Source: Nitrosopumilus cobalaminigenes (GTDB lineage: Archaea; Thermoproteota; Nitrososphaeria; Nitrososphaerales; Nitrosopumilaceae). Taken from it: DNA of 64,000 nt. The notes beneath the pieces were generated by a model. The model was not told where the DNA came from. It was given only the letters and a program-made list of their open reading frames with translations, and did not search any database. Below are positions 1 through 64,000 of this stretch, piece after piece (the first letter of the stretch is position 1; the number at the start of each line of letters is the position of its first letter). A program made the translations under genes and the position numbers. The DNA lies in NCBI RefSeq assembly GCF_013407145.1, contig NZ_CP026993.1:890590-954589 (forward strand), given 5' to 3'.

Positions 1-193
1 GCTCTTCTTTATCAAAATCCATTGCAAGGGCTTTTCCAGCAGCTGAAGGGGCAATAATTCCAGAATTTGCTAAAAGACTGTCAGACATTGTTGTCTTTCC
101 GTGGTCTACGTGAGCAATGACACCAAAGTTACGAATGTTGGCTTTGTTTTTGATAATCTTCATTACGTCTTGTGTAGACTTGAATTTTGCCAT
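1..193 (-). CDS. fusA: Translation elongation factor 2 (aEF-2), N-terminal part
   Basis: Ribosomal translocase GTPase, cut by the left window edge, so only the first 64 or so residues are seen. The translation begins [20 protein letters not shown] and continues into the G1 loop AHVDHGKTT, which is the EF-2/EF-G type P-loop, followed by [13 protein letters not shown]. The ATG at 191-193 is chosen because it matches the usual archaeal EF-2 N-terminus. The gene runs leftwards and is followed upstream by a short gap before the SIS gene, which is transcribed the same way. Identification of the family is secure; nothing can be said about the rest of the protein. Confidence 0.93.
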
Positions 194-241
194 ATTCGCA
201 AAACTTTGGATTCAGGTATTAAACCTTAGTTTTTGAAAAGA

Positions 242-1144
242 TCAGTAGATCATACGGTTAGAAACATCACGAACCTTTTCTGCTGTGACAAAATGACATT
301 CTTTCTTGCGTGTTCTTTTGGCCTCATATAGCGAGATTAGTTGAGAGAAGAAAACACAAAAGATCACCTGAGATAATTTCTCTTTTGGTACATCAGGATG
401 AACTACATTAATGCCAATATTTTTGAGATTTTTCCCTAGCTGTTTTGTGTGAGGGTTTTTCTCCTCAAAAATTATTACAGTATCTCCTCTTTTAGCTGAA
501 AACAACTCCATGTGAGAAAATTGTTCAATTCTTGAATAATGTACATCATACCCTAGAATTTCATAAAACTTTGCTGCACAATACATTGCAATTGGAAATG
601 TATGGAAATTCCCTAGAACAAAAATTCTCTTTGAGAGTTTAGCCTTTTTTGCAGAAGTTGCAGCTTTTCTAAATAGGGAAATATTTGGAATTTTAATATT
701 ACTCACTAGAGAGATACAAGTTAATGCACTTTCCAAAAAGGAAATGCTGCCAGCAGTGAATATACCAGAATTTGTAGATTTGAGAAGAATGGTTCTATCT
801 GATGCTTTTGCCAATTTGCTTTGAGGCTGAGAAGTAATTGCAAGTGCCTTTTTTGCAATCTTTGCCACCTTGATGTTAGTTATAGTATTTCCAGAAATTG
901 AGACAAAATAGACTTGTTTTGATTTTGCTAGAGATTTATTCTGATACAGGTCTAGTGGATCCATGGCTTTTGTCAAACCATTAGAAAAGGATTCAGCAAG
1001 TAAAGCAGAGACCAGAGAATCTCCACTACCAGAAAATAAGATATTTTTTTGGCTAGATGCAGAGAGTGTTTTTTGTTTTTTGAAAGACTTTAGAAAATCA
1101 AGCTGCAATTGGATATCATTCTCATAAGCCTCAATAGAATTCAT
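242..1144 (-). CDS. SIS-domain (sugar isomerase-like) protein
   Basis: A 300-residue protein with two SIS halves of the kind that bind phosphosugars. The first half shows NILFSGSGDSLVSALLAES and the phosphosugar-binding loop VSISGNT. The second half has IFVLGNFHTFPIAM and EQFSHMELFSA, reminiscent of the archaeal bifunctional phosphoglucose/phosphomannose isomerase group. The length fits such archaeal isomerases (about 300-330 residues). The exact substrate cannot be read from the sequence. It is divergent with the mqnD-like gene, the two ORFs being separated by only a few bases if the longer mqnD start were used. Confidence 0.7.
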   Translation of the reverse strand: MNSIEAYENDIQLQLDFLKSFKKQKTLSASSQKNILFSGSGDSLVSALLAESFSNGLTKAMDPLDLYQNKSLAKSKQVYFVSISGNTITNIKVAKIAKKALAITSQPQSKLAKASDRTILLKSTNSGIFTAGSISFLESALTCISLVSNIKIPNISLFRKAATSAKKAKLSKRIFVLGNFHTFPIAMYCAAKFYEILGYDVHYSRIEQFSHMELFSAKRGDTVIIFEEKNPHTKQLGKNLKNIGINVVHPDVPKEKLSQVIFCVFFSQLISLYEAKRTRKKECHFVTAEKVRDVSNRMIY

Positions 1145-1224
1145 GATTGGGAATTAATTATCAACATAGAAAAACTATTCCAAGGAGGTTTTGGTATTTA
1201 TTACCAGAATCAAGGAAGACAAAT

Positions 1225-2052
1225 ATGGAAATTTCTGTCGGACACACTCCTGATTCAGATGACGCATTCATGTTTTATGGAATGTTTACAGACAAGGTCC
1301 CATCTCCAGATTTTAAGGTAAATCACGTTATTGAAGATATTGAGAAATTAAATCGTAAAGCAACTGATCCAGAACTTGATGTAACAGCAGTTTCAGTACA
1401 TGCATGCGCATTCATTCCAGGATATACAATCCTGAGGAGTGGTGGAAGTTTTGGAATAAACTATGGTCCAATTGTAACTGCCAAGAAAATGATGACCATA
1501 GATGAGATTAAAAAATGCAAAATTGCAATTCCAGGAAAAATGACATCAGCATTTTTGCTACTCCAATTAATGATTGGAAAATTTGATTATGTAGAGATGA
1601 ATTTCAGCGACATTCCAGAAGCTGTCAAATCAGGCAAAGTCGATGTAGGATTGGTAATTCATGAAACTCAATTATCATATGAGCAAGAAGGCAATGTCAA
1701 AATTTTAGATGTTGGAGAATGGTGGGATAAAACAACAAATGGACTTCCAGTACCCCTAGGAATCAATGTAATGAGAACAGACCTAGGCATGGATACAATA
1801 GTAAAGTTTGACAAATATCTTCAAGCATCTATAGAATTTGGAATTGAACATTTTGATGATGCCATTGAATATGCAATGCAATATTCAAGAGGTAAAGAGA
1901 GAAGCCTAATTGAGAAATTTGTAAAAATGTACGTAAACAAAGTAACTGTAAACATGGGAGACCCAGGAGAGGAATCCATCAGACGAATGTTTGCAATGGC
2001 AAAAGAGAAAGGACTAGTTCCAGACTTTGAAATCAGTATTGCCAACAAGTAA
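1225..2052 (+). CDS. mqnD: MqnD-like protein (futalosine-pathway menaquinone synthesis; COG2107 type)
   Basis: Periplasmic-binding-protein fold enzyme of the MqnA/MqnD family. MqnD forms 1,4-dihydroxy-6-naphthoate from cyclic dehypoxanthine futalosine. The ATG at 1225 is chosen because the translation then begins MEISVGHTPDSDDAFMFYGM, the conserved N-terminal strand of the family; the frame stays open 26 codons further upstream but that part is not conserved-looking. The 275-residue length fits. An excellent GGAGGT lies near 1181 but too far from this start to be its ribosome site. MqnE lies 1.3 kb away, supporting a menaquinone role, and ammonia-oxidising archaea are known to contain menaquinones. 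Confidence 0.72.
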   Translation: MEISVGHTPDSDDAFMFYGMFTDKVPSPDFKVNHVIEDIEKLNRKATDPELDVTAVSVHACAFIPGYTILRSGGSFGINYGPIVTAKKMMTIDEIKKCKIAIPGKMTSAFLLLQLMIGKFDYVEMNFSDIPEAVKSGKVDVGLVIHETQLSYEQEGNVKILDVGEWWDKTTNGLPVPLGINVMRTDLGMDTIVKFDKYLQASIEFGIEHFDDAIEYAMQYSRGKERSLIEKFVKMYVNKVTVNMGDPGEESIRRMFAMAKEKGLVPDFEISIANK

Positions 2053-2079
2053 TTATAGAACAGAAAAAAAATAATCACC

Positions 2080-2370
2080 ATGGGAGACGGAATTGGTGGA
2101 GCAGTACTAAATATTCTTACAAACAATGCTTTTGAATTACTAGTTAGCCATACAAGAAAAGACAATCAAGAGCAATACGGTAAAGTTGAAAAAGTAATCA
2201 TGAGCAAAATTGATGATCCTGAACAACCACAGTATGAGGAAAAAACTAAAGAAGACTTAGAACGAGCACTCAAAGGAAAATTTGTTTCATGTAATGTACA
2301 ATATAGAGATGAGAAAACAGATGCACTGGTTTGTAATGTCTTTGTTCAAAGACCACCTGAAGGATTTTAG
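2080..2370 (+). CDS. Conserved-looking hypothetical protein (96 aa)
   Basis: Not recognised. It starts MGDGIGGAVLNILTNNAFEL, suggesting an amphipathic helix, followed by a charged region and a C-terminal beta-like stretch (KFVSCNVQYRDEKTDALVCN). No metal motif, signal peptide or membrane segment. It sits 27 bp after the mqnD-like gene on the same strand and could be co-transcribed. Coding is supported by the clean ATG and the use of codons typical of the neighbours. Confidence 0.6.
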   Translation: MGDGIGGAVLNILTNNAFELLVSHTRKDNQEQYGKVEKVIMSKIDDPEQPQYEEKTKEDLERALKGKFVSCNVQYRDEKTDALVCNVFVQRPPEGF

Positions 2371-2417
2371 AAATTACAAAATACCTAATATATGGTAAAA
2401 GTCAATTAGAAATAGAA

Positions 2418-2693
2418 ATGGTTCTTGTCGATAAAAGAATACTCGCAGGAGGAATTGCAATGATAATTGCAGGAATTATAGTTACTATCATATCTGCTGA
2501 AACACCAATTGGCCAATCAGGGATGAGTGAAGAAGAAGTTATTGATTTGCTTATTGCAGAAGACCAAAACCAAGCTTACCAGATGTTATCAGGAATTTTA
2601 GTGGGAGTAGGATTTTTACTAGTTTTGATTAGTTTTGGCGCAAGAAGAAAAAAAGACAGTGCAACAAGAAAAGAAAAAAAGCCTGCAGAGTAG
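2418..2693 (+). CDS. Small membrane protein, two transmembrane segments
   Basis: A 91-residue protein with two clear hydrophobic helices: residues about 7-27 (RILAGGIAMIIAGIIVTIIS) and about 55-75 (MLSGILVGVGFLLVLISFG), joined by an acidic loop (MSEEEVIDLLIAEDQ) and ending in a very basic tail rich in KK and RK. That charge pattern puts both ends inside the cell. Function is unknown; it follows the 96-residue hypothetical gene on the same strand. Confidence 0.62.
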   Translation: MVLVDKRILAGGIAMIIAGIIVTIISAETPIGQSGMSEEEVIDLLIAEDQNQAYQMLSGILVGVGFLLVLISFGARRKKDSATRKEKKPAE

Positions 2694-2731
2694 TTCAAAA
2701 CTTTTAATCCCAAATCATCTTACCAACACCA

Positions 2732-3037
2732 TTGATTCAAGCAGAAATTAGCATTTATCCGATGGCGACCAAAACCACCAGTGCCAGTTTTTACATCGCA
2801 AAGGCAATTGAATCAATCCAAAAAATAGAGAATCTAAGATATGAGATCAATCCAATGGGGACAATTTTAGAATCAGATGATATCGATGTGATAAATACGG
2901 CCAGTAAACAAATGATGGAAACAGTTCACAATCTAGGCATAGCAAGAGTCGAGGTAATTATCAAAATAGATTCGAGACGAGACAAACACGTCAAGATGGA
3001 AGAAAAGTTGGATTCCATTAAAAAACAGATGAGTTAG
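2732..3037 (+). CDS. MTH1187/YkoF-type thiamine-binding-like protein
   Basis: A 101-residue protein matching the MTH1187 family (DUF77), small ferredoxin-fold proteins some of which bind thiamine. The start MIQAEISIYPMATKTTSASF gives the conserved first strand, so the TTG at 2732 is preferred over the internal ATG. Other family features are the SIYP motif, the middle INPMGTILESDD and the C-terminal strand VEVIIKIDSRRD. Family members act as homo-oligomers; whether this one binds thiamine is not shown, though a Thi4 thiazole synthase occurs elsewhere in the window. Confidence 0.75.
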   Translation: MIQAEISIYPMATKTTSASFYIAKAIESIQKIENLRYEINPMGTILESDDIDVINTASKQMMETVHNLGIARVEVIIKIDSRRDKHVKMEEKLDSIKKQMS

Positions 3038-3045
3038 AACTAAAA

Positions 3046-3111
3046 ATGGAATCAGAGCAAGCTCAGATAACCATCCCACTTGCGATAATTCTAGGAGTAT
3101 GTTCGGTTATT
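3046..3111 (+). pseudogene. Possible interrupted small membrane peptide ORF
   Basis: An ATG at 3046 opens a 22-residue frame (MESEQAQITIPLAIILGVCS followed by VI) and then a TGA. The same frame continues beyond the stop with VRLWLMFGDKIKKK and ends at a TAA near 3159. Together the pieces would make a 37-residue single-pass peptide with a basic tail, a common thaumarchaeal microprotein shape. This may be a recently broken gene, a TGA readthrough, or chance. Confidence 0.25.
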
Positions 3112-3166
3112 TGAGTCAGACTCTGGTTGATGTTTGGAGACAAAATAAAGAAAAAATAACTTGTAA

Positions 3167-3325
3167 TTACAAATCTTTACTCAAAGTTTTCAATGCAAAA
3201 TTTCCACATTTTGGACACCGATGTTTTTTCAAAAGATCTGAATGAGTTTGCATAGATTTTTTAGAATATGTGATTTGGGCCCCACAATCCATACATTCAC
3301 CAGGAATGTCACCTTTAGGAAGCAT
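3167..3325 (-). CDS. Small zinc-ribbon protein (52 aa)
   Basis: Begins MLPKGDIPGECMDCGAQITY and carries two CxxC pairs, ECMDCG and RCPKCGNFAL, spaced about 25 residues apart, with a basic/histidine stretch between them (MQTHSDLLKKHR). This is the layout of a single four-Cys zinc ribbon. It lies just before mqnE on the same strand direction (mqnE upstream at 4513-3395), about 70 bp downstream of mqnE's stop, so it may share that transcript. Role unknown; nucleic-acid or protein binding is the usual inference. Confidence 0.65.
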   Translation of the reverse strand: MLPKGDIPGECMDCGAQITYSKKSMQTHSDLLKKHRCPKCGNFALKTLSKDL

Positions 3326-3394
3326 GCCTTTTCTAATATTCCGCGAAATATAATCCCAACAAATAGAGTCTAATCATCAAAATCAAAGAGAAAG

Positions 3395-4513
3395 TTAGAA
3401 TTTTTTCAAAATATCAAAATGAGTATTTCTTTGTGCAGGGCTGCGACCAATTTCTTTTACCATTGTTGCCAATTCATCAACTGATGAAGATGTTGCTTTT
3501 CCTGCAGCTTTGTAAATTTCCTCAGAGAAAGCAGTTCCTACCAAATCATTACCGCCATTAGATAATGCAACTTGAGCCAACTTTTTACCATATGCAACCC
3601 AGTATACTGAAATGTTGTTTAGAACATTTGCAAGCATCAGTCTAGATAGTGCAACTATTCTCAAATCATAAACTGAAGAGCATTCATTATTCACCAAATG
3701 TTCTTGTTCTAATTCAGTGTTATCCAAACTAAATTTCAAAGGAATCAAAGTAAGAAAACCATTTGTCTTCTTTTGTAATTCGCGTACTTTGATTAGATGG
3801 TCTACAACATGTTCAGGTTTTTCAATGTGTCCGTAAAGCATAGTTACGTTACTTTTGATATCCATATTATGGGCCTCTTCAATAACATCAAGCCATTGTT
3901 GCCCAGTACATTTTCCACGAACTATCTTTCCTCGAATATCAGGATGGAACAGTTCGGCTCCACCGCCAGGCATCGAATCAAGTCCAGCATCCTTTAGACG
4001 AGATAAAATTTCTTTGGTAGAATTTTTTGTTAATTTTGATAAAAAGTAAATCTCAGCTGCAGTCAATGCTTTGATGTTTAATTGAGGATGACTCTTTTTG
4101 ATGGTCCTCATCATGTCTTCATAATATTCTAAAGGTAATGATGGATGAAATCCGCCGACAATGTGAACTTCGGTTGCACCCATCTGTTTTGCAATTCCAA
4201 CTCTAGTTTCAATTTCTTGAGGAGTCAAAGTGTATGCATCATCTGCACCCTCTTTTCTGTAAAAGGCACACATCTGGCAACTAGCAGCACAGACATTGGT
4301 GTAATTCATGTAGTATGATGCTGCAAAAGTTACAGTATCATCAACTAGTTTTTTTCGGGTATTGTCTGCTACTGCACCAAGTAAATGTAAATTATCATAG
4401 TTCATTAATTCAAGACCATCTTTGTAAGAGAGTTCCTCACCTGCTAATGCACGATCTAAAGCTTGAGAATCTCCAACTAGTTGTTCTAACATATTCATAC
4501 TTGGCTCTTTCAT
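3395..4513 (-). CDS. mqnE: Aminofutalosine synthase MqnE (radical SAM)
   Basis: Radical S-adenosylmethionine enzyme of the futalosine route to menaquinone, joining an enolpyruvyl-benzoate unit to SAM-derived adenosine. The [4Fe-4S] motif CxxxCxxC is seen in NVCAASCQMCAFYRK near residue 75. MqnE-type landmarks follow in order: EVHIVGGFHPSLPLEYYEDM, LKALTAAEI-like IKALTAAEI, GLDSMPGGGAELF, and MLYGHIEKPEHVVDHL. These fit MqnE better than MqnC or the F420 enzyme CofH. The 372-residue length is normal. Its partner mqnD-like gene is close by on the other strand. Confidence 0.88.
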   Translation of the reverse strand: MKEPSMNMLEQLVGDSQALDRALAGEELSYKDGLELMNYDNLHLLGAVADNTRKKLVDDTVTFAASYYMNYTNVCAASCQMCAFYRKEGADDAYTLTPQEIETRVGIAKQMGATEVHIVGGFHPSLPLEYYEDMMRTIKKSHPQLNIKALTAAEIYFLSKLTKNSTKEILSRLKDAGLDSMPGGGAELFHPDIRGKIVRGKCTGQQWLDVIEEAHNMDIKSNVTMLYGHIEKPEHVVDHLIKVRELQKKTNGFLTLIPLKFSLDNTELEQEHLVNNECSSVYDLRIVALSRLMLANVLNNISVYWVAYGKKLAQVALSNGGNDLVGTAFSEEIYKAAGKATSSSVDELATMVKEIGRSPAQRNTHFDILKKF

Positions 4514-4571
4514 GATATATTCCTTAGTGAAATGAATATCATTTTTCTTTTCAAATCAGACTAGATTGTCA

Positions 4572-4829
4572 TTAAAATCCAATTTTGTTCAAAAAGGAAT
4601 TTAGCATATTGTTACCTTTTTCATTGTCTTGATTTTCAGAAGAATCTACTGGAGTTATTTCCTTCTCCACAGGGATTTCACGGAATTGAGGTTGTGGATT
4701 TTTGGCAATTCTAAATTGTTCTTTTTTTATCGCCATCTCCAAACCCATTAATGTCATTTCTTCATTAAGCATCTTTCTTGATTTTTGCTCAGGTGTTCGC
4801 ATTTTTGGGATTTGAGACATGTTTTTCAT
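4572..4829 (-). CDS. Hypothetical soluble protein (85 aa)
   Basis: Not recognised. Highly charged N-terminal half (MRTPEQKSRKMLNEEMTLMG) likely to form a helix, a proline/glutamate-rich middle and a short hydrophobic end NMLNSFLNKIGF. It could start at the second Met (MSQIPKM) four residues in. Placed 58 bp upstream of mqnE on the same strand, so it may be the first gene of that transcript. No domain assigned. Confidence 0.5.
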   Translation of the reverse strand: MKNMSQIPKMRTPEQKSRKMLNEEMTLMGLEMAIKKEQFRIAKNPQPQFREIPVEKEITPVDSSENQDNEKGNNMLNSFLNKIGF

Positions 4830-4935
4830 AACATATAATTCAACTTAAGCCAATGTCTGTCTCAAAAAAAACAGGACATCCTTACAATAAGGAAACAAGC
4901 TCAAGAAATAAGTAGTCATACAAGATAGCATAATC

Positions 4936-5109
4936 ATGGTACTTCCTCTAGTTGATGAACACAAACCAAAATGTTACTTGTGTCATGAAGGGTTTGAAAA
5001 CATAGAGAAACTAAGAGAGCACCAAAATTCAGCACATAGGGACTTTTTTGAAGAAAACAAGAAACAAAATAACCGAGAGCCAGCACCTGGCGATGTTACT
5101 GTGTTTTAG
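4936..5109 (+). CDS. C2H2-like zinc finger microprotein (57 aa)
   Basis: The translation MVLPLVDEHKPKCYLCHEGF continues to a classical C2H2 pattern: C-x2-C, then EKLREHQNSAH, giving CYLC...H-x4-H spacing. The tail is acidic and polar and ends PGDVTVF. Such single C2H2 proteins are frequent in thaumarchaea and probably bind nucleic acid or a partner protein. Its 3' end overlaps the stop of the convergent TPR gene by 14 bp. Confidence 0.72.
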   Translation: MVLPLVDEHKPKCYLCHEGFENIEKLREHQNSAHRDFFEENKKQNNREPAPGDVTVF

Positions 5110-5671
5110 ATTTTTTTTCTTGAATAGATTTTAGTAATTCCTGAGCAAGATCTTTTGAAATACTTGCCAAATGGTAATCTTTGTCAATAGATAAAGCCTT
5201 TTTGAAATGTTTGATTGCATCTTTTAATTCCCCCATCTCTCCCAATGAGAGACCCTTGTACGCAAGTGCCATGGCGCATTTTTTATCAATTTTCAAAGCA
5301 GTGTCATAACAGTCAATTGCTTCCAAGTATTTTTCATCTGAATGCAAAGTGGCCCCCTTGTTTAGTAATGCATCAATATTATCAGGGGAAATTTCAAGTG
5401 CTTTGTCATATGATTTAATTGCAAGTTTGAGTTTGCCCATATTTTGTAGAGTTGCCCCTTTGTCAATTAACACATTAGCATTAGCAGGTTCTTCTTTTAG
5501 GGCCAAATCATATAATTTCAAAGCATCAGAATAGTTTCCATCCTCTACACATTCTAGAGCTTGAACAAGCAGCCTCTCAATTTCATTACTCACGGTATTT
5601 GACGATATTTTGTTAATAATATAATCTTCTTTGATCTGATTTTCGCCATACATTAACAGTTTTTGAGACAT
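5096..5671 (-). CDS. TPR-repeat protein (191 aa)
   Basis: Contains four to five tetratricopeptide repeats between about residues 40 and 175, with repeated blocks of the form YDLALKEEPANANVLIDKGA, YDKALEISPDNIDALLNKGA and YDTALKIDKKCAMALAYKG. TPR solenoids act as protein-protein scaffolds. No signal peptide, membrane span or fused catalytic domain is visible. A second, much shorter TPR gene follows upstream on the same strand, which suggests a small TPR cluster. Partner unknown. Confidence 0.85.
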   Translation of the reverse strand: MSQKLLMYGENQIKEDYIINKISSNTVSNEIERLLVQALECVEDGNYSDALKLYDLALKEEPANANVLIDKGATLQNMGKLKLAIKSYDKALEISPDNIDALLNKGATLHSDEKYLEAIDCYDTALKIDKKCAMALAYKGLSLGEMGELKDAIKHFKKALSIDKDYHLASISKDLAQELLKSIQEKKSKTQ

Positions 5672-5729
5672 AAAATAAGAATAATTTCTGAACTTATTAT
5701 AGCGAGGTAATTATGATAAAAGAAAAAAA

Positions 5730-5879
5730 TTAAGGCGTTGGGTCGTTGAGCCAAGCTTTTACATGTAGTTTTCTCATGCATCCAATAAAGATTCCATTCA
5801 TAAAAATTGAGAATATTGCAAACATGTTTCCAGATAGAATATTGAGGATTACAAAGATGAATCCAGTTACAGCCAACAT
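5730..5879 (-). CDS. Tiny membrane protein (49 aa)
   Basis: Frame MLAVTGFIFVILNILSGNMF followed by IFSIFMNGIFIGCMRKLHVK and ending WLNDPTP. It is almost entirely hydrophobic up to residue 35 and would form two short membrane helices with a basic cytoplasmic end. It fills the gap between the two TPR genes on the same strand. Too short for family recognition; coding is inferred from strong hydrophobic composition and fit in the gap. Confidence 0.5.
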   Translation of the reverse strand: MLAVTGFIFVILNILSGNMFAIFSIFMNGIFIGCMRKLHVKAWLNDPTP

Positions 5880-5924
5880 AATTTACAAAATAAACCAAAT
5901 CTCAAAAAATAGACTCAACTGGAG

Positions 5925-6152
5925 TTATGAGGAATATTTGTCTCGAGGCTCAATTTCTAATGATTTGTTAAAACAGTACATAGACTCTTCGTATCGTCCT
6001 AGACTGCGTAATGCGATTCCTTTGTTATTCCATAAATCAGGATCATCCTGATTCAAAAGAAGTGCTTGCTCAAAACACCCTAGAGCATCATCATATTTTC
6101 CATCATCCATTAAGGACTGTCCTTTCTTGACAAGATCTTCAATTTCGCCCAT
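5925..6152 (-). CDS. Short TPR protein (75 aa)
   Basis: About two TPR units: GQSLMDDGKYDDALGCFEQA and NKGIALRSLGRYEESMYCFN, with the typical alanine/glycine/tyrosine positions, ending in EIEPRDKYSS. It is far shorter than the neighbouring TPR protein and may cap a partner TPR or act alone as a mini-scaffold. Divergent with the Lrp-family regulator, separated by about 120 bp. Confidence 0.7.
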   Translation of the reverse strand: MGEIEDLVKKGQSLMDDGKYDDALGCFEQALLLNQDDPDLWNNKGIALRSLGRYEESMYCFNKSLEIEPRDKYSS

Positions 6153-6246
6153 AATTCAACAGAGATTCCATTTGTATTAAATTTGAAAGAGATATCTGAA
6201 ATTGTTACAGAAAAAATCAAACAAATTTACACTATTTTCATGAAAT

Positions 6247-6257
6247 TTTAAATATAT
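6247..6257 (+). promoter_or_regulatory. TATA-like box for the Lrp-family gene
   Basis: An A/T element reading TTTTAAATATA is centred about 25 nt before the ATG at 6276. With archaeal TATA-to-start-site spacing of about 26 nt, transcription would begin at the start codon itself, predicting a leaderless mRNA. Confidence 0.55.
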
Positions 6258-6275
6258 TTTTCACCAATATACTGT

Positions 6276-6719
6276 ATGACCCTAGATGAGACAGATGAAA
6301 AGATTCTCAAAAATTTACTAGTTGATGCAAGACAATCAGCTAGACAACTTGCACTCAAACTAGGAATGTCTACAGTGACAGTTCTATCAAGGATTAAGAA
6401 ATTGGAAAAAGAGAAGATCATCAAAGGATATACTGCAATAATTGATCATGAAAAAATAGGATATTCACTAACTGCAATAATTGAGATCATGGCAAAAAAT
6501 GACAAGGTGGTAGATATTGAAGATGAAATTTCAAAATTTGAAAATGTCTGTGGAGTATATGACATTACAGGCTCAACTGACACAATAATTATTGCAAAGT
6601 TCAAAGAAAGAAACGAATTAAGCAAGTTTGTAAAGGGTCTAGCAGCCATTCCTAACGTGGAAAACACAATAACACATGTGGTACTAAATACTGCAAAAGA
6701 AGATTTTAGATTATCATAG
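6276..6719 (+). CDS. Lrp/AsnC-family transcription regulator
   Basis: A 147-residue regulator with the two-domain Lrp plan: an N-terminal winged-helix DNA-binding part (LDETDEKILKNLLVDARQSA then LALKLGMSTVTVLSRIKKLE) and a C-terminal RAM ligand-binding domain with the expected strand VCGVYDITGSTDTIIIAKF. RAM domains bind amino acids or related metabolites and set oligomer state. It is followed after 8 bp by a J-domain membrane protein on the same strand. Ligand and targets cannot be deduced. Confidence 0.9.
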   Translation: MTLDETDEKILKNLLVDARQSARQLALKLGMSTVTVLSRIKKLEKEKIIKGYTAIIDHEKIGYSLTAIIEIMAKNDKVVDIEDEISKFENVCGVYDITGSTDTIIIAKFKERNELSKFVKGLAAIPNVENTITHVVLNTAKEDFRLS

Positions 6720-6727
6720 GAGAAAAA

Positions 6728-7282
6728 ATGGACAAGTTCAGTATTTTTGTAATTTCAGTAATTATCTTTGGAACAATGCAAATAGCATATGCCCAAGAAA
6801 AGAATCTAGATATGGAATTAGAAGTAAGTGATGAAGAAAAAATAATTCTATTTTCAGGTTTTGCAATTGCAGTGATTGGTCTCTTTTTATTTTTAGCCAG
6901 AGACATCATACTAAGGAGAAAGACATCCTATGATAAAGAAGAATTAGAATCAAAAAAAGACAAAACATTTGAAAAATACCATTCTGATTGGGGAGATGAC
7001 TATGAAGAACTAGGACATAGAAGTAATACGAAAGAAGACAAAGAATTCAGAGATGCATTAAACAATGACGAATTACCAAACTATTATGAAATAATCGGAG
7101 TTGAAAAAGATGCAACACCTGAAGAAATCAAAAAGAAATTCAGAGAACTTGCAAAAAAGACACATCCTGATAAGACGAAAGAAGATTCAGAAGAAGAGAT
7201 GGCAGAATTAAACAAAGCATATGAGATATTATCAGACAAAGAACTCAGAGAAAAATACGACAGGTATTTCAAAGTAGATTAA
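6728..7282 (+). CDS. Membrane-anchored J-domain (DnaJ-like) protein
   Basis: A 184-residue protein with an N-terminal hydrophobic segment (residues about 5-22), a second membrane helix at about 39-58 (IILFSGFAIAVIGLFLFLA), an acidic linker and a C-terminal J domain (about 117-181). The J domain has YYEIIGVEKDATPEEIKKKF and the HPD tripeptide at about 146-148, which stimulates DnaK ATPase activity. There is no Gly/Phe or zinc-finger region, so it is a type III J protein, likely recruiting DnaK to the membrane. Its gene overlaps the convergent 7279-7683 gene by 4 bp. Confidence 0.85.
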   Translation: MDKFSIFVISVIIFGTMQIAYAQEKNLDMELEVSDEEKIILFSGFAIAVIGLFLFLARDIILRRKTSYDKEELESKKDKTFEKYHSDWGDDYEELGHRSNTKEDKEFRDALNNDELPNYYEIIGVEKDATPEEIKKKFRELAKKTHPDKTKEDSEEEMAELNKAYEILSDKELREKYDRYFKVD

Positions 7283-7683
7283 CTAGTTTCTAATTTTACA
7301 ATAATCAAACTAAGTTCTATGGATGTAGGGGTCTGAACACTGTTTGTAAGATTAGTAAAAATTTCAATGGGTAAGGGTTTACCGTCATCTTCAATTTCCG
7401 TAGTAATTTTGAGTTCACCAAATTCGGTGTTGGGACCAAGCATTTTCTTAGTTAGCAGAGGAACAACTGAAAGATCATCCACCTCACATTTCATTTTGTA
7501 GGCAAACTTGTCTGAAAAATATACTCCACCACGAGTGGTTGGTTCATTTACTGGAATCGGAGAATTGGTAATGGATGTACTTGATATTGGATATGTTTTA
7601 TCATTAACATAAAGAACGAATTTTGGGGAATTTTGTTCGTTAAAATTCATCAATTTTTGCAACAAATCGGTATTAAATGACAT
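7279..7683 (-). CDS. Hypothetical protein (134 aa)
   Basis: Not recognised. Soluble, apparently beta-rich: strands such as FVLYVNDKTYPISS, AYKMKCEVDDLSVVPLLTKK and FGELKITTEIEDDGKPLP alternate with loops. No cysteine cluster, signal peptide or membrane segment. Its start region faces the HD-domain gene in divergent orientation and its stop overlaps the J-domain gene by 4 bp. Confidence 0.6.
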   Translation of the reverse strand: MSFNTDLLQKLMNFNEQNSPKFVLYVNDKTYPISSTSITNSPIPVNEPTTRGGVYFSDKFAYKMKCEVDDLSVVPLLTKKMLGPNTEFGELKITTEIEDDGKPLPIEIFTNLTNSVQTPTSIELSLIIVKLETS

Positions 7684-7789
7684 TCAAAAATTACCAATCC
7701 CGAATTCTATTGAATCTTTCTAACTATTATCAACATTTGATTCAAGATCCATAGATCATCTTTAAAAACTTGAAATCAGATCGAAATTA

Positions 7790-9106
7790 TTGCAACAATT
7801 TGCAAATACACACTCTATGAGAAATGAAATTCTCAGTCTGATGGTAGAAAACGGTTTAGAAGATGACTGTTATGTAGAAATGCTAGATTACACTATAGAA
7901 TTGTTTGAAAGTCAAGGTCTTGGAACAGAATATTATGGATATCACAATATCAATCACGAATTAGAAGTAACATATGTTTCACTTTTAGCAAACAAACAAA
8001 AGAAAATTGAATTTACCCCAGAGGATCTAAAGTATCTATATGTTGCAGCATTATTCCATGACTTTGATCCACAAAAAAGTGTAGATAAACCGCATGAAGA
8101 AAGTGTTTTAAAATTTATTTCAATGGATAGAAAACTCCGTCAATTAATTAACGATGCAAAAATAGATTTAGAAATTATCAAAGTTTTGATTTTAAGAACA
8201 ACATATCCTTGGAGTGGAAAATTAAAAGAGAATGCAGAAATTCAAATCAAACAATCTTTTGACAGTTCAGATTTAACAAGAAACAATCTTCCATATCAAG
8301 AACACATCATGGAGATGGGATGGTATCTATCAGTGGTAGATAGAATCAGTGGTTACGCATTAGGGGATTTTGCAAAAGCAATGGAAATGGCAAAAATGAA
8401 TGCACATGCTTTAGCATGGAGACCATCACTAATTGTAAGAAGTGCAGTTGCATATTTTGAAGAATTACTAAACAAGGAAACAGATATGGCAAAAGGAATA
8501 CTCAAGGTATTACCAAAAGAAATGAGGAAAAATTTCTTTGACACAGTGTTATCATTTATGAAAATTAGACAACAAGAAATCACCATTCAAGCAAATTATT
8601 CTTATGAAAATCTAAAGATGATTCCAACAATCGAATCAATGGCAACAAGAGAAGATCCCAAATTCATAAAAACACTATATGAAATATTTTTAGAATTACC
8701 AACTCCATTGCAATTTGAAAAAGAAAATTTTGAAAAATCTCTAAAAGATCCTCAAGTTATCATCAACACCCTAAGATTAAATGACAAAGATGGAGAAATC
8801 ATAGGATTTTCTAAAGGTGGACCTTTAGAGAATTACAAATTACGTGAAGAAATTAGAGATGAAAATTACGGAATAGGAAATACAATATTTTTAGAGCCAT
8901 TAGCACTGAAAATGGGCTATTGGGGACTAAAAGGAGGCAGTGAAATGCGTCACTTGTTCATCATGCAAGCAAATTCTATGAAATACAAATTCATGTCAAG
9001 TTTTGCATTACGAGATGTGATTAGAGCAAGGATAGACAAAGAACAAGCAGAATTTGTAACATTATTTGATCCTGAACGATGGGATTACTATAGAATCAAA
9101 GTATAG
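7790..9106 (+). CDS. HD-domain protein with an unassigned C-terminal domain
   Basis: 438 residues. The N-terminal third resembles a metal-dependent HD phosphohydrolase: YHNINHELEVTY (His about 52 and 56), then LYVAALFHDFDPQKS with the His-Asp pair at about 90-91. The C-terminal third (IIGFSKGGPLENYKLREEI, later ALKMGYWGLKGGSEMRH) does not match the HD family and has a faint N-acetyltransferase feel, which I cannot confirm. Start is TTG 7790 or ATG 7817. Substrates are unknown; a nucleotide phosphate ester is the usual target of HD enzymes. Confidence 0.65.
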   Translation: MQQFANTHSMRNEILSLMVENGLEDDCYVEMLDYTIELFESQGLGTEYYGYHNINHELEVTYVSLLANKQKKIEFTPEDLKYLYVAALFHDFDPQKSVDKPHEESVLKFISMDRKLRQLINDAKIDLEIIKVLILRTTYPWSGKLKENAEIQIKQSFDSSDLTRNNLPYQEHIMEMGWYLSVVDRISGYALGDFAKAMEMAKMNAHALAWRPSLIVRSAVAYFEELLNKETDMAKGILKVLPKEMRKNFFDTVLSFMKIRQQEITIQANYSYENLKMIPTIESMATREDPKFIKTLYEIFLELPTPLQFEKENFEKSLKDPQVIINTLRLNDKDGEIIGFSKGGPLENYKLREEIRDENYGIGNTIFLEPLALKMGYWGLKGGSEMRHLFIMQANSMKYKFMSSFALRDVIRARIDKEQAEFVTLFDPERWDYYRIKV

Positions 9107-9115
9107 TTTCACCAC

Positions 9116-10567
9116 ATGAAAATATCAATTTTAAAGCAATTAGAATCAAAGATTCACGGAGAAGTATTCTCATCAAAAGAATTTAGAGAATTTTATTCAG
9201 TAGATGCAAGTTCATATAAAATAATTCCAAAAATAATTGTAGTTCCAAAAAATGAGGTAGATGTTCTCAATACAGTAAAGATTGCAAGGAAAAGAAAAAT
9301 CAGTGTCACTGTACGTGGTGCAGGAACTGGTCTTGTGGGAAGTGCATTAAATTCTGGAATAATCATAGATATGAAAAATTTCTCTTCGATTAGGCTCAGT
9401 AAAAATCAGGTTAATGTTGAAACAGGAGTAATAAAAGGAAATTTAGATAAAAAATTAGAAGCATCAAAAAAATTCTTTCCTCCAAATCCATCAATAGGAT
9501 CATTTTGTTCAGTAGGAGGAATGATAGGAAACAACTCTAGTGGAAGTAGAAGTCTAAAGTACGGAAGTGTAATTGACAATGTAATAGAAATTACATTTGT
9601 TGACGGAAATGGAAATAAAATTACTTTGCCAAAAAATAAAAAGATTGCAAAGCAAATCAAAAAAATTGTGAACGGTATAGATTTAGAAAAATTTCCAAAA
9701 GTTTCAAAAAATTCATCAGGTTATAGATTAGATAGAATAAAAACAGAAAATGACATTCATAAAGCAATTATAGGTTCTGAAGGCACACTAGGAATAATAT
9801 TATCTGCAAAATTACAAATCAAAGATAAACCAAGAAAACAAATTCTGTTCGTTGCAGAATATAATTCAGTTATCGAAGCTGCCAAAAATTGTTTAGAAAT
9901 TAACAAGACCAACCCATCAGCAATAGAATTTGTAGACAAGACAACTTTTGATCAAATAAAATCTAAATTTAACAAGAAAAGTAAATGTCTATTATTTGTC
10001 GAATATGATGAAAAAATTAGTCTAAATGAAAAAAAACTCAAAGAAATCATTACAGGGAAAATTATTAAGAAATTACAAACAGAGGAAGAAATTGAAAAAT
10101 GGTGGAGATATAGAGATTCTTCATTACATTATAGTTTAAAATCAATTAAAAAAGAAAATAGAATCCCACATATTATTGAAGATGCAGTAGTCCCATTAGA
10201 AAATTTTCCAAAATTATTTTCCATATTAAACAAATTAAATAAAAAATACAAAACAAAATCAATTGTTTATGGGCATGCAGGAAATGGCAATGCACATGTG
10301 CGATTAATTTCTAAAAGGAAAAAAAGGGACCTTATCAAAAAGATCGCAACAGAGTATTTTGATGAAATACTCAAACTTGGAGGCTCAATTACTGCAGAGC
10401 ATGGAGATGGACTTGCACGCTCAGAATTCATCAAAAAACAATACGGCTCAAAAAACTATCAAGCATTCAAAAAAATCAAAAAATATTTTGATCCAGACAA
10501 CATCCTCAACCCAGGAAAAATCATCACTTCTAAAAGTAGTATAATAGAAAATTTAGAGCAATTTTGA
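9116..10567 (+). CDS. FAD-binding oxidase of the GlcD / D-lactate dehydrogenase type
   Basis: A 483-residue flavoenzyme of the FAD_binding_4 / FAD-oxidase_C class that oxidises 2-hydroxy acids. The PP-loop region is VTVRGAGTGLVGSALNSGII, followed by GGMIGNNSSGSRSLKYG, both diagnostic. The C-terminal half has VYGHAGNGNAHVRL and the ending GGSITAEHGDGLARSEFIKK with FDPDNILNPGKI. Glycolate and D-lactate are the likely substrates, but specificity cannot be read. It lies 9 bp after the HD-domain gene on the same strand, suggesting co-transcription. Confidence 0.85.
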   Translation: MKISILKQLESKIHGEVFSSKEFREFYSVDASSYKIIPKIIVVPKNEVDVLNTVKIARKRKISVTVRGAGTGLVGSALNSGIIIDMKNFSSIRLSKNQVNVETGVIKGNLDKKLEASKKFFPPNPSIGSFCSVGGMIGNNSSGSRSLKYGSVIDNVIEITFVDGNGNKITLPKNKKIAKQIKKIVNGIDLEKFPKVSKNSSGYRLDRIKTENDIHKAIIGSEGTLGIILSAKLQIKDKPRKQILFVAEYNSVIEAAKNCLEINKTNPSAIEFVDKTTFDQIKSKFNKKSKCLLFVEYDEKISLNEKKLKEIITGKIIKKLQTEEEIEKWWRYRDSSLHYSLKSIKKENRIPHIIEDAVVPLENFPKLFSILNKLNKKYKTKSIVYGHAGNGNAHVRLISKRKKRDLIKKIATEYFDEILKLGGSITAEHGDGLARSEFIKKQYGSKNYQAFKKIKKYFDPDNILNPGKIITSKSSIIENLEQF

Positions 10568-10636
10568 TTTTTTAGAGCCATAGTAAAAATTTTCAATGCA
10601 GAAAGGCTTTTGTAACTAAAAAATGTCCAGAAAACC

Positions 10637-11062
10637 GTGTTAGGTAAAGGCATAGGTCTGTTAGTAGTACTAGTGGTTACTGTAAGTATTACACCAGCTT
10701 TTGCATTAACAGAGTTAGAAAGAGCAACAATGGAAGATCCAAGATTAGAAAATGCATTTGGAGCACCAATAGTTGACAATGTAAATGTCAGTCAACAAGT
10801 GCAGATTTCATCAGACATTACAAATCATCAGACAAAATCACAGAATTTTGTATATCTTGTTCAAATCAAAAATGATGCAGATCTTGTTGTATCATTAGGT
10901 TGGATAAGTGGTCAACTAACTCCTGATCAAAAACTTAGTCCATCATTGTCATGGACTCCAAATAGTTCCGGGAAATTTACAGCAGAGATTTTTGTATGGG
11001 AAGGTTTGAACAATCAAAATGCATTATCAGAATACACAACAATGCAGATCAGTGTTAGTTAG
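10637..11062 (+). CDS. Exported hypothetical protein (141 aa)
   Basis: GTG start at 10637 gives MLGKGIGLLVVLVVTVSITP followed by AFA, a good Sec signal peptide with probable cleavage after AFA. The mature part looks like a single beta-sandwich: VNVSQQVQISSDITNHQ, NFVYLVQIKNDADLVVSLGW and TAEIFVWEGLNN. This layout fits a cell-surface or pseudo-periplasmic Ig-like protein. No metal-binding or catalytic motif. Confidence 0.65.
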   Translation: MLGKGIGLLVVLVVTVSITPAFALTELERATMEDPRLENAFGAPIVDNVNVSQQVQISSDITNHQTKSQNFVYLVQIKNDADLVVSLGWISGQLTPDQKLSPSLSWTPNSSGKFTAEIFVWEGLNNQNALSEYTTMQISVS

Positions 11063-11256
11063 AATTTACAAAATATTTTTGCCAAAAATTTAATCATTAT
11101 TTAAAAAATACTAATAATTTGTTCCTAAATTGATCAAAAAAATATCCGATACGAAAAAAATCGTTCTGCAACGCAATAATTGAGATCGGAGATTTGTCTA
11201 ATAGTGAAAAAAGTTTAACAAGTTCTCGGTAATACGACCTCGAGCCTAGTAGATTT

Positions 11257-11400
11257 ATGACAATAGGATATTGTGTTAAGTGTCGTGACAAACGAGAAAT
11301 CGGCGGCCCTAAACCATACACCATGAAAAATGGTAAACCTGCAATCAAAGGCACATGCCCAACATGCAGTACAGCCATTTTCAGAATCGGTAGAGGATAA
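11257..11400 (+). CDS. DUF5679-type zinc microprotein (47 aa)
   Basis: Translation MTIGYCVKCRDKREIGGPKP continues with YTMKNGKPAIKGTCPTC and ends IFRIGRG. The two CxxC pairs (CVKC and CPTC) and the MKNGKPAIKG core are typical of the DUF5679 family, small archaeal and actinobacterial proteins of unknown role. The gene stands alone, with about 195 bp of A/T-rich sequence before it that includes a CTCGAG palindrome but no obvious operator. Confidence 0.78.
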   Translation: MTIGYCVKCRDKREIGGPKPYTMKNGKPAIKGTCPTCSTAIFRIGRG

Positions 11401-11418
11401 ACTTCTCACTAGAGAAAT

Positions 11419-11670
11419 TTAGTACTGCCATTCATCAGTAAGGCCATTCCATAGTGAACGCATTGGGGATGGATCTTTTTCTATTTCTTCAGTAATTCTA
11501 TTTTTTAACACAAAAAAGAAATTCTCTAAAGCGTCAACACCACCATCGGCAAACAACTCGTGACCAATTTCAGTAATTCTTTTGTGTTTATCAGATACTT
11601 CTGTAGAATCAGGATTCTGAAGACAAAAAGTCATCAAATCAATTAGTTCTTCTTCCAACATGAAATCCAT
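11419..11670 (-). CDS. Hypothetical protein (83 aa)
   Basis: Not recognised. Acidic helical protein starting MDFMLEEELIDLMTFCLQNP, with a second helix KRITEIGHELFADGGVDALE and ending GLTDEWQY. The arrangement looks like a three-helix bundle. It lies just downstream of the 124-residue helical gene on the same strand, and the two may work together. Confidence 0.55.
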   Translation of the reverse strand: MDFMLEEELIDLMTFCLQNPDSTEVSDKHKRITEIGHELFADGGVDALENFFFVLKNRITEEIEKDPSPMRSLWNGLTDEWQY

Positions 11671-11727
11671 ATAGTTTAGTTGGAAATTCAGTAGAATTTA
11701 GAGATTTAGATTAAAAAGAAAAAGAGA

Positions 11728-12102
11728 TTATTTTAGACGTCTATAGATCTCTTTGAATTCACACGATATGTTGTATGACATATTTAGTAAATGTGCAAGT
11801 TGATTCATGGACGTCTTATCATGTCCCAATTGTCTTAACAAAGTCAAAGCTTTTTGTGGAGAACTGGGAGCCAAAGGACTTTGTCCAGACCAGGTCTTAA
11901 AAGCATCCTCAACATCCAAACTGAAATTCAAAACAAATTCTTTCCAATTGGGCATTGCCTTTAGAGCTTTTTCATTTAGAAGAACTTCAGACAATTCACG
12001 AAATTCATTTTTCCTGTCAAGATACAGCATGTCTAAAACTTCATGAATTTTAGATTCTTCGTATTCTTCTGTGTTTAACATGTACATTCCCGCAATACTC
12101 AT
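11728..12102 (-). CDS. Hypothetical helical protein (124 aa)
   Basis: Not recognised. Predicted to be all helical, with segments such as KIHEVLDMLYLDRKNEFREL and KALTLLRQLGHDKTSMNQLA; the latter could suit a helix-turn-helix but lacks a convincing signature. The tail LNMSYNISCEFKEIYRRLK is basic. It is followed 57 bp later by the 83-residue hypothetical gene on the same strand. Confidence 0.55.
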   Translation of the reverse strand: MSIAGMYMLNTEEYEESKIHEVLDMLYLDRKNEFRELSEVLLNEKALKAMPNWKEFVLNFSLDVEDAFKTWSGQSPLAPSSPQKALTLLRQLGHDKTSMNQLAHLLNMSYNISCEFKEIYRRLK

Positions 12103-12170
12103 GTTCTATTATTATCATAATCAAAGATAAGTTAGATAGGTAATTCCCAGAAAAAATGTTAAAAAAAATC

Positions 12171-12201
12171 TTTAAAAATGAACAAATGTTCAATTTTTAA
12201 A
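12171..12201 (-). terminator. Strong A/T hairpin after the 12226-13533 gene
   Basis: Arms TTTAAAAATGAACA (12171-12184) and TGTTCAATTTTTAAA (12187-12201) pair over 14 bp with one bulged base and a 2-nt loop. It lies 25 nt beyond the stop of the exported protein gene and is flanked by runs of T on the minus strand, as expected of an archaeal terminator. Confidence 0.6.
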
Positions 12202-12225
12202 AAAATAAAAAAGAAAAAAAAGATC

Positions 12226-13533
12226 TTATTGGAATGGGTCAATAAATGGACAGTTGACAATATGGTCACTATCCATTGGACGTGCAATACCAATGTTGAT
12301 CAAACCAGCTTCGTTGTATGCGTTCATATCATCAATAGTTTCTAACAATTGAGCATCATCTGGATTTTCCCAGCCAATCATAAAGATTCTCCACATAGGA
12401 GAATAGTTAGCATCGCCAGGAGCTCCTGCTGCAATTCCAGGTTGGAATCCCAAAGGACCAGTACCTGTTAAACCATTTTTGAACTGATACAAGTCTACTG
12501 CTGCTGAATTTGCAATCAAGCTTGCAGAGGTTGGTGAACTAACAACACCCATCATTCCGGCAGGACCACTAGGAGTAGCATCTGTTACAATGTAATAGAT
12601 AGTTCTACCATCGGGACCCCATCCACGATGAGCTATGAAAGTTACATTCATCTCTTCTGTATCGATATCAAGAACTTGGCCACCGCCGTAAGGAGTGACA
12701 TCAGTTAATGTTTTGTCTTCCTTAACCATCATCTGACCTTCAGGCCAAACAATTTGTGGCATATTCAAAACTACATCAATTTCTGTTAATGTAATTTCAT
12801 TATTCTCAGCTGCTTCCATAACCATTGCTTCTGAATCAAGTACTCTTGCAGTTGCACCGTCATTCCACATAACATGGACATGAGAAGTCAATGCACTGTA
12901 CACATCTGCTTGTGCAGGAGTACTAGTGAATACTTGACTTTGGTATCCGTGTATACCATCGCCTTCAATGCCGTTGGTAAACAAGTATACTGTTGAAAGT
13001 GCTTCTTCAGGAGTGTTCTTCAACAAAGGAGCAAGTTCTACTTGCCATCCTTGGTTTGCAGTAATTATGTCTGCATGTGTTGGATCACTAGAGTCAGTGA
13101 TGATATAGTAAACATCTTCACCGTTGTAGTATCCTTGATGCATAGGAATTGTTGCTGGAACATTTGCTCTTGATAATCTAAGTACAGAACCCAAGTCTGC
13201 TTCAGTTTCTTCCATGTGTTCTTCTTCATGGGTTTCTTCCATAGTTTCTTCCATAGTTTCTTCCATGTGTTCTTCTTCATGGGTTTCTTCCATGGCCTCT
13301 TCAACTGGAGCTACAGGAGCGACACCACCTTGTTCTGCTTGCCAAGCGGCTTTACCGCCAGGATAGTTAGAACACAAGTCTAATCCACAGATACCAGTAC
13401 TTGAACCATATTGAGAGGTTCCAGTACCTTTGCTTTTGAGGGCTTCAGCATCTGTAAAATAATCTGTCGTCATACCTGCTGTAAACAAGGGTAAAATTGC
13501 AAGAAGTGCAATGTATCTTAGACTCTTGTTCAT
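12226..13533 (-). CDS. Exported two-repeat surface protein with Glu/His/Met-rich insert
   Basis: 435 residues. The N-terminus MNKSLRYIALLAILPLFTAG is a signal peptide. A low-complexity block of EETHEEEHMEET-type repeats follows at about 78-113. The rest consists of two related domains of about 150 residues, each with a strand like GEDVYYIITDSSDP or GRTIYYIVTDATPSGP, then a region on sources of an incoming sample such as LYQFKNGLTGTGPLGFQPG. I recall this fold as DUF7482, common in ammonia-oxidising archaea. The Glu/His/Met block could bind metal such as copper, but this is inference. Confidence 0.7.
   Translation of the reverse strand: MNKSLRYIALLAILPLFTAGMTTDYFTDAEALKSKGTGTSQYGSSTGICGLDLCSNYPGGKAAWQAEQGGVAPVAPVEEAMEETHEEEHMEETMEETMEETHEEEHMEETEADLGSVLRLSRANVPATIPMHQGYYNGEDVYYIITDSSDPTHADIITANQGWQVELAPLLKNTPEEALSTVYLFTNGIEGDGIHGYQSQVFTSTPAQADVYSALTSHVHVMWNDGATARVLDSEAMVMEAAENNEITLTEIDVVLNMPQIVWPEGQMMVKEDKTLTDVTPYGGGQVLDIDTEEMNVTFIAHRGWGPDGRTIYYIVTDATPSGPAGMMGVVSSPTSASLIANSAAVDLYQFKNGLTGTGPLGFQPGIAAGAPGDANYSPMWRIFMIGWENPDDAQLLETIDDMNAYNEAGLINIGIARPMDSDHIVNCPFIDPFQ
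13206..13293. repeat. Direct repeat encoding the Glu/His/Met block
   Basis: A 37-nt sequence at 13206-13242 recurs exactly at 13257-13293 (period 51 nt), with shorter TTTCTTCCATAG units between. It encodes the repeated EETHEEEHMEET segment and is a likely site of repeat-number change. Confidence 0.8.
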
Positions 13534-13585
13534 AAGTGCAAAATCATGATTTTTGTTTAAAAGAATTTGTCCAAATCAGACAAAA

Positions 13586-14206
13586 TTATGCGAGCTCTGA
13601 AAATCTATTTCCCACATAATCCCAATTGACAACATTCCACCAAGCTTCAACATAAGCAGGTCTCTTGTTTTGGTATTTCAAATAATATGCATGCTCCCAA
13701 ACATCCAATCCAAGTAACGGGAATTTTCCCAATGTCCAAGGACTAGTTTGATTTTCAGTTGTAATGATTTCTATTTTATGATATGTGGAATTGAAAACTA
13801 ACCAACACCAACCACTACCTTGAATTGTAATTGCTTTTTCAGAAAAGACTTTTTTGAAATTCTCAAAGTTATCAAAATAAACATCAATTTGATCAGCAAT
13901 TTGACCAAAAGGTTTTCCATCACCATTAGGAGTCATAGTTTCCCAAAACAATCTGTGATTCTCAAAACCACCACCAAAAAAGTTGATTGCAGAACGTCCA
14001 GATTCTGGAATAGATTTCAAATCAGATAAAACAGATGAAATGTATTGAGGGTGAGAAGCACTTCCAACATCTGCAAGAGATTTGTTTAATCCATCAACAT
14101 ATGCCTGATGATGTTTTTGATGATGAATTTTCATTGTTTCAGTATCAATGAAAGGTTCTAGTTCATCATACCCATAAGGGAGTCTCGGAAGTTCGTATAG
14201 AACCAT
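13586..14206 (-). CDS. sod: Iron/manganese superoxide dismutase
   Basis: Removes superoxide by dismutation to oxygen and peroxide. The 206-residue length and motifs fit Fe/Mn SOD: MKIHHQKHHQAYVDGLNK near residues 25-42, ENHRLFWET with the second metal His near 84, and LGLDVWEHAYYLKYQNKR with Asp about 168 and His about 172. The metal cannot be read with certainty. The usual glycine/histidine-rich loop appears here as NFFGGGFENH. No signal peptide, so it acts in the cytoplasm. Divergent with the gene at 14298. Confidence 0.95.
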   Translation of the reverse strand: MVLYELPRLPYGYDELEPFIDTETMKIHHQKHHQAYVDGLNKSLADVGSASHPQYISSVLSDLKSIPESGRSAINFFGGGFENHRLFWETMTPNGDGKPFGQIADQIDVYFDNFENFKKVFSEKAITIQGSGWCWLVFNSTYHKIEIITTENQTSPWTLGKFPLLGLDVWEHAYYLKYQNKRPAYVEAWWNVVNWDYVGNRFSELA

Positions 14207-14297
14207 GAGTCAATTTTAGATAATCCACATATATTCTTCAAGAACAAAAATTGATTCTAGTGCAAAGAATGATAAATCTTGAGGAGATATTAGCAAT

Positions 14298-14912
14298 ATG
14301 AGGAAATTAGGAACTATAGATTTGGAAATTTTGCATTTAGCCATTAATGAAAATGGAACATTTAATGAAAACAACCTAGAAAATTCTGAATTAAAAAGAT
14401 TAGGAGTTGGAAAAATTTTGGATTCTCTTGCAACATTAAAAGACAGAAAAATGTTATCGTTGAATAAAGACGGATCATTTTCAATTACAAATTTAGCAAA
14501 AGAGATTCTTTGGAGCAAAAATATTCCAACATGGGCAAAAATATTGAGACTCTTACAGGTAAAATCTTGCAATATGGGCCAGATGGAGGACATTCTCAAA
14601 ATATCAAAAAATGAACTAGTAGAAGAAATAGAAAAACTGAGGAAAAGTCAATTCGTGCTAATGTCCCCACAAAGACTAGAAGATAAACTAGTCAAAGTAT
14701 ATGAAATTCTTCCAGAAGGAATTGAAGAGATAGACAAAACAGAAACTGAAGGATTTGACAAAATAAACTTTGGAGAAATGAAATCAGAAGTAGAAATTCT
14801 AAGTATCATAGATGGTCTGATAAAAGAAATTCAAGATACCACTTTGGAGCAAACTCAGAAAGATTCAATCAACGAAAAATTATCAAAGTTAAAAGACAAA
14901 TTAGAAATTTAA
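14298..14912 (+). CDS. Putative helix-turn-helix protein (204 aa)
   Basis: The N-terminal half has two winged-helix-like blocks: RLGVGKILDSLATLKDRKML with SLNKDGSFSITNLAKEI, and KSCNMGQMEDILKISKNELV. The C-terminal third is a charged coiled coil (IIDGLIKEIQDTTLEQTQKD). This plan suggests a DNA- or RNA-binding regulator that dimerises, but no named family is recognised. The gene ends directly against the convergent helicase gene, with no space between the stop codons. Confidence 0.6.
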   Translation: MRKLGTIDLEILHLAINENGTFNENNLENSELKRLGVGKILDSLATLKDRKMLSLNKDGSFSITNLAKEILWSKNIPTWAKILRLLQVKSCNMGQMEDILKISKNELVEEIEKLRKSQFVLMSPQRLEDKLVKVYEILPEGIEEIDKTETEGFDKINFGEMKSEVEILSIIDGLIKEIQDTTLEQTQKDSINEKLSKLKDKLEI

Positions 14913-16637
14913 TTATTTTGCACGAACTTTGTCTTGAATTTGGGCCAAGATAAGTTCAGCCTTGTCTTTGTTCTCATAATTTTCTTTTGATTCATCCATA
15001 ATTTCATCAATCTCATAGCTCTTGTCAACTAGGACATTTGCAACGTGATCATCCAAAGTACCATTCCCAATTAAATAATATGCAAATACAGTATTTTTCT
15101 GGCCAATTCTATGAAGTCTATCTTCAGCTTGTCTATGGATTGCAGGACTCCAATCAAGCTCTGCAAAAATTACATATTTTGCCCTAGTCAAATTGATACC
15201 CACATTTCCAGCACGGATTCCGGCAATCATTAGTTTTGATTCACCTCTTTGGAACTTGTCTATTTGGTCTTGACGAACTGAATCAGTCTGTCCACCAATT
15301 ATGGATACAGGAGAGAATTCTTGGAGACTCTCATGAAGTAATTTATGAATCACTTTGTGATGACAAAAGACTACAACACTTTCTTCAATCTCCATAATGT
15401 TTTTAACAAAATTGATTACATGAGGTAGTTTTGCAATACCTGCAATTTGTCTTTCACTTTGAATTGCTCTATGATAGGATGCAGATTTGGAAAATTCAGA
15501 GTCAGCATCTTTTTGTTCTGTCTCAACTTTCTTCCAAATTTTATCTAATTCTTCTAAATAGTAATCAGTATCAGCTGCAATGACCTCTTTGTAACGAACT
15601 TTGTCCTTTAGTTCTTTTAGCACATCTGCTTTTTTCCTTCTTAGCATCACATGTTTTTGTAATTCATTTCTAAGAGATGCACGTTTGTTTTCTAAAACAA
15701 TTGCTTTGCCTTTATCATTGACATAGCAAAAGTATTCACAGAATTCTTTAAAGCTTCCAAGCAGGCCAGGTTTTATGATATCTATAATTGGCCAAATTTC
15801 AGAACCACGATTATAGATAGGAGTGCCAGATAGACCAATTCTGTACAATATTGAAGAAAGTGCTGCCAATTTTTTTACTGCCTTGTATTTTTGAGTAGTT
15901 TTTGATCTCAAATTGTGAACCTCATCACAAACAATTGTTTTGAGACCTAACTTTGACAAATCATCATTTCGTTTGAAAAGTAATTCATAGTTAATTATGT
16001 AAATGTCAGTTTTTGGAAGTTCTTTGGATTTTCCAGTTCTAATTATTGTGACACTAGGAGATTCAGATTCAATTATTCTACCATTCCTGCTTTTCTTTTT
16101 TAGAAATTTTGCAATCTCACGTTCCCAGTTGTTTAACGTCACCAGTGGGGCAACTACAAGAATGGGGAATGTTTGTTTTTCTGTTGCAGCATAAGAGAGT
16201 GTTTGAACAGTTTTTCCCAAACCCATCTCATCAGCAAGTAATGCATTACCCGAGGATTTTAACAAAAAATCCAATCCCTCTTTTTGAAAGTTAAGAAGTT
16301 TTCCTCGGAATTGTTCACCAGTTTTTGCTCGTTTTAGTTTTAGTTTTACAGGCGGTAAAGTTGGTTTTGGAGCATACGTTTTTACAATTTTTCTTTGCCA
16401 GGTGGATTTTGAAAGGATTTCAAGTGGATATCTATCCATGATTAATTTTAGTTGTTTTACAGTTTCAGTGCTATCAGGAATAATAATTTCATTTACGTTT
16501 TCACCATACCATGCTTCAGAGACCAATCTAGAGATCATACTTACGGCACGATCACCAGTGACTTTCCAGCTCCAGATTTTGGAATATTTGTCAAGCACAT
16601 ATTCCAGTGTACCAATGTTTTCCATGGATGTTTCCAT
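14913..16637 (-). CDS. SNF2-family DNA-dependent ATPase / helicase
   Basis: A 574-residue SWI2/SNF2 protein. Motif I is LLADEMGLGKTVQTLSYAAT, motif II is DEVHNLRS, motif III is IGLSGTPIYNRGSEIW, and the C-terminal lobe has GIRAGNVGINLTRAKYVIFA and RQAEDRLHRIGQKNTVFAYY. These proteins translocate on double-stranded DNA to remodel bound proteins. The N-terminal 110 residues carry a HARP/SMARCAL1-like look but are not assigned. In the archaeal context, roles in chromatin or fork remodelling are possible. No neighbour clarifies the target. Confidence 0.9.
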   Translation of the reverse strand: METSMENIGTLEYVLDKYSKIWSWKVTGDRAVSMISRLVSEAWYGENVNEIIIPDSTETVKQLKLIMDRYPLEILSKSTWQRKIVKTYAPKPTLPPVKLKLKRAKTGEQFRGKLLNFQKEGLDFLLKSSGNALLADEMGLGKTVQTLSYAATEKQTFPILVVAPLVTLNNWEREIAKFLKKKSRNGRIIESESPSVTIIRTGKSKELPKTDIYIINYELLFKRNDDLSKLGLKTIVCDEVHNLRSKTTQKYKAVKKLAALSSILYRIGLSGTPIYNRGSEIWPIIDIIKPGLLGSFKEFCEYFCYVNDKGKAIVLENKRASLRNELQKHVMLRRKKADVLKELKDKVRYKEVIAADTDYYLEELDKIWKKVETEQKDADSEFSKSASYHRAIQSERQIAGIAKLPHVINFVKNIMEIEESVVVFCHHKVIHKLLHESLQEFSPVSIIGGQTDSVRQDQIDKFQRGESKLMIAGIRAGNVGINLTRAKYVIFAELDWSPAIHRQAEDRLHRIGQKNTVFAYYLIGNGTLDDHVANVLVDKSYEIDEIMDESKENYENKDKAELILAQIQDKVRAK

Positions 16638-17035
16638 AATTTGAGGACAGAAAGTTTTTTTGCCTTATGAATCTTCACGTTTTTTTCGATCATTAAAAAG
16701 TAGAGCAAAAATCTACAAGAGTTAAAATATGATAGCAGTTTCTACTTTTGGGTAAAATTATCATGATAGATTTTCAGGCTCAAAATTGGATGAAATAATC
16801 AAAAATTGGAATTAAAAGAAATCAAAAAACCAAATAAAAACATAAGAGGATCTAAAAAATTATTAAATAATAATTTTAAAGAAAAGTTTTAGTTTTTCCA
16901 TTAATCAGACAACTAACAAGATAAAATCAAATTTGTTGTTAATTCAATTTTTAAAATGTTACCAAAATTAGATCAGGAAAATCAGACAATGAATTTTCAA
17001 TATACGTTTAAAGTTCATTAGATTTTAGAATCAAT
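16638..17035. other. 398-bp gene-free A/T-rich stretch
   Basis: Lies between the divergent helicase and PAC2 genes. It holds a perfect 10-bp A/T inverted repeat (16856-16877, arms AAAATTATTA and TAATAATTTT, 2-nt spacer) and a TATA-like TTTAAAG at 17007-17013. No open frame of interest and no RNA gene was seen. Confidence 0.5.
17007..17013 (+). promoter_or_regulatory. TATA-like box of the PAC2 gene
   Basis: TTTAAAG centred 26 nt before the GTG at 17036. This spacing predicts transcription starting at the start codon, hence a leaderless mRNA, and supports the choice of GTG over the out-of-frame ATG two bases earlier. Confidence 0.5.
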
Positions 17036-17716
17036 GTGGAATTTATTCAAAATGAAGAACCAGATGTTGAAAAACCAATTATCATTGCAGCAATGCAAGA
17101 CATGGGAAACGTAGGCAGTATTGTAGTTAATTTCATAAACGAATCACTAAGAACAAAAACATTCAGAACAGCTAAAACGCCATTTCCAACATATATTGTA
17201 GACAGGGGAGGATACATTGATCTTCCCGATGAGAAGTGGGAATACCGATACACAGATGATTTAATTATTTTTGGAGGAGGAAAAGGCCAACCTCAAAGTA
17301 ATAGTGAATTAAACGCATTGTGTCAAGATGTAATTGATGTTGCAAAAAAATATTCAGCAAAATTCATCTATACATTAGGAGGATTTCACACAAATAGAAT
17401 ATTTGAAAATACTCCAAAAGCATACATCACTACAACATCAAAGGAATTAACAAAACAAATGGAAGGGTTAGATGTTGAAACAACTCCTCAAAAATCAATT
17501 ATTACTGGATTCAACGGGTTGATTTTAGGATTTGCCAAAAAGAACAACATTCAAGGAATTGGAATGTATGGGGAACTAAATGAGCCAGAAATCCCACAAT
17601 ATAGATCTGCAATCAGCATAATCAAAACACTGGAAAAGTTGACTTATAGGAAATTAGGCGATACAAGTCAATTAGAAATTATGGCTCAAGAAATAGAAAG
17701 AAAATTTAAAAATTAA
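17036..17716 (+). CDS. PAC2-family (proteasome assembly chaperone-like) protein
   Basis: 226 residues with PAC2-family features: IIAAMQDMGNVGSIVVNFIN near the N-terminus, DDLIIFGGGKGQPQS, FIYTLGGFHTNR and ITGFNGLILGFAKKNNIQGI. PAC2 proteins include archaeal PbaA/PbaB-type relatives of eukaryotic proteasome assembly chaperones. A proteasome beta subunit occurs at 39463, but the two are far apart. GTG start chosen on frame. Function in assembly is inference. Confidence 0.82.
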   Translation: MEFIQNEEPDVEKPIIIAAMQDMGNVGSIVVNFINESLRTKTFRTAKTPFPTYIVDRGGYIDLPDEKWEYRYTDDLIIFGGGKGQPQSNSELNALCQDVIDVAKKYSAKFIYTLGGFHTNRIFENTPKAYITTTSKELTKQMEGLDVETTPQKSIITGFNGLILGFAKKNNIQGIGMYGELNEPEIPQYRSAISIIKTLEKLTYRKLGDTSQLEIMAQEIERKFKN

Positions 17717-17718
17717 TT

Positions 17719-17853
17719 TTAATGGGTTTTCCCAACTTCATGAGCTTCAGTATTTTCATCATGGCAATCACAGCTGCAAAGATGAGTTTTATGATTGTTC
17801 ATACAATCAATGCATTCAAAATGCTTTCTTGTTTCACAAGCTGCACAAATCAT
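17719..17853 (-). CDS. Cys/His-rich zinc microprotein (44 aa)
   Basis: MICAACETRKHFECIDCMNN followed by HKTHLCSCDCHDENTEAHEV. Seven Cys and six His residues in 44 give enough ligands for two zinc ions; the pattern CxxC-x9-CxxC resembles a small cross-brace (B-box-like) finger. It lies between a PAC2 gene and an unknown gene. Role unknown. Confidence 0.6.
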   Translation of the reverse strand: MICAACETRKHFECIDCMNNHKTHLCSCDCHDENTEAHEVGKTH

Positions 17854-17904
17854 TCTACAACTCCTAAACAATAGGAGAATTTGAGCTTTTTCTCTGAGAC
17901 ATAC

Positions 17905-18564
17905 CTAATATTCAACTTCACTTCTCTCAAGAAGACTACCAGTCAAATCAACATATCCTTGTGGATCAAGTTCCTTAGCAAAACCTTTGTCAATATTTAT
18001 CAAAAATATAGAATGAAGATGGGCATTTAGAATATCATCAAATTCTACTGGAGGATTTTTGTAATAACGATCACATAGATCCTTTATTTTTTGCACATCC
18101 TCTTTTTTTCGAGCATTGGGAGGAAGTAAGAAAATTTTTGAAATGGGCAAAATACCAACTGCAGGAGTTGCCAAAGAAAACTTTGAGCAATGCTGACTGT
18201 ATCTTGCAATCTTGCTCATTATTCTTGCAGAAAAATAATCTATTGTGTCCATTGCATGTTCTGGAGGAGTAAAGCCAGTTTCAATTTCAATGATGGTGTT
18301 TCCTCCGCCTTTTTTTGCAAAAATATCACAAACCAGAATGTCAGATACATCTTTTTCAACCTCAACAGCATAACCTCTAGAAATCAAAGTACTAGCACAA
18401 ATCAATTCCAAAATAGAATGGTTGATTTTTACCAAGTTTTTTTTGTACATTCCAATCAATTGCGCTTTAACATAATTCAGTTTAGAAACATCATTTTCTT
18501 TGAGATGTTTTGAGAGTTTCCCACTCATCACATCTACATCATCTTGGAATTTTTTCAAATCCAT
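17905..18564 (-). CDS. Hypothetical protein with a possible PD-(D/E)XK nuclease-like core
   Basis: 219 residues. The segment from about 46 to 100 (SILELICASTLISRGYAVEV, DVSDILVCDIFAKKGGGNTI, IEIETGFTP) has the helix-strand-Asp-strand-EIE order of PD-(D/E)XK folds, with Glu in the first helix, an Asp and the EIE triad. The usual lysine is not in place, so activity is uncertain. The C-terminal half is helical with no recognised domain. There is no restriction-modification partner nearby. Confidence 0.5.
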   Translation of the reverse strand: MDLKKFQDDVDVMSGKLSKHLKENDVSKLNYVKAQLIGMYKKNLVKINHSILELICASTLISRGYAVEVEKDVSDILVCDIFAKKGGGNTIIEIETGFTPPEHAMDTIDYFSARIMSKIARYSQHCSKFSLATPAVGILPISKIFLLPPNARKKEDVQKIKDLCDRYYKNPPVEFDDILNAHLHSIFLINIDKGFAKELDPQGYVDLTGSLLERSEVEY

Positions 18565-18725
18565 AATTTAAGATAGGATGATTTTTGGGGTTTAAGAAGT
18601 AGTAGGGATTGTAAATTTGACCAAGCCCAAAGGTACGAAAGAAAGTAAATTACTCAATAAAAATTGAAAAATAGCGAATTTTTATTCATACTTTGTCTTA
18701 ACTGCATAAATCAAAATCATGCCAT

Positions 18726-19646
18726 GTGTATAACAAGCCTGTAATTATTGGATTATTTTCATTTTTGATGATATTTTCATTTGCACCTAGTTCTCAGGCA
18801 GAACTATGGGAATTTGTGGTTGAATTAGACATGGAAAAAGGAGTAGTCTATTCAGGAGATACAGTGGTAGTTACAGGCAGAGTAGTAGACCACGCATATG
18901 ACCCAACTAGAGGAGTCGAAGTATTAATCAGAACAGGTGCAGATACCACCAAAGCATTTACAGATACAGATGGAACATTTAGAGGAGAATTTGTGGACTT
19001 TGAAAGAGTTCCAGGAACTTACACTGTCAATGTTATTGCATCATGGTATGGAATGACAGGATTGGCAAGTACAGAATTTCAAGTGAAAGGAGATAGTACC
19101 CCAGTATCACTATTACAACAGCAATTATCAACTGAGCAAGCAAGAAAATATCTCAGTTCAAATGAAAGTGACTTTGAAAAAGACCCCATAGGTCAAACAT
19201 TATTCAAGTATTATCATGATTTACATGATCAATTAATTGCAGAGAAAAAAGAAGCTGCAAAGCCAATTGCTGAACAAGTTCTATTAGAGCAACAAAGAAG
19301 AATTGCAGAAAATCTCAAAAATCAAGCAATTGAGGAATACAAGCCAGGATATGGTACCTACGGAGGATACCAGTATGAGGATTACATTAGAGGATTGAAT
19401 CCAGAAATCAGAGATTTGATAATTGAACAATTAGATTTTACAAGAAGCAACTTTGAGGAAGCTCAAAAAATTAAAAATGAAATTCTTGAAAACGGAGGCA
19501 CAGCAGAAGAGGCAAGACAAGCATATCTTGATAGAATTTCAATTCCAAAAGAAACTTTGGAAAAATTCAATGATGAATATCTAAATGAAGAAACAGAAGA
19601 TGAAACAGTAGATGAGGTTGAAGATACAACTTCAGAAGAAGAGTAG
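18726..19646 (+). CDS. Exported protein with Ig-like domain and acidic helical tail
   Basis: 306 residues. GTG start gives MYNKPVIIGLFSFLMIFSFA, a signal peptide cut after SSQA. Residues about 30-130 look like a carboxypeptidase-regulatory or Big-type beta-sandwich (YSGDTVVVTGRVVDHAYDPT, TFRGEFVDFERVPGTYTVNV). The rest is a helical, charged region ending in a very acidic tail of Glu/Asp. Likely a cell-surface protein; partner unknown. Confidence 0.68.
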   Translation: MYNKPVIIGLFSFLMIFSFAPSSQAELWEFVVELDMEKGVVYSGDTVVVTGRVVDHAYDPTRGVEVLIRTGADTTKAFTDTDGTFRGEFVDFERVPGTYTVNVIASWYGMTGLASTEFQVKGDSTPVSLLQQQLSTEQARKYLSSNESDFEKDPIGQTLFKYYHDLHDQLIAEKKEAAKPIAEQVLLEQQRRIAENLKNQAIEEYKPGYGTYGGYQYEDYIRGLNPEIRDLIIEQLDFTRSNFEEAQKIKNEILENGGTAEEARQAYLDRISIPKETLEKFNDEYLNEETEDETVDEVEDTTSEEE

Positions 19647-19693
19647 ATAATTTCTACGCGGGCCTTATATTCAAAATTCCCATATTACAATTG

Positions 19694-19861
19694 ATGAAAA
19701 TAGATATCCCATTACCATGTCCCTCATGTGGAGGAAAAATGTATTCTGTCTCTTACGAGTCATCATTCTCAATCCTCAAAAAAAGAAGCTGGCAAGCATG
19801 TAAAGAATGCAGTTTTGAGAGGAATTCTGAAGAATTCAAAAAAACCATCTGCTGTGCATAG
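19694..19861 (+). CDS. Small zinc-ribbon protein (55 aa)
   Basis: MKIDIPLPCPSCGGKMYSVS, then KKRSWQACKECSFERNSEEF and a tail with CC. The two CxxC pairs (CPSC and CKEC) about 25 residues apart make a zinc ribbon; extra Cys-Cys at the end. Short gap before the ArsC/Spx-like gene on the same strand. Confidence 0.65.
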   Translation: MKIDIPLPCPSCGGKMYSVSYESSFSILKKRSWQACKECSFERNSEEFKKTICCA

Positions 19862-19916
19862 CAGCATTTTTCATTTTTCTAAAGGATTTTAATCCAACCT
19901 AATCAAACTAAATGGA

Positions 19917-20252
19917 ATGAAAGTTTATCACAAATCTGCCTGCATTACGTGTAAAAAAGCCATATCAGAAGTGGAACGAATGAATGCAGATATTGAAAAA
20001 AGAGATTTTTTCAAAGACCCATTCTCTGAGAGTGAATTGAAAAAAATTATCAAAATGTCAGGTAAAAAACCCATAGAACTAATACGAAAAAGAGACAAAA
20101 TGTACAAAGAACTTGATTTGGAAAATAAAAAGAAAACAGATTCTCAGATGATCAAACTAATGGTAAAACACCCAGGACTCATCTTACGACCCATCATCAT
20201 AGTAAAAAACAAAGCATTTGTTGGAAAAGTAGATACTAAAAATCTAAAATAA
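19917..20252 (+). CDS. ArsC/Spx-family thioredoxin-fold protein
   Basis: 111 residues, the usual ArsC/Spx length. The CxxC at about residues 9-12 (KSACITCKKAISEVE) is the reactive site. It is followed by RDFFKDPFSESELKKIIKMS and ends with LMVKHPGLILRPIIIVKNKA, the conserved cis-Pro and RP region. It could be an arsenate reductase or a redox-regulated protein; the CxxC pair resembles Spx and the ArsC-like YffB group. It is convergent with the SWIM gene, only 3 bp away. Confidence 0.8.
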   Translation: MKVYHKSACITCKKAISEVERMNADIEKRDFFKDPFSESELKKIIKMSGKKPIELIRKRDKMYKELDLENKKKTDSQMIKLMVKHPGLILRPIIIVKNKAFVGKVDTKNLK

Positions 20253-20255
20253 TTA

Positions 20256-20498
20256 CTAAGAGTTTTCTTGTTTGAATATTCTAATTGCTTCTAAATGAGA
20301 GCAGTTTGCCTTTAGTCCTTTACCATGATGGAATTTATAGAAATTTTTGAATCCAGGACATTCACATGTATCAAATGTTACAAAGTAGGATTTCTCAGGA
20401 TCTGATGATGATTTTATTTGAAACAAATCATCTTCAATTTTTACAACACCACCGCTTTCAACTAGTTTTTTGGCCTTTCGAATTGTGTTTGCACTCAT
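20256..20498 (-). CDS. SWIM zinc-finger protein (80 aa)
   Basis: Carries the SWIM pattern CxC-xn-CxH: FDTCECPGFKNFYKFHHGKG then LKANCSHLEAIRIFKQ. SWIM domains occur with SNF2 helicases and transposases and are thought to bind DNA or proteins. The protein is short, with only a helix and a hairpin in front of the finger (IRKAKKLVESGGVVKIEDDL). Its promoter region faces the candidate ncRNA at 20585. Confidence 0.8.
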   Translation of the reverse strand: MSANTIRKAKKLVESGGVVKIEDDLFQIKSSSDPEKSYFVTFDTCECPGFKNFYKFHHGKGLKANCSHLEAIRIFKQENS

Positions 20499-20555
20499 AG
20501 AAAATTAAGAAAAAATCAATGTTTTATCTGTTATTTTTCACATGTTCATAAAATC

Positions 20556-20563
20556 TTTAAATG
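20556..20563 (+). promoter_or_regulatory. TATA-like box for the candidate ncRNA
   Basis: TTTAAATG is centred about 26 nt before the first base of the 20585-20642 stem. That is the spacing expected for archaeal transcription starting at the base of the hairpin. No protein gene follows on this strand. Confidence 0.45.
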
Positions 20564-20584
20564 ATATGATCGCGTATATACTAC

Positions 20585-20642
20585 AGACGAGAGACTTGCT
20601 TTTCTGCCTTAGTGAAGCCTAGAATTCGTTTCACTCTCGTCT
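20585..20642 (+). ncRNA. Candidate small structured RNA (about 58 nt)
   Basis: Perfect 9-bp outer stem AGACGAGAG (20585-20593) and CTCTCGTCT (20634-20642). Inside, AGTGAA and TTCACT can form a second helix next to the first, sharing two bases of the outer arm, with a small loop CCTAGAATTC. A TATA-like box lies upstream with correct spacing and T-rich sequence follows. There is no reading frame. It sits between the SWIM gene (divergent) and the end of the CxxC gene (convergent), so it cannot be a leader of either. Family unknown. Confidence 0.5.
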
Positions 20643-20715
20643 AATTAGATATTTGGCAAGATTGAAATTTTTAATTTAAAATAAAGGAGTTTTGAAATTT
20701 ACTCAAAACGATTTT

Positions 20716-21057
20716 CTAATTTCTGTGATTTTGGAAGCACTCTCTGCAATAAACAGGTCTGTCTTCTTTTGGTTTGAATGGCACTTGGGTATCAGTTCCA
20801 CAGTCACCACATTTTGCGTCATGCATTTCACGTGGTCTGTCATCTCTTCTACCAAATCTAGAGCCTCTGTCGCCACCAAATCCGCCAGATCTTCCACCAA
20901 ATCTACCGCCACCTTGTCTTGGGGCTGGTTTGTGATTTTGGAAGCACTCTCTGCAATAAACAGGTCTGTCTTCTTTTGGTTTGAATGGTACTTGACATTC
21001 ATTTCCACAGTCACCGCATGTTGCGGTATGCATTTCTCTTTCTCTATCAAAGGACAT
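20716..21057 (-). CDS. Duplicated CxxC zinc-binding protein with Gly/Arg linker
   Basis: 113 residues starting MSFDREREMHTATCGDCGNE. Two near-identical zinc domains, each with CGDCG...VPFKPKEDRPVYCRECFQNH, flank a Gly/Arg-rich linker (RFGGRSGGFGGDRGSRFG). RGG linkers and CxxC-x17-CxxC zinc domains suggest RNA binding, as in the CxxC-x17-CxxC protein family. The start is set at the Met before the first domain; upstream residues of the longer frame do not look coding. The two domains are encoded by a 58-bp perfect DNA repeat. Confidence 0.8.
   Translation of the reverse strand: MSFDREREMHTATCGDCGNECQVPFKPKEDRPVYCRECFQNHKPAPRQGGGRFGGRSGGFGGDRGSRFGRRDDRPREMHDAKCGDCGTDTQVPFKPKEDRPVYCRECFQNHRN
20724..20988. 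repeat. 58-bp perfect direct repeat inside the CxxC gene
   Basis: 20724-20781 and 20931-20988 are identical over 58 nt, and nearly so for several bases beyond. They encode the two copies of the KPKEDRPVYCRECFQNH region. Such identity at DNA level, not just protein, implies recent duplication or gene conversion. Confidence 0.85.
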
Positions 21058-21152
21058 GTGTTTTCTAAATCTCAGTATTATCGTACAGTAATAAACTGTA
21101 GGAAAAAACATGTATTGTTATAAACTAATTCTCTTCCTTGAGATTATTGAGC

Positions 21153-22202
21153 ATGAAAAAATATGTTGCCACAAGGGTGGCAACAATGTTTGGAGTTTTG
21201 ATGATTACATTGCTAATTACAATTTCACTAGTCGGCTCCAATATGGATACCATACTAAAACAGGGTATTGTGTTTCAAGTAAGATCTGAGATTACAGAAA
21301 ACCCAGCAATTGCTGAGAGCTTTTCATCAGTAGAAGAGTTTGACGTATTCATTCAGAGTCAAATTGACCAAAGAATTCAGACGCTGGGGCTTGATGAGCC
21401 GTGGTATTCCCCTCAACGAATTGGAATAACAATGTACAAAATTATGCTGTTAGACTTTGGACATGCAACATTTTTGACTAGTGATGAAGGATCGTCTGAT
21501 GTCAAAGACATACTATTTGAGAAACTACCTAGAACCGTTTTACTATTTACAACTGCGACAATCATTATATCAATTATAGGGATTTTCCTAGGGGCATTTT
21601 CAAGTAGTAAAGTTGGTTCAGGGATTGATAGAATAACATCTAGTTTTGCAATAATTAGTTCTAGTTTTCCAGTATGGTGGATAGGAATGCTAATGATTTT
21701 CCTATTTGCATTCACATGGCAAATATTTCCTGCAAGAGCAACACCAGATATCCCGTCATCAGATCCTGCATATATTGGATCTCTACTATACCACATGGCA
21801 TTACCATTAATCACAATTGTAATGATTGGTTTTGGTTCATGGGCATATCTAGTAAGAAATTTCATGGTCGGAATAATGCAAGAAGATTTCATAATGGCAA
21901 AGAAAACAATTGGAATCAAACAAAAAAGAATCATCTATACACATGCATTAAAAAATGCAGCACCCCCAATTGTTACAATTCTAGCACTTAGTTTATCAGG
22001 TTCACTAGGAGGAGCAATAATCACAGAAGCTGTTTTTGATTGGCCTGGAATGGGAAGGCTTTACTTTGAGGCAATCACTGTGATGGATTTGCCAGTAATT
22101 ATTGGAGCAACATACCTGCTTACAGTATTTTTCCTAATTAGCATATTCATTGCAGATTTGCTATACGGATACTTTGATCCTAGAGTGAGGACAGGTCAAT
22201 GA
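21153..22202 (+). CDS. ABC transporter permease, DppB/OppB type
   Basis: About 350 residues; the ATG at 21153 gives MKKYVATRVATMFGVLMITL, a typical DppB start; a TTG at 21138 is the alternative. About six membrane helices are visible, plus the cytoplasmic EAA-like loop KKTIGIKQKRIIYTHALKNA that docks on the ATPase. DppB/DppC pairs import di- and oligopeptides or related solutes, or nickel. It overlaps the DppC gene by 4 bp (ATGA), so both are translated together. No substrate-binding protein or ATPase is in the window. Confidence 0.9.
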   Translation: MKKYVATRVATMFGVLMITLLITISLVGSNMDTILKQGIVFQVRSEITENPAIAESFSSVEEFDVFIQSQIDQRIQTLGLDEPWYSPQRIGITMYKIMLLDFGHATFLTSDEGSSDVKDILFEKLPRTVLLFTTATIIISIIGIFLGAFSSSKVGSGIDRITSSFAIISSSFPVWWIGMLMIFLFAFTWQIFPARATPDIPSSDPAYIGSLLYHMALPLITIVMIGFGSWAYLVRNFMVGIMQEDFIMAKKTIGIKQKRIIYTHALKNAAPPIVTILALSLSGSLGGAIITEAVFDWPGMGRLYFEAITVMDLPVIIGATYLLTVFFLISIFIADLLYGYFDPRVRTGQ

Positions 22203-23566
22203 CTAGTATTACTCCTCAAGAAATCAAACAAGAATTTCTCAAAAGCAAGATGGGAATTGCAGGAATTACAATTCTCGGAATTCTTGTTGCAACTTCAATT
22301 ATCGCAATGGTCGCAATTCCAGTTGAAACATTTCAAGAGTGGAATAATCCAGGGAATTGGATTTCAAACCCCAAAGTAGCAATTCCAATTTGGGTAAATA
22401 TTTTCATGACTGATAAAATCCCAGAGCACAAAATTCTAGAAGACCCATTAATTCAAAATATCTCTGAAGGCGAAGTGAATCTAACATCACACCAATTTGG
22501 AGTGAATTTTGATTATGACGAGTTTCCAAATGACTTTATCTATGAATTCTCATCAGAATATTCTGGTTCGCCACTATTACAAATGACAGTGATAAGACCA
22601 GATGGAATCAAACTAGATTTGCTAACAACATCTTTACCATATTCTGATGGAAAGACAAAACATAGTGAAAGGATTTTTTCAACTGATGACGCAATAAAGA
22701 AAAATTTGTCATTGCAATCAGATACTTTTGAATTTGCATTTGAAAGGATTTCTGCAGAAGATGTTGTATTTTCAAAAATTCAATCAAATGAGCCACTAAA
22801 GGGAAATTATATTTTCTCAATTGATTTGTACGGAATTAATTCAGAAAACCAAATTCAAGAATCAAATCTGATCATCGGAGGCAAAGCGTTTGGAATAATG
22901 GGTACTGATGAATTACGAAGAGATTTGGCAATTGGATTACTTTGGGGGACACCTCTAGCACTATTCATTGGATTAGTCGTGTCAATTGCATCAGTAATCA
23001 TGGGATTGCTATACGGAGTGTATGCAGGATACAAGGGCAAAAAGACAGATGAAACAATGATGAGATTAAATGATGTCATCTATGCCTTGCCAGCCTTGCC
23101 ATTTCTCATCATACTATCAGTTACAATCAGCAATAGCATCTTTGTGATGGTAGGGTTTTTGATGATTTTTGGATGGGTAGGCATTGCAAAAGTCTCAAGA
23201 AGCATGTCGCTTCAAATCAAAACTCGAGGCTATGTAGATGCTGCAACCATGATGGGTCAGAAAGATTCCAAGATCATTCTCAAGCACATTGTCCCTCAAT
23301 TGTTACCATATGCATTTGCAAGTATTGCAATTTCAGTCCCAGCTGCAATTACCACAGAAGCTGGTCTTAGTTTTCTAGGATTGGGAGACCCCTCTTTTCC
23401 AACATGGGGGCAAATTTTGCATGATGCAAATACATTCGGAGCTGCTGCCAGAGGAATGTGGTGGTGGATTATGCCACCAGGAGTAATGATTGCAATCACA
23501 GGATTGGCTTTTGTGTTTATTGGAAACGCACTTGATGCAATAGTTAATCCAAAGTTAAAGAGATAG
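22199..23566 (+). CDS. ABC transporter permease, DppC/OppC type, with large extracellular insert
   Basis: 455 residues, much longer than the usual 300. After the first membrane helix (GIAGITILGILVATSIIAMV) there is an insert of roughly 190 residues (about 45-235) without membrane segments, presumably outside the cell. The rest is a normal DppC core: LLWGTPLALFIGLVVSIASV, the EAA-like loop AATMMGQKDSKIILKHIVPQ and AGLSFLGLGDPSFPTWGQIL. The insert may serve as a built-in solute-binding or docking domain. Partner of the preceding DppB gene. Confidence 0.88.
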   Translation: MTSITPQEIKQEFLKSKMGIAGITILGILVATSIIAMVAIPVETFQEWNNPGNWISNPKVAIPIWVNIFMTDKIPEHKILEDPLIQNISEGEVNLTSHQFGVNFDYDEFPNDFIYEFSSEYSGSPLLQMTVIRPDGIKLDLLTTSLPYSDGKTKHSERIFSTDDAIKKNLSLQSDTFEFAFERISAEDVVFSKIQSNEPLKGNYIFSIDLYGINSENQIQESNLIIGGKAFGIMGTDELRRDLAIGLLWGTPLALFIGLVVSIASVIMGLLYGVYAGYKGKKTDETMMRLNDVIYALPALPFLIILSVTISNSIFVMVGFLMIFGWVGIAKVSRSMSLQIKTRGYVDAATMMGQKDSKIILKHIVPQLLPYAFASIAISVPAAITTEAGLSFLGLGDPSFPTWGQILHDANTFGAAARGMWWWIMPPGVMIAITGLAFVFIGNALDAIVNPKLKR

Positions 23567-23878
23567 TCAGATAGAATAACTGCGGATAATATCTAAAGCA
23601 GCATCATTTAGTTTGATGGTGTATGTTAGAGAGTTTGGATCTTCTTTAGTTTCAGCCAAAGTTTCAGTGAATTTTACTTTTTCATCTTCAGTAGCACCTG
23701 CTTCATGGGCACATAGATTAAACGCCTTTAGATTCAGATTGTTCTTTAGTAAATGAGCAATGAATTTTTTATAATCCTCAGGGTTTGTCCAATCTGAATT
23801 TTTTTCAGAACATGTTGCAATCCACACATCAACAGAATTATGAAAAATTACCTTTTTACGAATCTCATCTAAGGACAT
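23567..23878 (-). CDS. Hypothetical protein (103 aa)
   Basis: Not recognised. Starts MSLDEIRKKVIFHNSVDVWI; one Cys (ATCSEKNSDWTNPEDYKKFI) and a second in FNLCAHEAG. Helical with a short hydrophobic middle. Its stop abuts the DppC stop (convergent). No metal motif complete. Confidence 0.55.
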   Translation of the reverse strand: MSLDEIRKKVIFHNSVDVWIATCSEKNSDWTNPEDYKKFIAHLLKNNLNLKAFNLCAHEAGATEDEKVKFTETLAETKEDPNSLTYTIKLNDAALDIIRSYSI

Positions 23879-23888
23879 TTTAATTCAG

Positions 23889-24230
23889 TTAAAAATCCGC
23901 TCTTTGCATTTTAGAGCCACATCTAGGACATGTGCCACCTTTGTGTTTGTTGTTACAAACTAGACATACGTATCGTACTCCACCGGAATTTCCTTGTGAA
24001 CCCATTCCAAAGAATCCACCTCCACCGGTTCCAGAATCGCTACCATAACTTCCCATTTTACTCATTGCACGTCTTCTCATAATCATAGGGAGTAAGATGA
24101 AAATTGCCATTACTGCACCAATACTGAAATACCATGGAACGCCAAGCATTCCAAGTCCAATTTGTAATCCAATACTAAACACCAAAGAGGCACCTAGGAA
24201 AATATAATATCGTTTAAGCTGAGGGTTCAA
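23889..24230 (-). CDS. Membrane protein with C-terminal zinc ribbon (113 aa)
   Basis: Two membrane helices in the first 50 residues (YYIFLGASLVFSIGLQIGLG and YFSIGAVMAIFILLPMIMRR), then a Gly/Ser-rich linker, then a zinc ribbon: YVCLVCNNKHKGGTCPRCGS. The cytoplasmic ribbon tethered to the membrane could bind nucleic acid or proteins. A TATA-like TTTATATCC on the minus strand near 24253 lies 25-30 bp before the start. Confidence 0.7.
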   Translation of the reverse strand: MNPQLKRYYIFLGASLVFSIGLQIGLGMLGVPWYFSIGAVMAIFILLPMIMRRRAMSKMGSYGSDSGTGGGGFFGMGSQGNSGGVRYVCLVCNNKHKGGTCPRCGSKMQRADF

Positions 24231-24307
24231 TTCAATAAAAGTATCTTTAAAACGGATATAAAGTTTCTTCAGTTTTATTCAGTCTGGACAGCATGGATTT
24301 TAGATAA

Positions 24308-24706
24308 TTACTCTATCAAAAGTGGAATGGAACTTCCATTACTATCCCATGCGAAAATAGAATTATCATCATATGGAGATTTTACAATCATCGAAACAAG
24401 ACCAAAGAAATTATGTAAATCAGTAACAGAAGGTTCAGCAGATCCGCTAGGATGAGAATGAACAATTCCAACATAGCTCATATCAAAAGGCAAGAATGAA
24501 TGTGGAAATCCTGCAAAAGTTGGACCAGTTTCACTAAAGGGAGGAATTACGAGTCCATCTATTTTGATTTCTCCATTTTTTGATTTTCCTTTCAAAATCA
24601 ATATTCCTTCATTAGGATGTTTCATTTGACAAAAAGACAATATGCTATCCAACACATCTTTTTTCAACAAAACTTTACGTTCAAATTTTTTCTTTTTGAA
24701 TAACAC
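24308..24706 (-). CDS. JAMM/MPN-family metalloprotease-like protein
   Basis: 132 residues. It shows the JAMM motif: HSHPSGSAEPSVTD, that is HxHP-x6-PS-x2-D (His about 83 and 85, Ser 93, Asp 96), with an upstream Glu (NEGILILKGK, about 33). Such enzymes cleave isopeptide bonds of ubiquitin-like modifiers or free sulfur carrier proteins. All key residues are present, so it could be active. No ubiquitin-like gene lies in the window. It sits 30 bp downstream of the large coiled-coil gene. Confidence 0.85.
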   Translation of the reverse strand: MLFKKKKFERKVLLKKDVLDSILSFCQMKHPNEGILILKGKSKNGEIKIDGLVIPPFSETGPTFAGFPHSFLPFDMSYVGIVHSHPSGSAEPSVTDLHNFFGLVSMIVKSPYDDNSIFAWDSNGSSIPLLIE

Positions 24707-24737
24707 AGCAAGTCTCTAGCTTTGAACTAATTTAATT

Positions 24738-26018
24738 TTAAGATGTCAAGATAGTATATCGTGTATTAGAGAATTCTCGGAGTTTTTGTTCAATTTCAGA
24801 GACTAATTCAGGTATTTTTGAATCAATTTCATCTATTTCACCTTGAAAAGTTTCAGATTTTAGCTGAGAATCTTCAAGAGAGGAGGTGTTTTTTGCAAGA
24901 TCATTCTCCAAAGAAATCAATTCCTCAGGTTTTAAAGAAGCAAGTTCACTTTGAATCTCTTGATATTTTTTATGATATTCAGAAATTTGATTTACAAATC
25001 CATCAAGGGATTCTTCGGTTTCAGTAATCTGAGAAGATGTTTTTTCTACATCCTTTACAGAGATAGATCCTGATGATACTCCTTTACGGACATTTTCAAG
25101 AATTATAATTACAGAATCCTTATTTTCACTAGTCAACACATCAAAAGGTTCTGAAACCAATGTAGATAGAATATTTTTTTGGTCCTTATCTAATGAAGAA
25201 GCATATTCGTATCTACTCAAAGGACGAGAGATTTTTGTGAATTGTGTGTTTATTTGATTTTTAATTTTGGATTTTTCTTTACTAAATTCATCCAAAGTGT
25301 TTTTCAATGTTTGATATTTTTTGTAGTTCTCAGAGGATTTTATCTCGTCAATATTAGTTTGAATTGAAGAGATTTTCTCATTAATTGAAGTAAGATTTTC
25401 GGTAATTTCTGTAATTCTTTGAGATTTTTCTTTACGTAATTCTGTTTGATTGTTAATTTGGTTTATGGTATCAAGTATTTCTTCAGAAAGGGATTTTGTA
25501 GAATGGTAATTTTTTAACAATTTTTGGATTTCAGAATGATTAGAATTCATCACTTCAAGATTGCTTTTTAGCTGTGCGGCATATTTTTTGGCAAAAATAT
25601 GAATGACTCTGGTTTGACGACCCAAGACATCGCCCACTTTTTTTAAAATAAGGTTTAGTGTGGAATTTAATTTTTCAGCATCTTCAAATGAAGATATTTT
25701 GGGTAATGAAACAACATCTTTTTTGATCATATCAATTACCTGTTTTTTACCACGAACCACGATAATTGCAAGATGTTTGTCAATATCATCAATATTGAGA
25801 CTATCTTTCTCCAAGACATTTCCAATTTTTATCAAATCGTCAATTAAGGGCATAGTACTATTTCTCAAACTGTTTATTTCAGAGAGAGTTTGGGTTTTTC
25901 TCAAAGTGCCAAGGTCAGATATAATTTTTGGAACATCTACAAGGGAGATTTCTTTATTTTGTGGAATTTCTTCTGCAGGTTTTTCCTCTTGTTTCTTTTT
26001 ACCCCATCCAAAGACCAT
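24738..26018 (-). CDS. Long coiled-coil protein (426 aa)
   Basis: Begins MVFGWGKKKQEEKPAEEIPQ. Residues about 60-420 are almost wholly helical and charged, with heptad patterns such as EKSQRITEITENLTSINEKI and QSELASLKPEELISLENDLA. No membrane segment, ATPase or zinc motif is seen, so it is not an SMC protein. A structural or scaffolding role is plausible. It is directly followed by the JAMM gene on the same strand, hinting at linked function. Confidence 0.7.
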   Translation of the reverse strand: MVFGWGKKKQEEKPAEEIPQNKEISLVDVPKIISDLGTLRKTQTLSEINSLRNSTMPLIDDLIKIGNVLEKDSLNIDDIDKHLAIIVVRGKKQVIDMIKKDVVSLPKISSFEDAEKLNSTLNLILKKVGDVLGRQTRVIHIFAKKYAAQLKSNLEVMNSNHSEIQKLLKNYHSTKSLSEEILDTINQINNQTELRKEKSQRITEITENLTSINEKISSIQTNIDEIKSSENYKKYQTLKNTLDEFSKEKSKIKNQINTQFTKISRPLSRYEYASSLDKDQKNILSTLVSEPFDVLTSENKDSVIIILENVRKGVSSGSISVKDVEKTSSQITETEESLDGFVNQISEYHKKYQEIQSELASLKPEELISLENDLAKNTSSLEDSQLKSETFQGEIDEIDSKIPELVSEIEQKLREFSNTRYTILTS

Positions 26019-26094
26019 TTGATTTTATTTCCCTCAGGGGATTAAAAATGATTGTCAACTAAAATTTAAAATTCACCATAATTCAGAGATAGAC

Positions 26095-26547
26095 ATGGTA
26101 AAGAAATCATTCCAGACAGGAACAGTGAAAAAAACAATCAAAATCAAAGCATCTAAAGACAAAGTTTGGAAAAAGATTAGTAATATTGCAGGATTGCCTA
26201 CATGGGTAGTAGACGTTAAAAAAACAGTTTACCTTTCAAAAAAGAAAAAAGATGTAGGAGCAGTAAGATTGATCACTTTCGAGGATGGAAATCAAATTGA
26301 AGAACATGTGGTTGCATGGAAAAAAGGGGAATATTTCACCTATATTGCAACTGAAGGATTACCGTTAAGAGCATATGTTGCAACAATTTCAATCAAAGCA
26401 AAATCAAAGAATTTGGTTGAATTAACATGGCAATCATATCTCAATAGTCAAAAAATGACTGAAAAGGAATTTCTGGAATTCATTGTATTCATGGGAGCAT
26501 TTTATGAGGCATCTCTGGAGAACCTAAAAGTATCTCTTGAAAAATAA
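26095..26547 (+). CDS. SRPBCC-superfamily (START-like) protein
   Basis: 150 residues with the helix-grip pattern: an N-terminal strand TVKKTIKIKASKDKVWKKIS, the loop helix NIAGLPTWVVDVKKT, then strands GAVRLITFEDGNQIEEHVVA and YVATISIKAKSKNLVELTWQ, and a long C-terminal helix. This is the polyketide-cyclase/dehydrase type of SRPBCC fold that binds hydrophobic ligands. Ligand unknown. ATG start at 26095 follows a short A/T-rich promoter. Confidence 0.82.
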   Translation: MVKKSFQTGTVKKTIKIKASKDKVWKKISNIAGLPTWVVDVKKTVYLSKKKKDVGAVRLITFEDGNQIEEHVVAWKKGEYFTYIATEGLPLRAYVATISIKAKSKNLVELTWQSYLNSQKMTEKEFLEFIVFMGAFYEASLENLKVSLEK

Positions 26548-26600
26548 CACTAGAAAGCAATCAGGTCAAAGTGTAAATACGATAAATTAAGAAAAAAATC

Positions 26601-26945
26601 ATGGGCGATATGAGATTCATCATTATCGGCATTGTGCTAATTTTTGTGGGATTTATTATCCTAGGAGGTTTTGGTGGAAATTATCAAGCTGCAACTCTAG
26701 AATCAAATGAATTTGGAACATGTTATGAATATTCAGATGATGCACCACCAGCTGAAATTAATTGCTCATACAAAATATTTGATCAAACGGTATTCTTTGC
26801 ACTAATCATAGGATTCATCGGGGCAGGTATTTTTTCCTTGATTAAAGGAGTCAGAGGAGATTGGGACAGTAAGGTCAAACCAGAAGACATTGTAGGTCCA
26901 GGAAATAATCAAAATGGAAATTCTGATGATTCCAAAAAAGACTAG
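26601..26945 (+). CDS. Membrane protein, two transmembrane segments (114 aa)
   Basis: Helix 1 at about 4-25 (RFIIIGIVLIFVGFIILGGF), an exterior loop containing two Cys (GTCYEYSDDAPPAEINCSYK, likely a disulfide), helix 2 at about 68-85 (VFFALIIGFIGAGIFSLI), and a polar cytoplasmic tail. The gene follows the SRPBCC gene by about 50 bp on the same strand. Function unknown. Confidence 0.62.
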   Translation: MGDMRFIIIGIVLIFVGFIILGGFGGNYQAATLESNEFGTCYEYSDDAPPAEINCSYKIFDQTVFFALIIGFIGAGIFSLIKGVRGDWDSKVKPEDIVGPGNNQNGNSDDSKKD

Positions 26946-26947
26946 AA

Positions 26948-27028
26948 TTATTTTTTAGATTTTAATTTCTTATAATCTTCAGGACTTTCTTCGGCTAATC
27001 TCTGATAGTATACTTCTTCATATGGCAT
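26948..27028 (-). CDS. Possible microprotein (26 aa)
   Basis: Frame reads MPYEEVYYQRLAEESPEDYK plus KLKSKK. Compact, charged, with an aromatic N-terminus typical of short conserved peptides, and uses neighbour-like codons. Too short to prove; reported as possible. Confidence 0.3.
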   Translation of the reverse strand: MPYEEVYYQRLAEESPEDYKKLKSKK

Positions 27029-27101
27029 ATTTCTTCAGTATTGTATTACAAAATTTGCATTTAAGCTTGAAGAACGATTTGTACTAGTCTAGGCAGAAAA
27101 A

Positions 27102-27482
27102 TTAGGATTCAGATTCAATAAGATTTTTCATAGAATTAAACATCTCACCAATCTCAGTCATTCTAGTATCAAACTGCTCATCAGATAATTCATCAGGTTT
27201 GTTCAAAGTGATGATAACTTCAGAAACATCTCCATTTGATACAACCCTCATTGGGACATCCCAAGAAGATTCTTCATCCACATATTGGTGGTCTAAAATT
27301 CCCAAAGACTTGTTTTCATTAAATTTCAACATGGACTTTCCATGAGGTCCAGTAAAGGACCACCAGCCAGAATCATTAATTTTAGCATCAGGCATCATTT
27401 TAGGAGGCATTTTCAGGATTGCATCAAATGCATCACCAGTCTTCTTTTCCACAGTAATGGAAATAGTCCTAGATCTGACCAT
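27102..27482 (-). CDS. Hypothetical beta-rich protein (126 aa)
   Basis: Alternating strands (SRTISITVEKKTGDAFDAIL, WWSFTGPHGKSMLKFNENKS, MRVVSNGDVSEVIITLNKPD) and a C-terminal helix. The order resembles an SRPBCC helix-grip fold, but the match is weak. Single gene with about 70 bp to the next gene on the same strand. Confidence 0.58.
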   Translation of the reverse strand: MVRSRTISITVEKKTGDAFDAILKMPPKMMPDAKINDSGWWSFTGPHGKSMLKFNENKSLGILDHQYVDEESSWDVPMRVVSNGDVSEVIITLNKPDELSDEQFDTRMTEIGEMFNSMKNLIESES

Positions 27483-27548
27483 AGTAGAGAAATCAAATGA
27501 TGATTAAAAAGGATATAGTAGTAATCATAGGAAGTAGTGCTACTAGAA

Positions 27549-27725
27549 CTATTTGTTTAGAAATTCTTTAATCTTCTTTAGATTTGTAACATTAGATTCA
27601 TGAAACATCACCATTGATTCAGATAAGGAGTTTGGCAAGACAGTTTTGAGGTTATCAACTAGTTCATCTCCACTAGTAATCATATTATCAATAAGCTTGT
27701 CAATCTCGTTTTTGTCATCAGCCAT
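27549..27725 (-). CDS. Small helical protein (58 aa)
   Basis: MADDKNEIDKLIDNMITSGD then ELVDNLKTVLPNSLSESMVM, ending FLNK. Mostly helical and acidic, no motif. It sits between two genes of the same strand with normal spacing, which supports coding. Not recognised. Confidence 0.52.
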   Translation of the reverse strand: MADDKNEIDKLIDNMITSGDELVDNLKTVLPNSLSESMVMFHESNVTNLKKIKEFLNK

Positions 27726-27748
27726 TTGAATAGAGTAAGGACCTAGTC

Positions 27749-27982
27749 TTAGTTATCTTTTTTTATCAAAGTAGCAGTAGAACGTACTTTTTTTAATTTT
27801 TGAATATTCCAAGAAACAATCTCACGGATTTTTTCAAAATTCTCTGCTTGTAATTTCACCATCATGTCATGAGTACCAATGGTTTCAAAAACATCTGCAA
27901 CTTGTTCAATCTCTTTTAGTTGTTCAATAATTTCAGCTTCAGCACCTAATTCACAATTTAACATCACATATGCATCAGTCAT
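27749..27982 (-). CDS. Stand-alone RAM (Lrp ligand-binding) domain protein
   Basis: 77 residues from the internal ATG at 27980-27982 (MTDAYVMLNCELGAEAEIIE). It has only the Lrp/AsnC C-terminal RAM domain: VADVFETIGTHDMMVKLQAE and REIVSWNIQKLKKVRSTATL, and no DNA-binding part. Such stand-alone RAM proteins can partner full-length Lrp proteins. The ORF opens six residues earlier but the family start is at MTDAYVM. Confidence 0.8.
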   Translation of the reverse strand: MTDAYVMLNCELGAEAEIIEQLKEIEQVADVFETIGTHDMMVKLQAENFEKIREIVSWNIQKLKKVRSTATLIKKDN

Positions 27983-28034
27983 AAAATAAACAATAATCAA
28001 TGATTATTTAAAGATGGAGAATTTTAGGTAAAGC

Positions 28035-28682
28035 TTACCATGTAACATGAACCAAATCTTTAAGATTTCGTCTTGGTTTAGGGAATTTTGTTTGTTCAGG
28101 ATAGCCAATACACAATACAGATGATGGCACAAGATCAGTTCCTATTACATCCATAACTTTTTGCTCATCAAACATTCCAATCCATATTGAACTTAATCCC
28201 AAAGCCTGAGCTGCCAATTGAGAATATCCAGCAGCCAGAGTTGCATCCTGAATAGCAAATTTTTTCAGAATATACTCTGGAAAATCAAATTTTACTCTAG
28301 AGGGATTTTTACAAAAAACCAAAACTATTGGGGCGTCAACATAGGGCTGTTTGTTACAAGCATCAACTAGAAGTTTTTTCTTTTCAGGGCTTTTGATGTA
28401 AAAGATTTCAAATCCTTGAAAATTACCTGCAGTAGGCGCAGTGTCAGCTGCTGCAATTATTTTATCAACTTTGGTAGTTTCAACGGGTTTATCTGAAAAC
28501 TTTCTTGTAGAACGTCTTTTTGCCATTACGGCAAACAAATCAGTGTCCACAACTTCAGAAGGGCCAGATTGTAAAATGAGATCTAGTAAGTTATTCCGTA
28601 CATTATCATCAGTAGCTTCAGAAGTTATTTCTGGCTCATAACCTTGAGGATAGATTTTTTCTCCATCATTTCCTGAACTCAT
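28035..28682 (-). CDS. Nitroreductase-family flavoprotein
   Basis: 215 residues with FMN-binding nitroreductase features: AKRRSTRKFSDKPVETTKVD, AADTAPTAGNFQGFEIFYIK, and later ATLAAGYSQLAAQALGLSS with WIGMFDE. These enzymes reduce nitro or quinone substrates with NAD(P)H; substrate here unknown. The N-terminal 35 residues are extra and acidic. Neighbours are small unrelated genes on the same strand. Confidence 0.87.
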   Translation of the reverse strand: MSSGNDGEKIYPQGYEPEITSEATDDNVRNNLLDLILQSGPSEVVDTDLFAVMAKRRSTRKFSDKPVETTKVDKIIAAADTAPTAGNFQGFEIFYIKSPEKKKLLVDACNKQPYVDAPIVLVFCKNPSRVKFDFPEYILKKFAIQDATLAAGYSQLAAQALGLSSIWIGMFDEQKVMDVIGTDLVPSSVLCIGYPEQTKFPKPRRNLKDLVHVTW

Positions 28683-28744
28683 AGAAAGAGTACAAAAAAT
28701 ATCCTATTAAAGAATTAGAATAATCTCAGAATTGAAAAGATCAC

Positions 28745-28930
28745 TCATTCTGCTTCAAACTTGTCACAGCCAGATGTACAGGGTTTGTTCATTACTCCCT
28801 CACATGCACCTAATTCATTATGCATTATACGATGATGGCCACAAATTTTACATTTTTCTCGAAAATGTGAAATTAATTCAGCAGTTGAAATGTTTGAATC
28901 TTGAATTTTTGATTCAGTTTCACTAGTCAT
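28745..28930 (-). CDS. Cys/His zinc-binding microprotein (61 aa)
   Basis: From the ATG at 28930: MTSETESKIQDSNISTAELI followed by REKCKICGHHRIMHNELGAC and CTSGCDKFEAE. Cys pairs plus His give a probable single zinc site. ORF opens five residues earlier, but MTSETES is the better start. Role unknown; start region faces a divergent small gene. Confidence 0.6.
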   Translation of the reverse strand: MTSETESKIQDSNISTAELISHFREKCKICGHHRIMHNELGACEGVMNKPCTSGCDKFEAE

Positions 28931-28992
28931 GAAGATTTTCAGCAATCAAGTTAGTTTAAACATTTTGAACAGAAAATCTAATACACCATAAA

Positions 28993-29187
28993 ATGCAATT
29001 TTCAATATTGGTTGAGTCAGATCAAGATAAATATGAAACAATAATGATTGAATCAAAAATCAGGGAAGGGGTTTTTCATAAAGTCGTCAAAGATTTGGAA
29101 AGTGGAAAAGCTGTTTCTTGTTCTTGTAAATGCTGGAGCAAAGGAAACAAGCCATGTGTAGGCATGAGAACTATTGGTTATGAGTAG
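28993..29187 (+). CDS. Cys-rich small protein (64 aa)
   Basis: MQFSILVESDQDKYETIMIE then a charged helix and a C-terminal Cys cluster VSCSCKCWSKGNKPCVGMRT. The CxCxC...C arrangement could bind a metal. Stop overlaps the next gene's ATG by 8 bp, so the two are co-translated. Not recognised. Confidence 0.58.
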   Translation: MQFSILVESDQDKYETIMIESKIREGVFHKVVKDLESGKAVSCSCKCWSKGNKPCVGMRTIGYE

Positions 29188-29374
29188 CCCCCCACCCAGA
29201 AACAAATTGACAGTTGGTATGATGGTTCAGATTATACAAAAACATGATCAACGTACAGGAAATCTAACAGATGGAAAAGTTAAACGAATTCTTACTTCTA
29301 GTCATTTTCATCCTCATGGAATTAAAGTAGAATTAGATTCTGGAAAGATTGGAAGAGTTCAAAATATCATTTGA
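29180..29374 (+). CDS. YwbE-family (DUF2196) protein
   Basis: 64 residues from the ATG at 29180 (MSSPPPRNKLTVGMMVQIIQ) to KIGRVQNII. Core features TVGMMVQIIQKHDQRTGNLT and TSSHFHPHGIKVELDSGKIG match the YwbE family of small KOW-like proteins of unknown role. The longer frame start at 29174 is a TTG and not needed. It overlaps the preceding gene by 8 bp. Confidence 0.82.
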   Translation: MSSPPPRNKLTVGMMVQIIQKHDQRTGNLTDGKVKRILTSSHFHPHGIKVELDSGKIGRVQNII

Positions 29375-29423
29375 GGTAAAATGAACTAAGGCATTCTAGA
29401 AAAAAGAGCAAACAAAGGTGAAA

Positions 29424-29579
29424 TTACTCTTTATAATGAACTATCAAAGAATTTTCCATTACCGGCATCACTGCAATTATGTTATCACCTTTTTCTGCTA
29501 GAAAGTCATTTACCACATCTTGAAGATATACTCCTTTGGACAGTGTCTTTGTTTCAAAATAACGAATTTTATGAATCAT
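29424..29579 (-). CDS. Small hypothetical protein (51 aa)
   Basis: MIHKIRYFETKTLSKGVYLQ followed by DVVNDFLAEKGDNIIAVMPV and MENSLIVHYKE. Strand-helix-strand-strand pattern reminiscent of Cse60-like small proteins, but the match is faint. Convergent with the YwbE gene. Coding supported by regular secondary-structure alternation. Confidence 0.48.
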   Translation of the reverse strand: MIHKIRYFETKTLSKGVYLQDVVNDFLAEKGDNIIAVMPVMENSLIVHYKE

Positions 29580-29695
29580 CTATATTTGATGAAACTAATG
29601 TGTATTAAGAATTCAATCACATACATGAAATTATAGATTCTAAATCTTGCATCCCATATGCCAGGGCTTTTATGATGTGTTTTCTTATAATCTGG

Positions 29696-29794
29696 ATGGC
29701 TGATTTTATTATTTGTTCAAATTGTGGTTTATCTTATTCTACACAAGAAAATGAATTATGTAGTCATTGTGGATTTACCCTTAAAGAAAATTAA
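29696..29794 (+). CDS. Zinc-ribbon microprotein (32 aa)
   Basis: MADFIICSNCGLSYSTQENE plus LCSHCGFTLKEN. Two CxxC pairs 12 residues apart make a minimal rubredoxin-like knuckle pair. One of many such microproteins in the window. Confidence 0.55.
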   Translation: MADFIICSNCGLSYSTQENELCSHCGFTLKEN

Positions 29795-29892
29795 ATTTCT
29801 TTACATACCTAAAGCAAACCAGTTTATAGTTAAGATAACATCACGAAGTAGATTGATTTTTTGTAATACTGTTCAATTTAGAATCCTCCCGA

Positions 29893-29911
29893 TTCAAATC
29901 CATCTGGGCTC
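29893..29911 (+). repeat. Possible tRNA 3'-end fragment (att-site scar candidate)
   Basis: TTCAAATCCATCTGGGCTC reads like the last part of a tRNA: T-loop TTCAAAT, T-stem arm CCATC and acceptor arm TGGGCTC. The bases before it (CCCGA) cannot pair with CCATC and no 5' part with GAGCCCA is upstream, so it is not a tRNA gene. Such 3' fragments are left where elements integrate into tRNA genes. Confidence 0.3.
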
Positions 29912-30023
29912 AATTAATGATTAGATTATCAGGTCTTAGTTATTGTGATTATAACAGATCCATACATAAAAAATTTCTTTTTTCACAAAGTGGTTTGAAA
30001 TTAGATAACGAGCAAAAAGTATC

Positions 30024-30224
30024 ATGACAGGTCATATGGGAGATAAAGCAAGGATGATTGTACACAATTTAGCAATGATGTCTCCAGATTGCAGAATTTA
30101 TGATGTAAAAAAAGAAAATATGAAATATTTTATTCCTGACACTCTTGTTCAAGCAAAAAAAGAAGGTTTTGTTATGTGTGAGCAATGTAAAGAAACTACT
30201 AATAGAATAAGTCAAAATGATTAA
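30024..30224 (+). CDS. Hypothetical protein (66 aa)
   Basis: Starts MTGHMGDKARMIVHNLAMMS; ends with EGFVMCEQCKETTNRISQND, which has one CxxC. The following gene starts within its last codons (8-bp overlap), so both are co-translated. Not recognised; the single CxxC could pair with the next zinc microprotein. Confidence 0.5.
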   Translation: MTGHMGDKARMIVHNLAMMSPDCRIYDVKKENMKYFIPDTLVQAKKEGFVMCEQCKETTNRISQND

Positions 30225-30327
30225 AAAAAAATGCGACAGATGTGGTTCCGTTTTAGGAGAAGAAAGTAGGAAAACAAAACAACATTTTTGTGGCAAATGT
30301 AAAAAGAAATTTCAATTATATCAATAA
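30217..30327 (+). CDS. Zinc microprotein (36 aa)
   Basis: MIKKKCDRCGSVLGEESRKT and HFCGKCKKKFQLYQ: two CxxC pairs, basic ends. It overlaps the stop of the 66-residue gene. Composition suggests nucleic-acid contact. Family not recognised. Confidence 0.55.
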   Translation: MIKKKCDRCGSVLGEESRKTKQHFCGKCKKKFQLYQ

Positions 30328-30369
30328 ATTACTAATTTTAAATGAATAATCTCTATAGATAGAAGATAA

Positions 30370-30451
30370 CGCCGAGAGAGGGATTCGAACCCCCGCACGC
30401 TTGCGCGTAGCCGTTTTCGAGACGGCCGCCGTACTACTTGGCTATCTCGGC
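30370..30451 (-). tRNA. tRNA-Ser, anticodon CGA
   Basis: Read on the minus strand: acceptor GCCGAGA pairs with TCTCGGC, D-stem GCC with GGC, anticodon stem GCCGT with ACGGC around loop CTCGAAA (anticodon CGA, complementary to 30417-30419), a long variable arm ACGC-GCAA-GCGT typical of serine tRNAs, and T-arm GGGGG-TTCGAAT-CCCTC. The discriminator base is G. The CCA end is not encoded. No intron is seen. Confidence 0.95.
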
Positions 30452-30494
30452 ATCTATTCTGAGAATACCTCCATAATAAAGCGAATTGATAAGA

Positions 30495-30761
30495 TTAAAT
30501 TTTATCAATATCAAATAATTCATCTTTGAATTTCTTTTTGATTTGATCCTTTGTTCTATTCCATTCATCTTCAGTTACAGAATCTGTAAAAATGGAATGG
30601 AATCTATCAAAACTTGAATCATTTAGAATTGAAATGATTTCATGTTTTTCAGATTCAGAAAAAGGAAAGTATGAGATAATTTTGGATGCAGAGTCATTAG
30701 AATCAGAGCGTATTTCAAAAATTTTATCCTGTAAATGATCTGGAAATTTTTCTTGAGGCAT
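30495..30761 (-). CDS. Hypothetical protein (88 aa)
   Basis: Not recognised. Helical and acidic: MPQEKFPDHLQDKIFEIRSD, ASKIISYFPFSESEKHEIIS and SVTEDEWNRTKDQIKKKFKD. No metal motif or membrane segment. Short intergenic space on both sides; divergent with FEN-1. Confidence 0.55.
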   Translation of the reverse strand: MPQEKFPDHLQDKIFEIRSDSNDSASKIISYFPFSESEKHEIISILNDSSFDRFHSIFTDSVTEDEWNRTKDQIKKKFKDELFDIDKI

Positions 30762-30872
30762 TCTAAGTTTTGAATAATTTGCATATTAAAACCGATTTTA
30801 AAATTATGCAATACAATTACCGATCAATTTGAAAGGATAAACACAAAATACCTGAAAACATCAAGAATTCTC

Positions 30873-31892
30873 ATGGGATTAAACCTAAAAGAATTGGTGA
30901 TAAGAGAGAAAACAACTCTAGAGGCATTTTCAAATAAAGTGATAGCAATTGATGCTTACAATGCAATTTACCAGTTTTTGGCAAGTATCAGAGGACCGGA
31001 TGGATTACAACTAACAGATGCAGAAGGGAGAATTACCAGCCACCTAAGCGGATTATTATACAGAAATGTGAATTTCTTATCACTAGGAATTAAACCAGTT
31101 TATGTTTTTGATGGAAAACCCCCATCACTGAAAACTGCTGAAATTGAGCGCAGAAAACAAATCAAAAAAGATGCCACTGTAAAATATGAAAAAGCAGTTG
31201 CAGAAGGAAATATGGAAGATGCAAGGAAATTTGCACAGCAAACAACTAGCATGAAAGATGGAATGGTAAAAGACTCAAAAGAATTTCTAACATATTTTGG
31301 GATTCCATACATTGAAGCACCATCAGAAGGTGAGGCAACTGCAGCTCATCTAACAAATACAGGTCAAGCATATGCATCTGCCAGTCAAGATTATGATTCT
31401 ATTTTATGCGGGGCAAAAAGACTAGTAAGAAATTTCACCAGTAGCGGAAGAAGAAAAATTCCAAATAGAAATACCTACATTGACGTATTACCAGAAATTA
31501 TTGAAACTCAAAAAGTATTAGATTCCATTGAAATGACAAGAGAAGAATTAATCGATGTAGGAATTTTAATTGGTACAGATTTTAATCCAAACGGATTTGA
31601 AAGAATTGGCCCAAAGACGGCAATGAAACTAATCAAACAACATTCCAGATTGGAAGACATTCCCCAAATTCAAGAACAGTTAGAAGAAATAGATTTTCAA
31701 CAAATAAGAGAGATATTTCTAAATCCAGAAGTTGCAGATGTGGATGAAATTGTATTCAATGATGTCGATCATGAAGGAGTAATGAAATATCTTAAAGAAA
31801 GGAGTTTTTCTGAGGATAGAATTCAATCAACTCTAAACAGATTAAAAAAAGCTTTAGAGAAAAAGAGTCAAAATCTCGATCAATGGTTCTAA
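30873..31892 (+). CDS. fen: Flap endonuclease 1 (FEN-1)
   Basis: 339 residues, full length. Cuts 5' flaps during Okazaki-fragment maturation and repair. Catalytic acids are seen in [11 protein letters not shown] (Asp about 27), [34 protein letters not shown] and [11 protein letters not shown]. The C-terminus QNLDQWF fits a PCNA-interacting peptide (Q-x2-L/I-x2-F/W-F). The start ATG at 30873 gives the conserved [10 protein letters not shown], where the Gly2 is used at the active site. Confidence 0.96.
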
Positions 31893-31930
31893 GATTTCAA
31901 TTTAATAACTAGTCAATCCAATTTTAAAAA

Positions 31931-32461
31931 ATGCCTCAAACTGAAGCAAGAAAGACACTCAAAGATGCCCCAGTTATGTGGAGAAGAATTAACTCCATAG
32001 GCGTGATTTTGGACTGTAATTCAACATATGCTGCAAATCTAGGCTACGCAAAATCAGAAATCATAGGAAAAGCAATCTTTGAGCATGTCCCTAAAGAATC
32101 CTGGGAAGACATGAATAATTCTCTAAAAATTTGGTTTGAGACAGGCAAGGTAACAGATAGAAAAATTACATTCAAAAAGCAAAACGGAGATACATTTTCA
32201 GGATTATTGCAAGCAACAAGTCTTTATGACGAAAACAAAAACTTGCTTGGAAGTAATACAGTAATCTTTGATTTAGAACAAATGACAGATGAAAAAATTA
32301 AAGAGTATCAAGAATTTTTCAAAGAATCAAACAAAAGATTAGATGACATTAAAGAAAAAGAATATGATCAACTAGATGAGAATTCAAAATCAGAGTATGA
32401 TGGATTGAAGAAAATGTTTGAAATGCTATCTTCAATTAATTTAGAAGAGTTGAAAAAATAA
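31931..32461 (+). CDS. PAS-domain protein (176 aa)
   Basis: A single PAS fold (about 15-115): RINSIGVILDCNSTYAANLG, YAKSEIIGKAIFEHVPKESW, KVTDRKITFKKQNGDTFSGL and SNTVIFDLEQMTDEKIKEYQ. PAS domains sense ligands or redox and dimerise; no output domain is fused, only a C-terminal coiled coil. It may act on a separate partner such as a kinase. It ends directly at the stop of the convergent acetyl-CoA synthetase gene. Confidence 0.82.
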   Translation: MPQTEARKTLKDAPVMWRRINSIGVILDCNSTYAANLGYAKSEIIGKAIFEHVPKESWEDMNNSLKIWFETGKVTDRKITFKKQNGDTFSGLLQATSLYDENKNLLGSNTVIFDLEQMTDEKIKEYQEFFKESNKRLDDIKEKEYDQLDENSKSEYDGLKKMFEMLSSINLEELKK

Positions 32462-34384
32462 TTATTTTAAATTTTCTTTAATTGATTTTTGGAGTTCGTC
32501 AAAAACTTGTTTAACTTCAGTTACAGCAGCACCGTCTTCGAGTGTACTAACATCTCCAATTTGTTCATTATTACCAATTGCCTTTAGTAATCTTCGCATA
32601 ATTTTTCCACTTCGAGTTTTTGGTAATTTTGAAACAAAATAGATTTGTTTAGGAGTAGCAATTGCGCCAATATCGGTTCTAATTTTATCAACTAGTTGTT
32701 TTTCTAAAACATTAGAATCATTTATCACACCTTGTTTTAAAACTACAAATGCGATTATCACCTCACCTTTAATTTCATCAGGAATCCCACAAGCTGCAGA
32801 TTCAGCAACATCAGGGTGAGAAACCATACAACTTTCAAGTTCGGCAGTCCCAATTCTATGACCGGCAATTTTTAGAACATCGTCGGCTCTTCCCAATAAC
32901 CAAAGATATCCATCATCATCTTTTAGAGCATAATCTCCAGGATAGTAACAATTCTCATATTTTGACCAATAGACAGTCTTGTATTTTGCATCATCATTCC
33001 ACAAAGTTAAGAGCATTCCAGGCCAAGGATTTTTGATTACCAAGTATCCTTTGGTATTTGGAGCAACATCATCACCATTTTCATCAACTACAGTGATATT
33101 CACGCCTGGAATTGGGCGCGTTCCAGATCCAGGTTTTAGAGGAATTGTCTCAATTCCAGGAAGAAATGAAATCAACATACCTCCAGTTTCAGTTTGCCAC
33201 CAAGTATCGATGATGGGACATTTTTCCTTTCCAATGGTTTTGAAATACCATTTCCAAACTTCAGGATTAATCGGTTCACCGACGGTTCCAAGCAATCGTA
33301 AACTTGAAAGATCAAATGAGTTTGGAATGTCATCTCCAAATTTCATAAACATCCTCAGGGCAGTAGGAGTAGTGTAAAAAATTGTAACTTTGTATTTTTG
33401 TAATATATCCCACATTCTCGATGCATCTGGAAAATCAGGTGCACCCTCATACATCACTTGAGTTGCACCATGAAGAAATGGAGCATACACAACATAGCTA
33501 TGTCCTGTAACCCAACCAATATCAGCAGTACAGAAAAAAATATCTGAATCTTTAATGTCAAAAGCCCATTTGAATGTAGAATGTAAATGAGTTAGATACC
33601 CACCAGTACCATGTAAGACACCTTTTGGTTTTCCTGTGGTTCCAGAAGTATACAATATGTAAAGAGGATGATCACTAGGCAATTTTTCAGCAGGACATGA
33701 ATCAGAAACATTATTCATTAATTCAGTCCAAAGTTTATCTTTAGAGGTAATGGAAATTTTATTTTTTGTTCGCTCAAGAACTATGACATGCTCTACAAAA
33801 TCAAGTTCTGTAATTGCATCATCAACAACATCTTTGAGTGGAACAATTTTTCCTCTTCTATATCCACCATCAGCAGTTATGATGACTTTGGATTTTGAAT
33901 CAAATACTCTATCTTTGATTGAGGTTGCACTAAATCCAGAAAAAATCACAGTATGAGTAGCGCCAATTCTAGCACACGCCAACATTGCAATTGGTAGTTC
34001 TGGAACCATGGGAAGATAGATTGTTACTCTATCACCTTTTTGAACACCAAGGGATTTGAGAACATTTGCAAATTTTTGGACTTGGATGAATATTTCCCCA
34101 TAGGTAATATTTCGAGAATCCCCATTTTCACCCTCCCACAAAATGGCAGATTTTGAGGATTTGGTCTCCTGATGGATGTCCAGGGCATTGTACGAGGCGT
34201 TAATCGTGCCTCCAACAAACCATTTTGCAAAAGGAGGTTGCCAATCAAGGGTTTTCTCCCAAGGTGAAAACCAAGACAAATTCTTGGCCTGCTCATCCCA
34301 AAAGGATTCAAAGTCAGAATCAGCCTTTTTTCTTAAATTATTATCATTATTTCCTAATCCAATTTCAAATGTCTCTGACATCAA
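32462..34384 (-). CDS. acs: Acetyl-CoA synthetase (AMP-forming)
   Basis: 640 residues, near the usual length. Forms acetyl-CoA from acetate, ATP and CoA. The adenylation P-loop is LYTSGTTGKPKGVLHGTGGY; other motifs are WWQTETGGMLI, YYPGDYALKDDDGYLWLLGR (hinge Asp) and PKTRSGKIMRRLLKAIG with the catalytic lysine that is a known acetylation site. MMSETFEIG is the start used. The N-terminal part (WFSPWEKTLDWQPPFAKWFV) fits the ACS cap. The enzyme may use other short acids. Confidence 0.94.
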   Translation of the reverse strand: MMSETFEIGLGNNDNNLRKKADSDFESFWDEQAKNLSWFSPWEKTLDWQPPFAKWFVGGTINASYNALDIHQETKSSKSAILWEGENGDSRNITYGEIFIQVQKFANVLKSLGVQKGDRVTIYLPMVPELPIAMLACARIGATHTVIFSGFSATSIKDRVFDSKSKVIITADGGYRRGKIVPLKDVVDDAITELDFVEHVIVLERTKNKISITSKDKLWTELMNNVSDSCPAEKLPSDHPLYILYTSGTTGKPKGVLHGTGGYLTHLHSTFKWAFDIKDSDIFFCTADIGWVTGHSYVVYAPFLHGATQVMYEGAPDFPDASRMWDILQKYKVTIFYTTPTALRMFMKFGDDIPNSFDLSSLRLLGTVGEPINPEVWKWYFKTIGKEKCPIIDTWWQTETGGMLISFLPGIETIPLKPGSGTRPIPGVNITVVDENGDDVAPNTKGYLVIKNPWPGMLLTLWNDDAKYKTVYWSKYENCYYPGDYALKDDDGYLWLLGRADDVLKIAGHRIGTAELESCMVSHPDVAESAACGIPDEIKGEVIIAFVVLKQGVINDSNVLEKQLVDKIRTDIGAIATPKQIYFVSKLPKTRSGKIMRRLLKAIGNNEQIGDVSTLEDGAAVTEVKQVFDELQKSIKENLK

Positions 34385-34436
34385 AAAGTGTATGAAGTTA
34401 GATCTTTCTAAATGTTAAAAAAATAATTTAAAAAAA

Positions 34437-35351
34437 TTATTGTGCTTCCATTCTAGCAAGCCAATCGTTATCATTGTCGTCTTTTGAAGTATCTGCTGTC
34501 ACCTGTTGGGGTGGTTCTGGAAATGCAAATGTTACCTCAGATTCAGTAGGAGGTTCTGGTATAGGGGTACTAGGGGCCTCAATTGGTTCTGAAGGTATTA
34601 TTGTTGATTCGACTGGTACTTCTGGAAGTATTGTCTGAACTACTTGTTGTTCTTGTTCAGAAGTCTCCAGATATGAACGGGCTGATTCTTGGATGTCTGG
34701 TGTTGGAGGGGCTGTTATCTCTTGCACTTCCAATTCAAGGTCTGCAATTCTACTCTTTACATTTGCGATTTCTGCGGTTTCGTGAGTTACATGCTCAATT
34801 ACCTCAGTTGTGCATGATTTCACAGTCTCAAATGTTGCATCAGAGATTTCATTGCTCTTGTATTGTACTTTTGCATCAAACGATAACATTTTTGCGGACT
34901 TCATTTGATCATTTAGCTCAGTCAATCTTGCCTCAAGAATTGCTTTGATTTCGTGTTCTGTTTCATCTAATGATACAAGTTTTGACTTGTATTTTTCATG
35001 AATGATTTCTGCATCTGCTTTCATGTCATCATTTTCAGAAACTATGTCAATCAATGCTTTTAATCGACGTAGAGTTAATTGTTTTTCTCGAATGAGTCTT
35101 TGTGAGTCTAGTCTCCATTTTGGAATGAATATAACAACTTCGCCTTGAACTACTAATTGTTCATATTGGATTTGCTGTAATCCTTGTGAACCGCAGTCAA
35201 TGCCAACGGATTGAATACTTCCGTCAATATCTGTTATTGTTCCTACGACTTTACCCATGAATGTTCCGTACATGTCTTTGACATTTTTACCGATAATTTC
35301 GATATCGTCGTTTGTCATGTGTGATAGTTTAGAATTTTGTATAACCGACAA
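34437..35351 (-). CDS. cdvA: Cell-division protein CdvA
   Basis: Part of the archaeal ESCRT-type Cdv system that divides cells. 304 residues: an N-terminal PRC-barrel-like domain (about 15-85, GTFMGKVVGTITDIDGSIQS), a long coiled coil (about 85-215), then a Pro/Glu-rich linker and a conserved C-terminal tail ending DNDWLARMEAQ that should contact CdvB/ESCRT-III. In thaumarchaea CdvA is encoded apart from the other cdv genes, as here. Start could be MSVIQNS or MTNDDIE eleven residues on. Confidence 0.85.
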   Translation of the reverse strand: MSVIQNSKLSHMTNDDIEIIGKNVKDMYGTFMGKVVGTITDIDGSIQSVGIDCGSQGLQQIQYEQLVVQGEVVIFIPKWRLDSQRLIREKQLTLRRLKALIDIVSENDDMKADAEIIHEKYKSKLVSLDETEHEIKAILEARLTELNDQMKSAKMLSFDAKVQYKSNEISDATFETVKSCTTEVIEHVTHETAEIANVKSRIADLELEVQEITAPPTPDIQESARSYLETSEQEQQVVQTILPEVPVESTIIPSEPIEAPSTPIPEPPTESEVTFAFPEPPQQVTADTSKDDNDNDWLARMEAQ

Positions 35352-35451
35352 AGTGTAAGAAATGTTTTTAGTTTTAGTAAGATTAAATTCACAAACTCAA
35401 AATCGGCCCATTTTTAGCAATTTTAAAATTTAGAGACAAAATAGTAGCCTC

Positions 35452-35745
35452 ATGATTCAAAAAGAAGAACTTGAGCAAATTTTGAATTTTGTTGCAAGTA
35501 GATGGATTGAAGCTCCAAAAGACCCAAACAACAAAGCAATGGAGACATTGCCAAATGATTTTTGGATGAATTCAATCGGCGGCAAAACTGCCAAAAAAGG
35601 ATATTGGGTTACAACTTTGATGTATACCGAAAAAGAAGAAGATGCCGAAGCCTTCAAACAAGTATTACTTAGATGGCAAGCAAAAGGTCAAGACAAAGAT
35701 AGAGACAAAGGCCCCGATCTAATTCAAATTGGAAAAAAGAAATAG
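35452..35745 (+). CDS. Hypothetical protein (97 aa)
   Basis: Not recognised. Starts MIQKEELEQILNFVASRWIE; contains GYWVTTLMYTEKEEDAEAFK and a basic, Asp-rich end. Alpha/beta mixture without a metal motif. It is 32 bp before the ThyX-like gene on the same strand and could be in the same transcript. Confidence 0.58.
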   Translation: MIQKEELEQILNFVASRWIEAPKDPNNKAMETLPNDFWMNSIGGKTAKKGYWVTTLMYTEKEEDAEAFKQVLLRWQAKGQDKDRDKGPDLIQIGKKK

Positions 35746-35777
35746 AGTATTAATAATTGTGAATCAACAGAACGTTA

Positions 35778-37397
35778 TTGTCTGAGTTCTCAATTAAAGA
35801 AAAAAAAATTCTATCAGATCACTTTTCAAATACAGAAGGAAATGTCTTTGCAATAATTACTCCACGGCAAGTTGATCGTGGTGCATTGATGTCACGATAT
35901 AGTAGAACTGACAAAAGTATGAGACGAATATTTCTTGACGAATTTTTACAAAACAAAAACAGAGGTGAGGAATTTTACAATCGAGTACTTTTAGAATATG
36001 GCGATGATTCAGTTGCAGAGTTAGGTGAAGCACAGATTGCAATTGAAGGATTGTCAAACATTGCAGTAAAAAAAATTGAAGATAGAAGAATTGGATTGTC
36101 ATATTTAGAAAAATCTTCAAGATATGTTGCATGGAATAAAAAAGAAAATGGAAAGTACAGATTTTACAGAGATCCTGAAATTATGAAATCAAGATATGCA
36201 GACATGTATGAAGAAAGTTGTAATTTTTCATTTGACATTTATTCAAAAAATATAGAACCTATGGTGAATTATGTCAGAGAAAAATATCCAATAGAAAAAT
36301 ATAGTTTTAAAGATTCCAAAGACGGAAAAGAAAAATTATTTTCTAAATTAAAAAATGAATCAGACATAAAATCAGCAAATATGATTTATCGCGGTTCAAC
36401 AAAAGCTAAAGCACTAGATATTCTTAGAGGATTACTACCAGCATCCACATTAACTAATGTTGGAATAACTGGGAATGGACGAGCATTTGAATATCTTTTA
36501 ACAGTTCTAGGCTCATCTGAGCTAAAAGAAGAGCAAGAATTAGCCTCAAAAATCAAGAAAGAGCTTGACACTACAATCAAATCATTTGTCAGAAGAGCAG
36601 ACGACAAGTATGGAAAAGCATTCCAAAAATATCTCAAAGATATTAAAAATAAATCAAAATCAATCACTGCAAAAGAAATTAAATCAAATCCAAAAAAAGG
36701 AACAATAACAAAACTTGTAGATTATGAATCAGAAAAAAATGCTATTGACAAAATAATTACCAGTATTATGTATGAGCAATCACCAAGTACTTCTTATCAA
36801 AACATTTTCCAACAAGTCAAAAAAATATCAAAGGAAAAGAAAGTCAAAATAATTAATGAATTTACAAAAATTCGAACAAATAGACGCCATAGACCATCAA
36901 GAGCATTTGAAAATGTCTATTATACATTTGATTTGTGCAACAATTATGGGATGTTCAGAGACTTTCATAGACACAGGGCATTAACTCTTGAAAGACAACT
37001 ACTAACAACAGATCATGGTTACAATATGCCAAATGAAATTAAAATTCTTGGAATCGAAAAGGATTTCAAAGATAGTATGAACAAAACAAAAGAAACATTT
37101 GATAAAATTAGAACAAAATATCCTGAACAAGGACAGTATGTTGTAAACTTTGGATACAACTATCCATACTTCATGAAATTCAATTTAAGAGAAGCTTGTC
37201 ATCTGATTGAATTAAGAACAGTCCCACAAGGACATGTAGATTACAGAAGAGTTGCACAACAAATGTTCAATCAAATAAACAAAGTTCATCCGAATCTAAG
37301 TAAAATTATGAAATATGTAGACATGAAAGAATATGATTTAGAAAGATTTGAATCTGAAAAAAGAACAGAAGAGAAGAGAAAAAAACTGAAAAAATAG
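35778..37397 (+). CDS. thyX: Two-domain ThyX-like protein (FAD-dependent thymidylate synthase family)
   Basis: 539 residues, about twice the length of a normal ThyX. Each half resembles ThyX. The first has [15 protein letters not shown] (about 102-116) in place of the RHR-x2-S-x2-E-x-S-x-RY signature, missing the third Arg. The second has [14 protein letters not shown] (about 394) and the C-terminal block [20 protein letters not shown]. ThyX makes dTMP from dUMP using FAD and methylene-THF. Neither half alone keeps the full signature, so it may complement across domains or have another role. TTG start at 35778. Confidence 0.68.
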
Positions 37398-37433
37398 AAA
37401 AATATTCTAATATTTGAAAGAGAGAAGAACAGT

Positions 37434-37835
37434 ATGGCAGAAAAAATAGAAAAAAGCCCAGAAGAATGGAAAGAGCAGTTAACACCAGACCAATATGAGA
37501 TTTGCATAAACCATGGAACAGAGCCACCATTTTCTGGAAAATACAACGATACAAAACTTGAAGGGAATTTCAAGTGTACTTGTTGTGGAGAAGAACTTTT
37601 TTCATCAGATTCAAAATTTGATTCAGGTTCAGGATGGCCAAGTTTTTGGAAACCAATATCTGAAGACAAAATAGAATACATTTCAGACACAACTTACGGC
37701 ATGGTTCGTACTGAAGTGAACTGTAAAAAATGTGGAGCACATCTTGGTCACGTATTTGATGATGGTCCAAAGCCCACAAATGAAAGATATTGTATAAATT
37801 CAATTTCACTTCAACACGAAAAAGACAAAGAATGA
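37434..37835 (+). CDS. msrB: Peptide methionine-R-sulfoxide reductase MsrB
   Basis: 133 residues. Repairs methionine-R-sulfoxide in proteins. The catalytic Cys is in ERYCINSISLQH (about 120); the substrate-binding SGSGWPSFWKP is present; zinc ligands are CTCCGEE (48 and 51) and CKKCGAHLGH (97 and 100). The recycling Cys of bacterial enzymes lies in the first zinc cluster region. Soluble. It follows the ThyX-like gene by about 40 bp. Confidence 0.95.
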   Translation: MAEKIEKSPEEWKEQLTPDQYEICINHGTEPPFSGKYNDTKLEGNFKCTCCGEELFSSDSKFDSGSGWPSFWKPISEDKIEYISDTTYGMVRTEVNCKKCGAHLGHVFDDGPKPTNERYCINSISLQHEKDKE

Positions 37836-37916
37836 CAGTCACAAAATAATTGACATGATAAATTCAAAAATATTTAATAAAACGCAATTAATCATAAGAA
37901 AATCAAGAGAAATAAA

Positions 37917-37958
37917 ATGAGCTACAACAATACTTCAAAAAGGAAAGAAATGATTTGA
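37917..37958 (+). other. Short upstream ORF overlapping the homoserine dehydrogenase start
   Basis: ATG at 37917 opens a 13-codon frame (MSYNNTSKRKEMI) that stops at TGA 37956-37958, overlapping the TTG start of homoserine dehydrogenase at 37955. The arrangement would allow translational coupling. Whether the peptide is made is unknown. Confidence 0.3.
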
Positions 37959-38965
37959 GAATAATACTGTGTGGATTTGGGGTAGTAGGTCAAAGCCTAG
38001 TTAAATTATTTGATTCAAGATCAGAGGATCTTTATGCAAAATACGGATTAAAACCAAGAGTTGTAGGAGTGTTTGACAGTAAAGGAAGTGCAGTAGACAA
38101 GTCAGGATTAAATTTCAATAAATTAATTGATGTAAAGAAAAAATTTGGCACTGTAAAAAATTATGCAGATACCCAAAATTCAATGTCAGGAATAGACATG
38201 CTCAAAAATATCGAAGCTGATGTACTTATTGAGACAACTGCAAGTAATTACAAAGATGCAGAACCAGGGATGACCCACATTACCACTGCTATGAAAAAAG
38301 GAATGCATGTAATTTCAGTAAATAAAGGTCCATTGGCTTTAGCATTTCCATCACTACTGGAGCTTGCAACATACAATCAAGTTATGTTCAAATTTAGTGG
38401 AACCGTAGGTGGGGGAACCCCAATTCTAGACTATGCTAAAAATAGCCTTAGTGGAGAAAGAATTACATCATTTGCAGGAATTCTCAACGGTACAACAAAT
38501 TACATTTTGACAAATATGGGAACAGGTGTATCATATGAAGAGGCACTAAAAGATGCAAAAGACAAAGGATACGTCGAAGCTGATGAAACTTTGGATTTAG
38601 ATGGATTAGATGCAGCAGCAAAGCTAGTCATTTTGGCAAACTGGATAATGGGAATGAAAGTTACATTGCCAGATATCAACTGTACAGGAATTCGTAAAGT
38701 TACATTAGATGATATCAATAAAGCCGCAAAAAAGAATTCTTCAATAAAATTAATCGCATCATGTAACAAAGAACTAGTGGTAGGTCCAAAAGAAGTGTCT
38801 ACAGACGATCCTCTATGTGTCAATGGAACACTAAATGCAATTGCCTTTACTTCAGAGCATTCAGGCACTCAAACAATTATCGGTAAGGGTGCAGGAGGCA
38901 TGGAAACAGCTAGTTCAATTCTAAGAGACTTGTTAGACATCAGACAAGAGATTGCAAGAGATTGA
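37955..38965 (+). CDS. hom: Homoserine dehydrogenase
   Basis: 336 residues. Reduces aspartate semialdehyde to homoserine on the route to threonine and methionine. The NAD(P) loop is ILCGFGVVGQSLVK; the catalytic region has SGTVGGGTPILDYAKNSLSG, ILNGTTNYILTNM and GYVEADETLDLDGLDAAAKL. The TTG start places the nucleotide loop at the N-terminus as in the family. No ACT regulatory domain is fused, unlike bifunctional enzymes. Overlaps the PUA-domain gene by 4 bp. Confidence 0.93.
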   Translation: MRIILCGFGVVGQSLVKLFDSRSEDLYAKYGLKPRVVGVFDSKGSAVDKSGLNFNKLIDVKKKFGTVKNYADTQNSMSGIDMLKNIEADVLIETTASNYKDAEPGMTHITTAMKKGMHVISVNKGPLALAFPSLLELATYNQVMFKFSGTVGGGTPILDYAKNSLSGERITSFAGILNGTTNYILTNMGTGVSYEEALKDAKDKGYVEADETLDLDGLDAAAKLVILANWIMGMKVTLPDINCTGIRKVTLDDINKAAKKNSSIKLIASCNKELVVGPKEVSTDDPLCVNGTLNAIAFTSEHSGTQTIIGKGAGGMETASSILRDLLDIRQEIARD

Positions 38966-39438
38966 AATCAAATTTAATTTCAAAAAGTGAAACTTCATCA
39001 CTTTTAAAAACAGTTTCAGAAAGATGGGGAATTGAAATTCCTAAAATGAAAAATGTGAAAGTTCATCAAATTTTAGATGATGCACAAATAATCACAGGTG
39101 ATGGAATAAAGATACTAAAAGTAGAAGATGATTATTTACCATTTTTATCAGAAACAGAAATGTTGAAAAAATTTCCAGCAGTTACAGTAGATATGGGCGC
39201 CGTCAAATTCATGTGTAAAGGTGCAAATTTGATGCGACCAGGAATCAAAGAGTTCGGAGAATTTGAAAAAGACAAGTTGGTTTGCATAGTAGAAGAATCA
39301 CAACACAAATTTTTAGCAGTAGGTAAATCACTAGTATCAAGTTCAGAATTAGAAAGTATGGAAAAAGGCGAAGTCATTAAAAATATACATTATATTTCAG
39401 ATAGATTCTGGGAAACAGGCAAAACGATTTACGATTAA
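38962..39438 (+). CDS. PUA-domain RNA-binding protein (158 aa)
   Basis: N-terminal pre-PUA region (SKSETSSLLKTVSERWGIEI) and a C-terminal PUA domain (about 75-150: FPAVTVDMGAVKFMCKGANL, MRPGIKEFGEFEKDKLVCIV, FLAVGKSLVSSSELES). Archaeal MCT-1/Tma20-like proteins have this plan and act in translation. The TTG start overlaps the homoserine dehydrogenase stop by 4 bp, showing co-translation though no metabolic link is obvious. Confidence 0.82.
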   Translation: MKSNLISKSETSSLLKTVSERWGIEIPKMKNVKVHQILDDAQIITGDGIKILKVEDDYLPFLSETEMLKKFPAVTVDMGAVKFMCKGANLMRPGIKEFGEFEKDKLVCIVEESQHKFLAVGKSLVSSSELESMEKGEVIKNIHYISDRFWETGKTIYD

Positions 39439-39462
39439 ATATTTTTAAAATTAAGAATTTAG

Positions 39463-40059
39463 TTATTTGATTTCTTCAGTAAACTCTTCAGTACCGTCTT
39501 TTGTAATAACTAGCACATCCAAACCATCACCACTTGCTGAATCTCTAAGTGCGGCTGAACGAACTGCTCGTTTTGCCAAATCAATTGCTTCATCTTTACT
39601 CATGTTTGGTTTGAATTGTGGGTCTAAGACACCTAATGCCATTTCAGCTCCAGTTCCTACTGCAGCATATTCATCAGGAAGTACTGAACCTAATGGGTCC
39701 AAAGTATACATGATTGGTTTATCGACAACACCACCAACAATTACCTGAGTCAATAATGGGAAATATCTTCTTTCATACATCATATTTGACATCATTTTAG
39801 CGACAGTGTTTGGAGGAACATCTCTTTTGAGTTCCATTTTTCTAATTTTAGCAAGAGCAGAAATTTGTAAAGATAGAATTTGCATATCAGCGACAAGACC
39901 AGCACAAGTTGCACCAACTTTTGGAGTAATTGGGAATGTTTTCTTTGTAGATTTACTTACAAGAAAGTTTCCAAATGCGATCCTTTTCTCACTAGCAAAA
40001 ACTACACCACCATCAAAAGTAATTCCAACAGCAGTTGCTCCTGGCATATACATTGACAT
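39463..40059 (-). CDS. psmB: Proteasome beta subunit lacking the Thr1 nucleophile
   Basis: 198 residues of the 20S core. The start MSMYMPGATAVGITFDGGVV aligns so that Ala8 falls at the Thr1 position (active subunits read TTTVGI). Other features are normal: Glu17, KKTFPI around Lys33, and RDSASGDGLDV. So it is probably a structural, inactive beta paralogue, as in other archaea with two beta genes; the active one would be elsewhere. A shifted cleavage before Thr9 cannot be excluded. Divergent with the DoxX gene. Confidence 0.9.
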   Translation of the reverse strand: MSMYMPGATAVGITFDGGVVFASEKRIAFGNFLVSKSTKKTFPITPKVGATCAGLVADMQILSLQISALAKIRKMELKRDVPPNTVAKMMSNMMYERRYFPLLTQVIVGGVVDKPIMYTLDPLGSVLPDEYAAVGTGAEMALGVLDPQFKPNMSKDEAIDLAKRAVRSAALRDSASGDGLDVLVITKDGTEEFTEEIK

Positions 40060-40154
40060 ATTTCAAATAATTTTGCCGCATAATAAAGGGCTTTCTACAT
40101 TTCACGTGTAATTTGTGGGCAAAATAATTATACTGAAAAATTAGGAATATCGTA

Positions 40155-40571
40155 TTGACTACTGCTGAGATTAGAGAAAAATTTCTAAATGATATCGTCT
40201 TCATGGGATTAAGATCTACCATAGGTGTGATCTTTATTCTTCACAGCATAGGAAAGTTTAGTCCAGGATTTGCAGAAAACTTACCGAATATGGGATTACC
40301 AGCTGAAATGGCAATTCCAATTGCATTGGCAGAATTAGTTCCAGGGATTTTGTTAATCATCGGAGTACTAAGTAGACTATCAGCATCTTTGATTTCAATA
40401 ATTATGCTAGGTGCAATATTCATGGTCAAAGGAGCATCAGCCATTACAGGAAAAGGTGGTGTAGAATTAGATTTGATTTTACTTGCATCAGCATTAGTAA
40501 TTATGATTGCAGGTCCAGGAAGAATTTCACTTGCTCAAGCCATCAAAAAGATTCCTAGATGTTTACACTAA
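40155..40571 (+). CDS. DoxX-family membrane protein
   Basis: 138 residues, four membrane segments: VFMGLRSTIGVIFILHSIGK, MAIPIALAELVPGILLIIGV, LISIIMLGAIFMVKG and LILLASALVIMIAGPGRISL. DoxX proteins include thiosulfate:quinone oxidoreductase subunits and general redox-stress membrane proteins; which applies here is unknown. TTG start at 40155. Its stop overlaps that of the convergent M20 peptidase gene by 4 bp. Confidence 0.85.
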   Translation: MTTAEIREKFLNDIVFMGLRSTIGVIFILHSIGKFSPGFAENLPNMGLPAEMAIPIALAELVPGILLIIGVLSRLSASLISIIMLGAIFMVKGASAITGKGGVELDLILLASALVIMIAGPGRISLAQAIKKIPRCLH

Positions 40572-41929
40572 TTTTTTCCAAAATTTTCCATTATCAAACA
40601 CATACACTTTGTTGTTTTTTTGAGTAAATCAACTCGTGCAAATTCATTTGGAGAATGAATTCTTGAAAACATGTATGTGCTGCCTATAGAAATGCAGGGA
40701 GCTTTTAGAATTTCAACAAAAGGATACATCGGACCAGTTCCAGCATTTGAAACATTCAAAATAGAAGTGCCAAAAGATTTGTCTGCCGCATCTTTGACTT
40801 GAGAAACAAAGGGATGTGAAGAATTTGTTCTAGCAGCTGCTTCACCATGGAACACTTTGATACCAACATCAGAGAATCCTTTTGATTTTAGATGTTTTTT
40901 TAATCGTGATACCTGTTTTTTAGGATCCATTTTAGGAATCAATCTAAAATCAATTTTCACTAAAGCACTACCTGGAAGAACAGTTTTTGCCCCATCTCCA
41001 GTATATCCTGAAACAAATCCAGCAATATTGCATGTGGCACCACCGACCATCGCTTTTTTTGCCTCCAATCCTTTTTTGTCCCCTACAAAAGATTTTATCC
41101 CAAATTCTTGTTTGAATACATTTTCATCAAATGGCTCTTTTTGAATAATTTTCAAATCATTTTTTGATAAAGATGAAACATCTTTGTACCAATCTTTTAT
41201 GAGAATTTTCCCATCAGTGTTTCGAAGTGTATTTACAGCCTCAATTAATCGCCATGCAGGATTTTTTATCAAAACAGCTAAACTAGAATGTGCATCTCTG
41301 ATAGATTCTTTGACGGATAATTCTACAAAAAGTAGTCCCTTCATTCCAAGACCAACTATAGGTCTATTTTTTGCATCAACATATCCAAATTCCCAGATAA
41401 CACCATCGCATGAAAATTTCTTTTTGTATTTTTTTAGATAATCTTCAATATGTTCACTGCCAGTCTCTTCTTCTCCTTCAATTACAAATTTTATGTTACA
41501 TGGAACATCACCAGTTGTTTTTAGACAAGCCTCAACTGCTTTGATTCGAGTAATGAGTTCGCCTTTATCATCAGTTGCACCTCTTCCAAAAATTTTATTG
41601 CCTTTTCTGACACCACTAAATGGAGGATCATCCCACAAATCAAAAGGTTCAGCTGGTTGTACATCGTAATGATTGTAAAACATTAAAGTTTTTGAGGGAT
41701 TTTGTTTTGATTTTATTTCACCATAGACAATTGGAGCAACACCTTTCTTTAATTGTAATATTTCAGATTTGATTCCAGATTTTTTTAATAGTTTTTGAAC
41801 TAGTTTTGCACATTCCTCAATACCCTCATTTTTTGCAGACACACTGGGTTGACGAATTAACGTCTGCAAATCTGAAACAAGATCATCCATGTGGGAATCA
41901 ACATATTTTGTATGGATCATACTAGTCAC
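40568..41929 (-). CDS. M20-family metallopeptidase / deacylase
   Basis: 453 residues with the M20 plan: metal ligands in MFYNHYDVQPAEPF, GRGATDDKGELITRIKA and FVIEGEEETGSEHIEDYLKK; the lid domain at about 200-320; and a C-terminal ligand in SIGSTYMFSRIHSPNEFAR. Acts on peptides or N-acyl amino acids (ArgE/DapE/carnosinase relatives). Its start codon overlaps the stop of the hydrate dehydratase gene by 4 bp, so the two are co-transcribed. Confidence 0.9.
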   Translation of the reverse strand: MTSMIHTKYVDSHMDDLVSDLQTLIRQPSVSAKNEGIEECAKLVQKLLKKSGIKSEILQLKKGVAPIVYGEIKSKQNPSKTLMFYNHYDVQPAEPFDLWDDPPFSGVRKGNKIFGRGATDDKGELITRIKAVEACLKTTGDVPCNIKFVIEGEEETGSEHIEDYLKKYKKKFSCDGVIWEFGYVDAKNRPIVGLGMKGLLFVELSVKESIRDAHSSLAVLIKNPAWRLIEAVNTLRNTDGKILIKDWYKDVSSLSKNDLKIIQKEPFDENVFKQEFGIKSFVGDKKGLEAKKAMVGGATCNIAGFVSGYTGDGAKTVLPGSALVKIDFRLIPKMDPKKQVSRLKKHLKSKGFSDVGIKVFHGEAAARTNSSHPFVSQVKDAADKSFGTSILNVSNAGTGPMYPFVEILKAPCISIGSTYMFSRIHSPNEFARVDLLKKTTKCMCLIMENFGKN

Positions 41930-42801
41930 ACAATTCTATCAAATGGCTTCATCACATAGGGAATTTCATTCAATAAATCCATCGAGGTCATATGTAATCC
42001 GAGCTTCTTTTGAGCGGATTTACCTGCCAATCCATTGATGAATGTTGCAGCAGCAGCAGATTCTAAAGGATTTCTATTATTTGACAATAATCCAGCAACT
42101 AATCCAGATAGAACATCACCAGTACCACCAACAGTCATTGCAGGAGTCTTTTTCTCATTGAGATAAGTAGTCGAGCCATTTGAAATCACATCAGTTGCAC
42201 CTTTTAGTAATACGGTAATTCCAAACTCTTTTGCTTTATTTTCAACAAGTTTGATTCTTTCATTTTTAGAGTTGGAGGGTGATTCACCAAACAATCTTTT
42301 AAACTCTCCAGCATGCGGAGTAACTACAACATTCTTGTTTGCCAATATGGGCAACACTTCAGGAATCAGAGCACTTGCATCTAAAGATAAACGAACATCT
42401 CTATCCAATAATGATTTAACAAAATGTAGCAAGGAATTTCTTTCTTGAATTGCCAACCCCATTCCAATTGTTGCAGAATGAAGATTGCGAGGTAATGCAC
42501 CAATAAGCTTGTTTACAGCACCCAAAGTTAGTTTTTGATCAACTAGAGGAATGACAATTAGATTTGGAGAAATAGCGCGAGTTGGAGTGACATTAATTTT
42601 AGGAACTGAAGTGTAAACAAGATCCGTGCCACATTTCAACGCGGCAAGTGAGGATAAAATTGGAGCTCCATGGTAGATGTAACTTCCACCTACAACCAAT
42701 GTAATTCCATTGTCACCTTTTCGTGATTTTGCTTTTCTAGCAGGAATGAATTTTTTTACAATAGATAAAGTTAGATTTTTTCTCACCATACAGAATATCA
42801 T
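41926..42801 (-). CDS. nnrD: ADP/ATP-dependent NAD(P)H-hydrate dehydratase
   Basis: 291 residues, ribokinase-like YjeF C-terminal domain. Repairs damaged NAD(P)H hydrates. The anion hole TVGGTGDVLSGLVAGLLSNN is diagnostic, with VVGGSYIYHGAPILSSLAAL, PHAGEFKRLFGE and VLLKGATDVIS. The epimerase domain of bifunctional Nnr proteins is absent. Initiation at MVRKNLTLS five residues in is an alternative. Overlaps the M20 gene by 4 bp. Confidence 0.9.
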   Translation of the reverse strand: MIFCMVRKNLTLSIVKKFIPARKAKSRKGDNGITLVVGGSYIYHGAPILSSLAALKCGTDLVYTSVPKINVTPTRAISPNLIVIPLVDQKLTLGAVNKLIGALPRNLHSATIGMGLAIQERNSLLHFVKSLLDRDVRLSLDASALIPEVLPILANKNVVVTPHAGEFKRLFGESPSNSKNERIKLVENKAKEFGITVLLKGATDVISNGSTTYLNEKKTPAMTVGGTGDVLSGLVAGLLSNNRNPLESAAAATFINGLAGKSAQKKLGLHMTSMDLLNEIPYVMKPFDRIV

Positions 42802-42839
42802 AGTAAATAGCCGAATAAATCTTGTTTTGTATTAAATGC

Positions 42840-43793
42840 CTAAGAAGATTTTTTGGTTGTTTTTTTAGCAGGTTTTTTGGTAGTCTTTGTAGTCTTTTTT
42901 GTTGTTTTTGAGGCAGATTTCTTGGTTGCCTTTGTAGATTTTTTAACAGTCTTTGTAGAAGGTTTTTTCTCAGTTTCAACAGATGGTGGTTTTTCAGTAG
43001 TTTTTCTAGCTGATCTGCCAAAAAAGGCTTTTCTTGCAAAACAAAGGTAAGTAGTATGACCAATGCCTTGAAAAGAATGTCGTGTTTTTCCTTCCCTAGC
43101 TTCGATATTTCGAATAATGTGTTCTGTTGATTCTATATCTGTAAATTCGTTTTCGACCAAAGCCATAGTTAATTTCTCTAACTGATTCATAGTTGGACAA
43201 ATTGCAAATATACTACCACTGCCTTTTAGCATCTTTCTAACTTGAGGAATTACAACCCATGGATCCCCCAAATCAATTAATGCTACATCCATATCTTCAA
43301 GAGGCATTTTTTTGGCAGTCTTTAAATCCAAATTGTGTTGTGTAACATATTTTGAAACTCCTGCTTTTTTGATATTTTTCTCAGCAATTTTCATAAATTT
43401 TTCATCCACATCAAATGTGTATACATGTCCACGAGGTTTTACAACACTTGCAACAAAAGAGGTCAAGGAACCACTTCCGGTTCCAATTTCTAAAATTTTT
43501 TGACCATCACCAATGCCGGCTCTTGCAATAATGTAACCAATATCTTTTGGATATACAATTTGAGTTCCATGTTGAATTCTCATCACATAGTCATACATCG
43601 TAGGTTCAAGAAGATAGACATACTTGTCCTTGTTTGTAATTAATTTGGAACCGTATTCTTTGCCAATTGCATCAGAATGTTTTAGGATTCCAATATGCGT
43701 ATGAAATGATTCATTTTTAGAAATTTTTGCCAACCATTTTTTTGAGTTATTATAGAAGAATAGTACTGGAGAATTTTGCTTAATTTTAGCCAT
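42840..43793 (-). CDS. trmI: tRNA (adenine-N1)-methyltransferase TrmI with basic tail
   Basis: Methylates A57/A58 of tRNA with SAM. 317 residues. The enzyme core has DIGYIIARAGIGDGQKILEI, GTGSGSLTSFVASVVKPRGH and DPWVVIPQVRKMLKGSGSIF. From about residue 262 a low-complexity Lys/Thr tail (units such as KKTTKTTKKPAKKTTKKSS) follows; this is unusual for the family and should add nucleic-acid affinity. It was checked that the tail is in frame with the core. Confidence 0.92.
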   Translation of the reverse strand: MAKIKQNSPVLFFYNNSKKWLAKISKNESFHTHIGILKHSDAIGKEYGSKLITNKDKYVYLLEPTMYDYVMRIQHGTQIVYPKDIGYIIARAGIGDGQKILEIGTGSGSLTSFVASVVKPRGHVYTFDVDEKFMKIAEKNIKKAGVSKYVTQHNLDLKTAKKMPLEDMDVALIDLGDPWVVIPQVRKMLKGSGSIFAICPTMNQLEKLTMALVENEFTDIESTEHIIRNIEAREGKTRHSFQGIGHTTYLCFARKAFFGRSARKTTEKPPSVETEKKPSTKTVKKSTKATKKSASKTTKKTTKTTKKPAKKTTKKSS

Positions 43794-43863
43794 ATATTTT
43801 GCCTAGAAATTTTAGATAAGAATCTACTGGTTTTTCTTGACGTTTTAACAATTAGTCAACATA

Positions 43864-43896
43864 GTAGTTTAGGTGGCACTATCCTAAAGAAACTAC
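43864..43896 (+). promoter_or_regulatory. Hairpin-forming sequence in the divergent promoter region
   Basis: GTAGTTTAGG (43864-43873) and CCTAAAGAAACTAC (43883-43896) pair over ten positions with a 4-base bulge; alternatively TTTAGG and CCTAAA form six perfect pairs around a 9-nt loop. It lies between trmI and the small basic protein and could be an operator or a 5' leader structure. Confidence 0.35.
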
Positions 43897-43906
43897 AAAG
43901 GTATAC

Positions 43907-44023
43907 ATGAACGACAGGAAGACAGTAGATATGACTAAGAAATTACCAAAGGGCCACAATATTGGCGGCGGCGCTAAACAGAAAAGACGCAAAGAGCAGA
44001 AACAAGAATCTAACAAAAACTAA
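43907..44023 (+). CDS. Small basic protein (38 or 30 aa)
   Basis: From ATG 43907: MNDRKTVDMTKKLPKGHNIG, then GGAKQKRRKEQKQESNKN. ATG 43931 would give a 30-residue form. Very basic with a GGG hinge, a composition seen in RNA-binding microproteins. A hairpin-forming sequence lies directly upstream (43864-43896). Confidence 0.55.
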   Translation: MNDRKTVDMTKKLPKGHNIGGGAKQKRRKEQKQESNKN

Positions 44024-44172
44024 ATCAATAAACCACAAATTAGTTAAAATCAATAATCCAACCCCAGGGTTTTTCTTGAAAGTTTAGTCAGAACCTGAAA
44101 TGATTTAAAATCATGCCTAAAAACAAGTTCATTTGCCTAAAAAATTATCAATAGGGTAAAATCAGCACCATC

Positions 44173-44271
44173 ATGAACACTTTAGATTATCTGATAAAAC
44201 AAAATGATCAAATTTCAATGTCAATGCCTGAATGTGATAACATTAACACTGACGGACAAGATGAGGAATAA
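44173..44271 (+). CDS. Small acidic protein (32 aa)
   Basis: MNTLDYLIKQNDQISMSMPE followed by CDNINTDGQDEE. Acidic, with one Cys; ends 3 bp before the next gene's ATG, so likely co-translated with it. Not recognised. Confidence 0.45.
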   Translation: MNTLDYLIKQNDQISMSMPECDNINTDGQDEE

Positions 44272-44274
44272 GAC

Positions 44275-44577
44275 ATGGTTGAAGCATCATTATCAAAACT
44301 GGATGACAAAGGAGTGTTCACCATTGTGAAAGTTGAAAATGTTGAAAAAAAAGTAGGGAAAGAAACCATCACAGAAATAAACATCGAAACTGAAGAAGAA
44401 TTTGACGGCGTAAAGAACTTCTATACTTCAAGAAAGATGATTGTATCAAAATTTTATGATGATGGGAAATCAACTACGCTAACTCAAGATATTCAAAAAG
44501 GTAAAAAACACAGAGTGAAAATAATTACGCAAAGGTTTGGTAATGGGAAAGAAGATTATGACATTGCAAAGTCATGA
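44275..44577 (+). CDS. Hypothetical beta-rich protein (100 aa)
   Basis: Not recognised. Strands VFTIVKVENVEKKVGKETIT, NFYTSRKMIVSKFYDDGKST and HRVKIITQRFGNGKEDYD suggest a small beta barrel. Possibly the second gene of a two-gene unit with the 32-residue acidic protein. No metal or membrane feature. Confidence 0.58.
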   Translation: MVEASLSKLDDKGVFTIVKVENVEKKVGKETITEINIETEEEFDGVKNFYTSRKMIVSKFYDDGKSTTLTQDIQKGKKHRVKIITQRFGNGKEDYDIAKS

Positions 44578-44664
44578 TTTTAGATTCTGAAAAACTCAGT
44601 TTTATCACTGTAAAACCAGATTAATATCAATAAGATTAATTTGATAAAATTATAGATATCAGGT

Positions 44665-44928
44665 ATGGCAGATTATGATCCAGATGGACGTCTTTTAATA
44701 TGCAGAGCTAAACAATTAGATGAAAAACCAACGAGATGCCACAATTGCGATAGTGAAGATATTCAACAAATAATGGAACATGTAGAAGGGGGAAGTTGGA
44801 TATGCATGGAGTGTAATTTTCTAAATTCATACGAACCGGTGATGAAGTTAACAAAGAACATGTCTTATTCCATGGTAAATTTAGGAAATGATGAGATTGT
44901 TTTTGTTGATGGGTGGGATTTTGAGTAA
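44665..44928 (+). CDS. Zinc-ribbon protein (87 aa)
   Basis: Two Cys pairs, TRCHNCDSED and WICMECNFLN, about 24 residues apart, form a zinc ribbon flanked by an acidic C-terminal tail (GNDEIVFVDGWDFE). N-terminal MADYDPDGRLLICRAKQLDE adds an extra Cys. Stand-alone gene on the plus strand. Role unknown. Confidence 0.65.
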   Translation: MADYDPDGRLLICRAKQLDEKPTRCHNCDSEDIQQIMEHVEGGSWICMECNFLNSYEPVMKLTKNMSYSMVNLGNDEIVFVDGWDFE

Positions 44929-44979
44929 ACCTCACATGGCATCAATAGGCTTAATTTGATAACTTTGGGGAGAAAATTC

Positions 44980-45087
44980 ATGAGTTTTAGAACAAGTGTG
45001 TTTTCAAGAAGAGAACTAGTGATAATTGTAGGAATTTCAGTCGTTGTTTCATCAATTTTGTATGTATCTTATGTCACAATGAGATAA
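44980..45087 (+). CDS. Single-pass membrane microprotein (35 aa)
   Basis: MSFRTSVFSRRELVIIVGIS followed by VVVSSILYVSYVTMR. A basic N-terminus and one helix of about 20 hydrophobic residues predict N-in, C-out insertion. It follows the zinc-ribbon gene by 51 bp on the same strand. Confidence 0.48.
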   Translation: MSFRTSVFSRRELVIIVGISVVVSSILYVSYVTMR

Positions 45088-45126
45088 TTGAAAATTCTTA
45101 AAAATAATTAGTAAAGATTAAGATTA

Positions 45127-45315
45127 TTGAATTTCAACTGCATCTTCCCATCTTGTAATTACAAAAGAAATGATATCGAAGAAGAAGAATTTCAAAAACA
45201 TTTGGAGGAAGAACACGGTAATGAAATTAAAGATATTTCTGAGAAAGAGAGCATACCAATTAAAATGGCAGAAATGATGACCATATCAAATTCCAAAGTA
45301 TTCATCAATTCATAA
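45127..45315 (+). CDS. C2H2-like zinc finger protein (62 aa)
   Basis: TTG start gives MNFNCIFPSCNYKRNDIEEE, then FQKHLEEEHGNEIKDI. Ligand pattern C-x4-C-x14-H-x4-H fits a single C2H2 finger. The C-terminal half is helical without Cys. One of three finger or ribbon proteins in a row at 44.6-45.8 kb. Confidence 0.55.
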   Translation: MNFNCIFPSCNYKRNDIEEEEFQKHLEEEHGNEIKDISEKESIPIKMAEMMTISNSKVFINS

Positions 45316-45366
45316 ATTTTAAAATCCAATACGCTTAAGTTCAGAATAATTTTAGAGATTTTAGAA

Positions 45367-45492
45367 TTGGAAGAAGAATATCGCAAAAAAATGATTAAGC
45401 AGAAAAAAGAATTTGAAGAATGGAAAAAGAAGGAAGGAGATTCAGATCTTTTGTTTAATAAAAAAGATAATAAGAAAAATAGTAAAAATTAG
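45367..45492 (+). CDS. Small charged protein (41 aa)
   Basis: TTG start: MEEEYRKKMIKQKKEFEEWK then KKEGDSDLLFNKKDNKKNSK. Highly charged helix, no motif. Coding is uncertain because A-rich sequence easily gives Lys-rich frames. Confidence 0.35.
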   Translation: MEEEYRKKMIKQKKEFEEWKKKEGDSDLLFNKKDNKKNSKN

Positions 45493-45539
45493 AATTTAAA
45501 TTCCAATATGTTTAAGTTGATAAATACATCAGAATAGAT

Positions 45540-45767
45540 ATGAATGAAATTTTTGTTTATTGTAAGACATGTAATAAAAAAGTAAAAGCAGTGATTTTAA
45601 CAAAACACGATGAAGAGTATGATGAAGTTACGGGCAGTCGTAAACTATATGGCATGGTTAGAATCTTACAGCACAACATAGGATTTAGAAAAAACTGTGA
45701 AGACACATCTCAAATCAAAGCAATAGTGGAATCAGATTCAAAAGATGATAACGGAGTAATGGTCTAA
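45540..45767 (+). CDS. Small protein with a CxxC pair (75 aa)
   Basis: Begins MNEIFVYCKTCNKKVKAVIL; later FRKNCEDTSQIKAIVESD. One CxxC pair plus a lone Cys; may bind zinc together with His in ILTKHDEEYDE. Not recognised. A gene-free stretch of about 400 bp with structured features follows. Confidence 0.52.
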   Translation: MNEIFVYCKTCNKKVKAVILTKHDEEYDEVTGSRKLYGMVRILQHNIGFRKNCEDTSQIKAIVESDSKDDNGVMV

Positions 45768-45810
45768 ACCACAACATTGTTTGTTACAGGATAATTCAAA
45801 GTGTTATTTA

Positions 45811-45920
45811 CCTCAAAAAGAAACAGCATATGCTGATGATTATTACAACGGGTTCTATCTGATTTCCTCAAATTTGATGAATATTGCCGAATAATGAAGC
45901 TGTTTTTCTTTTAGGCGAGG
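45811..45920 (+). ncRNA. Candidate structured RNA with long-range stem
   Basis: AAAAGAAACAGC (45816-45827) pairs with GCTGTTTTTCTTTT (45899-45912) over 12 bp with two bulged T, and outer CCTC (45811-45814) pairs with GAGG (45917-45920). The CAGC of the 5' arm can also pair with GCTG at 45832-45835 in a small local hairpin, so two states are possible. Inside are TGATGA, CTGA and TGATGA at C/D-box-like spacing. Strand and family unproven. Confidence 0.4.
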
Positions 45921-46013
45921 AAAATGTTGATCGGACGTTTAGAAATTTAACCTAAAAGTAATTATTTTTGATTCCGGTTTTTTAACAAAAACATCACCCT
46001 AAGAGAATCATTG

Positions 46014-46114
46014 AGTCAGAGACATCTCGCGGTGTTAGCTGGAAGAGCCCAATGCTCACATAAACTAGTTAATACATTTCAGAGTCTCCACAGTAAAGGA
46101 GACTGACTTTTTTT
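46014..46114 (+). ncRNA. Candidate small RNA ending in a hairpin and T-run
   Basis: AGTCAG (46014-46019) can pair with CTGACT (46103-46108); inside, TCTCC pairs with GGAGA around loop ACAGTAAA, and a hairpin around AGCTGG...CCA is possible further 5'. The sequence then runs into seven or eight T. Together this is a roughly 95-nt closed structure with an intrinsic-style terminator, before the gene at 46166. Confidence 0.4.
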
Positions 46115-46165
46115 CCGTGATGGGCACAAACAGTATTTTAATGCCAAACAAAGAACCATAGCAAA

Positions 46166-46486
46166 TTGACAGAAATTCAACTAGCAGGTTCAGGAGGATG
46201 GGTAAATGCAGATCTTACAGATGAACAAGTAACTAAATCAAAACTTGTACCAAACATAGACAAGCATTTTTTGTCATCACTTGAGAAACTTGACACAGCA
46301 AAAATGTCAAAGCATTTTTGCAATCAATGCAATTCAGAATTTGATGGTCCTACTCAGATACAAATTGAGGAACAACCTAACGAGGCTGTTGCAGACGGAT
46401 TAACTTTGATAGAGAGAGGGCAATACACTTGCCACAAATGCAACTCAATCATTGGAGAATACCGAGTATTTCAGAAAAAAGAATAG
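46166..46486 (+). CDS. Zinc-binding hypothetical protein (106 aa)
   Basis: TTG start gives MTEIQLAGSGGWVNADLTDE. Two Cys pairs, KHFCNQCNSEFDGPTQ and YTCHKCNSIIGEYR, at 40-residue spacing form a zinc ribbon. Not recognised. The 5' region carries the hairpin/T-run structure, so the gene could be controlled by attenuation; that is inference. Confidence 0.62.
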   Translation: MTEIQLAGSGGWVNADLTDEQVTKSKLVPNIDKHFLSSLEKLDTAKMSKHFCNQCNSEFDGPTQIQIEEQPNEAVADGLTLIERGQYTCHKCNSIIGEYRVFQKKE

Positions 46487-46536
46487 GGAAAATCTTTAAT
46501 TCTGAACTTTATTATTTTCATTCAGCCTAAATAATG

Positions 46537-46553
46537 CGTATTCATTAAATACG
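46537..46553 (+). promoter_or_regulatory. Perfect inverted repeat upstream of the 46573 gene
   Basis: CGTATT-CATTA-AATACG, arms at 46537-46542 and 46548-46553. Twenty bases before the start of the small zinc protein, at the position of a likely transcript start; could be an operator dyad. Confidence 0.35.
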
Positions 46554-46572
46554 GCAATTTTTTACAGACAAC

Positions 46573-46710
46573 ATGTCAAACCAAAAATGCGTATCATGTG
46601 GAATTGGTTTCTTTTCCCCAACAGGATCAGACAAATGTTCCAAATGTGCAGGTAAAGAATCAGAAGGCCATGGCGGACATGACTCTTGTGGTTGTGGACA
46701 CAGCCATTAA
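46573..46710 (+). CDS. Cys/His-rich zinc microprotein (45 aa)
   Basis: MSNQKCVSCGIGFFSPTGSD followed by KCSKCAGKESEGHGGHDSCG and CGHSH. The N-terminal zinc ribbon (CVSC, CSKC) is joined to a Gly/His/Cys tail that could bind another metal such as nickel, zinc or copper. Possible metal-storage or metallochaperone role (inference). Confidence 0.62.
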   Translation: MSNQKCVSCGIGFFSPTGSDKCSKCAGKESEGHGGHDSCGCGHSH

Positions 46711-46759
46711 TTCTTTTTTTCTATAATAGGGATATAACTAACAGAGGATAACTAAACTC

Positions 46760-47272
46760 ATGGCAAAAACATCTCAAGAAATGAAAGATTTGATTGAAGG
46801 ATTTATCAAAGTAACAAACATCAATTATGAAGATCAGACTAAAAAAATCAAGGAAAAAAGCCAAATTATTGACTGGCAATTTCATGTGGGAACAAATGTC
46901 ATAGTTAGTAAAAATGCCAACAGAGAAGACAGAATTCACGTAAACGTGAATATGCGATTTCCTCCTCAAGATTCAAAATTACTAGTAATGAAAAACCCAT
47001 CATTCTCTAAAGCAATTATGGAGATTAGTGAAATTTGTACAACGTGTGGTGTCGGACATCAGTGGATAAAAGATGGGGAAAATATTGCAGGTTTAGCAAT
47101 ATTCTCACATGTTGATGAAGAAAATCTAAACAGAGTGTCATTTCATAATACTTGGGATAATGTTGCAAGAGTATCAGGACATGTTCAAAAAATCTTACGA
47201 TCAAATTTCAGTGGTTTTTCAGCACAAAACAATACAACTGATGCAACAATAGACAAGTCAATGTACGGATAA
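46760..47272 (+). CDS. Hypothetical protein (170 aa)
   Basis: Helix-first alpha/beta protein: LIEGFIKVTNINYEDQTKKI, IIDWQFHVGTNVIVSKNANR, DRIHVNVNMRFPPQDSKLLV. A Cys pair ICTTCGVGHQWIKDGEN may bind metal with other residues. It faintly recalls DUF2299-type proteins. No membrane part. Followed 46 bp later by another plus-strand gene. Confidence 0.6.
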   Translation: MAKTSQEMKDLIEGFIKVTNINYEDQTKKIKEKSQIIDWQFHVGTNVIVSKNANREDRIHVNVNMRFPPQDSKLLVMKNPSFSKAIMEISEICTTCGVGHQWIKDGENIAGLAIFSHVDEENLNRVSFHNTWDNVARVSGHVQKILRSNFSGFSAQNNTTDATIDKSMYG

Positions 47273-47318
47273 TTTCATAAAATTTGAGATATCCAAGTAC
47301 CGAAATGAACATACACTA

Positions 47319-47639
47319 GTGAAATACAGCAAAAATGAAATGATATCTTTTGAACACAGAATTCTTAGCGAATACAGAATTAAAATAGCAAAAATTGAGA
47401 CACTTGCAAAATCCATAATGACTCATCATACTCCAAAAGGAGATGAAGCTAAAGGCGCTTCAGAATTTTTAGATGTTCTGATCAACGAGACAGACAAATT
47501 CTATGAGACCAATAGTACAATATTATCAAAAAATGGGAAAAGACCTCATGCTCGCTCACGTCTACCAGAAACTAAAGAATGGAATGAAAACGTAGAAGAA
47601 TTTTATGAGAAAAATCCACGAAGAAGACCTAGAAAATAA
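47319..47639 (+). CDS. Hypothetical helical protein (106 aa)
   Basis: GTG start: MKYSKNEMISFEHRILSEYR. Mostly helical and charged, ending in a strongly basic tail (EKNPRRRPRK). The tail would suit nucleic-acid contact. Not recognised. Convergent with the response-regulator gene, only 3 bp away. Confidence 0.58.
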   Translation: MKYSKNEMISFEHRILSEYRIKIAKIETLAKSIMTHHTPKGDEAKGASEFLDVLINETDKFYETNSTILSKNGKRPHARSRLPETKEWNENVEEFYEKNPRRRPRK

Positions 47640-47642
47640 TCA

Positions 47643-48236
47643 TCAAACAAGTTGAGATAGTTTTTGAATATGACTGACGTCATTTTTTGCTGCCAAGTCT
47701 AATGCCTCTTGCATCTCATTTTTGTATGCTTCAACATTTTTTTCATCGTTTTTAATAATTCTACATTCTTGAAGTACAGGTAATTCTTTGAAATTCTTGT
47801 ATTGATCATATGTCAGAATGCAAGTATATGATTTTGGATCATCTTTGAAGACATATTGAATTTTAAACGGCATTAAATTATGAGACTCCTCAAATATTGA
47901 CTCAACTAAGATATTTACGTCGACTGGTTTGAAAACAATTTTTGTAGGCTCTAATGATTCAATTTGATCATTCATAGACATTGGAGAGCCGCCAGTAACT
48001 ATAATGATAATACTATTGGGATCTATTTCTCTGATTTTTTTTAGTGCATATACTCCATCATATTCAGGCATCATCAAATCTAGCAATACTATATCAGGAT
48101 GTAATTGATTAAACAGTTCAACTCCTTCTAATCCATTGTATCCTTTTCCAACAACATCAATTCCATACATTTCTAAAAGTTCAGACATTGAAAAAACAAT
48201 GTCTTTGTTATCATCAACTACAATTACAGATGTCAA
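47643..48236 (-). CDS. Response regulator with unusual output region
   Basis: 197 residues. N-terminal receiver domain (about 1-115): VIVVDDNKDIVFSMSELLEM (acidic pair), DIVLLDLMMPEYDGVYALKK (phospho-acceptor Asp about 54) and KIVFKPVDVNILVESIFEES (conserved Lys). The C-terminal 80 residues (KIQYVFKDDPKSYTCILTYD) do not match a DNA-binding domain; archaeal regulators often lack one. It is probably part of a two-component signal path; no kinase is adjacent. Confidence 0.87.
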   Translation of the reverse strand: MTSVIVVDDNKDIVFSMSELLEMYGIDVVGKGYNGLEGVELFNQLHPDIVLLDLMMPEYDGVYALKKIREIDPNSIIIIVTGGSPMSMNDQIESLEPTKIVFKPVDVNILVESIFEESHNLMPFKIQYVFKDDPKSYTCILTYDQYKNFKELPVLQECRIIKNDEKNVEAYKNEMQEALDLAAKNDVSHIQKLSQLV

Positions 48237-48564
48237 ATTGATCCCATGCCCTTCCTAATTTCGATCAATTATGAAATTAAATGGTGTCTGTTTAGAAAAT
48301 AAATAACACATGAATAATATCTATTTGCGTACAAATATTTAAAATAACATATTCATACTTTGTATGAAAATATGAAACAAGTGTTTACACTCAATTTGCA
48401 ACAATTTGGAAAATACATACAGGATTTAGACAGTAATTTTCCAAACATTTATGACTAAATTACTTTTAATGGAAACCAATTGGTTTGCACGCCAAGATAC
48501 TTTTTCAGAGTTTCGGCTCTGTTGAGTATCCCTAGGGAGAGAACACTGTTTTCTCCCTAGGACA
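48237..48564. other. 328-bp gene-free stretch with a chain of inverted repeats
   Basis: Between the response regulator (starts 48236) and the end of argS (48565). Beyond a promoter-like A/T part (48240-48345), it holds six inverted repeats in sequence at 48348-48561. No open frame of interest. See the next entry. Confidence 0.6.
48348..48561 (+). ncRNA. Candidate structured RNA / multi-palindrome locus
   Basis: In order: CATAT-TCATAC-ttt-GTATGA-aa-ATATG (48348-48374); AGTGT-tt-ACACT (48380-48391); TTTGGAAAAT with ATTTTCCAAA (10 bp, loop about 21 nt, near 48405-48445); AAACCAATTGGTTT palindrome (48473-48486); GATACT...CAGAG-tttcgg-CTCTG...AGTATC (48496-48530); CCTAGGGAGA with TCTCCCTAGG (48531-48561). 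The last two hairpins are directly adjacent, as in compact RNAs. Strand unknown; it could also be a DNA site such as an operator array. Confidence 0.5.
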
Positions 48565-50448
48565 TTACATTCTTTCTGGTGCTTTGATCCCTAAAAGATC
48601 TAATGCCTTTTCTAAAACAATTTTAAAAGAATTCACCAAACAAATACGAGAATTTTCTAATTCAACATTACCTAAATCCAACACCTTAGATTTTTCATAA
48701 AAGGAATTGAATGCAACTGCTAAATCATGACAATATCTTGCAATAACTTTAGGAGACAAGTTGTTTGTAGCATCTCGTACTTGCAAATTAAAAAGACCCA
48801 CAGTTTTAATTAACTCTAATTCAGATTTTTCTTTCAATAAAGTAAAATCAACATCAATAGTTGGAGTTCTACCAGATTTCTCCAATATTCTTGAGGCCCT
48901 TGCATGAGTATATTGAATATATGGAGCAGTGTCACCTTCCAAACTAAGTGATTTTGTTAAATCAAACGTGATGATTTTATCTAAATCTTGTTTAATCATT
49001 TCATATCTCAAAGTACCAACAGAAACAGAATGAGCAATTTTTTCAATTTCAGAGTCATCCATTTCAGGATGTCGTTTTTTTGTTTCGACACGAGTTTTTT
49101 CTTTTAAAAGATCATAAACAGAATCAGCATTAACATACAATCCTTTACGTCCAGACATTTGAGCTTGTTTTCCATCAGTTTCCAAACCAAGAGTTTTTGC
49201 AGTTTCAGAACTCAAAGTTACAGATTCATACCCAAGGTGATTGTATGCATCAGGAACGGATTTGAATTTCCCCATTAAAGTTGTGATTATTTTTTGTAAT
49301 CTAGCTTGTCTAGAATCAATAACAGTGACAACTTTTTCTCCCGTGAAATTCTTAGAAACAGGAGTTGTTTTATCCAAAGTTGTTTGCCACAAAATACGAG
49401 AATTTGGTTGCTCACAGTATTTTTCATAATTGAATGGATCCTCAAGCAATCCTAGTTTCCAAGCAGCATATGGAATATCTTTTGCAATATAGGTTGCAGT
49501 ACCATTACTACGAACAATCACTTTGTCTTCTTCTTTACCATCACCACGAATTACCCAACAGCCAGCATTCTTTCCTTCATTTTCAAATTCGACAAGTTTC
49601 ATTGCTTGTAATTTTTCAAAAATATTATTCCATAAACCAGAGCGGATTATTTGAGATTCAAAATTCAGACAATCGTAAGTAACTCCTAAATTCCAACATG
49701 TTTCAAGTTGGCCTGCCAATACTCTTCGAGTGATTTTATCAGCAAATTTTGCAGTTTCAGAATCACCATCTTCAAGTTCTTTAAGAACATTTTTTCTTAT
49801 CTCTTCAAGACTAGAATCAGTCTCATATTTTTCAGTAGTTTTAACATAAACATCATCTCCACAATAATGATCAAATTTCTTTCCATTTGGAGGCTCTTGA
49901 TCATATCCAAAATGTTTGAATCCAACTATAATGTCAGCAACTTGTAATCCAGAATCATCGATATAGTTCAACACATTTACTTTGAACTTTGCTTTTTCTA
50001 AAATTCTAGATACCGTATCTCCAATTATGATATTTCTGATATGCCCTATGTGTAATGCCTTGTTTGGATTAACACTAGTGTGTTCAACTACAATTGTAGA
50101 GTCGTTTCCAATATCAACATCACCACATGTTTCAAGATAAGATTCAGACAGAATCAGTTGACTAAGCTTATCCCAATTTGCGAAAAAGTTGAGATACCCA
50201 GATGGATGTGCTTCAGATTTCAAAACTAGTGTATTAGTGCAATTTTCATATTTTGTAGATAACATTTCTGCTATCTCTTTAGGACTTTTTTTGAGCTGTT
50301 TGGCAAGCAAGAAGGAAATATTTGAGCTGACATCACCAAAACCAGGTTTTGCAGGTTCAACAGAGAAATTTATTTCAGAAATAGAAAGTTCAGATAAGAT
50401 CTTGTTAAGATTATTTTCAATTTCATCAAGTATTGATTTGAATGTCAT
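48565..50448 (-). CDS. argS: Arginyl-tRNA synthetase
   Basis: 627 residues, class I synthetase charging tRNA-Arg. The signature HIGH appears as NKALHIGHIRNIIIGDTVSR; the second signature KMSKS appears as QMSGRKGLYVNADSV. The N-terminal Add1-type domain (EIENNLNKILSELSISEINF) and the C-terminal DALR helical domain (APYIQYTHARASRILEKSG) are present. Its 3' end lies 3 bp before the inverted-repeat chain. The phosphoglycolate phosphatase gene is immediately upstream. Confidence 0.95.
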   Translation of the reverse strand: MTFKSILDEIENNLNKILSELSISEINFSVEPAKPGFGDVSSNISFLLAKQLKKSPKEIAEMLSTKYENCTNTLVLKSEAHPSGYLNFFANWDKLSQLILSESYLETCGDVDIGNDSTIVVEHTSVNPNKALHIGHIRNIIIGDTVSRILEKAKFKVNVLNYIDDSGLQVADIIVGFKHFGYDQEPPNGKKFDHYCGDDVYVKTTEKYETDSSLEEIRKNVLKELEDGDSETAKFADKITRRVLAGQLETCWNLGVTYDCLNFESQIIRSGLWNNIFEKLQAMKLVEFENEGKNAGCWVIRGDGKEEDKVIVRSNGTATYIAKDIPYAAWKLGLLEDPFNYEKYCEQPNSRILWQTTLDKTTPVSKNFTGEKVVTVIDSRQARLQKIITTLMGKFKSVPDAYNHLGYESVTLSSETAKTLGLETDGKQAQMSGRKGLYVNADSVYDLLKEKTRVETKKRHPEMDDSEIEKIAHSVSVGTLRYEMIKQDLDKIITFDLTKSLSLEGDTAPYIQYTHARASRILEKSGRTPTIDVDFTLLKEKSELELIKTVGLFNLQVRDATNNLSPKVIARYCHDLAVAFNSFYEKSKVLDLGNVELENSRICLVNSFKIVLEKALDLLGIKAPERM

Positions 50449-50450
50449 GA

Positions 50451-51146
50451 TTACATCTCAGATAACTTGGGTGCTAATTTATCTAATGCCTCAAGAACCC
50501 CATCCCCAGCTTTTGCAGAGACCACCATAGTGGCCTCAGATTTTACCTGATCGGATGCGTTACCTAAAGCAATGCTTACTTTTGCCACCTTAAACAACGG
50601 AATGTCAGTAGCACTATCACCTATTGCAATTACATCTTCAGCAGAAATAGATAGTTTTTCCATGATTTTTGTAAATCCAGTCCCTTTATCAATTCCAGGG
50701 GAATTGATATGATATGCATATTGACTGTCAGATAATTCAACATTGATATTTTTTTCAGCAAGTAATTTTCTGGCAAGATCTAAATCAAAAGTTCTCTCTA
50801 AAACAACTTCAGTCATCCTAGGAAAAACACGCTTTTCTTTTACATTATCAATATTATTTTTAATAACATCAAATGCCTTTTTGCACTCTTCAAGATTTCC
50901 TAACAATATATGATCATCAGACTCTAATGTAATGCATCCACCATTTTCCCCCACTGCAATTTTTGTAGTTCCACCAAAAACTGAAAGTAAGAATCCTTCA
51001 ACAGAAGAACGTCCTGTAACATAGATAACATTGTGACCCATATTGGTTAAACGACGTAGTGCATCAAGGGCATCAAGATGAATTCTACCCCCTCCATTTT
51101 CAGTAATTGTTCCATCAATATCGACTGCAAAAGTTCTCTTTTTCAC
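50451..51146 (-). CDS. Phosphoglycolate phosphatase (archaeal HAD type)
   Basis: 231 residues of HAD superfamily, Cof-like (TA0175-type). Motif I AVDIDGTITENGG (Asp 9 nucleophile, Asp 11), motif II VTGRSSVEGF, motif III KGTGFTKIM with Lys, motif IV AIGDSATDIPLFKVAKV. Hydrolyses 2-phosphoglycolate, a DNA-repair or oxygenase by-product; precise substrate not shown. It ends 2 bp before the argS start on the same strand, so the two are co-transcribed. Confidence 0.85.
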   Translation of the reverse strand: MKKRTFAVDIDGTITENGGGRIHLDALDALRRLTNMGHNVIYVTGRSSVEGFLLSVFGGTTKIAVGENGGCITLESDDHILLGNLEECKKAFDVIKNNIDNVKEKRVFPRMTEVVLERTFDLDLARKLLAEKNINVELSDSQYAYHINSPGIDKGTGFTKIMEKLSISAEDVIAIGDSATDIPLFKVAKVSIALGNASDQVKSEATMVVSAKAGDGVLEALDKLAPKLSEM

Positions 51147-51234
51147 AAAAACTGTTTTTTTAACCGAATAATATTTGCTACTAAGTGAAGTAATACGGTT
51201 TTATTTGAAAAGAATGTTAAAGAATTGATCAGTC

Positions 51235-52344
51235 TTGGGAATTCCTGAAAAAATTAAAGCCATTCAAGATGAGATGGCTAAAACTCAGATTAACAAAGCA
51301 ACAGAGCATCACATAGGCTTACTCAAAGCAAAAATTGCAAAGCTCAAAAGAGAGCAAGAGTCGGAAGTTGCCAAAAAATCAGGGATGAAACAAGACGGGT
51401 TTGATGTTAGAAGAACAGGAGACGCCACAGTTGTTTTCATAGGATTGCCAAGTGTGGGGAAATCAACATTACTAAACAAAATGACAAGTGCAAAATCAAC
51501 TGTAGGAGCTTTTCAGTTCACAACATTAACAGTAGTTCCAGGAATGATGGAATATAGAGGTGCAAATATCCAAGTATTAGATCTTCCAGGGATCATCAAA
51601 GGAGCATCAACAGGTAAAGGATTAGGAAAAAGGATTTTGTCAGTTGCAAGAACTGCAGATCTTGTCCTATTGGTACTAGATGTATTCCAACCATATCACG
51701 AGGATGTCTTAACAAACGAATTAGGAAATATAGGAATCAGATTGAATCAATTACCTCCAAACATCACTATTGAAAAAGCATCAATGGGAGGAATAGCAGT
51801 TGCACAACAAGTAAAATTAACAAAAATTACAGAGAAACATCTTAAAGATATTTTGCATCTATATGGATTAGTAAGTGCAAGAGTAGTAGTTAGAGAAGAT
51901 ATTACGTCAGAACAATTAGCTGATCATATTGCAGGAAATATTAGTTATTCAAAAGCCCTTACAGTATTAAACAAAATAGATTTGGTAGATAAAGAATTTC
52001 TAAAAGATTTGAAAACAAAAATAAAATCAGATGTAATAGAAGTATCAGCAAACTCAGATACCAACATAGAATTATTGAAAGAAAAAATTTATGAAAAATT
52101 AAAGTTCATTAGAATTTACATGAGACCAAAAGGTGGAGAAACAGATTTCAAAGAACCATTTATTGCAAGAGAAGGAGACACAGTAGAAGACATTTGTAAT
52201 AAAATGCATAGAAGATTAAGAAGAGAATTCAGATATGCATTAGTTTGGGGAAAGAGTGTAAAGTTTGGAGGACAAAGAGTAGGATTGAATCATGTTTTAA
52301 TTGATGAAGATGTACTTACAATCATCAAAAGACGCGGCATTTAA
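51235..52344 (+). CDS. DRG-family GTPase with TGS domain
   Basis: 369 residues of the developmentally regulated GTP-binding (DRG/Obg) group. G1 is FIGLPSVGKSTLLNKMTSAK; G3 is VLDLPGIIKGASTGKG; G4 is TVLNKIDLVDK; the C-terminal TGS domain begins IRIYMRPKGGETDFKEPFIA. DRG GTPases act in translation. The N-terminal helical part is basic. TTG start at 51235, matching the family start (GIPEKIKAIQDEMAKTQINK). Confidence 0.93.
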   Translation: MGIPEKIKAIQDEMAKTQINKATEHHIGLLKAKIAKLKREQESEVAKKSGMKQDGFDVRRTGDATVVFIGLPSVGKSTLLNKMTSAKSTVGAFQFTTLTVVPGMMEYRGANIQVLDLPGIIKGASTGKGLGKRILSVARTADLVLLVLDVFQPYHEDVLTNELGNIGIRLNQLPPNITIEKASMGGIAVAQQVKLTKITEKHLKDILHLYGLVSARVVVREDITSEQLADHIAGNISYSKALTVLNKIDLVDKEFLKDLKTKIKSDVIEVSANSDTNIELLKEKIYEKLKFIRIYMRPKGGETDFKEPFIAREGDTVEDICNKMHRRLRREFRYALVWGKSVKFGGQRVGLNHVLIDEDVLTIIKRRGI

Positions 52345-52441
52345 TCCAAAATAGATCAAGAAATAAAAAAAAATAATTATAATTGAAGAGTCAAAAACAA
52401 ATTTTAAAAAAATAATTTAAAAAAAACAGTTTAGTTACGCG

Positions 52442-52458
52442 CAATTACATTGTAATTG
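52442..52458 (+). promoter_or_regulatory. Perfect inverted repeat before the Lys/Ala-rich gene
   Basis: CAATTAC-ATT-GTAATTG, arms 7 bp with 3-nt centre, in a 272-bp gene-free stretch. Related fragments (AATTACATTAATT, CAAATTGTAATC) recur downstream. Possible operator; otherwise the stretch is plain A/T sequence. Confidence 0.35.
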
Positions 52459-52616
52459 TTTAATTTTTGAAAACATGTTGTGATTTAGGCTCTAAATGTT
52501 GTTTTGAATTACATTAATTGAAAAAATAACGATCAAAATAAAAAAATAGAAATGAAATTACTTGACAAATTGTAATCAAATTGTGTAAATTTCTTTAGTT
52601 TAACCACTGAAAAACG

Positions 52617-53021
52617 ATGAAAATGCCGAACTCATTAATGGCAGCTAAACGAAAAGCCGCTCCAAAGAGAAAAGCAGCTCCAAAGAGAAAAGCAGCAGCA
52701 AAACGCAAAGCAGCTCCAAAGAGAAAAGCAGCTCCAAAGAGAAAGGCAGCTAAAAGAAAAACCGCAGCTAAAAAAGCAGCTCCAAAGAGAAAAGCAGCAG
52801 CAAAACGCAAAGCAGCTCCAAAGAGAAAGGCAGCAAAAAGAAAAACTGCAGCTAAAAAAGCAGCTCCAAAGAGAAAAGCAGCTCCAAAGAGAAAGGCAGC
52901 AACTAAACGCAAAGCCGCTCCAAAGAGAAAGGCAGCTCCAAAGAGAAAGGCAGCTCCAAAGAGAAAGGCAGCAACTAAACGCAAAGCCGCTCCAAAGAGA
53001 AAGGCAGCAAAAAGACGATAA
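52617..53021 (+). CDS. Lys/Ala-rich repetitive DNA-binding-type protein (134 aa)
   Basis: After MKMPNSLMAA the protein is made almost only of units such as KRKAAP, KRKAAA and KRKAAK, about 20 copies. This resembles histone H1 tails and bacterial Hc1-like proteins, which neutralise DNA phosphates. It is probably chromatin-associated. No folded domain. A start at MAAKRK (52638) is possible. Encoded by short, nearly identical DNA units, so repeat number may vary between strains. Confidence 0.75.
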   Translation: MKMPNSLMAAKRKAAPKRKAAPKRKAAAKRKAAPKRKAAPKRKAAKRKTAAKKAAPKRKAAAKRKAAPKRKAAKRKTAAKKAAPKRKAAPKRKAATKRKAAPKRKAAPKRKAAPKRKAATKRKAAPKRKAAKRR

Positions 53022-53165
53022 TCTCGTCAATAAACTAACAATCGTCATAAAGACGACGAATTGTTTCCATTTTTCTAAACTCTTAACAGTGTAAACTATA
53101 GACATGTATTTTTGGAAAAATAATTGCAGATGAGTTAATATTGATTAATTTTTGAAAAAAATTAC

Positions 53166-53309
53166 ATGTCTGAAGATGACAAAATTGAAAAAATGTTACA
53201 AATGTTAAAAGAAGAAAAGAAAAAACTTTTGGATGAAGTTGATGAAACTATAATGAAAAAGAAATCTTTGTCAGATCCAAATTCAGAAAATGAACTTTTG
53301 AGAAAATAA
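53166..53309 (+). CDS. Small coiled-coil protein (47 aa)
   Basis: MSEDDKIEKMLQMLKEEKKK followed by LLDEVDETIMKKKSLSDPNS and ENELLRK. A single amphipathic helix with leucine/methionine spacing suited to a dimer. It sits between the Lys/Ala-rich and collagen-like genes, convergent with the latter. Not recognised. Confidence 0.5.
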   Translation: MSEDDKIEKMLQMLKEEKKKLLDEVDETIMKKKSLSDPNSENELLRK

Positions 53310-53327
53310 ATTAGAATTAAAAAATTA

Positions 53328-54983
53328 TCAGTAAAGATAGCTCATTAATTTAATTTGTTCTTCAGTAGTGATAATGTCTTTGTTAGTTAAAATTTCTAAC
53401 AAATCTTTGAAGATTGCTTTTTGTTCAGAAGACATTCCACCTGATGGACCTTTTTCTCCGGGAGGACCTGGCGGACCTCTTGGACCTGCAGGACCTACTG
53501 GACCTTGTCCTCCTACTGGACCTTGTTCGCCTATAGAACCTATTGGACCTGTTGGACCTCGTTCACCTTGTGGTCCTTGAATTCCTTGTGGACCTTGCGG
53601 ACCTTTTTCTCCAGAAGGACCAGTGGTTCCACGTTCACCTTGAGAACCTTGTGGACCTTGCGGACCTTTTTCTCCGGGAGCACCTATTGGACCTGTTTGT
53701 CCCTTTTCTCCAATTGGACCTACAGAACCTTTTTCTCCTTTTTCACCTTGTGGACCTGGAACACCAGTTAATCCTTTAGAACCAGCAGGACCTTGCGGAC
53801 CTTGCGGACCTTTTTCTCCAATTGGACCTTCAGTACCTTTGTTTCCTTTTTCTCCAATTGGACCAGGTGGACCTATCGGACCTTTGTCACCAGCTGGTCC
53901 GTTTGGACCAGTTAATCCTTTATCACCATGTGGACCAGGTGGACCTATCGGACCTTTGTCACCAGCTGGTCCGTTTGGACCTTTGTCACCAATTGGACCA
54001 GGACCACCTTGAATTCCTTTTTCTCCTTGAACCCCAGATAATCCGGTTGGACCTTTTTCTCCAGGAGGTCCAGACGGACCAGTTAATCCTTTATCGCCAG
54101 AAACACCTTGTGGACCTTTGTCACCTTTTTCTCCAGGGACACCTCTTAACCCAGCTCCACCTTTATCACCAACAGGACCTGTTGGACCTTTTTCTCCTTT
54201 GTCACCAAGAGGACCTTTTAATCCAGATAATCCTTTATCACCAATGGGGCCAGTAGGACCTTTTTCTCCTTTGTCACCAGGAGGACCAGTAATTCCTTTA
54301 TCGCCTTTATCGCCTTTATCGCCTGTAATTCCTTTATCACCAGTTAATCCTCTATCTCCAGAAATTCCTTTATCACCTTGAGGACCTTTGTCACCAGTAG
54401 CTCCTTTGTCACCAGCTGGTCCCTTTGGACCTTCAGGGCCTTTAATTCCGACAGGACCTTGTTGACCAGGAGGACCTATCGGACCTTTGTCACCAGCTGG
54501 TCCGGCTGGACCAGTAGGACCTTTGTCACCAGGAGCTCCGGCTGGACCAGGAGAGCTAGCAACAGATGTTTTTTGAGAACGTTTAGGTTTTGGAACATCT
54601 TTTGTTTGAGAAACAGATTCAGTTTTTGTTTCAGTTTTAACTTCAGATTGTGATGCAGTTCTTGCTAATGGAACATCAAACACAGTATGTAATGATGAAA
54701 AGAGATCAGTTACAACAATCCAAACTTTGTCAAGATTTGCAATAGTTGCAGGAAGAGGATTTGCAGGAGAACCTATGGTCTCTGAAAACATGCCATCTTT
54801 AACTCTAAGATGGAAATTACCTCTCCATAAAGAAGAAAATTGTTTTGTTCTAATATCATCATCAGTGGGTTTACTGTCAGTAATTGCAATTTGAGCTTCA
54901 TATACACCAGATTGTTTGAAAGGTGCCTGTCCTTGAATCTCTAATCGTGGCTGAGATGACACAACCGTTTGTGTATATTTCAA
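53328..54983 (-). CDS. Collagen-like protein with about 120 Gly-X-Y triplets
   Basis: 551 residues in three parts: an N-terminal beta-like domain (about 1-110, [20 protein letters not shown]); a polar linker (about 111-144); a collagen stretch (about 146-515) of Gly-X-Y repeats rich in Pro, Asp, Glu and Lys ([20 protein letters not shown] style, with no long interruption); and a C-terminal helical cap ([20 protein letters not shown]). The cap or N-domain could set trimer register. No signal peptide or membrane anchor is seen, so its location is unclear. Confidence 0.85.
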
Positions 54984-55087
54984 GTATTTCTGTATTTAGA
55001 TCGCTTGAACCTAATTCAATTCAGGTACGAACAGCAGCAGGCTCGATTAAGGTTGGTATTTATCTAGATAAAACACCATAATGAGCT

Positions 55088-56221
55088 GTGAAAAAACCAT
55101 TTGGTAGAAAATCAAAGGAAGAAAAGAAATCACTAGACGAATCAAAACCAGAGGAAATAATCCCCAAAGAGAGAAGTTTAGTGGATATAGACTATAATCG
55201 TAAAAAATTATTCAAAAAAGGCGTCAATTTGATGGCAGATGAGAAATTAGAAGACGCCATTGAAATGTTTGAGCAAGCACTAAGAATCGACCCAGATAAT
55301 GTAGAAACTTTGATGAAAATAGGGTATGCAAGATTTCATCTAGACGAACATGCAGAAGCATTGAAAGTATATGACAAAGTTTTAGAAATTGATATTACAA
55401 ATCCAGAAGCTTGGAATCTTAAAGGATTAGTACATTATGAACAAAAAAATTATGCTAAAGCACTTGATTCAGTTCAAAAAGCAATTGAATCAGACCCAAC
55501 ATATGGCATGGCACAATACAATCAAGCTTGTTTCTTGTCATTGTTAAATCAAGTTCCTGAAGCTTTAGAAGCACTCAAACGTTCAATTGAACTGGATGTC
55601 AAAAATGCCAGAAGATCAATTAGAGATAAAGACTTCATGAATGTAAGAATTGAAGAAGGATTCAAAAGAATTGAAGAAGTAGTAGTTTTAGAATCAATTA
55701 AACAAGGATACCACACTTTAGGTGCAATTGTTTGGACAACGTTTCTAGATAAAGTCGATGCAGAAACTGCATTGAGAAAATTATTAGAGAAAGGATTAAT
55801 CGTACAAAATGAAAAACGAGATGGTCTAAGTAAAATTCCAATATATGATCTTGCAGACAATATTGCAGAAAAACTTGGAAAAGAAAAGAAAGGTTTGTTT
55901 GGAATTACCAAAAAAACATTACCAAAACCAGTAAAGAATTTGAAACAACTAAGCCAAGCAATTCAATCAGCTAGAGAAGCAATTGAAGAAAAAGATGTTG
56001 ATAAAACCATTGAAATCTTTGATGAGTTCATAGACCCAACAAAATCAGGAGAACAGATGATAGAGAACTTCTTTGAAGAACATAGAGAAATAAGATTATG
56101 GAAAATTAGACTAAAAGATAGAGGAGTAGACTATCTAATTGATAACAAAGAAAAAATGATTGTTCTCTTTGACAACATTGAAGGAACAGTAACAAAAAAA
56201 CTTAGAAGCGAAATTTCTTAA
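55088..56221 (+). CDS. TPR protein with C-terminal helical region (377 aa)
   Basis: GTG start; a basic N-terminus, then TPR repeats at about 35-165 (LFKKGVNLMADEKLEDAIEM, VYDKVLEIDITNPEAWNLKG, DSVQKAIESDPTYGMAQYNQ). The middle (HTLGAIVWTTFLDKVDAETA with LRKLLEKGLIVQNEKRDGLS) looks like a winged helix, and the rest is helical. The combination hints at a DNA- or RNA-linked adaptor. Its stop abuts the convergent rhodanese gene, with no bases between the stop codons. Confidence 0.78.
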   Translation: MKKPFGRKSKEEKKSLDESKPEEIIPKERSLVDIDYNRKKLFKKGVNLMADEKLEDAIEMFEQALRIDPDNVETLMKIGYARFHLDEHAEALKVYDKVLEIDITNPEAWNLKGLVHYEQKNYAKALDSVQKAIESDPTYGMAQYNQACFLSLLNQVPEALEALKRSIELDVKNARRSIRDKDFMNVRIEEGFKRIEEVVVLESIKQGYHTLGAIVWTTFLDKVDAETALRKLLEKGLIVQNEKRDGLSKIPIYDLADNIAEKLGKEKKGLFGITKKTLPKPVKNLKQLSQAIQSAREAIEEKDVDKTIEIFDEFIDPTKSGEQMIENFFEEHREIRLWKIRLKDRGVDYLIDNKEKMIVLFDNIEGTVTKKLRSEIS

Positions 56222-57028
56222 TTATTCAGCAGACAAATCCCAGTAATTGGCATCTTCTTGTTTTTCAGTAGGTTTTTCAAGATTTTTCCATTCCTTGAAT
56301 GAACGAACATACAATTTTGCGTTTGGTAATCCAGTTGATTTTAGAGCATAATATGCCAATCCAGAGAGAGTACCCACACTTCCACAATAGGTAATGATTT
56401 CAGAATTACCAGTCACGCCTCGATTTTCCAATAATCTCTTCATATCTTCTTTTGAGCGCAATATTTTGTCATTTGAGGCCAATGTTCGATAAGGCAAACT
56501 GATGGCACCAGGAATATGTTGTTCAAGGAAATTGAGACGTTCTCGATTATCAATTAAAATTACATCATCTCTAGATTTTGCAGTTTCTAAATAATCCGAA
56601 GTTGCTAAAATATCAGATTGTAAATTCATAGAATGTTCTTTTGCTTGAATGTCGGGAGTTTCAGAATCATTTTCCAACCCAAGGGATTTCCAATTACCGT
56701 ATGTAGTTTCAAGTAAAGTTACATCAGAATGACCAAGGTATTCCAGAGTCCATGCCACTCTTGATGCCAATGCACCAAATGTATCATCATAAACAACTAC
56801 GGGGGTTTCATCATCAATCCCCATAGAGTTTACTAGTTTCAAAACTCTCTCTGGACTATCATCAGATAATAGATTAGCAAGGGGCAAATTTACAGCAGAC
56901 GGAATATGATCTTGTTTGTAATCTGCCTCTCGTCTAACATCAATTACTCGAACACTTTTGTCTCTTATTTCTGAGCGTAAAGAGTCTACATCAGTTGTGA
57001 CATTACTTGAATCTGTCAAGCAGCACAT
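56222..57028 (-). CDS. Rhodanese-type sulfurtransferase (two domains)
   Basis: 268 residues with two rhodanese domains. The catalytic loop is in the C-terminal domain, IITYCGSVGTLSGLAYYALK, with Cys as sulfur carrier; the N-terminal domain is non-catalytic (AVNLPLANLLSDDS, VVVYDDTFGALASRVAWTLE). Transfers sulfane sulfur. Its start overlaps the siroheme reductase 3' end by 13 bp, so both are made from one mRNA and should share a sulfur or nitrogen assimilation role. Confidence 0.9.
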   Translation of the reverse strand: MCCLTDSSNVTTDVDSLRSEIRDKSVRVIDVRREADYKQDHIPSAVNLPLANLLSDDSPERVLKLVNSMGIDDETPVVVYDDTFGALASRVAWTLEYLGHSDVTLLETTYGNWKSLGLENDSETPDIQAKEHSMNLQSDILATSDYLETAKSRDDVILIDNRERLNFLEQHIPGAISLPYRTLASNDKILRSKEDMKRLLENRGVTGNSEIITYCGSVGTLSGLAYYALKSTGLPNAKLYVRSFKEWKNLEKPTEKQEDANYWDLSAE

Positions 57029-58827
57029 TCACCTTTTCCAGTCTTTGTATGGTAACTAGAATCACTTCCATAGTCCAAGTAAAAGTCAGGATCTTCTTCA
57101 ATTGTTGGCGGAACAATTAACGGCTCCAATATTTTTTTAATCTCAGCAATAGATTTGATGGCAGAATCTTCATTTCCATTAACAACTCTATGAATCCATG
57201 TTTTCAAAGTATCATCAGATTTTTTATGTTCTTTGAAAATTTCAATTACTTTTAGAATTACAGGAATTACTCGCTTTGCGGGGACTCTAAGAAGTGTTTG
57301 ACCAAGCATAGTGTCTCCATCAGAGCGTCCACCAATAGACATTTGATAATTAGCATACATGTCTTTTCCAACACGACCACCACCACCAAAGAATCCAAGA
57401 GTTGCAATACCATGTTGTCCACAAGAGTTTGGACATCCACTAATTTTGATGGTAGAATCACTGAGATCATCATCTTCATCTAGTTTTAATTCGAGGAATT
57501 TTCTTTGGATTTCTTTTGCCAACCTATGAGAATTGGTTAGTGCAAGATTACACGAAGTAGTTCCAGAACAGCCTATCGGAGCAGTCATTGTTAAAGCGCC
57601 AGATTTTGCCAATCCCACTTCAAGAAGCTTGGAATATAGGCGTGGTAAATCATCTTCATGGACATATCGTAAAGCAATATCTTGAGTAAAACCAGCTCTG
57701 CCTTTACCTTCCGAAGAAAAGTTACGAATAATATCAGCTAATGCATGAAGTTGACTAGCAGTAATATCACCAGCTTCAAGAGTAAGAAATACAGAACGAT
57801 AATTAGATTGAGTTTGTTTTACAGTATTTGTTTTTAGCCATCTAGCATATCCATCAGGAGTTGTATCTCCTCCATTTTCATCAGAAATTCTAATTGGTCG
57901 TTTAATTTTATTTGGAGTATGATCAACATCTAATTGTGTAATCACGGATTGTGTAGCTCTAACAATAGCTCTTTCTTTCAAAACAAGGTTTTGGAATTTT
58001 TCCCAACCCATATCATTTACAAGATATCGCATTCTGTTTCTTGCAAGGTTTTTTCTATCACCTAGTCTATCAAATATTCTCACAACAGCAATAGAGGTGT
58101 AAAGTAAATCTTCTTCAGGAGTAAAGTCTTCTAATGAATGTCCTACAAAAGATTTGTTTCCTAATCCACCACCGAGGAAAATTTTGAATCCTCTTTGAGG
58201 AGTACCATCAACTTCTCTAATATGAGGAATTAATCCCACATCAACCATTCTTACCATCCCATGTTTTTCACAACAAGTGAAATTGAATTTAAATTTTCTA
58301 GGCAAGTTTTGAGCCATAGGGTTTCTCAAAAAGAATTTTGCAGTTGCAAGAGCATAAGGAGTTGCATCGAATTCTTCATCAGGGCAAACTCCAGATAGAG
58401 GACTACACATTACATTTCTAACAGAATTACCACATGCTTCTCTAGATGTCAAACCAACTTCAGCAAGACCTCGGAATATTTCAGAAACATCCTCAAGAAT
58501 TACCCAGTGAAGTTGAATATTTTCCCTAGTAGAGAAATGAGCACTTCCTATAGAGTACTGTTCACTAAGTTGGGATATTTTTTCAATTTGATCAGGGTAA
58601 ATTTCTCCAGCAGGAAGTTTAACTCTCACCATTGCATAATCACCAGTCATTCTAGTACCATATGCTCCATGTTGCAGTCTAAATCGTCTAAAACTATCTT
58701 CGTCATACTTTCCCTGACGGAATAATTTCACAGTTTTAGCAAAATTATCAGCCTCCTCAATTCTAGCCCAATTTATTTTGGATTTTACAGAATCAGGAGA
58801 GGTTTGTTTAAGATCAGATATGGTCAA
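57016..58827 (-). CDS. Ferredoxin-type nitrite/sulfite reductase (siroheme)
   Basis: 603 residues. Six-electron reduction of nitrite to ammonia or sulfite to sulfide. Cluster/siroheme cysteines are in PIGCSGTTSCNLALTNS and ISGCPNSCGQHGIATLGFFG. Both half-repeats of the NiR/SiR fold are present (GEIYPDQIEKISQLSEQYSI and LEAGDITASQLHALADIIRN). Nitrite versus sulfite cannot be decided from sequence alone, but the overlapping rhodanese favours sulfur. Ammonia oxidisers have no obvious need to make ammonia from nitrite. 13-bp overlap downstream. Confidence 0.9.
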   Translation of the reverse strand: MTISDLKQTSPDSVKSKINWARIEEADNFAKTVKLFRQGKYDEDSFRRFRLQHGAYGTRMTGDYAMVRVKLPAGEIYPDQIEKISQLSEQYSIGSAHFSTRENIQLHWVILEDVSEIFRGLAEVGLTSREACGNSVRNVMCSPLSGVCPDEEFDATPYALATAKFFLRNPMAQNLPRKFKFNFTCCEKHGMVRMVDVGLIPHIREVDGTPQRGFKIFLGGGLGNKSFVGHSLEDFTPEEDLLYTSIAVVRIFDRLGDRKNLARNRMRYLVNDMGWEKFQNLVLKERAIVRATQSVITQLDVDHTPNKIKRPIRISDENGGDTTPDGYARWLKTNTVKQTQSNYRSVFLTLEAGDITASQLHALADIIRNFSSEGKGRAGFTQDIALRYVHEDDLPRLYSKLLEVGLAKSGALTMTAPIGCSGTTSCNLALTNSHRLAKEIQRKFLELKLDEDDDLSDSTIKISGCPNSCGQHGIATLGFFGGGGRVGKDMYANYQMSIGGRSDGDTMLGQTLLRVPAKRVIPVILKVIEIFKEHKKSDDTLKTWIHRVVNGNEDSAIKSIAEIKKILEPLIVPPTIEEDPDFYLDYGSDSSYHTKTGKGECAA

Positions 58828-59017
58828 TACAAAGAAATTCCATTTAGTTTGGATATAAATTTTTGATATTTGGAGTTTTTAGGAGAAATATTTTCCTCAA
58901 AGTACAAAATTTTCCTATATCTATGAAGAACTAGGAACCAAAAATAATTAGCATCACCTAATTTTTTGAAAAAAATATGTGGCAAAGTATTAATTGTTAA
59001 CAGAATTCATGATTTTC

Positions 59018-59836
59018 ATGCAAGAAGCAACTGTTGCAGAAAAAACAGAGAAAATTTTTACCGATGTACGTGAAGTTGAAATCACACGTGCAATTGCAAA
59101 TGAATTTCATGATGTATTAATTGACAGAGCAGAATCAGATGTCATCATTATTGGTGCAGGTCCTGCAGGATTAACAGCTAGTAGAGAACTATCCAACATG
59201 GGTTACAAAGTTTTGGTAATTGAACAAAACAACTACCTTGGAGGAGGTTATTGGTTAGGAGGATACATGATGAATCCAGTTACAGTTAGAGAACCAGCCC
59301 AAAAAATTTGGGATGAATTGGGAGTTCCGTATAAAAAAGTTCAAGAGGGATTATACATGACACCAGGACCACATGCAGTTTCAAAATTAATCGCAGGTGC
59401 ATGTGATGCAGGAGTGAAATTTTTACAATTAACAAAGTTTGATGATTTAGTACTAAAAGGCGGAAGAGTTGCAGGAATTGTTGTAAACTGGATGCCAGTT
59501 TCAGCATTACCACGAAACATTACATGTGTAGATCCAGTTGCTTTTGAAGCTAAAGTGATCATTGATGCATCAGGTCATGATTCTGTTGCAGTAAAAAGAC
59601 TAGTAGATAGAGGATTAGCAGAATGGAAAGGTATGGAACCAATGTATGTTAATGATGGAGAAGAACACGTTGTACACAAGACAGGTGAGATTTATCCAGG
59701 ATTAATTGCAGCAGGAATGTCAGTCACTGAAACTCATGGATTAGCAAGAATGGGACCAACATTTGGTTCTATGTTATACTCTGGAAAGAAAGCAGCACAA
59801 ATTGCAGCAGATAAAATCAAAGAGTTAGAAAGATAA
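59018..59836 (+). CDS. thi4: Thi4-type thiamine thiazole synthase
   Basis: Makes the thiazole part of thiamine from NAD, glycine and sulfide. The FAD/NAD loop is VIIIGAGPAGLTASRELSNM; the GG motif is YLGGGYWLGGYMMNP. The segment NITCVDPVAFEAKVIIDASG has Cys at the site used as sulfur donor in suicide Thi4 proteins; methanogen Thi4 has His there. About 272 residues from ATG 59018 (alternatives ATG 59009 and TTG 58994). A TATA-like AGTATTAAT lies about 27 nt before this ATG, suggesting a leaderless mRNA. Confidence 0.92.
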   Translation: MQEATVAEKTEKIFTDVREVEITRAIANEFHDVLIDRAESDVIIIGAGPAGLTASRELSNMGYKVLVIEQNNYLGGGYWLGGYMMNPVTVREPAQKIWDELGVPYKKVQEGLYMTPGPHAVSKLIAGACDAGVKFLQLTKFDDLVLKGGRVAGIVVNWMPVSALPRNITCVDPVAFEAKVIIDASGHDSVAVKRLVDRGLAEWKGMEPMYVNDGEEHVVHKTGEIYPGLIAAGMSVTETHGLARMGPTFGSMLYSGKKAAQIAADKIKELER

Positions 59837-59859
59837 ACAAACAATACATTTCACACATA

Positions 59860-60633
59860 GTGAAAATATCTAAAATTATTCTATATGATGAACCCACAGT
59901 TCCTGAAATTCAATTAAAGCGACTAGAGAAATACATTTCAGATACATTTTCAGTTAAAACAGAGACAAGAAGTAATTTCTTTCAGAATTCAAATCAAAAC
60001 ATGTATGAAAAAATTGCAGGCACCAGGATTTTTGATTTAAAAAAACCGTTTAAAACACATGTGCCATCAACAGATGAAATTCAAATTGAAACACAGAACT
60101 TAGACATGTCAAACAAAAAAGAGATGACTTTGTATGACGGATTTGAATTTCAAAAAATAACTTCAGAGTTTATTTCAACAGATGAAAACAATCAGAATAC
60201 ACTACATGTAATTTTTACAAACAAATTGACATGTACATTTGATGAAAATGATTTCAGATATCATGCAAGAGCATTGATTGGTTCAAATCCTACAATAATA
60301 TCCACCACAGGCATAATAGAAGCACCTGCAAAACCAAAACAGTACTATCTTGATCTGATGACAGATTTTACCAAAGAAAAAATTGACGAAATCAAAGAAA
60401 AATACAAGGGAGAATTTTTAGAATATAATGATTCAAGAACATCTGAAATTATAGAAGGATATGTTTTACAAGCCATCATGTATTATGAAACAGGAGAGGG
60501 ATTTTGTGAAAACAAAGAATGCCGACTATACAATGCCCATTGGCAAAAAGATCTTTTCTACTCACAATTAGAAAACAAAAAACTTTGTAGCAAACATCAA
60601 GAAGAATTCAAAAAGTTAACAAATCAAGTATGA
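59860..60633 (+). CDS. Hypothetical protein, possibly DUF6775 putative metallopeptidase
   Basis: 257 residues, GTG start. MKISKIILYDEPTVPEIQLK, RYHARALIGSNPTIISTTGI and a C-terminal Cys/His part (FCENKECRLYNAHWQKDLFY, LCSKHQEEFKK) resemble a thaumarchaeal family I recall as DUF6775, proposed to be related to archaemetzincins; the HExxH motif is not visible, so peptidase activity is doubtful. Overlaps the convergent malate dehydrogenase stop by 10 bp. Confidence 0.6.
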   Translation: MKISKIILYDEPTVPEIQLKRLEKYISDTFSVKTETRSNFFQNSNQNMYEKIAGTRIFDLKKPFKTHVPSTDEIQIETQNLDMSNKKEMTLYDGFEFQKITSEFISTDENNQNTLHVIFTNKLTCTFDENDFRYHARALIGSNPTIISTTGIIEAPAKPKQYYLDLMTDFTKEKIDEIKEKYKGEFLEYNDSRTSEIIEGYVLQAIMYYETGEGFCENKECRLYNAHWQKDLFYSQLENKKLCSKHQEEFKKLTNQV

Positions 60634-61526
60634 ATGGATTGAATATCATTACGAATCTTTACAGAAGATTTTTTCAGAGAAGATGATTCAGTGTCATCAA
60701 GTTTTATTTTTTGAATTTCAGATATACCATTTTGATTAATTTTTACAGGTACGCCCATGGCAACATCACTTTCGCCATATTCACCTTGAAGAACTACAGA
60801 CGCAGGGATGATGATTTCTTTTTTGTGTACAATAGAATCAATGACATCAAAGGTATTTTTAGCAATACCAAATTGAGATCTACTCTTAAAATTCCTCAAT
60901 TTTTTCCAATAATTTCGAACACCGTCAGTGATTGTATCTCTATTATCAATCATAGAAAAAAGAGGATTGCCCCCTACAGTAACTCTAGAAAACACAGGAA
61001 CCATAGAATCACCATGTTCCCCTAAAACAATAGCATTAGAAATTGAAGATTGTGGAACTGATAGAGTTTCAGATATGAGATAACGGAATCTACTTGTATC
61101 AAGGCTAGATGCAATTCCAATGACTTTGAATCTAGGAATAGTGGATTCTTTTTGAAAAAAATAAGTCAAAACATCAAGAGGGTTAGAAACTATCAAAACA
61201 ACTGCAGAAGGACAATACTGTTTGATTTTTTGTGCAATTTCTTTTATCATCCTCACCTGAAGTACAATATTTTCAGTTCTATCTTTCATGTAAACACCAA
61301 CACTTGCAGTAATCACAACAATATCAGAACCAGATATTTGTGAATAATCATCAGTTCCTCGAATAGTAAATTTAGAGTTTTCAGGAATTGCACTTGCAAC
61401 ATCTAATGCCTCACCAATTGCTTTTCTTTTATCACGGTTAACAAGTAAAACATCATCTAATCCATTAGACACACAAAGAAATCCTATAGACGTACCAACA
61501 CGACCACTACCAACAATTGAAATCAA
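60624..61526 (-). CDS. mdh: Malate dehydrogenase (LDH-like family)
   Basis: 300 residues of the LDH/MDH fold. The NAD loop is ISIVGSGRVGTSIGFL; the catalytic His lies in VLGEHGDSMVPVFSRV; the substrate Arg in LDTSRFRYLI. The mobile specificity loop reads ASVGVYMKDRTENI, where MDH normally has Arg (AGLPRKPGMSR) and LDH Gln. Here this residue is not Arg or Gln, so substrate choice is uncertain, though the short archaeal length fits MDH. Probably a TCA-related enzyme. Confidence 0.85.
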   Translation of the reverse strand: MISIVGSGRVGTSIGFLCVSNGLDDVLLVNRDKRKAIGEALDVASAIPENSKFTIRGTDDYSQISGSDIVVITASVGVYMKDRTENIVLQVRMIKEIAQKIKQYCPSAVVLIVSNPLDVLTYFFQKESTIPRFKVIGIASSLDTSRFRYLISETLSVPQSSISNAIVLGEHGDSMVPVFSRVTVGGNPLFSMIDNRDTITDGVRNYWKKLRNFKSRSQFGIAKNTFDVIDSIVHKKEIIIPASVVLQGEYGESDVAMGVPVKINQNGISEIQKIKLDDTESSSLKKSSVKIRNDIQSIHT

Positions 61527-61542
61527 CTATTACACATCCTAA

Positions 61543-61980
61543 TTATTTTACAATCAATACAGGGCATCTAGTTTTTTGAGAAACACCATTTGCGACACTA
61601 CCTAAAAGTAATTTATCAAAGCCAGTTCTACCATGAGAGCCAATAACTATCAAATCGTATTTTCTAGATTTTGCAAAATTTACAATATCATTAACGACAG
61701 ATTTTGATGTCAGTATTTGTGATTTTACAGAAACATTGTTTTTTTCTGCCAATGATTCTAATTTTTCAAGATGTTTTTTTGAAACTTCTTTCTGTTTTTT
61801 AATAAGTTCAGAATCAGCTCTTGCATCATAATACTTGTGATGCCATGCATCACCTTCAAGGCAAGTAAGTAGGGTTATTTTTGAATCACGACACTTTGCA
61901 ATATCTAATGCAATTTTGAAGGCTCTGGTGGATTGAGTGGAAAGATCAAATGGAACAAGAATATTTTGAAACAATCTCAA
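61543..61980 (-). CDS. UspA universal stress protein
   Basis: 145 residues, full Usp fold: ILVPFDLSTQSTRAFKIALD at the start and VIGSHGRTGFDKLLLGSVAN-type ATP-binding loop near the end (G-x2-G-x9-G-S). ATP-binding class features are present. Overlaps the upstream HPF-like gene by 4 bp, so the two are co-translated. Induced under stress in relatives; the trigger here is unknown. Confidence 0.92.
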   Translation of the reverse strand: MRLFQNILVPFDLSTQSTRAFKIALDIAKCRDSKITLLTCLEGDAWHHKYYDARADSELIKKQKEVSKKHLEKLESLAEKNNVSVKSQILTSKSVVNDIVNFAKSRKYDLIVIGSHGRTGFDKLLLGSVANGVSQKTRCPVLIVK

Positions 61981-62318
61981 TACTCCCTTTTTCGAATACT
62001 TTCTCTTTGTCGATTATTATCATGTTTAGATAATTCGCCCTCTAATTTTCTACACAAATCATCAGCAATTTTTAGTATATCCCATCCAGATTCAGTATAA
62101 ACAAGTTGATTTTGAGAGGTTGTAACAGTGGCAGTGGCATCATAATGAGTTCTAGAACCTTCTGGGTTTTGAGTCTCTACGGAAATTTTGGCCTCTATTA
62201 TGTGAGACAAAACTTGTTGGACTTTATCTAAAGAACTACCAAATTTTGATGAAAGAGTTTCATTTGCAGGGTCATCTTTAGGCAAACCAATTACAAACAA
62301 AGGGATTTTTTCAGTCAT
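61977..62318 (-). CDS. Possible ribosome hibernation factor (HPF/RaiA-like) protein
   Basis: About 113 residues from ATG 62318 (MTEKIPLFVIGLPKDDPANE). The later part has AKISVETQNPEGSRTHYDAT, SGWDILKIADDLCRKLEGEL and a basic tail SKHDNNRQRESIRKREY. The order of strand, strand, helix and basic end is like HPF/YfiA proteins that stall ribosomes. The match is by fold order only. Its operon partner is a UspA protein, which supports a stress role. TTG 62333 is an alternative start. Confidence 0.55.
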   Translation of the reverse strand: MTEKIPLFVIGLPKDDPANETLSSKFGSSLDKVQQVLSHIIEAKISVETQNPEGSRTHYDATATVTTSQNQLVYTESGWDILKIADDLCRKLEGELSKHDNNRQRESIRKREY

Positions 62319-62428
62319 ATTCAAACAAATCAATCAAAACTAAATAAGTTTCTAGTAATTACCAATCATGATTTTCAGAAATGATTTTGTTGAAAGACAT
62401 TTATCAAAATGTTAGATAGAATATCTTT

Positions 62429-63283
62429 ATGGATGTAAAAAATTTAACATTAACAGAGTTTATTACAAAACCCATCACAGTTGGTCCCAACACATCATTA
62501 ATGAAAACAAGAGAATCAATATTAAAAAATAAAGTAAAACGAGTTATAATCGTAGACAAGAAAAAACCTATCGGAATAATAACTGAAAAAGATCTAGCAA
62601 AAAAAATTTATGAATTAGGAACAAAGCCAATAACATCTGTAAAAGCAAAGGATTTCAAACCAAGAAAATTATTTGTCTTAACAAAAGAGAACAATGTAAA
62701 AGAATGTGCAAAATTGATGAAAAAACATAGAATTAGTGTAGTAATCATTCTAAATAAAGACAAAACCCTAAAAGGAATTGTAACAAAAACAAATCTTGTA
62801 AAGGCATTCCTTACAAAAGGTTCAGATGCAAGAAAAGTTTCAGAAATAATGAAATCAAAGATAATCACATCTGCTCCAAGTGATCCAATATTACATGTTG
62901 AAAGTTTGCTGTTAAAATATGGGATTTCGAGAATCATAATCAAACGAAATCAAAAGCCAGTAGGCATCATAACATTTAGAGATTTTGTGCCTGCAAAAAT
63001 CCCACAATGGATTGCAGAATCAGCTGATCCTAAAGAAGTTCAAGAATACAAATTCAAAAAAGGATTAGAAGAAAAGCATTCAAATCAAATGAGTTATCTT
63101 TTCCCATTTCATGCAACAGACATTATGGCAACAAATCCAATTACAGTTGAGGCAGATAAAGATGTTAAATTTGCCATTACAAAAATGATCAAGTATGACA
63201 TTAGTGGATTACCAGTAGTTAAAAATGGAAAATTAGTGGGAATTATTACAAAATCAGATATAGTAAACACATTAGCAAATTAA
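62429..63283 (+). CDS. Four-CBS-domain protein (284 aa)
   Basis: Two Bateman modules, four CBS motifs: about 8-60 (FITKPITVGPNTSLMKTRES), 72-125 (KLFVLTKENNVKECAKLMKK), 140-190 (KIITSAPSDPILHVESLLLK) and 227-280 (MATNPITVEADKDVKFAITK). CBS pairs bind AMP/ATP or SAM and signal energy state. No catalytic domain is fused. It lies between the UspA/HPF-like pair and two more UspA genes, supporting a role in energy or stress sensing. Confidence 0.92.
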   Translation: MDVKNLTLTEFITKPITVGPNTSLMKTRESILKNKVKRVIIVDKKKPIGIITEKDLAKKIYELGTKPITSVKAKDFKPRKLFVLTKENNVKECAKLMKKHRISVVIILNKDKTLKGIVTKTNLVKAFLTKGSDARKVSEIMKSKIITSAPSDPILHVESLLLKYGISRIIIKRNQKPVGIITFRDFVPAKIPQWIAESADPKEVQEYKFKKGLEEKHSNQMSYLFPFHATDIMATNPITVEADKDVKFAITKMIKYDISGLPVVKNGKLVGIITKSDIVNTLAN

Positions 63284-63285
63284 TT

Positions 63286-63714
63286 TTATTTTACAATTAG
63301 AACAGAACATGTACAGGATTGTGAAATTTTATTTGAAACACTACCCAACAACAACCTAGCTACTGACCCAAGACCTTTGTTGCCAACAATAACAAGATCA
63401 CATTTTTCTTTTTTTACAACTTTTTCGATTTCATTGAAGATATTTCCTTCCTTTAGCAATAGTTTTGCAGAAATTCCATTTTTTGATAGGATAATATTTG
63501 CTTTCTCTAAAGTTTTATTTCCAAACTTTCTTAGAATTTCAAGGTACTCCTTATGATCTAGTAAATTTATTGGGATTGATTTCTCTACAACATAAATCAA
63601 AATTATTTTAGAATCAAACACTTGTGCAAGTTCAGATGCACGTGTTAATGCTTTTTCAGAATATGGGGAACCATCAACAGGGACAAGAATTTTCTGAAAA
63701 TTATTCCGAGTCAT
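63286..63714 (-). CDS. UspA universal stress protein
   Basis: 142 residues. Starts MTRNNFQKILVPVDGSPYSE and ends with LVIVGNKGLGSVARLLLGSV plus SNKISQSCTCSVLIVK; the ATP loop is of the G-x2-G-x9-GS type. It overlaps the next upstream Usp gene by 4 bp (63711-63714), forming a tandem pair. Confidence 0.92.
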   Translation of the reverse strand: MTRNNFQKILVPVDGSPYSEKALTRASELAQVFDSKIILIYVVEKSIPINLLDHKEYLEILRKFGNKTLEKANIILSKNGISAKLLLKEGNIFNEIEKVVKKEKCDLVIVGNKGLGSVARLLLGSVSNKISQSCTCSVLIVK

Positions 63715-64000
63715 TTTACAACCAAAACAGGTTTTTTTGATTTATGTAAAACATGATTTGATACACTTCCTAAGAAAAGCTCTTTTGCAGAACCTCTACC
63801 ACGGGCACCAATAACTACCAAATCAATTTTATTTTTTGAATTATTTGCAAATCGTGCAATATCATATCCAGGATCTCCTGCAATAGCTTTTCCTGTTAGC
63901 ATAATTCCTTTTTTTGCGGCTCGTAGCTTAGCATCTCCAAGTAATTTTTTTACTTCCTTCATAGAGTTAAAATCTAAAAATCCAAGAGGATGAATTGCAT
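63711..64000 (-). CDS. UspA universal stress protein, truncated by the window edge
   Basis: The C-terminal part of a Usp: residues read AIHPLGFLDFNSMKEVKKLL, then AGDPGYDIARFANNSKNKID, LVVIGARGRGSAKELFLGSV and VLVVK. The frame is open to the right edge (start not seen), so the Met at 63962 is internal. Third Usp of the cluster; 4-bp overlap with the second. Confidence 0.9.
   Translation of the reverse strand, partial: AIHPLGFLDFNSMKEVKKLLGDAKLRAAKKGIMLTGKAIAGDPGYDIARFANNSKNKIDLVVIGARGRGSAKELFLGSVSNHVLHKSKKPVLVVK

Follow-up and report, generated by a model that had tools for sequence, protein, structure and literature searches.

The row of hairpins beside argS in Nitrosopumilus cobalaminigenes is proposed here to contain a conserved small RNA gene of ammonia-oxidizing archaea that was previously undescribed. 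Our comparisons further suggest that this gene is put to a second and quite distinct use: the DNA of its first hairpin, SL1, is, as far as sequence can tell, an attachment site of integrative elements that have a dedicated tyrosine-recombinase subfamily. Taken as a whole, the data are very probably best explained by a small noncoding RNA gene of Nitrosopumilaceae with an attachment site in SL1, at which promoters and RNA bodies are swapped. The window, meaning the whole stretch of 64,000 nucleotides that was analyzed, carries these hairpins in the dyad-bearing tract between argS and a response regulator gene, with the following features.

47643 to 48236, minus strand: response regulator (Response_reg and NitrOD1 domains by Pfam), the host-side flank of the empty site
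48448 to 48455, plus strand: TATA-like box TTTATGAC, placed 32 nt 5′ of SL1, a putative promoter
48478 to 48577, plus strand: candidate small RNA gene of about 90 to 100 nt with predicted ends, identified by fold (z −6.74), covariation, and strand preference
48480 to 48495, plus strand: SL1, TTGGTTTGCACGCCAA, the 5′ hairpin of the candidate RNA and the putative attachment core (attB) of integrative elements
48496 to 48530, plus strand: SL2, a two-level hairpin, 6 of 14 pairs changed on both sides
48531 to 48561, plus strand: SL3, the CCTAGGGAGA hairpin, 5 of 12 pairs changed on both sides
48562 to 48577, plus strand: ACATT tail plus U-rich 3′ region, a putative terminator, which overlaps the stop codon of the oppositely oriented argS
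48565 to 50448, minus strand: argS open reading frame, the convergent neighbor, whose C-terminus marks the conserved locus

The first-pass annotation had described a dense row of six inverted repeats as one element. The repeats that it named are all present in the sequence, including the TTTGGAAAAT/ATTTTCCAAA dyad at 48405–48414/48436–48445, the two-level dyad GATACT[CAGAG..CTCTG]AGTATC at 48496–48530, and the CCTAGGGAGA..TCTCCCTAGG dyad with arms at 48531–48545/48547–48561. Moreover, the whole tract, folded on both strands, beats 200 of 200 dinucleotide shuffles on each (z −5.13 and −4.73). However, only part of the row behaves as a structured element: positions 48478–48577 folded alone give a z of −6.74, with none of 200 shuffles equally good, whereas 48340–48477 folded alone give −0.96, with 40 of 200 shuffles equally good, and the AT-rich upstream dyads (48348–48477) are no better than shuffled sequence. 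These upstream dyads are chance or operator-like repeats. Of 12 host-flank loci, only that of the window genome (L001) has an intact TTTGGAAAAT dyad, with partial two-sided matches (1–2 mismatches per arm) at L002, L004, L006, and L143, and the dyad AAACCAATTGGTTT, which overlaps SL1, is absent from the other argS-side copies read. The most conserved element of the tract is SL1, which had been overlooked. A separate palindrome upstream of the response regulator, TTCATAC-TTT-GTATGAA at 48352–48368, looks like a transcription-factor operator; a similar palindrome with at most two mismatches is found at five of the 12 host-flank loci (L001, L003, L004, L008, and L013), and one single-mismatch copy lies elsewhere in the genome. 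The NitrOD1 domain (Nitrosopumilus output domain 1) forms the C-terminus of the response regulator. Elsewhere in the window are a Lys/Ala repeat protein with histone-tail-like AAPKRK repeats (52617–53021, plus strand) and a long collagen-like protein of GPxGDKG repeats (53328–54983, minus strand).

In the candidate RNA, SL1, SL2, and SL3 abut without linkers and are followed by the ACAUU tail. The plus-strand order of a TTTATG-like box, TTGGTTTGCACGCCAA, two further hairpins, and ACATT recurs in the argS-side sequences, and the ACATT tail likewise lies 3′ of SL3 in copies away from argS. A model of the argS-side form, R1, matches 48478–48566 with an E-value of 2.8e-19, the window itself being among the 17 rows used to build it. 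The start of a TTTA-type box stands at exactly 32 nt from SL1, on its 5′ side, in a share of the copies of each kind (type A, 14 of 30; type B, 7 of 18; type C, 7 of 15; type E, 6 of 26; short, 7 of 19); at spacings of 28–42 nt the counts rise to 20, 13, 11, 7, and 12, respectively, compared with 8 of 109 in a residual class made up mostly of chance bacterial matches. Thus, the suggestion that the dyads form a stable structured RNA holds for 48478–48577, where it agrees with the covariation, strand asymmetry, promoter-like box, and conservation. A second suggestion, a regulatory leader, finds no support at the window locus, where, as a riboswitch or mRNA leader would require, a directly downstream same-strand open reading frame was looked for and none was found; argS lies on the opposite strand. 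The candidate RNA itself does not contain an ATG. In other genera, some type A copies do sit 5′ of a small open reading frame, and at L037 and L042 (genera g5 and g11) single-hairpin copies lie directly 5′ of a small membrane-protein-like open reading frame; the RNA at copies of this kind could act as a leader.

Compensatory base changes, the hallmark of a structured noncoding RNA gene, were found among the argS-side sequences of relatives, as the first-pass annotation had proposed checking. Specifically, SL2 and SL3 covary in the 17 distinct rows of set A1 (argS-side three-hairpin forms, with short-form or degenerate-core rows moved to other sets or dropped): both partners have changed in 11 of 31 pairs, the paired fraction of cells is 94.6%, and covariation scores 0.318, compared with 0.210 for shuffled and at most 0.133 for slid alignments. 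In set A3 (16 rows, type C bodies), 12 of 33 pairs are changed on both sides, with a score of 0.361 versus 0.198 when shuffled. Set A2 (19 rows of the short form, which does not have SL2) scores 0.295 versus 0.147, and 4 of its 16 pairs are changed on both sides, a count reached by 65 of 500 shuffles. The rows of these alignments are related, and the pair counts therefore are not counts of independent events. Because SL1 is nearly invariant within A1–A3, its covariation support comes from one distant clade of the genus, in which, in all five genomes read, the UUGG/CCAA stem is replaced by CAGG or UAGG paired with CCUG. The same five genomes keep the inner GGTTTGCACGCC of SL1, carry SL2-like and SL3-like arms of different sequence, have GACAT 3′ of SL3, and place the RNA 751–921 bp from the end of argS.

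The strand on which the RNA is encoded can be judged from the pairs that a transcript would tolerate. G-U cells outnumber A-C cells by 81:10, 38:2, and 80:4 in the three sets, although the structures behind these counts were folded on the plus strand, which gives a mild bias toward that strand, and the RNAalifold consensus energy is −30.5 for the plus strand versus −14.9 when the same rows are complemented. Encoding on the plus strand is favored by these comparisons. A minus-strand role, with the hairpins serving only as the argS terminator or 3′ UTR, would fit an argS-linked locus in which SL3 starts 3 nt past the argS stop. We consider this highly improbable: not only do the strand asymmetry and energy favor the plus strand, but SL1 and the box are located at the end remote from argS, the SL1–SL2–SL3 design is also found away from argS, and no U-tract follows SL3 on the minus strand.

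Membership in a known RNA family is also poorly supported. The first reading had recognized no family, and the Rfam scan that it called for agrees, in that no Rfam 15 family reaches its gathering score in the tract, where matches at E-values up to 10 are far below gathering; the only hit in the window is a tRNA elsewhere, and 12 related loci gave no match. The ACA 3′ of SL3 brings guide RNAs to mind, whether H/ACA, C/D, or another known type, but besides the absence of an Rfam match, SL3 is an unbroken stem followed by ACA, whereas an H/ACA RNA has a pseudouridylation pocket in an internal loop above its ACA box. We give the guide-RNA reading hardly any weight.

The spread of the SL1 core and the RNA was followed with several searches. 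Matches to the region were found by blastn in 45 of the 95 genomes of the genus, and R1 under strict filters finds the RNA in 53 of these 95 and in 37 of the 56 good ones. Of 46 genus genomes that are at least 95% complete, 43 contain an exact 11-mer of the core, a count that includes a chance match in GC-rich sequence in G079. The SL1 16-mer with at most one mismatch is present in 110 of 250 family genomes (reversed control, 2 of 250). Within the order, 101 of 275 genomes have an exact 12-mer of it, almost all of them in the same family, and its occurrences outside the family are sparse and chance-like. A second model, R2, matches one of five genus genomes that do not have the exact core (G011) and none of 13 genomes of other genera of the family. 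Copies of SL1 with ATACTGTTTACCGAGTATTGGCC-type bodies (type E: L202–L208, L211, L246, L250–L252, L258, L262, and L272) also occur at scattered places, most of them without a promoter and some adjoining partial tRNA-like fragments; these copies are possibly remnants of attachment sites or cores. An origin as an IS200/IS605-like end or a MITE was considered for them and rejected, as no common second end was found beyond the core of about 38 bp; a few pairs share longer sequence (at most 147 bp), and in the listed genes of 16 type E loci the only integrase match nearby is a weak one, at L202.

The evidence that SL1 also serves as an attachment core comes from occupied sites. Many genomes, MAG assemblies among them, contain same-strand pairs in which host flank, box, core, and a foreign RNA body are separated by kilobases from another arm, core, native body, and argS. 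Core-to-core distances in eight measured pairs are 5.7–20.5 kb, and the exact direct repeats are 12, 18, 16, 20, 21, 6, 21, and 25 bp, that is, 12–25 bp in seven of eight; the pair with the 6-bp repeat comes from G019, where the core is degenerate and three RNA copies form an array. Not all right ends are argS, since those in G118 and G012 terminate in other bodies. In five intervals (G035, G118, G042, G092, and G039), a tyrosine-recombinase-like open reading frame starts about 50 bp from the right core and diverges from it. This gene is broken or shortened in G092, G042, and G039, which, together with G058, G019, and G055, are occupied sites without an intact integrase of this kind.

The assignment of these proteins rests on several comparisons. 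Pfam scores Phage_integrase above cut-off for G118 and G039, whereas the match of G035, to a SAM-like integrase domain, is below cut-off, as is that of the G066 protein; Pfam gives no integrase match for the shortened G042 and G092 proteins and none for G014. PHROGs integrase families match two of four proteins, and R, HxxR, H, and Y, which we take to be the catalytic residues of a tyrosine recombinase, are invariant in the four intact proteins. A search with the G035 protein found matches in 47 of the 95 genus genomes, and the association with the core follows relatedness. Among the 30 loci returned (rows without a locus, including a 61% fragment in G015, were left out), all six with at least 48.9% identity have an exact core 51–55 bp upstream of a divergent start, and none of the 24 with at most 42% identity has a core within 400 bp, even with two mismatches allowed. 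Moreover, the two arrangements upstream of the core are mutually exclusive: in 54 deduplicated core loci, a count that omits rows without argS, integrase, or flank gene, an integrase start lies upstream in 12, the flank genes of the window in 25, and both in none, and 17 argS-side loci have neither in the available stretch. The core is adjoined by argS in 42 of the 54 rows. In the genome of the window, the site is empty, with the flank genes and the regulator upstream and no integrase; its only integrase-like match lies elsewhere (G000:C1:996628, 38% identity). The same response-regulator flank lies upstream of the RNA in relatives. Thus, the features expected of an attachment site, namely direct repeats at the element ends, a dedicated integrase, and an empty site in relatives, are all present.

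These data also bear on the earlier idea that the dyads are a DNA element, which stands in modified form: an integrase attachment site appears to lie inside the RNA gene, and nothing was found that points to a partition or replication-fork site. One might go further and read the entire structure as recombinase-binding dyads without an RNA function, with SL1 as the integrase core between TTGG and CCAA arms. Such a reading is very unlikely, as it does not account for the covariation of SL2 and SL3, the tolerance of G-U on one strand only, in host-side and element-side bodies alike, or the constant spacing of the promoter box.

Several observations concern the elements themselves. At L356 (4205–4365, minus strand), L017, and L029, a degenerate core around ATTGCACGC is preceded by a second arm type, ATAAACCACTAGNTCGTTGATCGTA and variants, and such arms perhaps belong to another family of elements that uses this RNA gene too. 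Contigs C34 and C38 of one MAG, G066 (L010, L061, and L102), share SL1, body, and argS end and differ in their upstream arms, a pattern suggestive of differing occupancy of the site within one population. Cargo open reading frames at L356 (G019) and L355 (G058), named by eye, are permease-, universal-stress-, arsenate-reductase-, and transporter-like, and Pfam identifies a MarR/HVO_A0261-type regulator there. A virus origin was considered and set aside: 12 viral contigs with an exact 16-mer look like chance matches, and one with a related integrase (44% identity) has no core near its start. A plasmid search gave no match.

Collectively, these findings suggest a model in which RNA synthesis driven by the box at 48448 would begin immediately ahead of SL1, placing the 5′ end of the RNA at or just before TTGGTTTGCACG, opposite argS, and the three-hairpin RNA would end in the U-rich stretch against the argS 3′ end. 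Each element would consist of an integrase with a promoter arm, the SL1 core, and its own RNA body, and would thus bring a second RNA gene. By eye, roughly every second integrase-adjacent copy has a box at −32 in its integrase-side arm; since this arm carries a box, the circular element, if it forms, would read integrase and promoter arm, core, and RNA body. Recombination at SL1 would then join the host promoter to the element body at one end and the element promoter to the host body beside argS at the other. On insertion, the element would take the host promoter and the host RNA would fall under the integrase-side promoter of the element. The arrangement in occupied sites leaves both RNA genes whole, and both would presumably be expressed. 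That the elements use a complete copy of the host small-RNA gene as attP, that insertions swap promoters and bodies, and that the RNA may control or exclude elements together form a proposal to which we assign about an even chance.

The direction of descent can be argued the other way, with the RNA native to mobile elements and an old insertion having left the argS copy behind as a domesticated scar, since the RNA bodies within elements follow the same design and multicopy arrays exist (the three copies in G019). Yet copies linked to argS occur throughout the genus, in g5 and g13 as well, and also in the distant clade, and the distant-clade genomes G003, G004, G013, G017, and G060 have no match to this integrase, which makes a scar unlikely. 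The SL1 inner stem and loop are invariant (GGU-UUGCAC-GCC). Because the loop is invariant and no conserved complementary partner was found, our guess is a protein-bound regulatory RNA; we think that SL1 would be bound by a protein rather than act as an antisense seed. The seed was tried as a candidate and rejected: an exact 11-mer search of 46 genomes for the complement of the SL1 core, GCGTGCAAACC, gave the opposite strand of the core itself, plus the chance match in G079.

Known systems offer partial parallels. Archaeal trans-acting small RNAs, such as sRNA154 of Methanosarcina, are short stand-alone hairpin RNAs, which the present candidate resembles by description only; unlike them, its SL1 has no conserved complementary site. 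Archaeal and bacterial elements that integrate into tRNA genes keep the tRNA gene whole, as the RNA gene appears to be kept here. According to the available parts of a survey of thaumarchaeal integration, 68 sites comprise 39 in tRNA genes, 15 intergenic, and 14 in protein genes, with direct repeats of median 17 bp (PMC6563490, Krupovic et al. 2019). The tRNA-gene sites described there share with the present case a tyrosine recombinase and short direct repeats; in contrast, the present target is not a tRNA gene, the core is a 5′ hairpin rather than a 3′ end, and the element would supply a whole second RNA gene and swap promoters (PMC6563490). Neither “argS” nor “non-coding” occurs in the main text of the survey, and the parts of it available name no noncoding RNA gene class among the sites; a site within an RNA gene, as proposed here, would belong with its intergenic ones (PMC6563490). 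Tan1 of marine Euryarchaeota is, in the available portion of its report, likewise a marine archaeal noncoding RNA that was called unknown when found, but it is 229 nt long, belongs to another phylum, and was detected by RNA-seq (PMC5069720). In the open-access literature, no description of the present RNA was found by title or abstract start, and little turned up there on small RNAs of ammonia-oxidizing archaea.

The candidate thus adds a conserved RNA at a fixed, named place, downstream of argS, where existing RNA-seq data can test it, in organisms that, as ammonia-oxidizing archaea, are among the most abundant cells of the ocean. A hidden RNA gene of this kind is a possible explanation for some integration sites classed as intergenic. 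Furthermore, the arrangement would be a natural case of two RNA genes exchanging promoters by site-specific recombination.

What the first reader, a model, noticed from the sequence alone, without database searches (positions are those of the whole stretch)
53328..54983. Collagen-like protein in an archaeon
About 120 uninterrupted Gly-X-Y triplets with high content of Pro and charged residues, an N-terminal beta-like domain and a C-terminal helical cap. Collagen-like proteins are uncommon in archaea. No signal peptide is seen, so its place is unclear: it could be secreted by an unusual route, be a tail- or spore-like fibre, or be intracellular. No phage genes surround it.
Basis: seen in the sequence. 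Interest (0 to 1): 0.7.

Follow-up and report, generated by a model that had tools for sequence, protein, structure and literature searches.

The report
Core collagen-like protein of ammonia-oxidizing archaea
A family of very abundant ammonia-oxidizing archaea carries, in nearly every genome and at the same chromosomal spot, one gene for a collagen-like protein with no export signal; strong selection shows that it matters to the cell, yet I found no paper describing it.

Summary
The minus-strand gene (53328-54983; real start very probably GTG 54962) encodes 124 uninterrupted Gly-X-Y triplets between a ~100-aa N-terminal beta-sandwich and a 34-aa helical cap. It is a family-wide core gene: the N-domain occurs in 167 of 200 genomes and 22 of 22 genera of the window's family (Nitrosopumilaceae), once per genome in all but two, mostly at one conserved syntenic site. 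It was not found in other families of the class, in sampled genomes of the phylum, phage records or viral contigs. Complete orthologs keep N-domain + GXY (84-163 triplets, mode 124) + cap. dN/dS is 0.02-0.19; no Gly codon was replaced in five comparisons with 28-44% synonymous divergence. In most orthologs an in-frame stop leaves no room for a signal peptide, while other collagen-like proteins of related archaea have signal-like N-termini. Best reading: a homotrimer nucleated at the RGPPGPPG motif and cap, a ~106-nm rod with three beta-sandwich heads, probably intracellular, a rigid spacer or scaffold. Trimerisation, place and partner are inferred, not shown. The LPXTG-adhesin label is not met; phage origin has no support. 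New variant of a known kind.

The parts
   Evidence: GTG or ATG aligned at this position in relatives; TTG 54983 lies within the conserved promoter-like block
54657..54959 (-). N-terminal beta-sandwich domain, about 100 aa
   Evidence: alignments A1/A3; AlphaFold2 model, pLDDT 91.8
54549..54656 (-). variable Ser/Thr/Lys/Pro-rich linker, no conserved sequence
   Evidence: alignment
53433..54548 (-). 124 uninterrupted Gly-X-Y triplets, collagen region; D/E at X, K/R at Y
53457..53480 (-). RGPPGPPG motif just before the cap, nearly invariant: presumed triple-helix nucleation site
   Evidence: alignment A4 of 45 orthologs (GPPGxPG invariant, R in 90% or more)
53331..53432 (-). 34-aa two-helix C-terminal cap ([34 protein letters not shown]), the most conserved part
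54982..54997 (-). conserved AAATACAGAAATACTT block about 24 nt before the GTG: presumed TATA-type promoter of a leaderless transcript
   Evidence: like blocks recur in the listed relatives

Best explanation
The gene encodes a homotrimeric collagen-like rod. The C-terminal helical cap and the nearly invariant RGPPGPPG next to it bring three chains into register and nucleate the triple helix, which zips toward the N-terminus. The Gly-X-Y part, stabilised by proline at X and by acid (X) and base (Y) residues in place of hydroxyproline, would be about 106 nm long (372 residues x 0.286 nm). A flexible linker joins it to three beta-sandwich heads that bind a partner. With no signal peptide or membrane segment, the trimer is most likely intracellular and acts as a rigid spacer or scaffold tying a head ligand to a cap ligand, possibly beneath the envelope. 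Shown: architecture, conservation, selection, no export signal. Predicted: folds of both ends. Inferred: trimerisation, nucleation, place, scaffold role.
For: Three-part architecture in complete orthologs. Restricted to one family and nearly universal there: 167/200 genomes and 22/22 genera; 134 of 146 family genomes and none of 104 genomes of other families in the class draw; phylum draw 43 hits, all in the family. Of the 12 family genomes without a hit, in 11 the TPR neighbour is missing, cut or within about 260 bases of a contig end. Synteny argS-HAD-DRG-collagen-TPR-rhodanese-sir-thi4 recurs in most of 20 loci from 18 genera. dN/dS 0.02-0.19, no Gly replaced at 124/124 positions in five comparisons. 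The cap is more conserved than the N-domain. In-frame stop at most 25 codons before the conserved G.APF motif in 67 of 77 orthologs; maximum 19-residue hydropathy 0.8-1.2 in six tested. The other collagen-like ORFs of the order that I sampled have signal-like N-termini. No PF13640 prolyl-hydroxylase-type gene in the genome. Confident models of both ends.
Against: No direct evidence that it trimerises, of where it sits or of any partner. The N-domain has no significant structural match; the best, SgrA 5fce, reaches only E 0.07 and Z 7.1, and SgrA is an extracellular adhesin. Helical moments of the cap are not significant. Collagen-like proteins of known function in bacteria are mostly at the surface (general knowledge). 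KGE/KGD axial pairs are fewer than shuffled triplets give (6 against 11.9).
Confidence: 0.45

Rival explanations
1. A surface or extracellular fibre: the trimer leaves the cell by a route that needs no Sec/Tat signal, or by lysis or vesicles, and sits on or beyond the S-layer with the beta-sandwich heads or the cap as ligand-binding adhesin parts.
For: Most known bacterial collagen-like proteins are surface proteins (general knowledge). The N-domain's nearest solved fold is the ligand-binding region of the E. faecium adhesin SgrA, weakly. An expression study reports an 'LPXTG-anchored collagen-like adhesin' in transcriptome and proteome of Ca. Nitrosotenuis chungbukensis MY2 (PMC13037477), though whether that is this protein or one of the secreted ones is unknown.
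Against: No room for a signal peptide in most orthologs, no membrane segment or LPXTG; collagen-like ORFs of related archaea that look secreted carry signal-like N-termini.
Confidence: 0.3
2. The protein stays largely disordered: a Gly/Pro-rich polyampholyte acting as a crowding or stress polymer, with no triple helix.
For: Linker is low-complexity; no hydroxylase found; highly expressed proteins of marine Euryarchaeota, one group annotated as collagen-like, were described as disordered (PMC5069720).
Against: Absolute Gly periodicity held by selection at all 124 positions, strict X/Y charge polarity, conserved GPPGPP before a helical cap: a disordered polymer would not need these.
Confidence: 0.12
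3. A phage-derived tail fibre or domesticated viral gene.
For: PHROGs tail-fibre families match, but only through Gly-X-Y.
Against: N-domain absent from phage records and viral contigs; the N-domain part has no PHROGs match; housekeeping neighbours in a recurring order across the family.
Confidence: 0.04
4. An LPXTG-anchored collagen-like adhesin of the streptococcal SclA/SclB type, as automatic annotation might name it.
For: NCBIfam NF038329 matches at 219 bits through the Gly-X-Y part.
Against: Below that model's cut-off of 325; no signal peptide, no LPXTG, no hydrophobic anchor.
Confidence: 0.02

Closest known systems
Bacterial collagen-like proteins with Pfam PF01391 (Scl1/Scl2 of streptococci, Lcl of Legionella, Bucl of Burkholderia)
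   Same: long uninterrupted Gly-X-Y region rich in Pro and charged residues, flanked by non-collagenous domains
   Different: those have export signals and mostly surface anchors (general knowledge); this one has neither, has its own N-domain and cap, and is an apparently vertically inherited core gene at one locus
Phage tail fibres with collagen repeats (PHROGs tail-fibre families)
   Same: signal-less proteins assembled inside the cell, collagen rods with end domains
   Different: N-domain not found in phages or viral contigs; no phage neighbours; housekeeping synteny
Bacillus exosporium collagen-like protein BclA (general knowledge, not tested)
   Same: collagen-like shaft with a globular head, made without a classical signal peptide
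   Different: spore protein released when the mother cell lyses; here no sporulation is known, and the end domains have no match found
Secreted-looking collagen-like ORFs of ammonia-oxidizing archaea (L178, L179, L180, L183)
   Same: Gly-X-Y runs in related archaea
   Different: signal-like N-termini, other domains; no evidence that they sit at one conserved locus

Membership tests
Collagen triple-helix repeat proteins (Pfam PF01391) | long uninterrupted Gly-X-Y run over the Pfam cut-off | tested here: met
   124 triplets; 192 bits against 27.2
Collagen triple-helix repeat proteins (Pfam PF01391) | forms a trimeric triple helix | not testable with these tools
   only inferred from register, charge polarity, GPPGPP + cap
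LPXTG-anchored collagen-like adhesin Scl2/SclB (NF038329) | score over the NCBIfam cut-off (325 bits) | tested here: not met
   218.9 bits
LPXTG-anchored collagen-like adhesin Scl2/SclB (NF038329) | signal peptide and C-terminal LPXTG anchor | tested here: not met
   in-frame stop close upstream in 67/77 orthologs, no LPXTG, C-terminus ends in LMSYLY
Phage collagen-like tail fibres | phage relatives of the non-collagen domain and a phage gene neighbourhood | tested here: not met
   no N-domain in phage records or viral contigs at the sensitivity used, housekeeping synteny
SgrA-type ligand-binding domain (PDB 5fce) | significant fold match of the N-domain | tested here: inconclusive
   Foldseek E 0.07, TM 0.55; VIA Z 7.1, rmsd 3.4 over 89 residues, within the range common without a clear relative

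The most novel reading that the evidence does not exclude
A family-wide cytoplasmic collagen: an intracellular triple-helix rod of about 100 nm, in cells a few hundred nm across, serving as a cytoskeletal or envelope-spacing element specific to Nitrosopumilaceae. One paper notes that cells of this family are rods while those of Nitrososphaeraceae are coccoid (PMC13037477); the N-domain was found in no other family of the class, but the coincidence is only suggestive.
Probability: 0.25. Interest if true: 0.85.

Novelty: new variant of a known kind. Interest (0 to 1): 0.62.

Why it matters
Nitrosopumilaceae are among the most abundant archaea on Earth (general knowledge). A near-universal, strongly selected collagen-like protein without an export signal would be an unexplored structural component of their cells, perhaps a case of collagen used inside a prokaryotic cell, and a lineage-defining gene that automatic annotation could mislabel as a streptococcal-type adhesin.

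Tried and rejected
Phage origin: no N-domain in viral contigs or phage records; PHROGs matches are to Gly-X-Y only. LPXTG adhesin: below cut-off, no anchor. Sequence search of the PDB with N-domain or cap profiles: nothing convincing. Pfam scan of N-domain and cap members: one CARD match for a single cap member, E 0.0003, not repeated in others and taken as chance. Fold searches: no significant hit in PDB or viral models. The + strand ORF 54956-55081 was considered as an overlapping gene: stops in relatives, so not coding; the conserved DNA there is promoter-like. KGE/KGD enrichment: none. Functional coupling with the TPR gene: that gene also occurs in other families where the N-domain was not found, and in some genomes it lies kilobases away or on another contig, so the pairing is probably positional. 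Literature: no paper found on this protein. The notebook entry speaks of '20 genera reps'; the 20 loci stand for 18 genera.

Full report
Observation. It contains 124 consecutive Gly-X-Y triplets (53433-54548) and scores 192 bits against Pfam Collagen (cut-off 27). X is proline in 44% of triplets; D/E occur almost only at X and K/R only at Y. Before the triplets come a ~100-aa domain and a variable linker; after them come 34 residues.

Start codon and expression signals. In 77 relatives the codon nine to eleven positions before the conserved G.APF motif is GTG or ATG in most, and a block like AAATACAGAAATACTT lies about 24 nt upstream. This fits a leaderless transcript starting at GTG 54962, so the TTG is very probably not the start. 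A + strand ORF across this region (54956-55081) has stops in relatives and is not coding.

Conservation. With the N-domain as query, 167 of 200 genomes of the window's family match, from all 22 genera drawn; 165 have one match and two have two (G184, G186). A profile of the N-domain in 250 genomes of the class matched 134, all among the 146 genomes of this family and none of 104 others. In that draw two genomes had two matches: G290, and G090, where the two look like pieces of one gene. A phylum draw gave 43 hits, all in the family. Named relatives include Nitrosopumilus, Nitrosarchaeum, Nitrosotalea devanaterra and N. bavarica. For the 12 family genomes without a hit, the TPR neighbour was sought: it is absent or matched only as a general TPR protein in four (G146, G164, G304, G148), cut off by a contig end in two (G189, G319) and within about 260 bases of a contig end on the relevant side in five (G056, G029, G106, G195, G108). 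I read these as assembly gaps. In G087 (genus g14) a methyltransferase gene stands beside the TPR gene; in two other g14 genomes (G069, G105) the N-domain and the TPR gene lie 4 and 9 kb apart, so its collagen-like gene may be on another contig, but a loss is not excluded.

Architecture. The 20 loci taken from relatives stand for 18 genera (L039, L040 and L052 share one genus, g9; L051 is of the window's own genus). Nineteen of the 20 show N-domain, 84-140 triplets and the cap; the exception, L036 of the reduced-genome genus g5, has a run of 22 triplets, with some unread bases, and a diverged cap. The complete genes among the 80 loci keep the cap. In the 61 complete genes counted, triplet numbers run from 84 to 163, with 124 the commonest (15 of 61); Nitrosotalea also has 123-124 although its X and Y residues are only 27-30% and 16-18% identical to the window's. 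In 45 orthologs RGPPGPPG stands just before the cap almost without change.

Synteny. In these loci the order argS - HAD phosphatase - DRG GTPase - collagen-like gene - TPR gene - rhodanese - sulfite reductase - thi4 recurs, with gaps where contigs end or genes are displaced: in L041 the rhodanese and reductase are turned round, in L033 the TPR gene is about 3.5 kb away, and in L034 it is on another contig.

Selection. In five comparisons with orthologs of equal triplet number, dN/dS is 0.09-0.19 for the N-domain, 0.11-0.16 for the triplets and 0.02-0.10 for the cap. None of 124 Gly codons has a replacement change although their synonymous differences are 28-44%.

Folds. AlphaFold2 gives the N-domain as a beta-sandwich (pLDDT 91.8) and the cap as two helices. 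Foldseek and VIA find no significant relative of the N-domain; SgrA of Enterococcus faecium is best at E 0.07, Z 7.1. Sequence searches of the PDB, Pfam, NCBIfam and PHROGs give nothing significant for the N-domain.

Place in the cell. In 67 of 77 orthologs an in-frame stop lies at most 25 codons before the conserved motif, and the likely starts leave about ten residues, too few for a signal peptide; six proteins tested have no membrane segment by hydropathy. Four other collagen-like ORFs that I looked at in the order (L178, L179, L180, L183) begin with signal-like hydrophobic N-termini (judged by eye, no predictor). This contrast favours an intracellular protein, but non-classical export is not excluded.

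Mechanism. I infer a trimer nucleated at the GPPGPP + cap end, about 106 nm long, with three heads. Hydroxyproline is not expected: no PF13640 match in the genome (other hydroxylase families were not sought). The role as a rigid spacer or scaffold is inference from shape and conservation only.

What is known. No paper on this protein was found in the library. One study reports an 'LPXTG-anchored collagen-like adhesin' highly expressed at low salinity and present in the proteome of Ca. Nitrosotenuis chungbukensis (PMC13037477); I could not check whether it is this ortholog. The NCBIfam adhesin model matches below its cut-off.

Verdict. Real, conserved, family-specific and under strong selection; new variant of a known kind; function open.

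Noticed in passing
window 52617-53021 (+): A 134-aa Lys/Ala/Pro/Arg repeat protein (KRKAAPKRKAA...), histone-H1-like in composition, next to the collagen-like gene; similar ORFs at the same place in L039, L040, L050 and L052.
   Followed up: partly
window 53166-53309 (+): A 47-aa charged ORF (P0001) between the K-rich gene and the collagen-like gene; only 5 tblastn matches among the fetched loci, so weakly conserved.
   Followed up: partly
window 54956-55081 (+): ORF overlapping the 5' end of the collagen-like gene; DNA partly conserved but with stops in relatives, so a promoter region and not a gene.
   Followed up: yes
L179 (minus strand): A 2518-aa ORF with 559 Gly-x-x triplets in one run and a signal-like N-terminus in a genus-g17 genome: a very large secreted-looking collagen-like protein.
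   Followed up: no
L178, L180, L183: Further collagen-like ORFs with signal-like N-termini in the family (L178, L180) and in family f3 of the order (L183).
   Followed up: no
L181: The genus g7 ortholog is split over reading frames (N-domain, triplets and cap in separate ORFs): frameshifts by mutation or sequencing error.
   Followed up: no
L135: An ortholog at 85% identity in a contig labelled Phycisphaerae bacterium; probably a misbinned archaeal contig.
   Followed up: no
L002 (G000:C1:733369-733590): A second protein of the own genome with a run of 18 G-x-x triplets of the GSIGSIGS type in a long ORF; low complexity, not a relative.
   Followed up: partly
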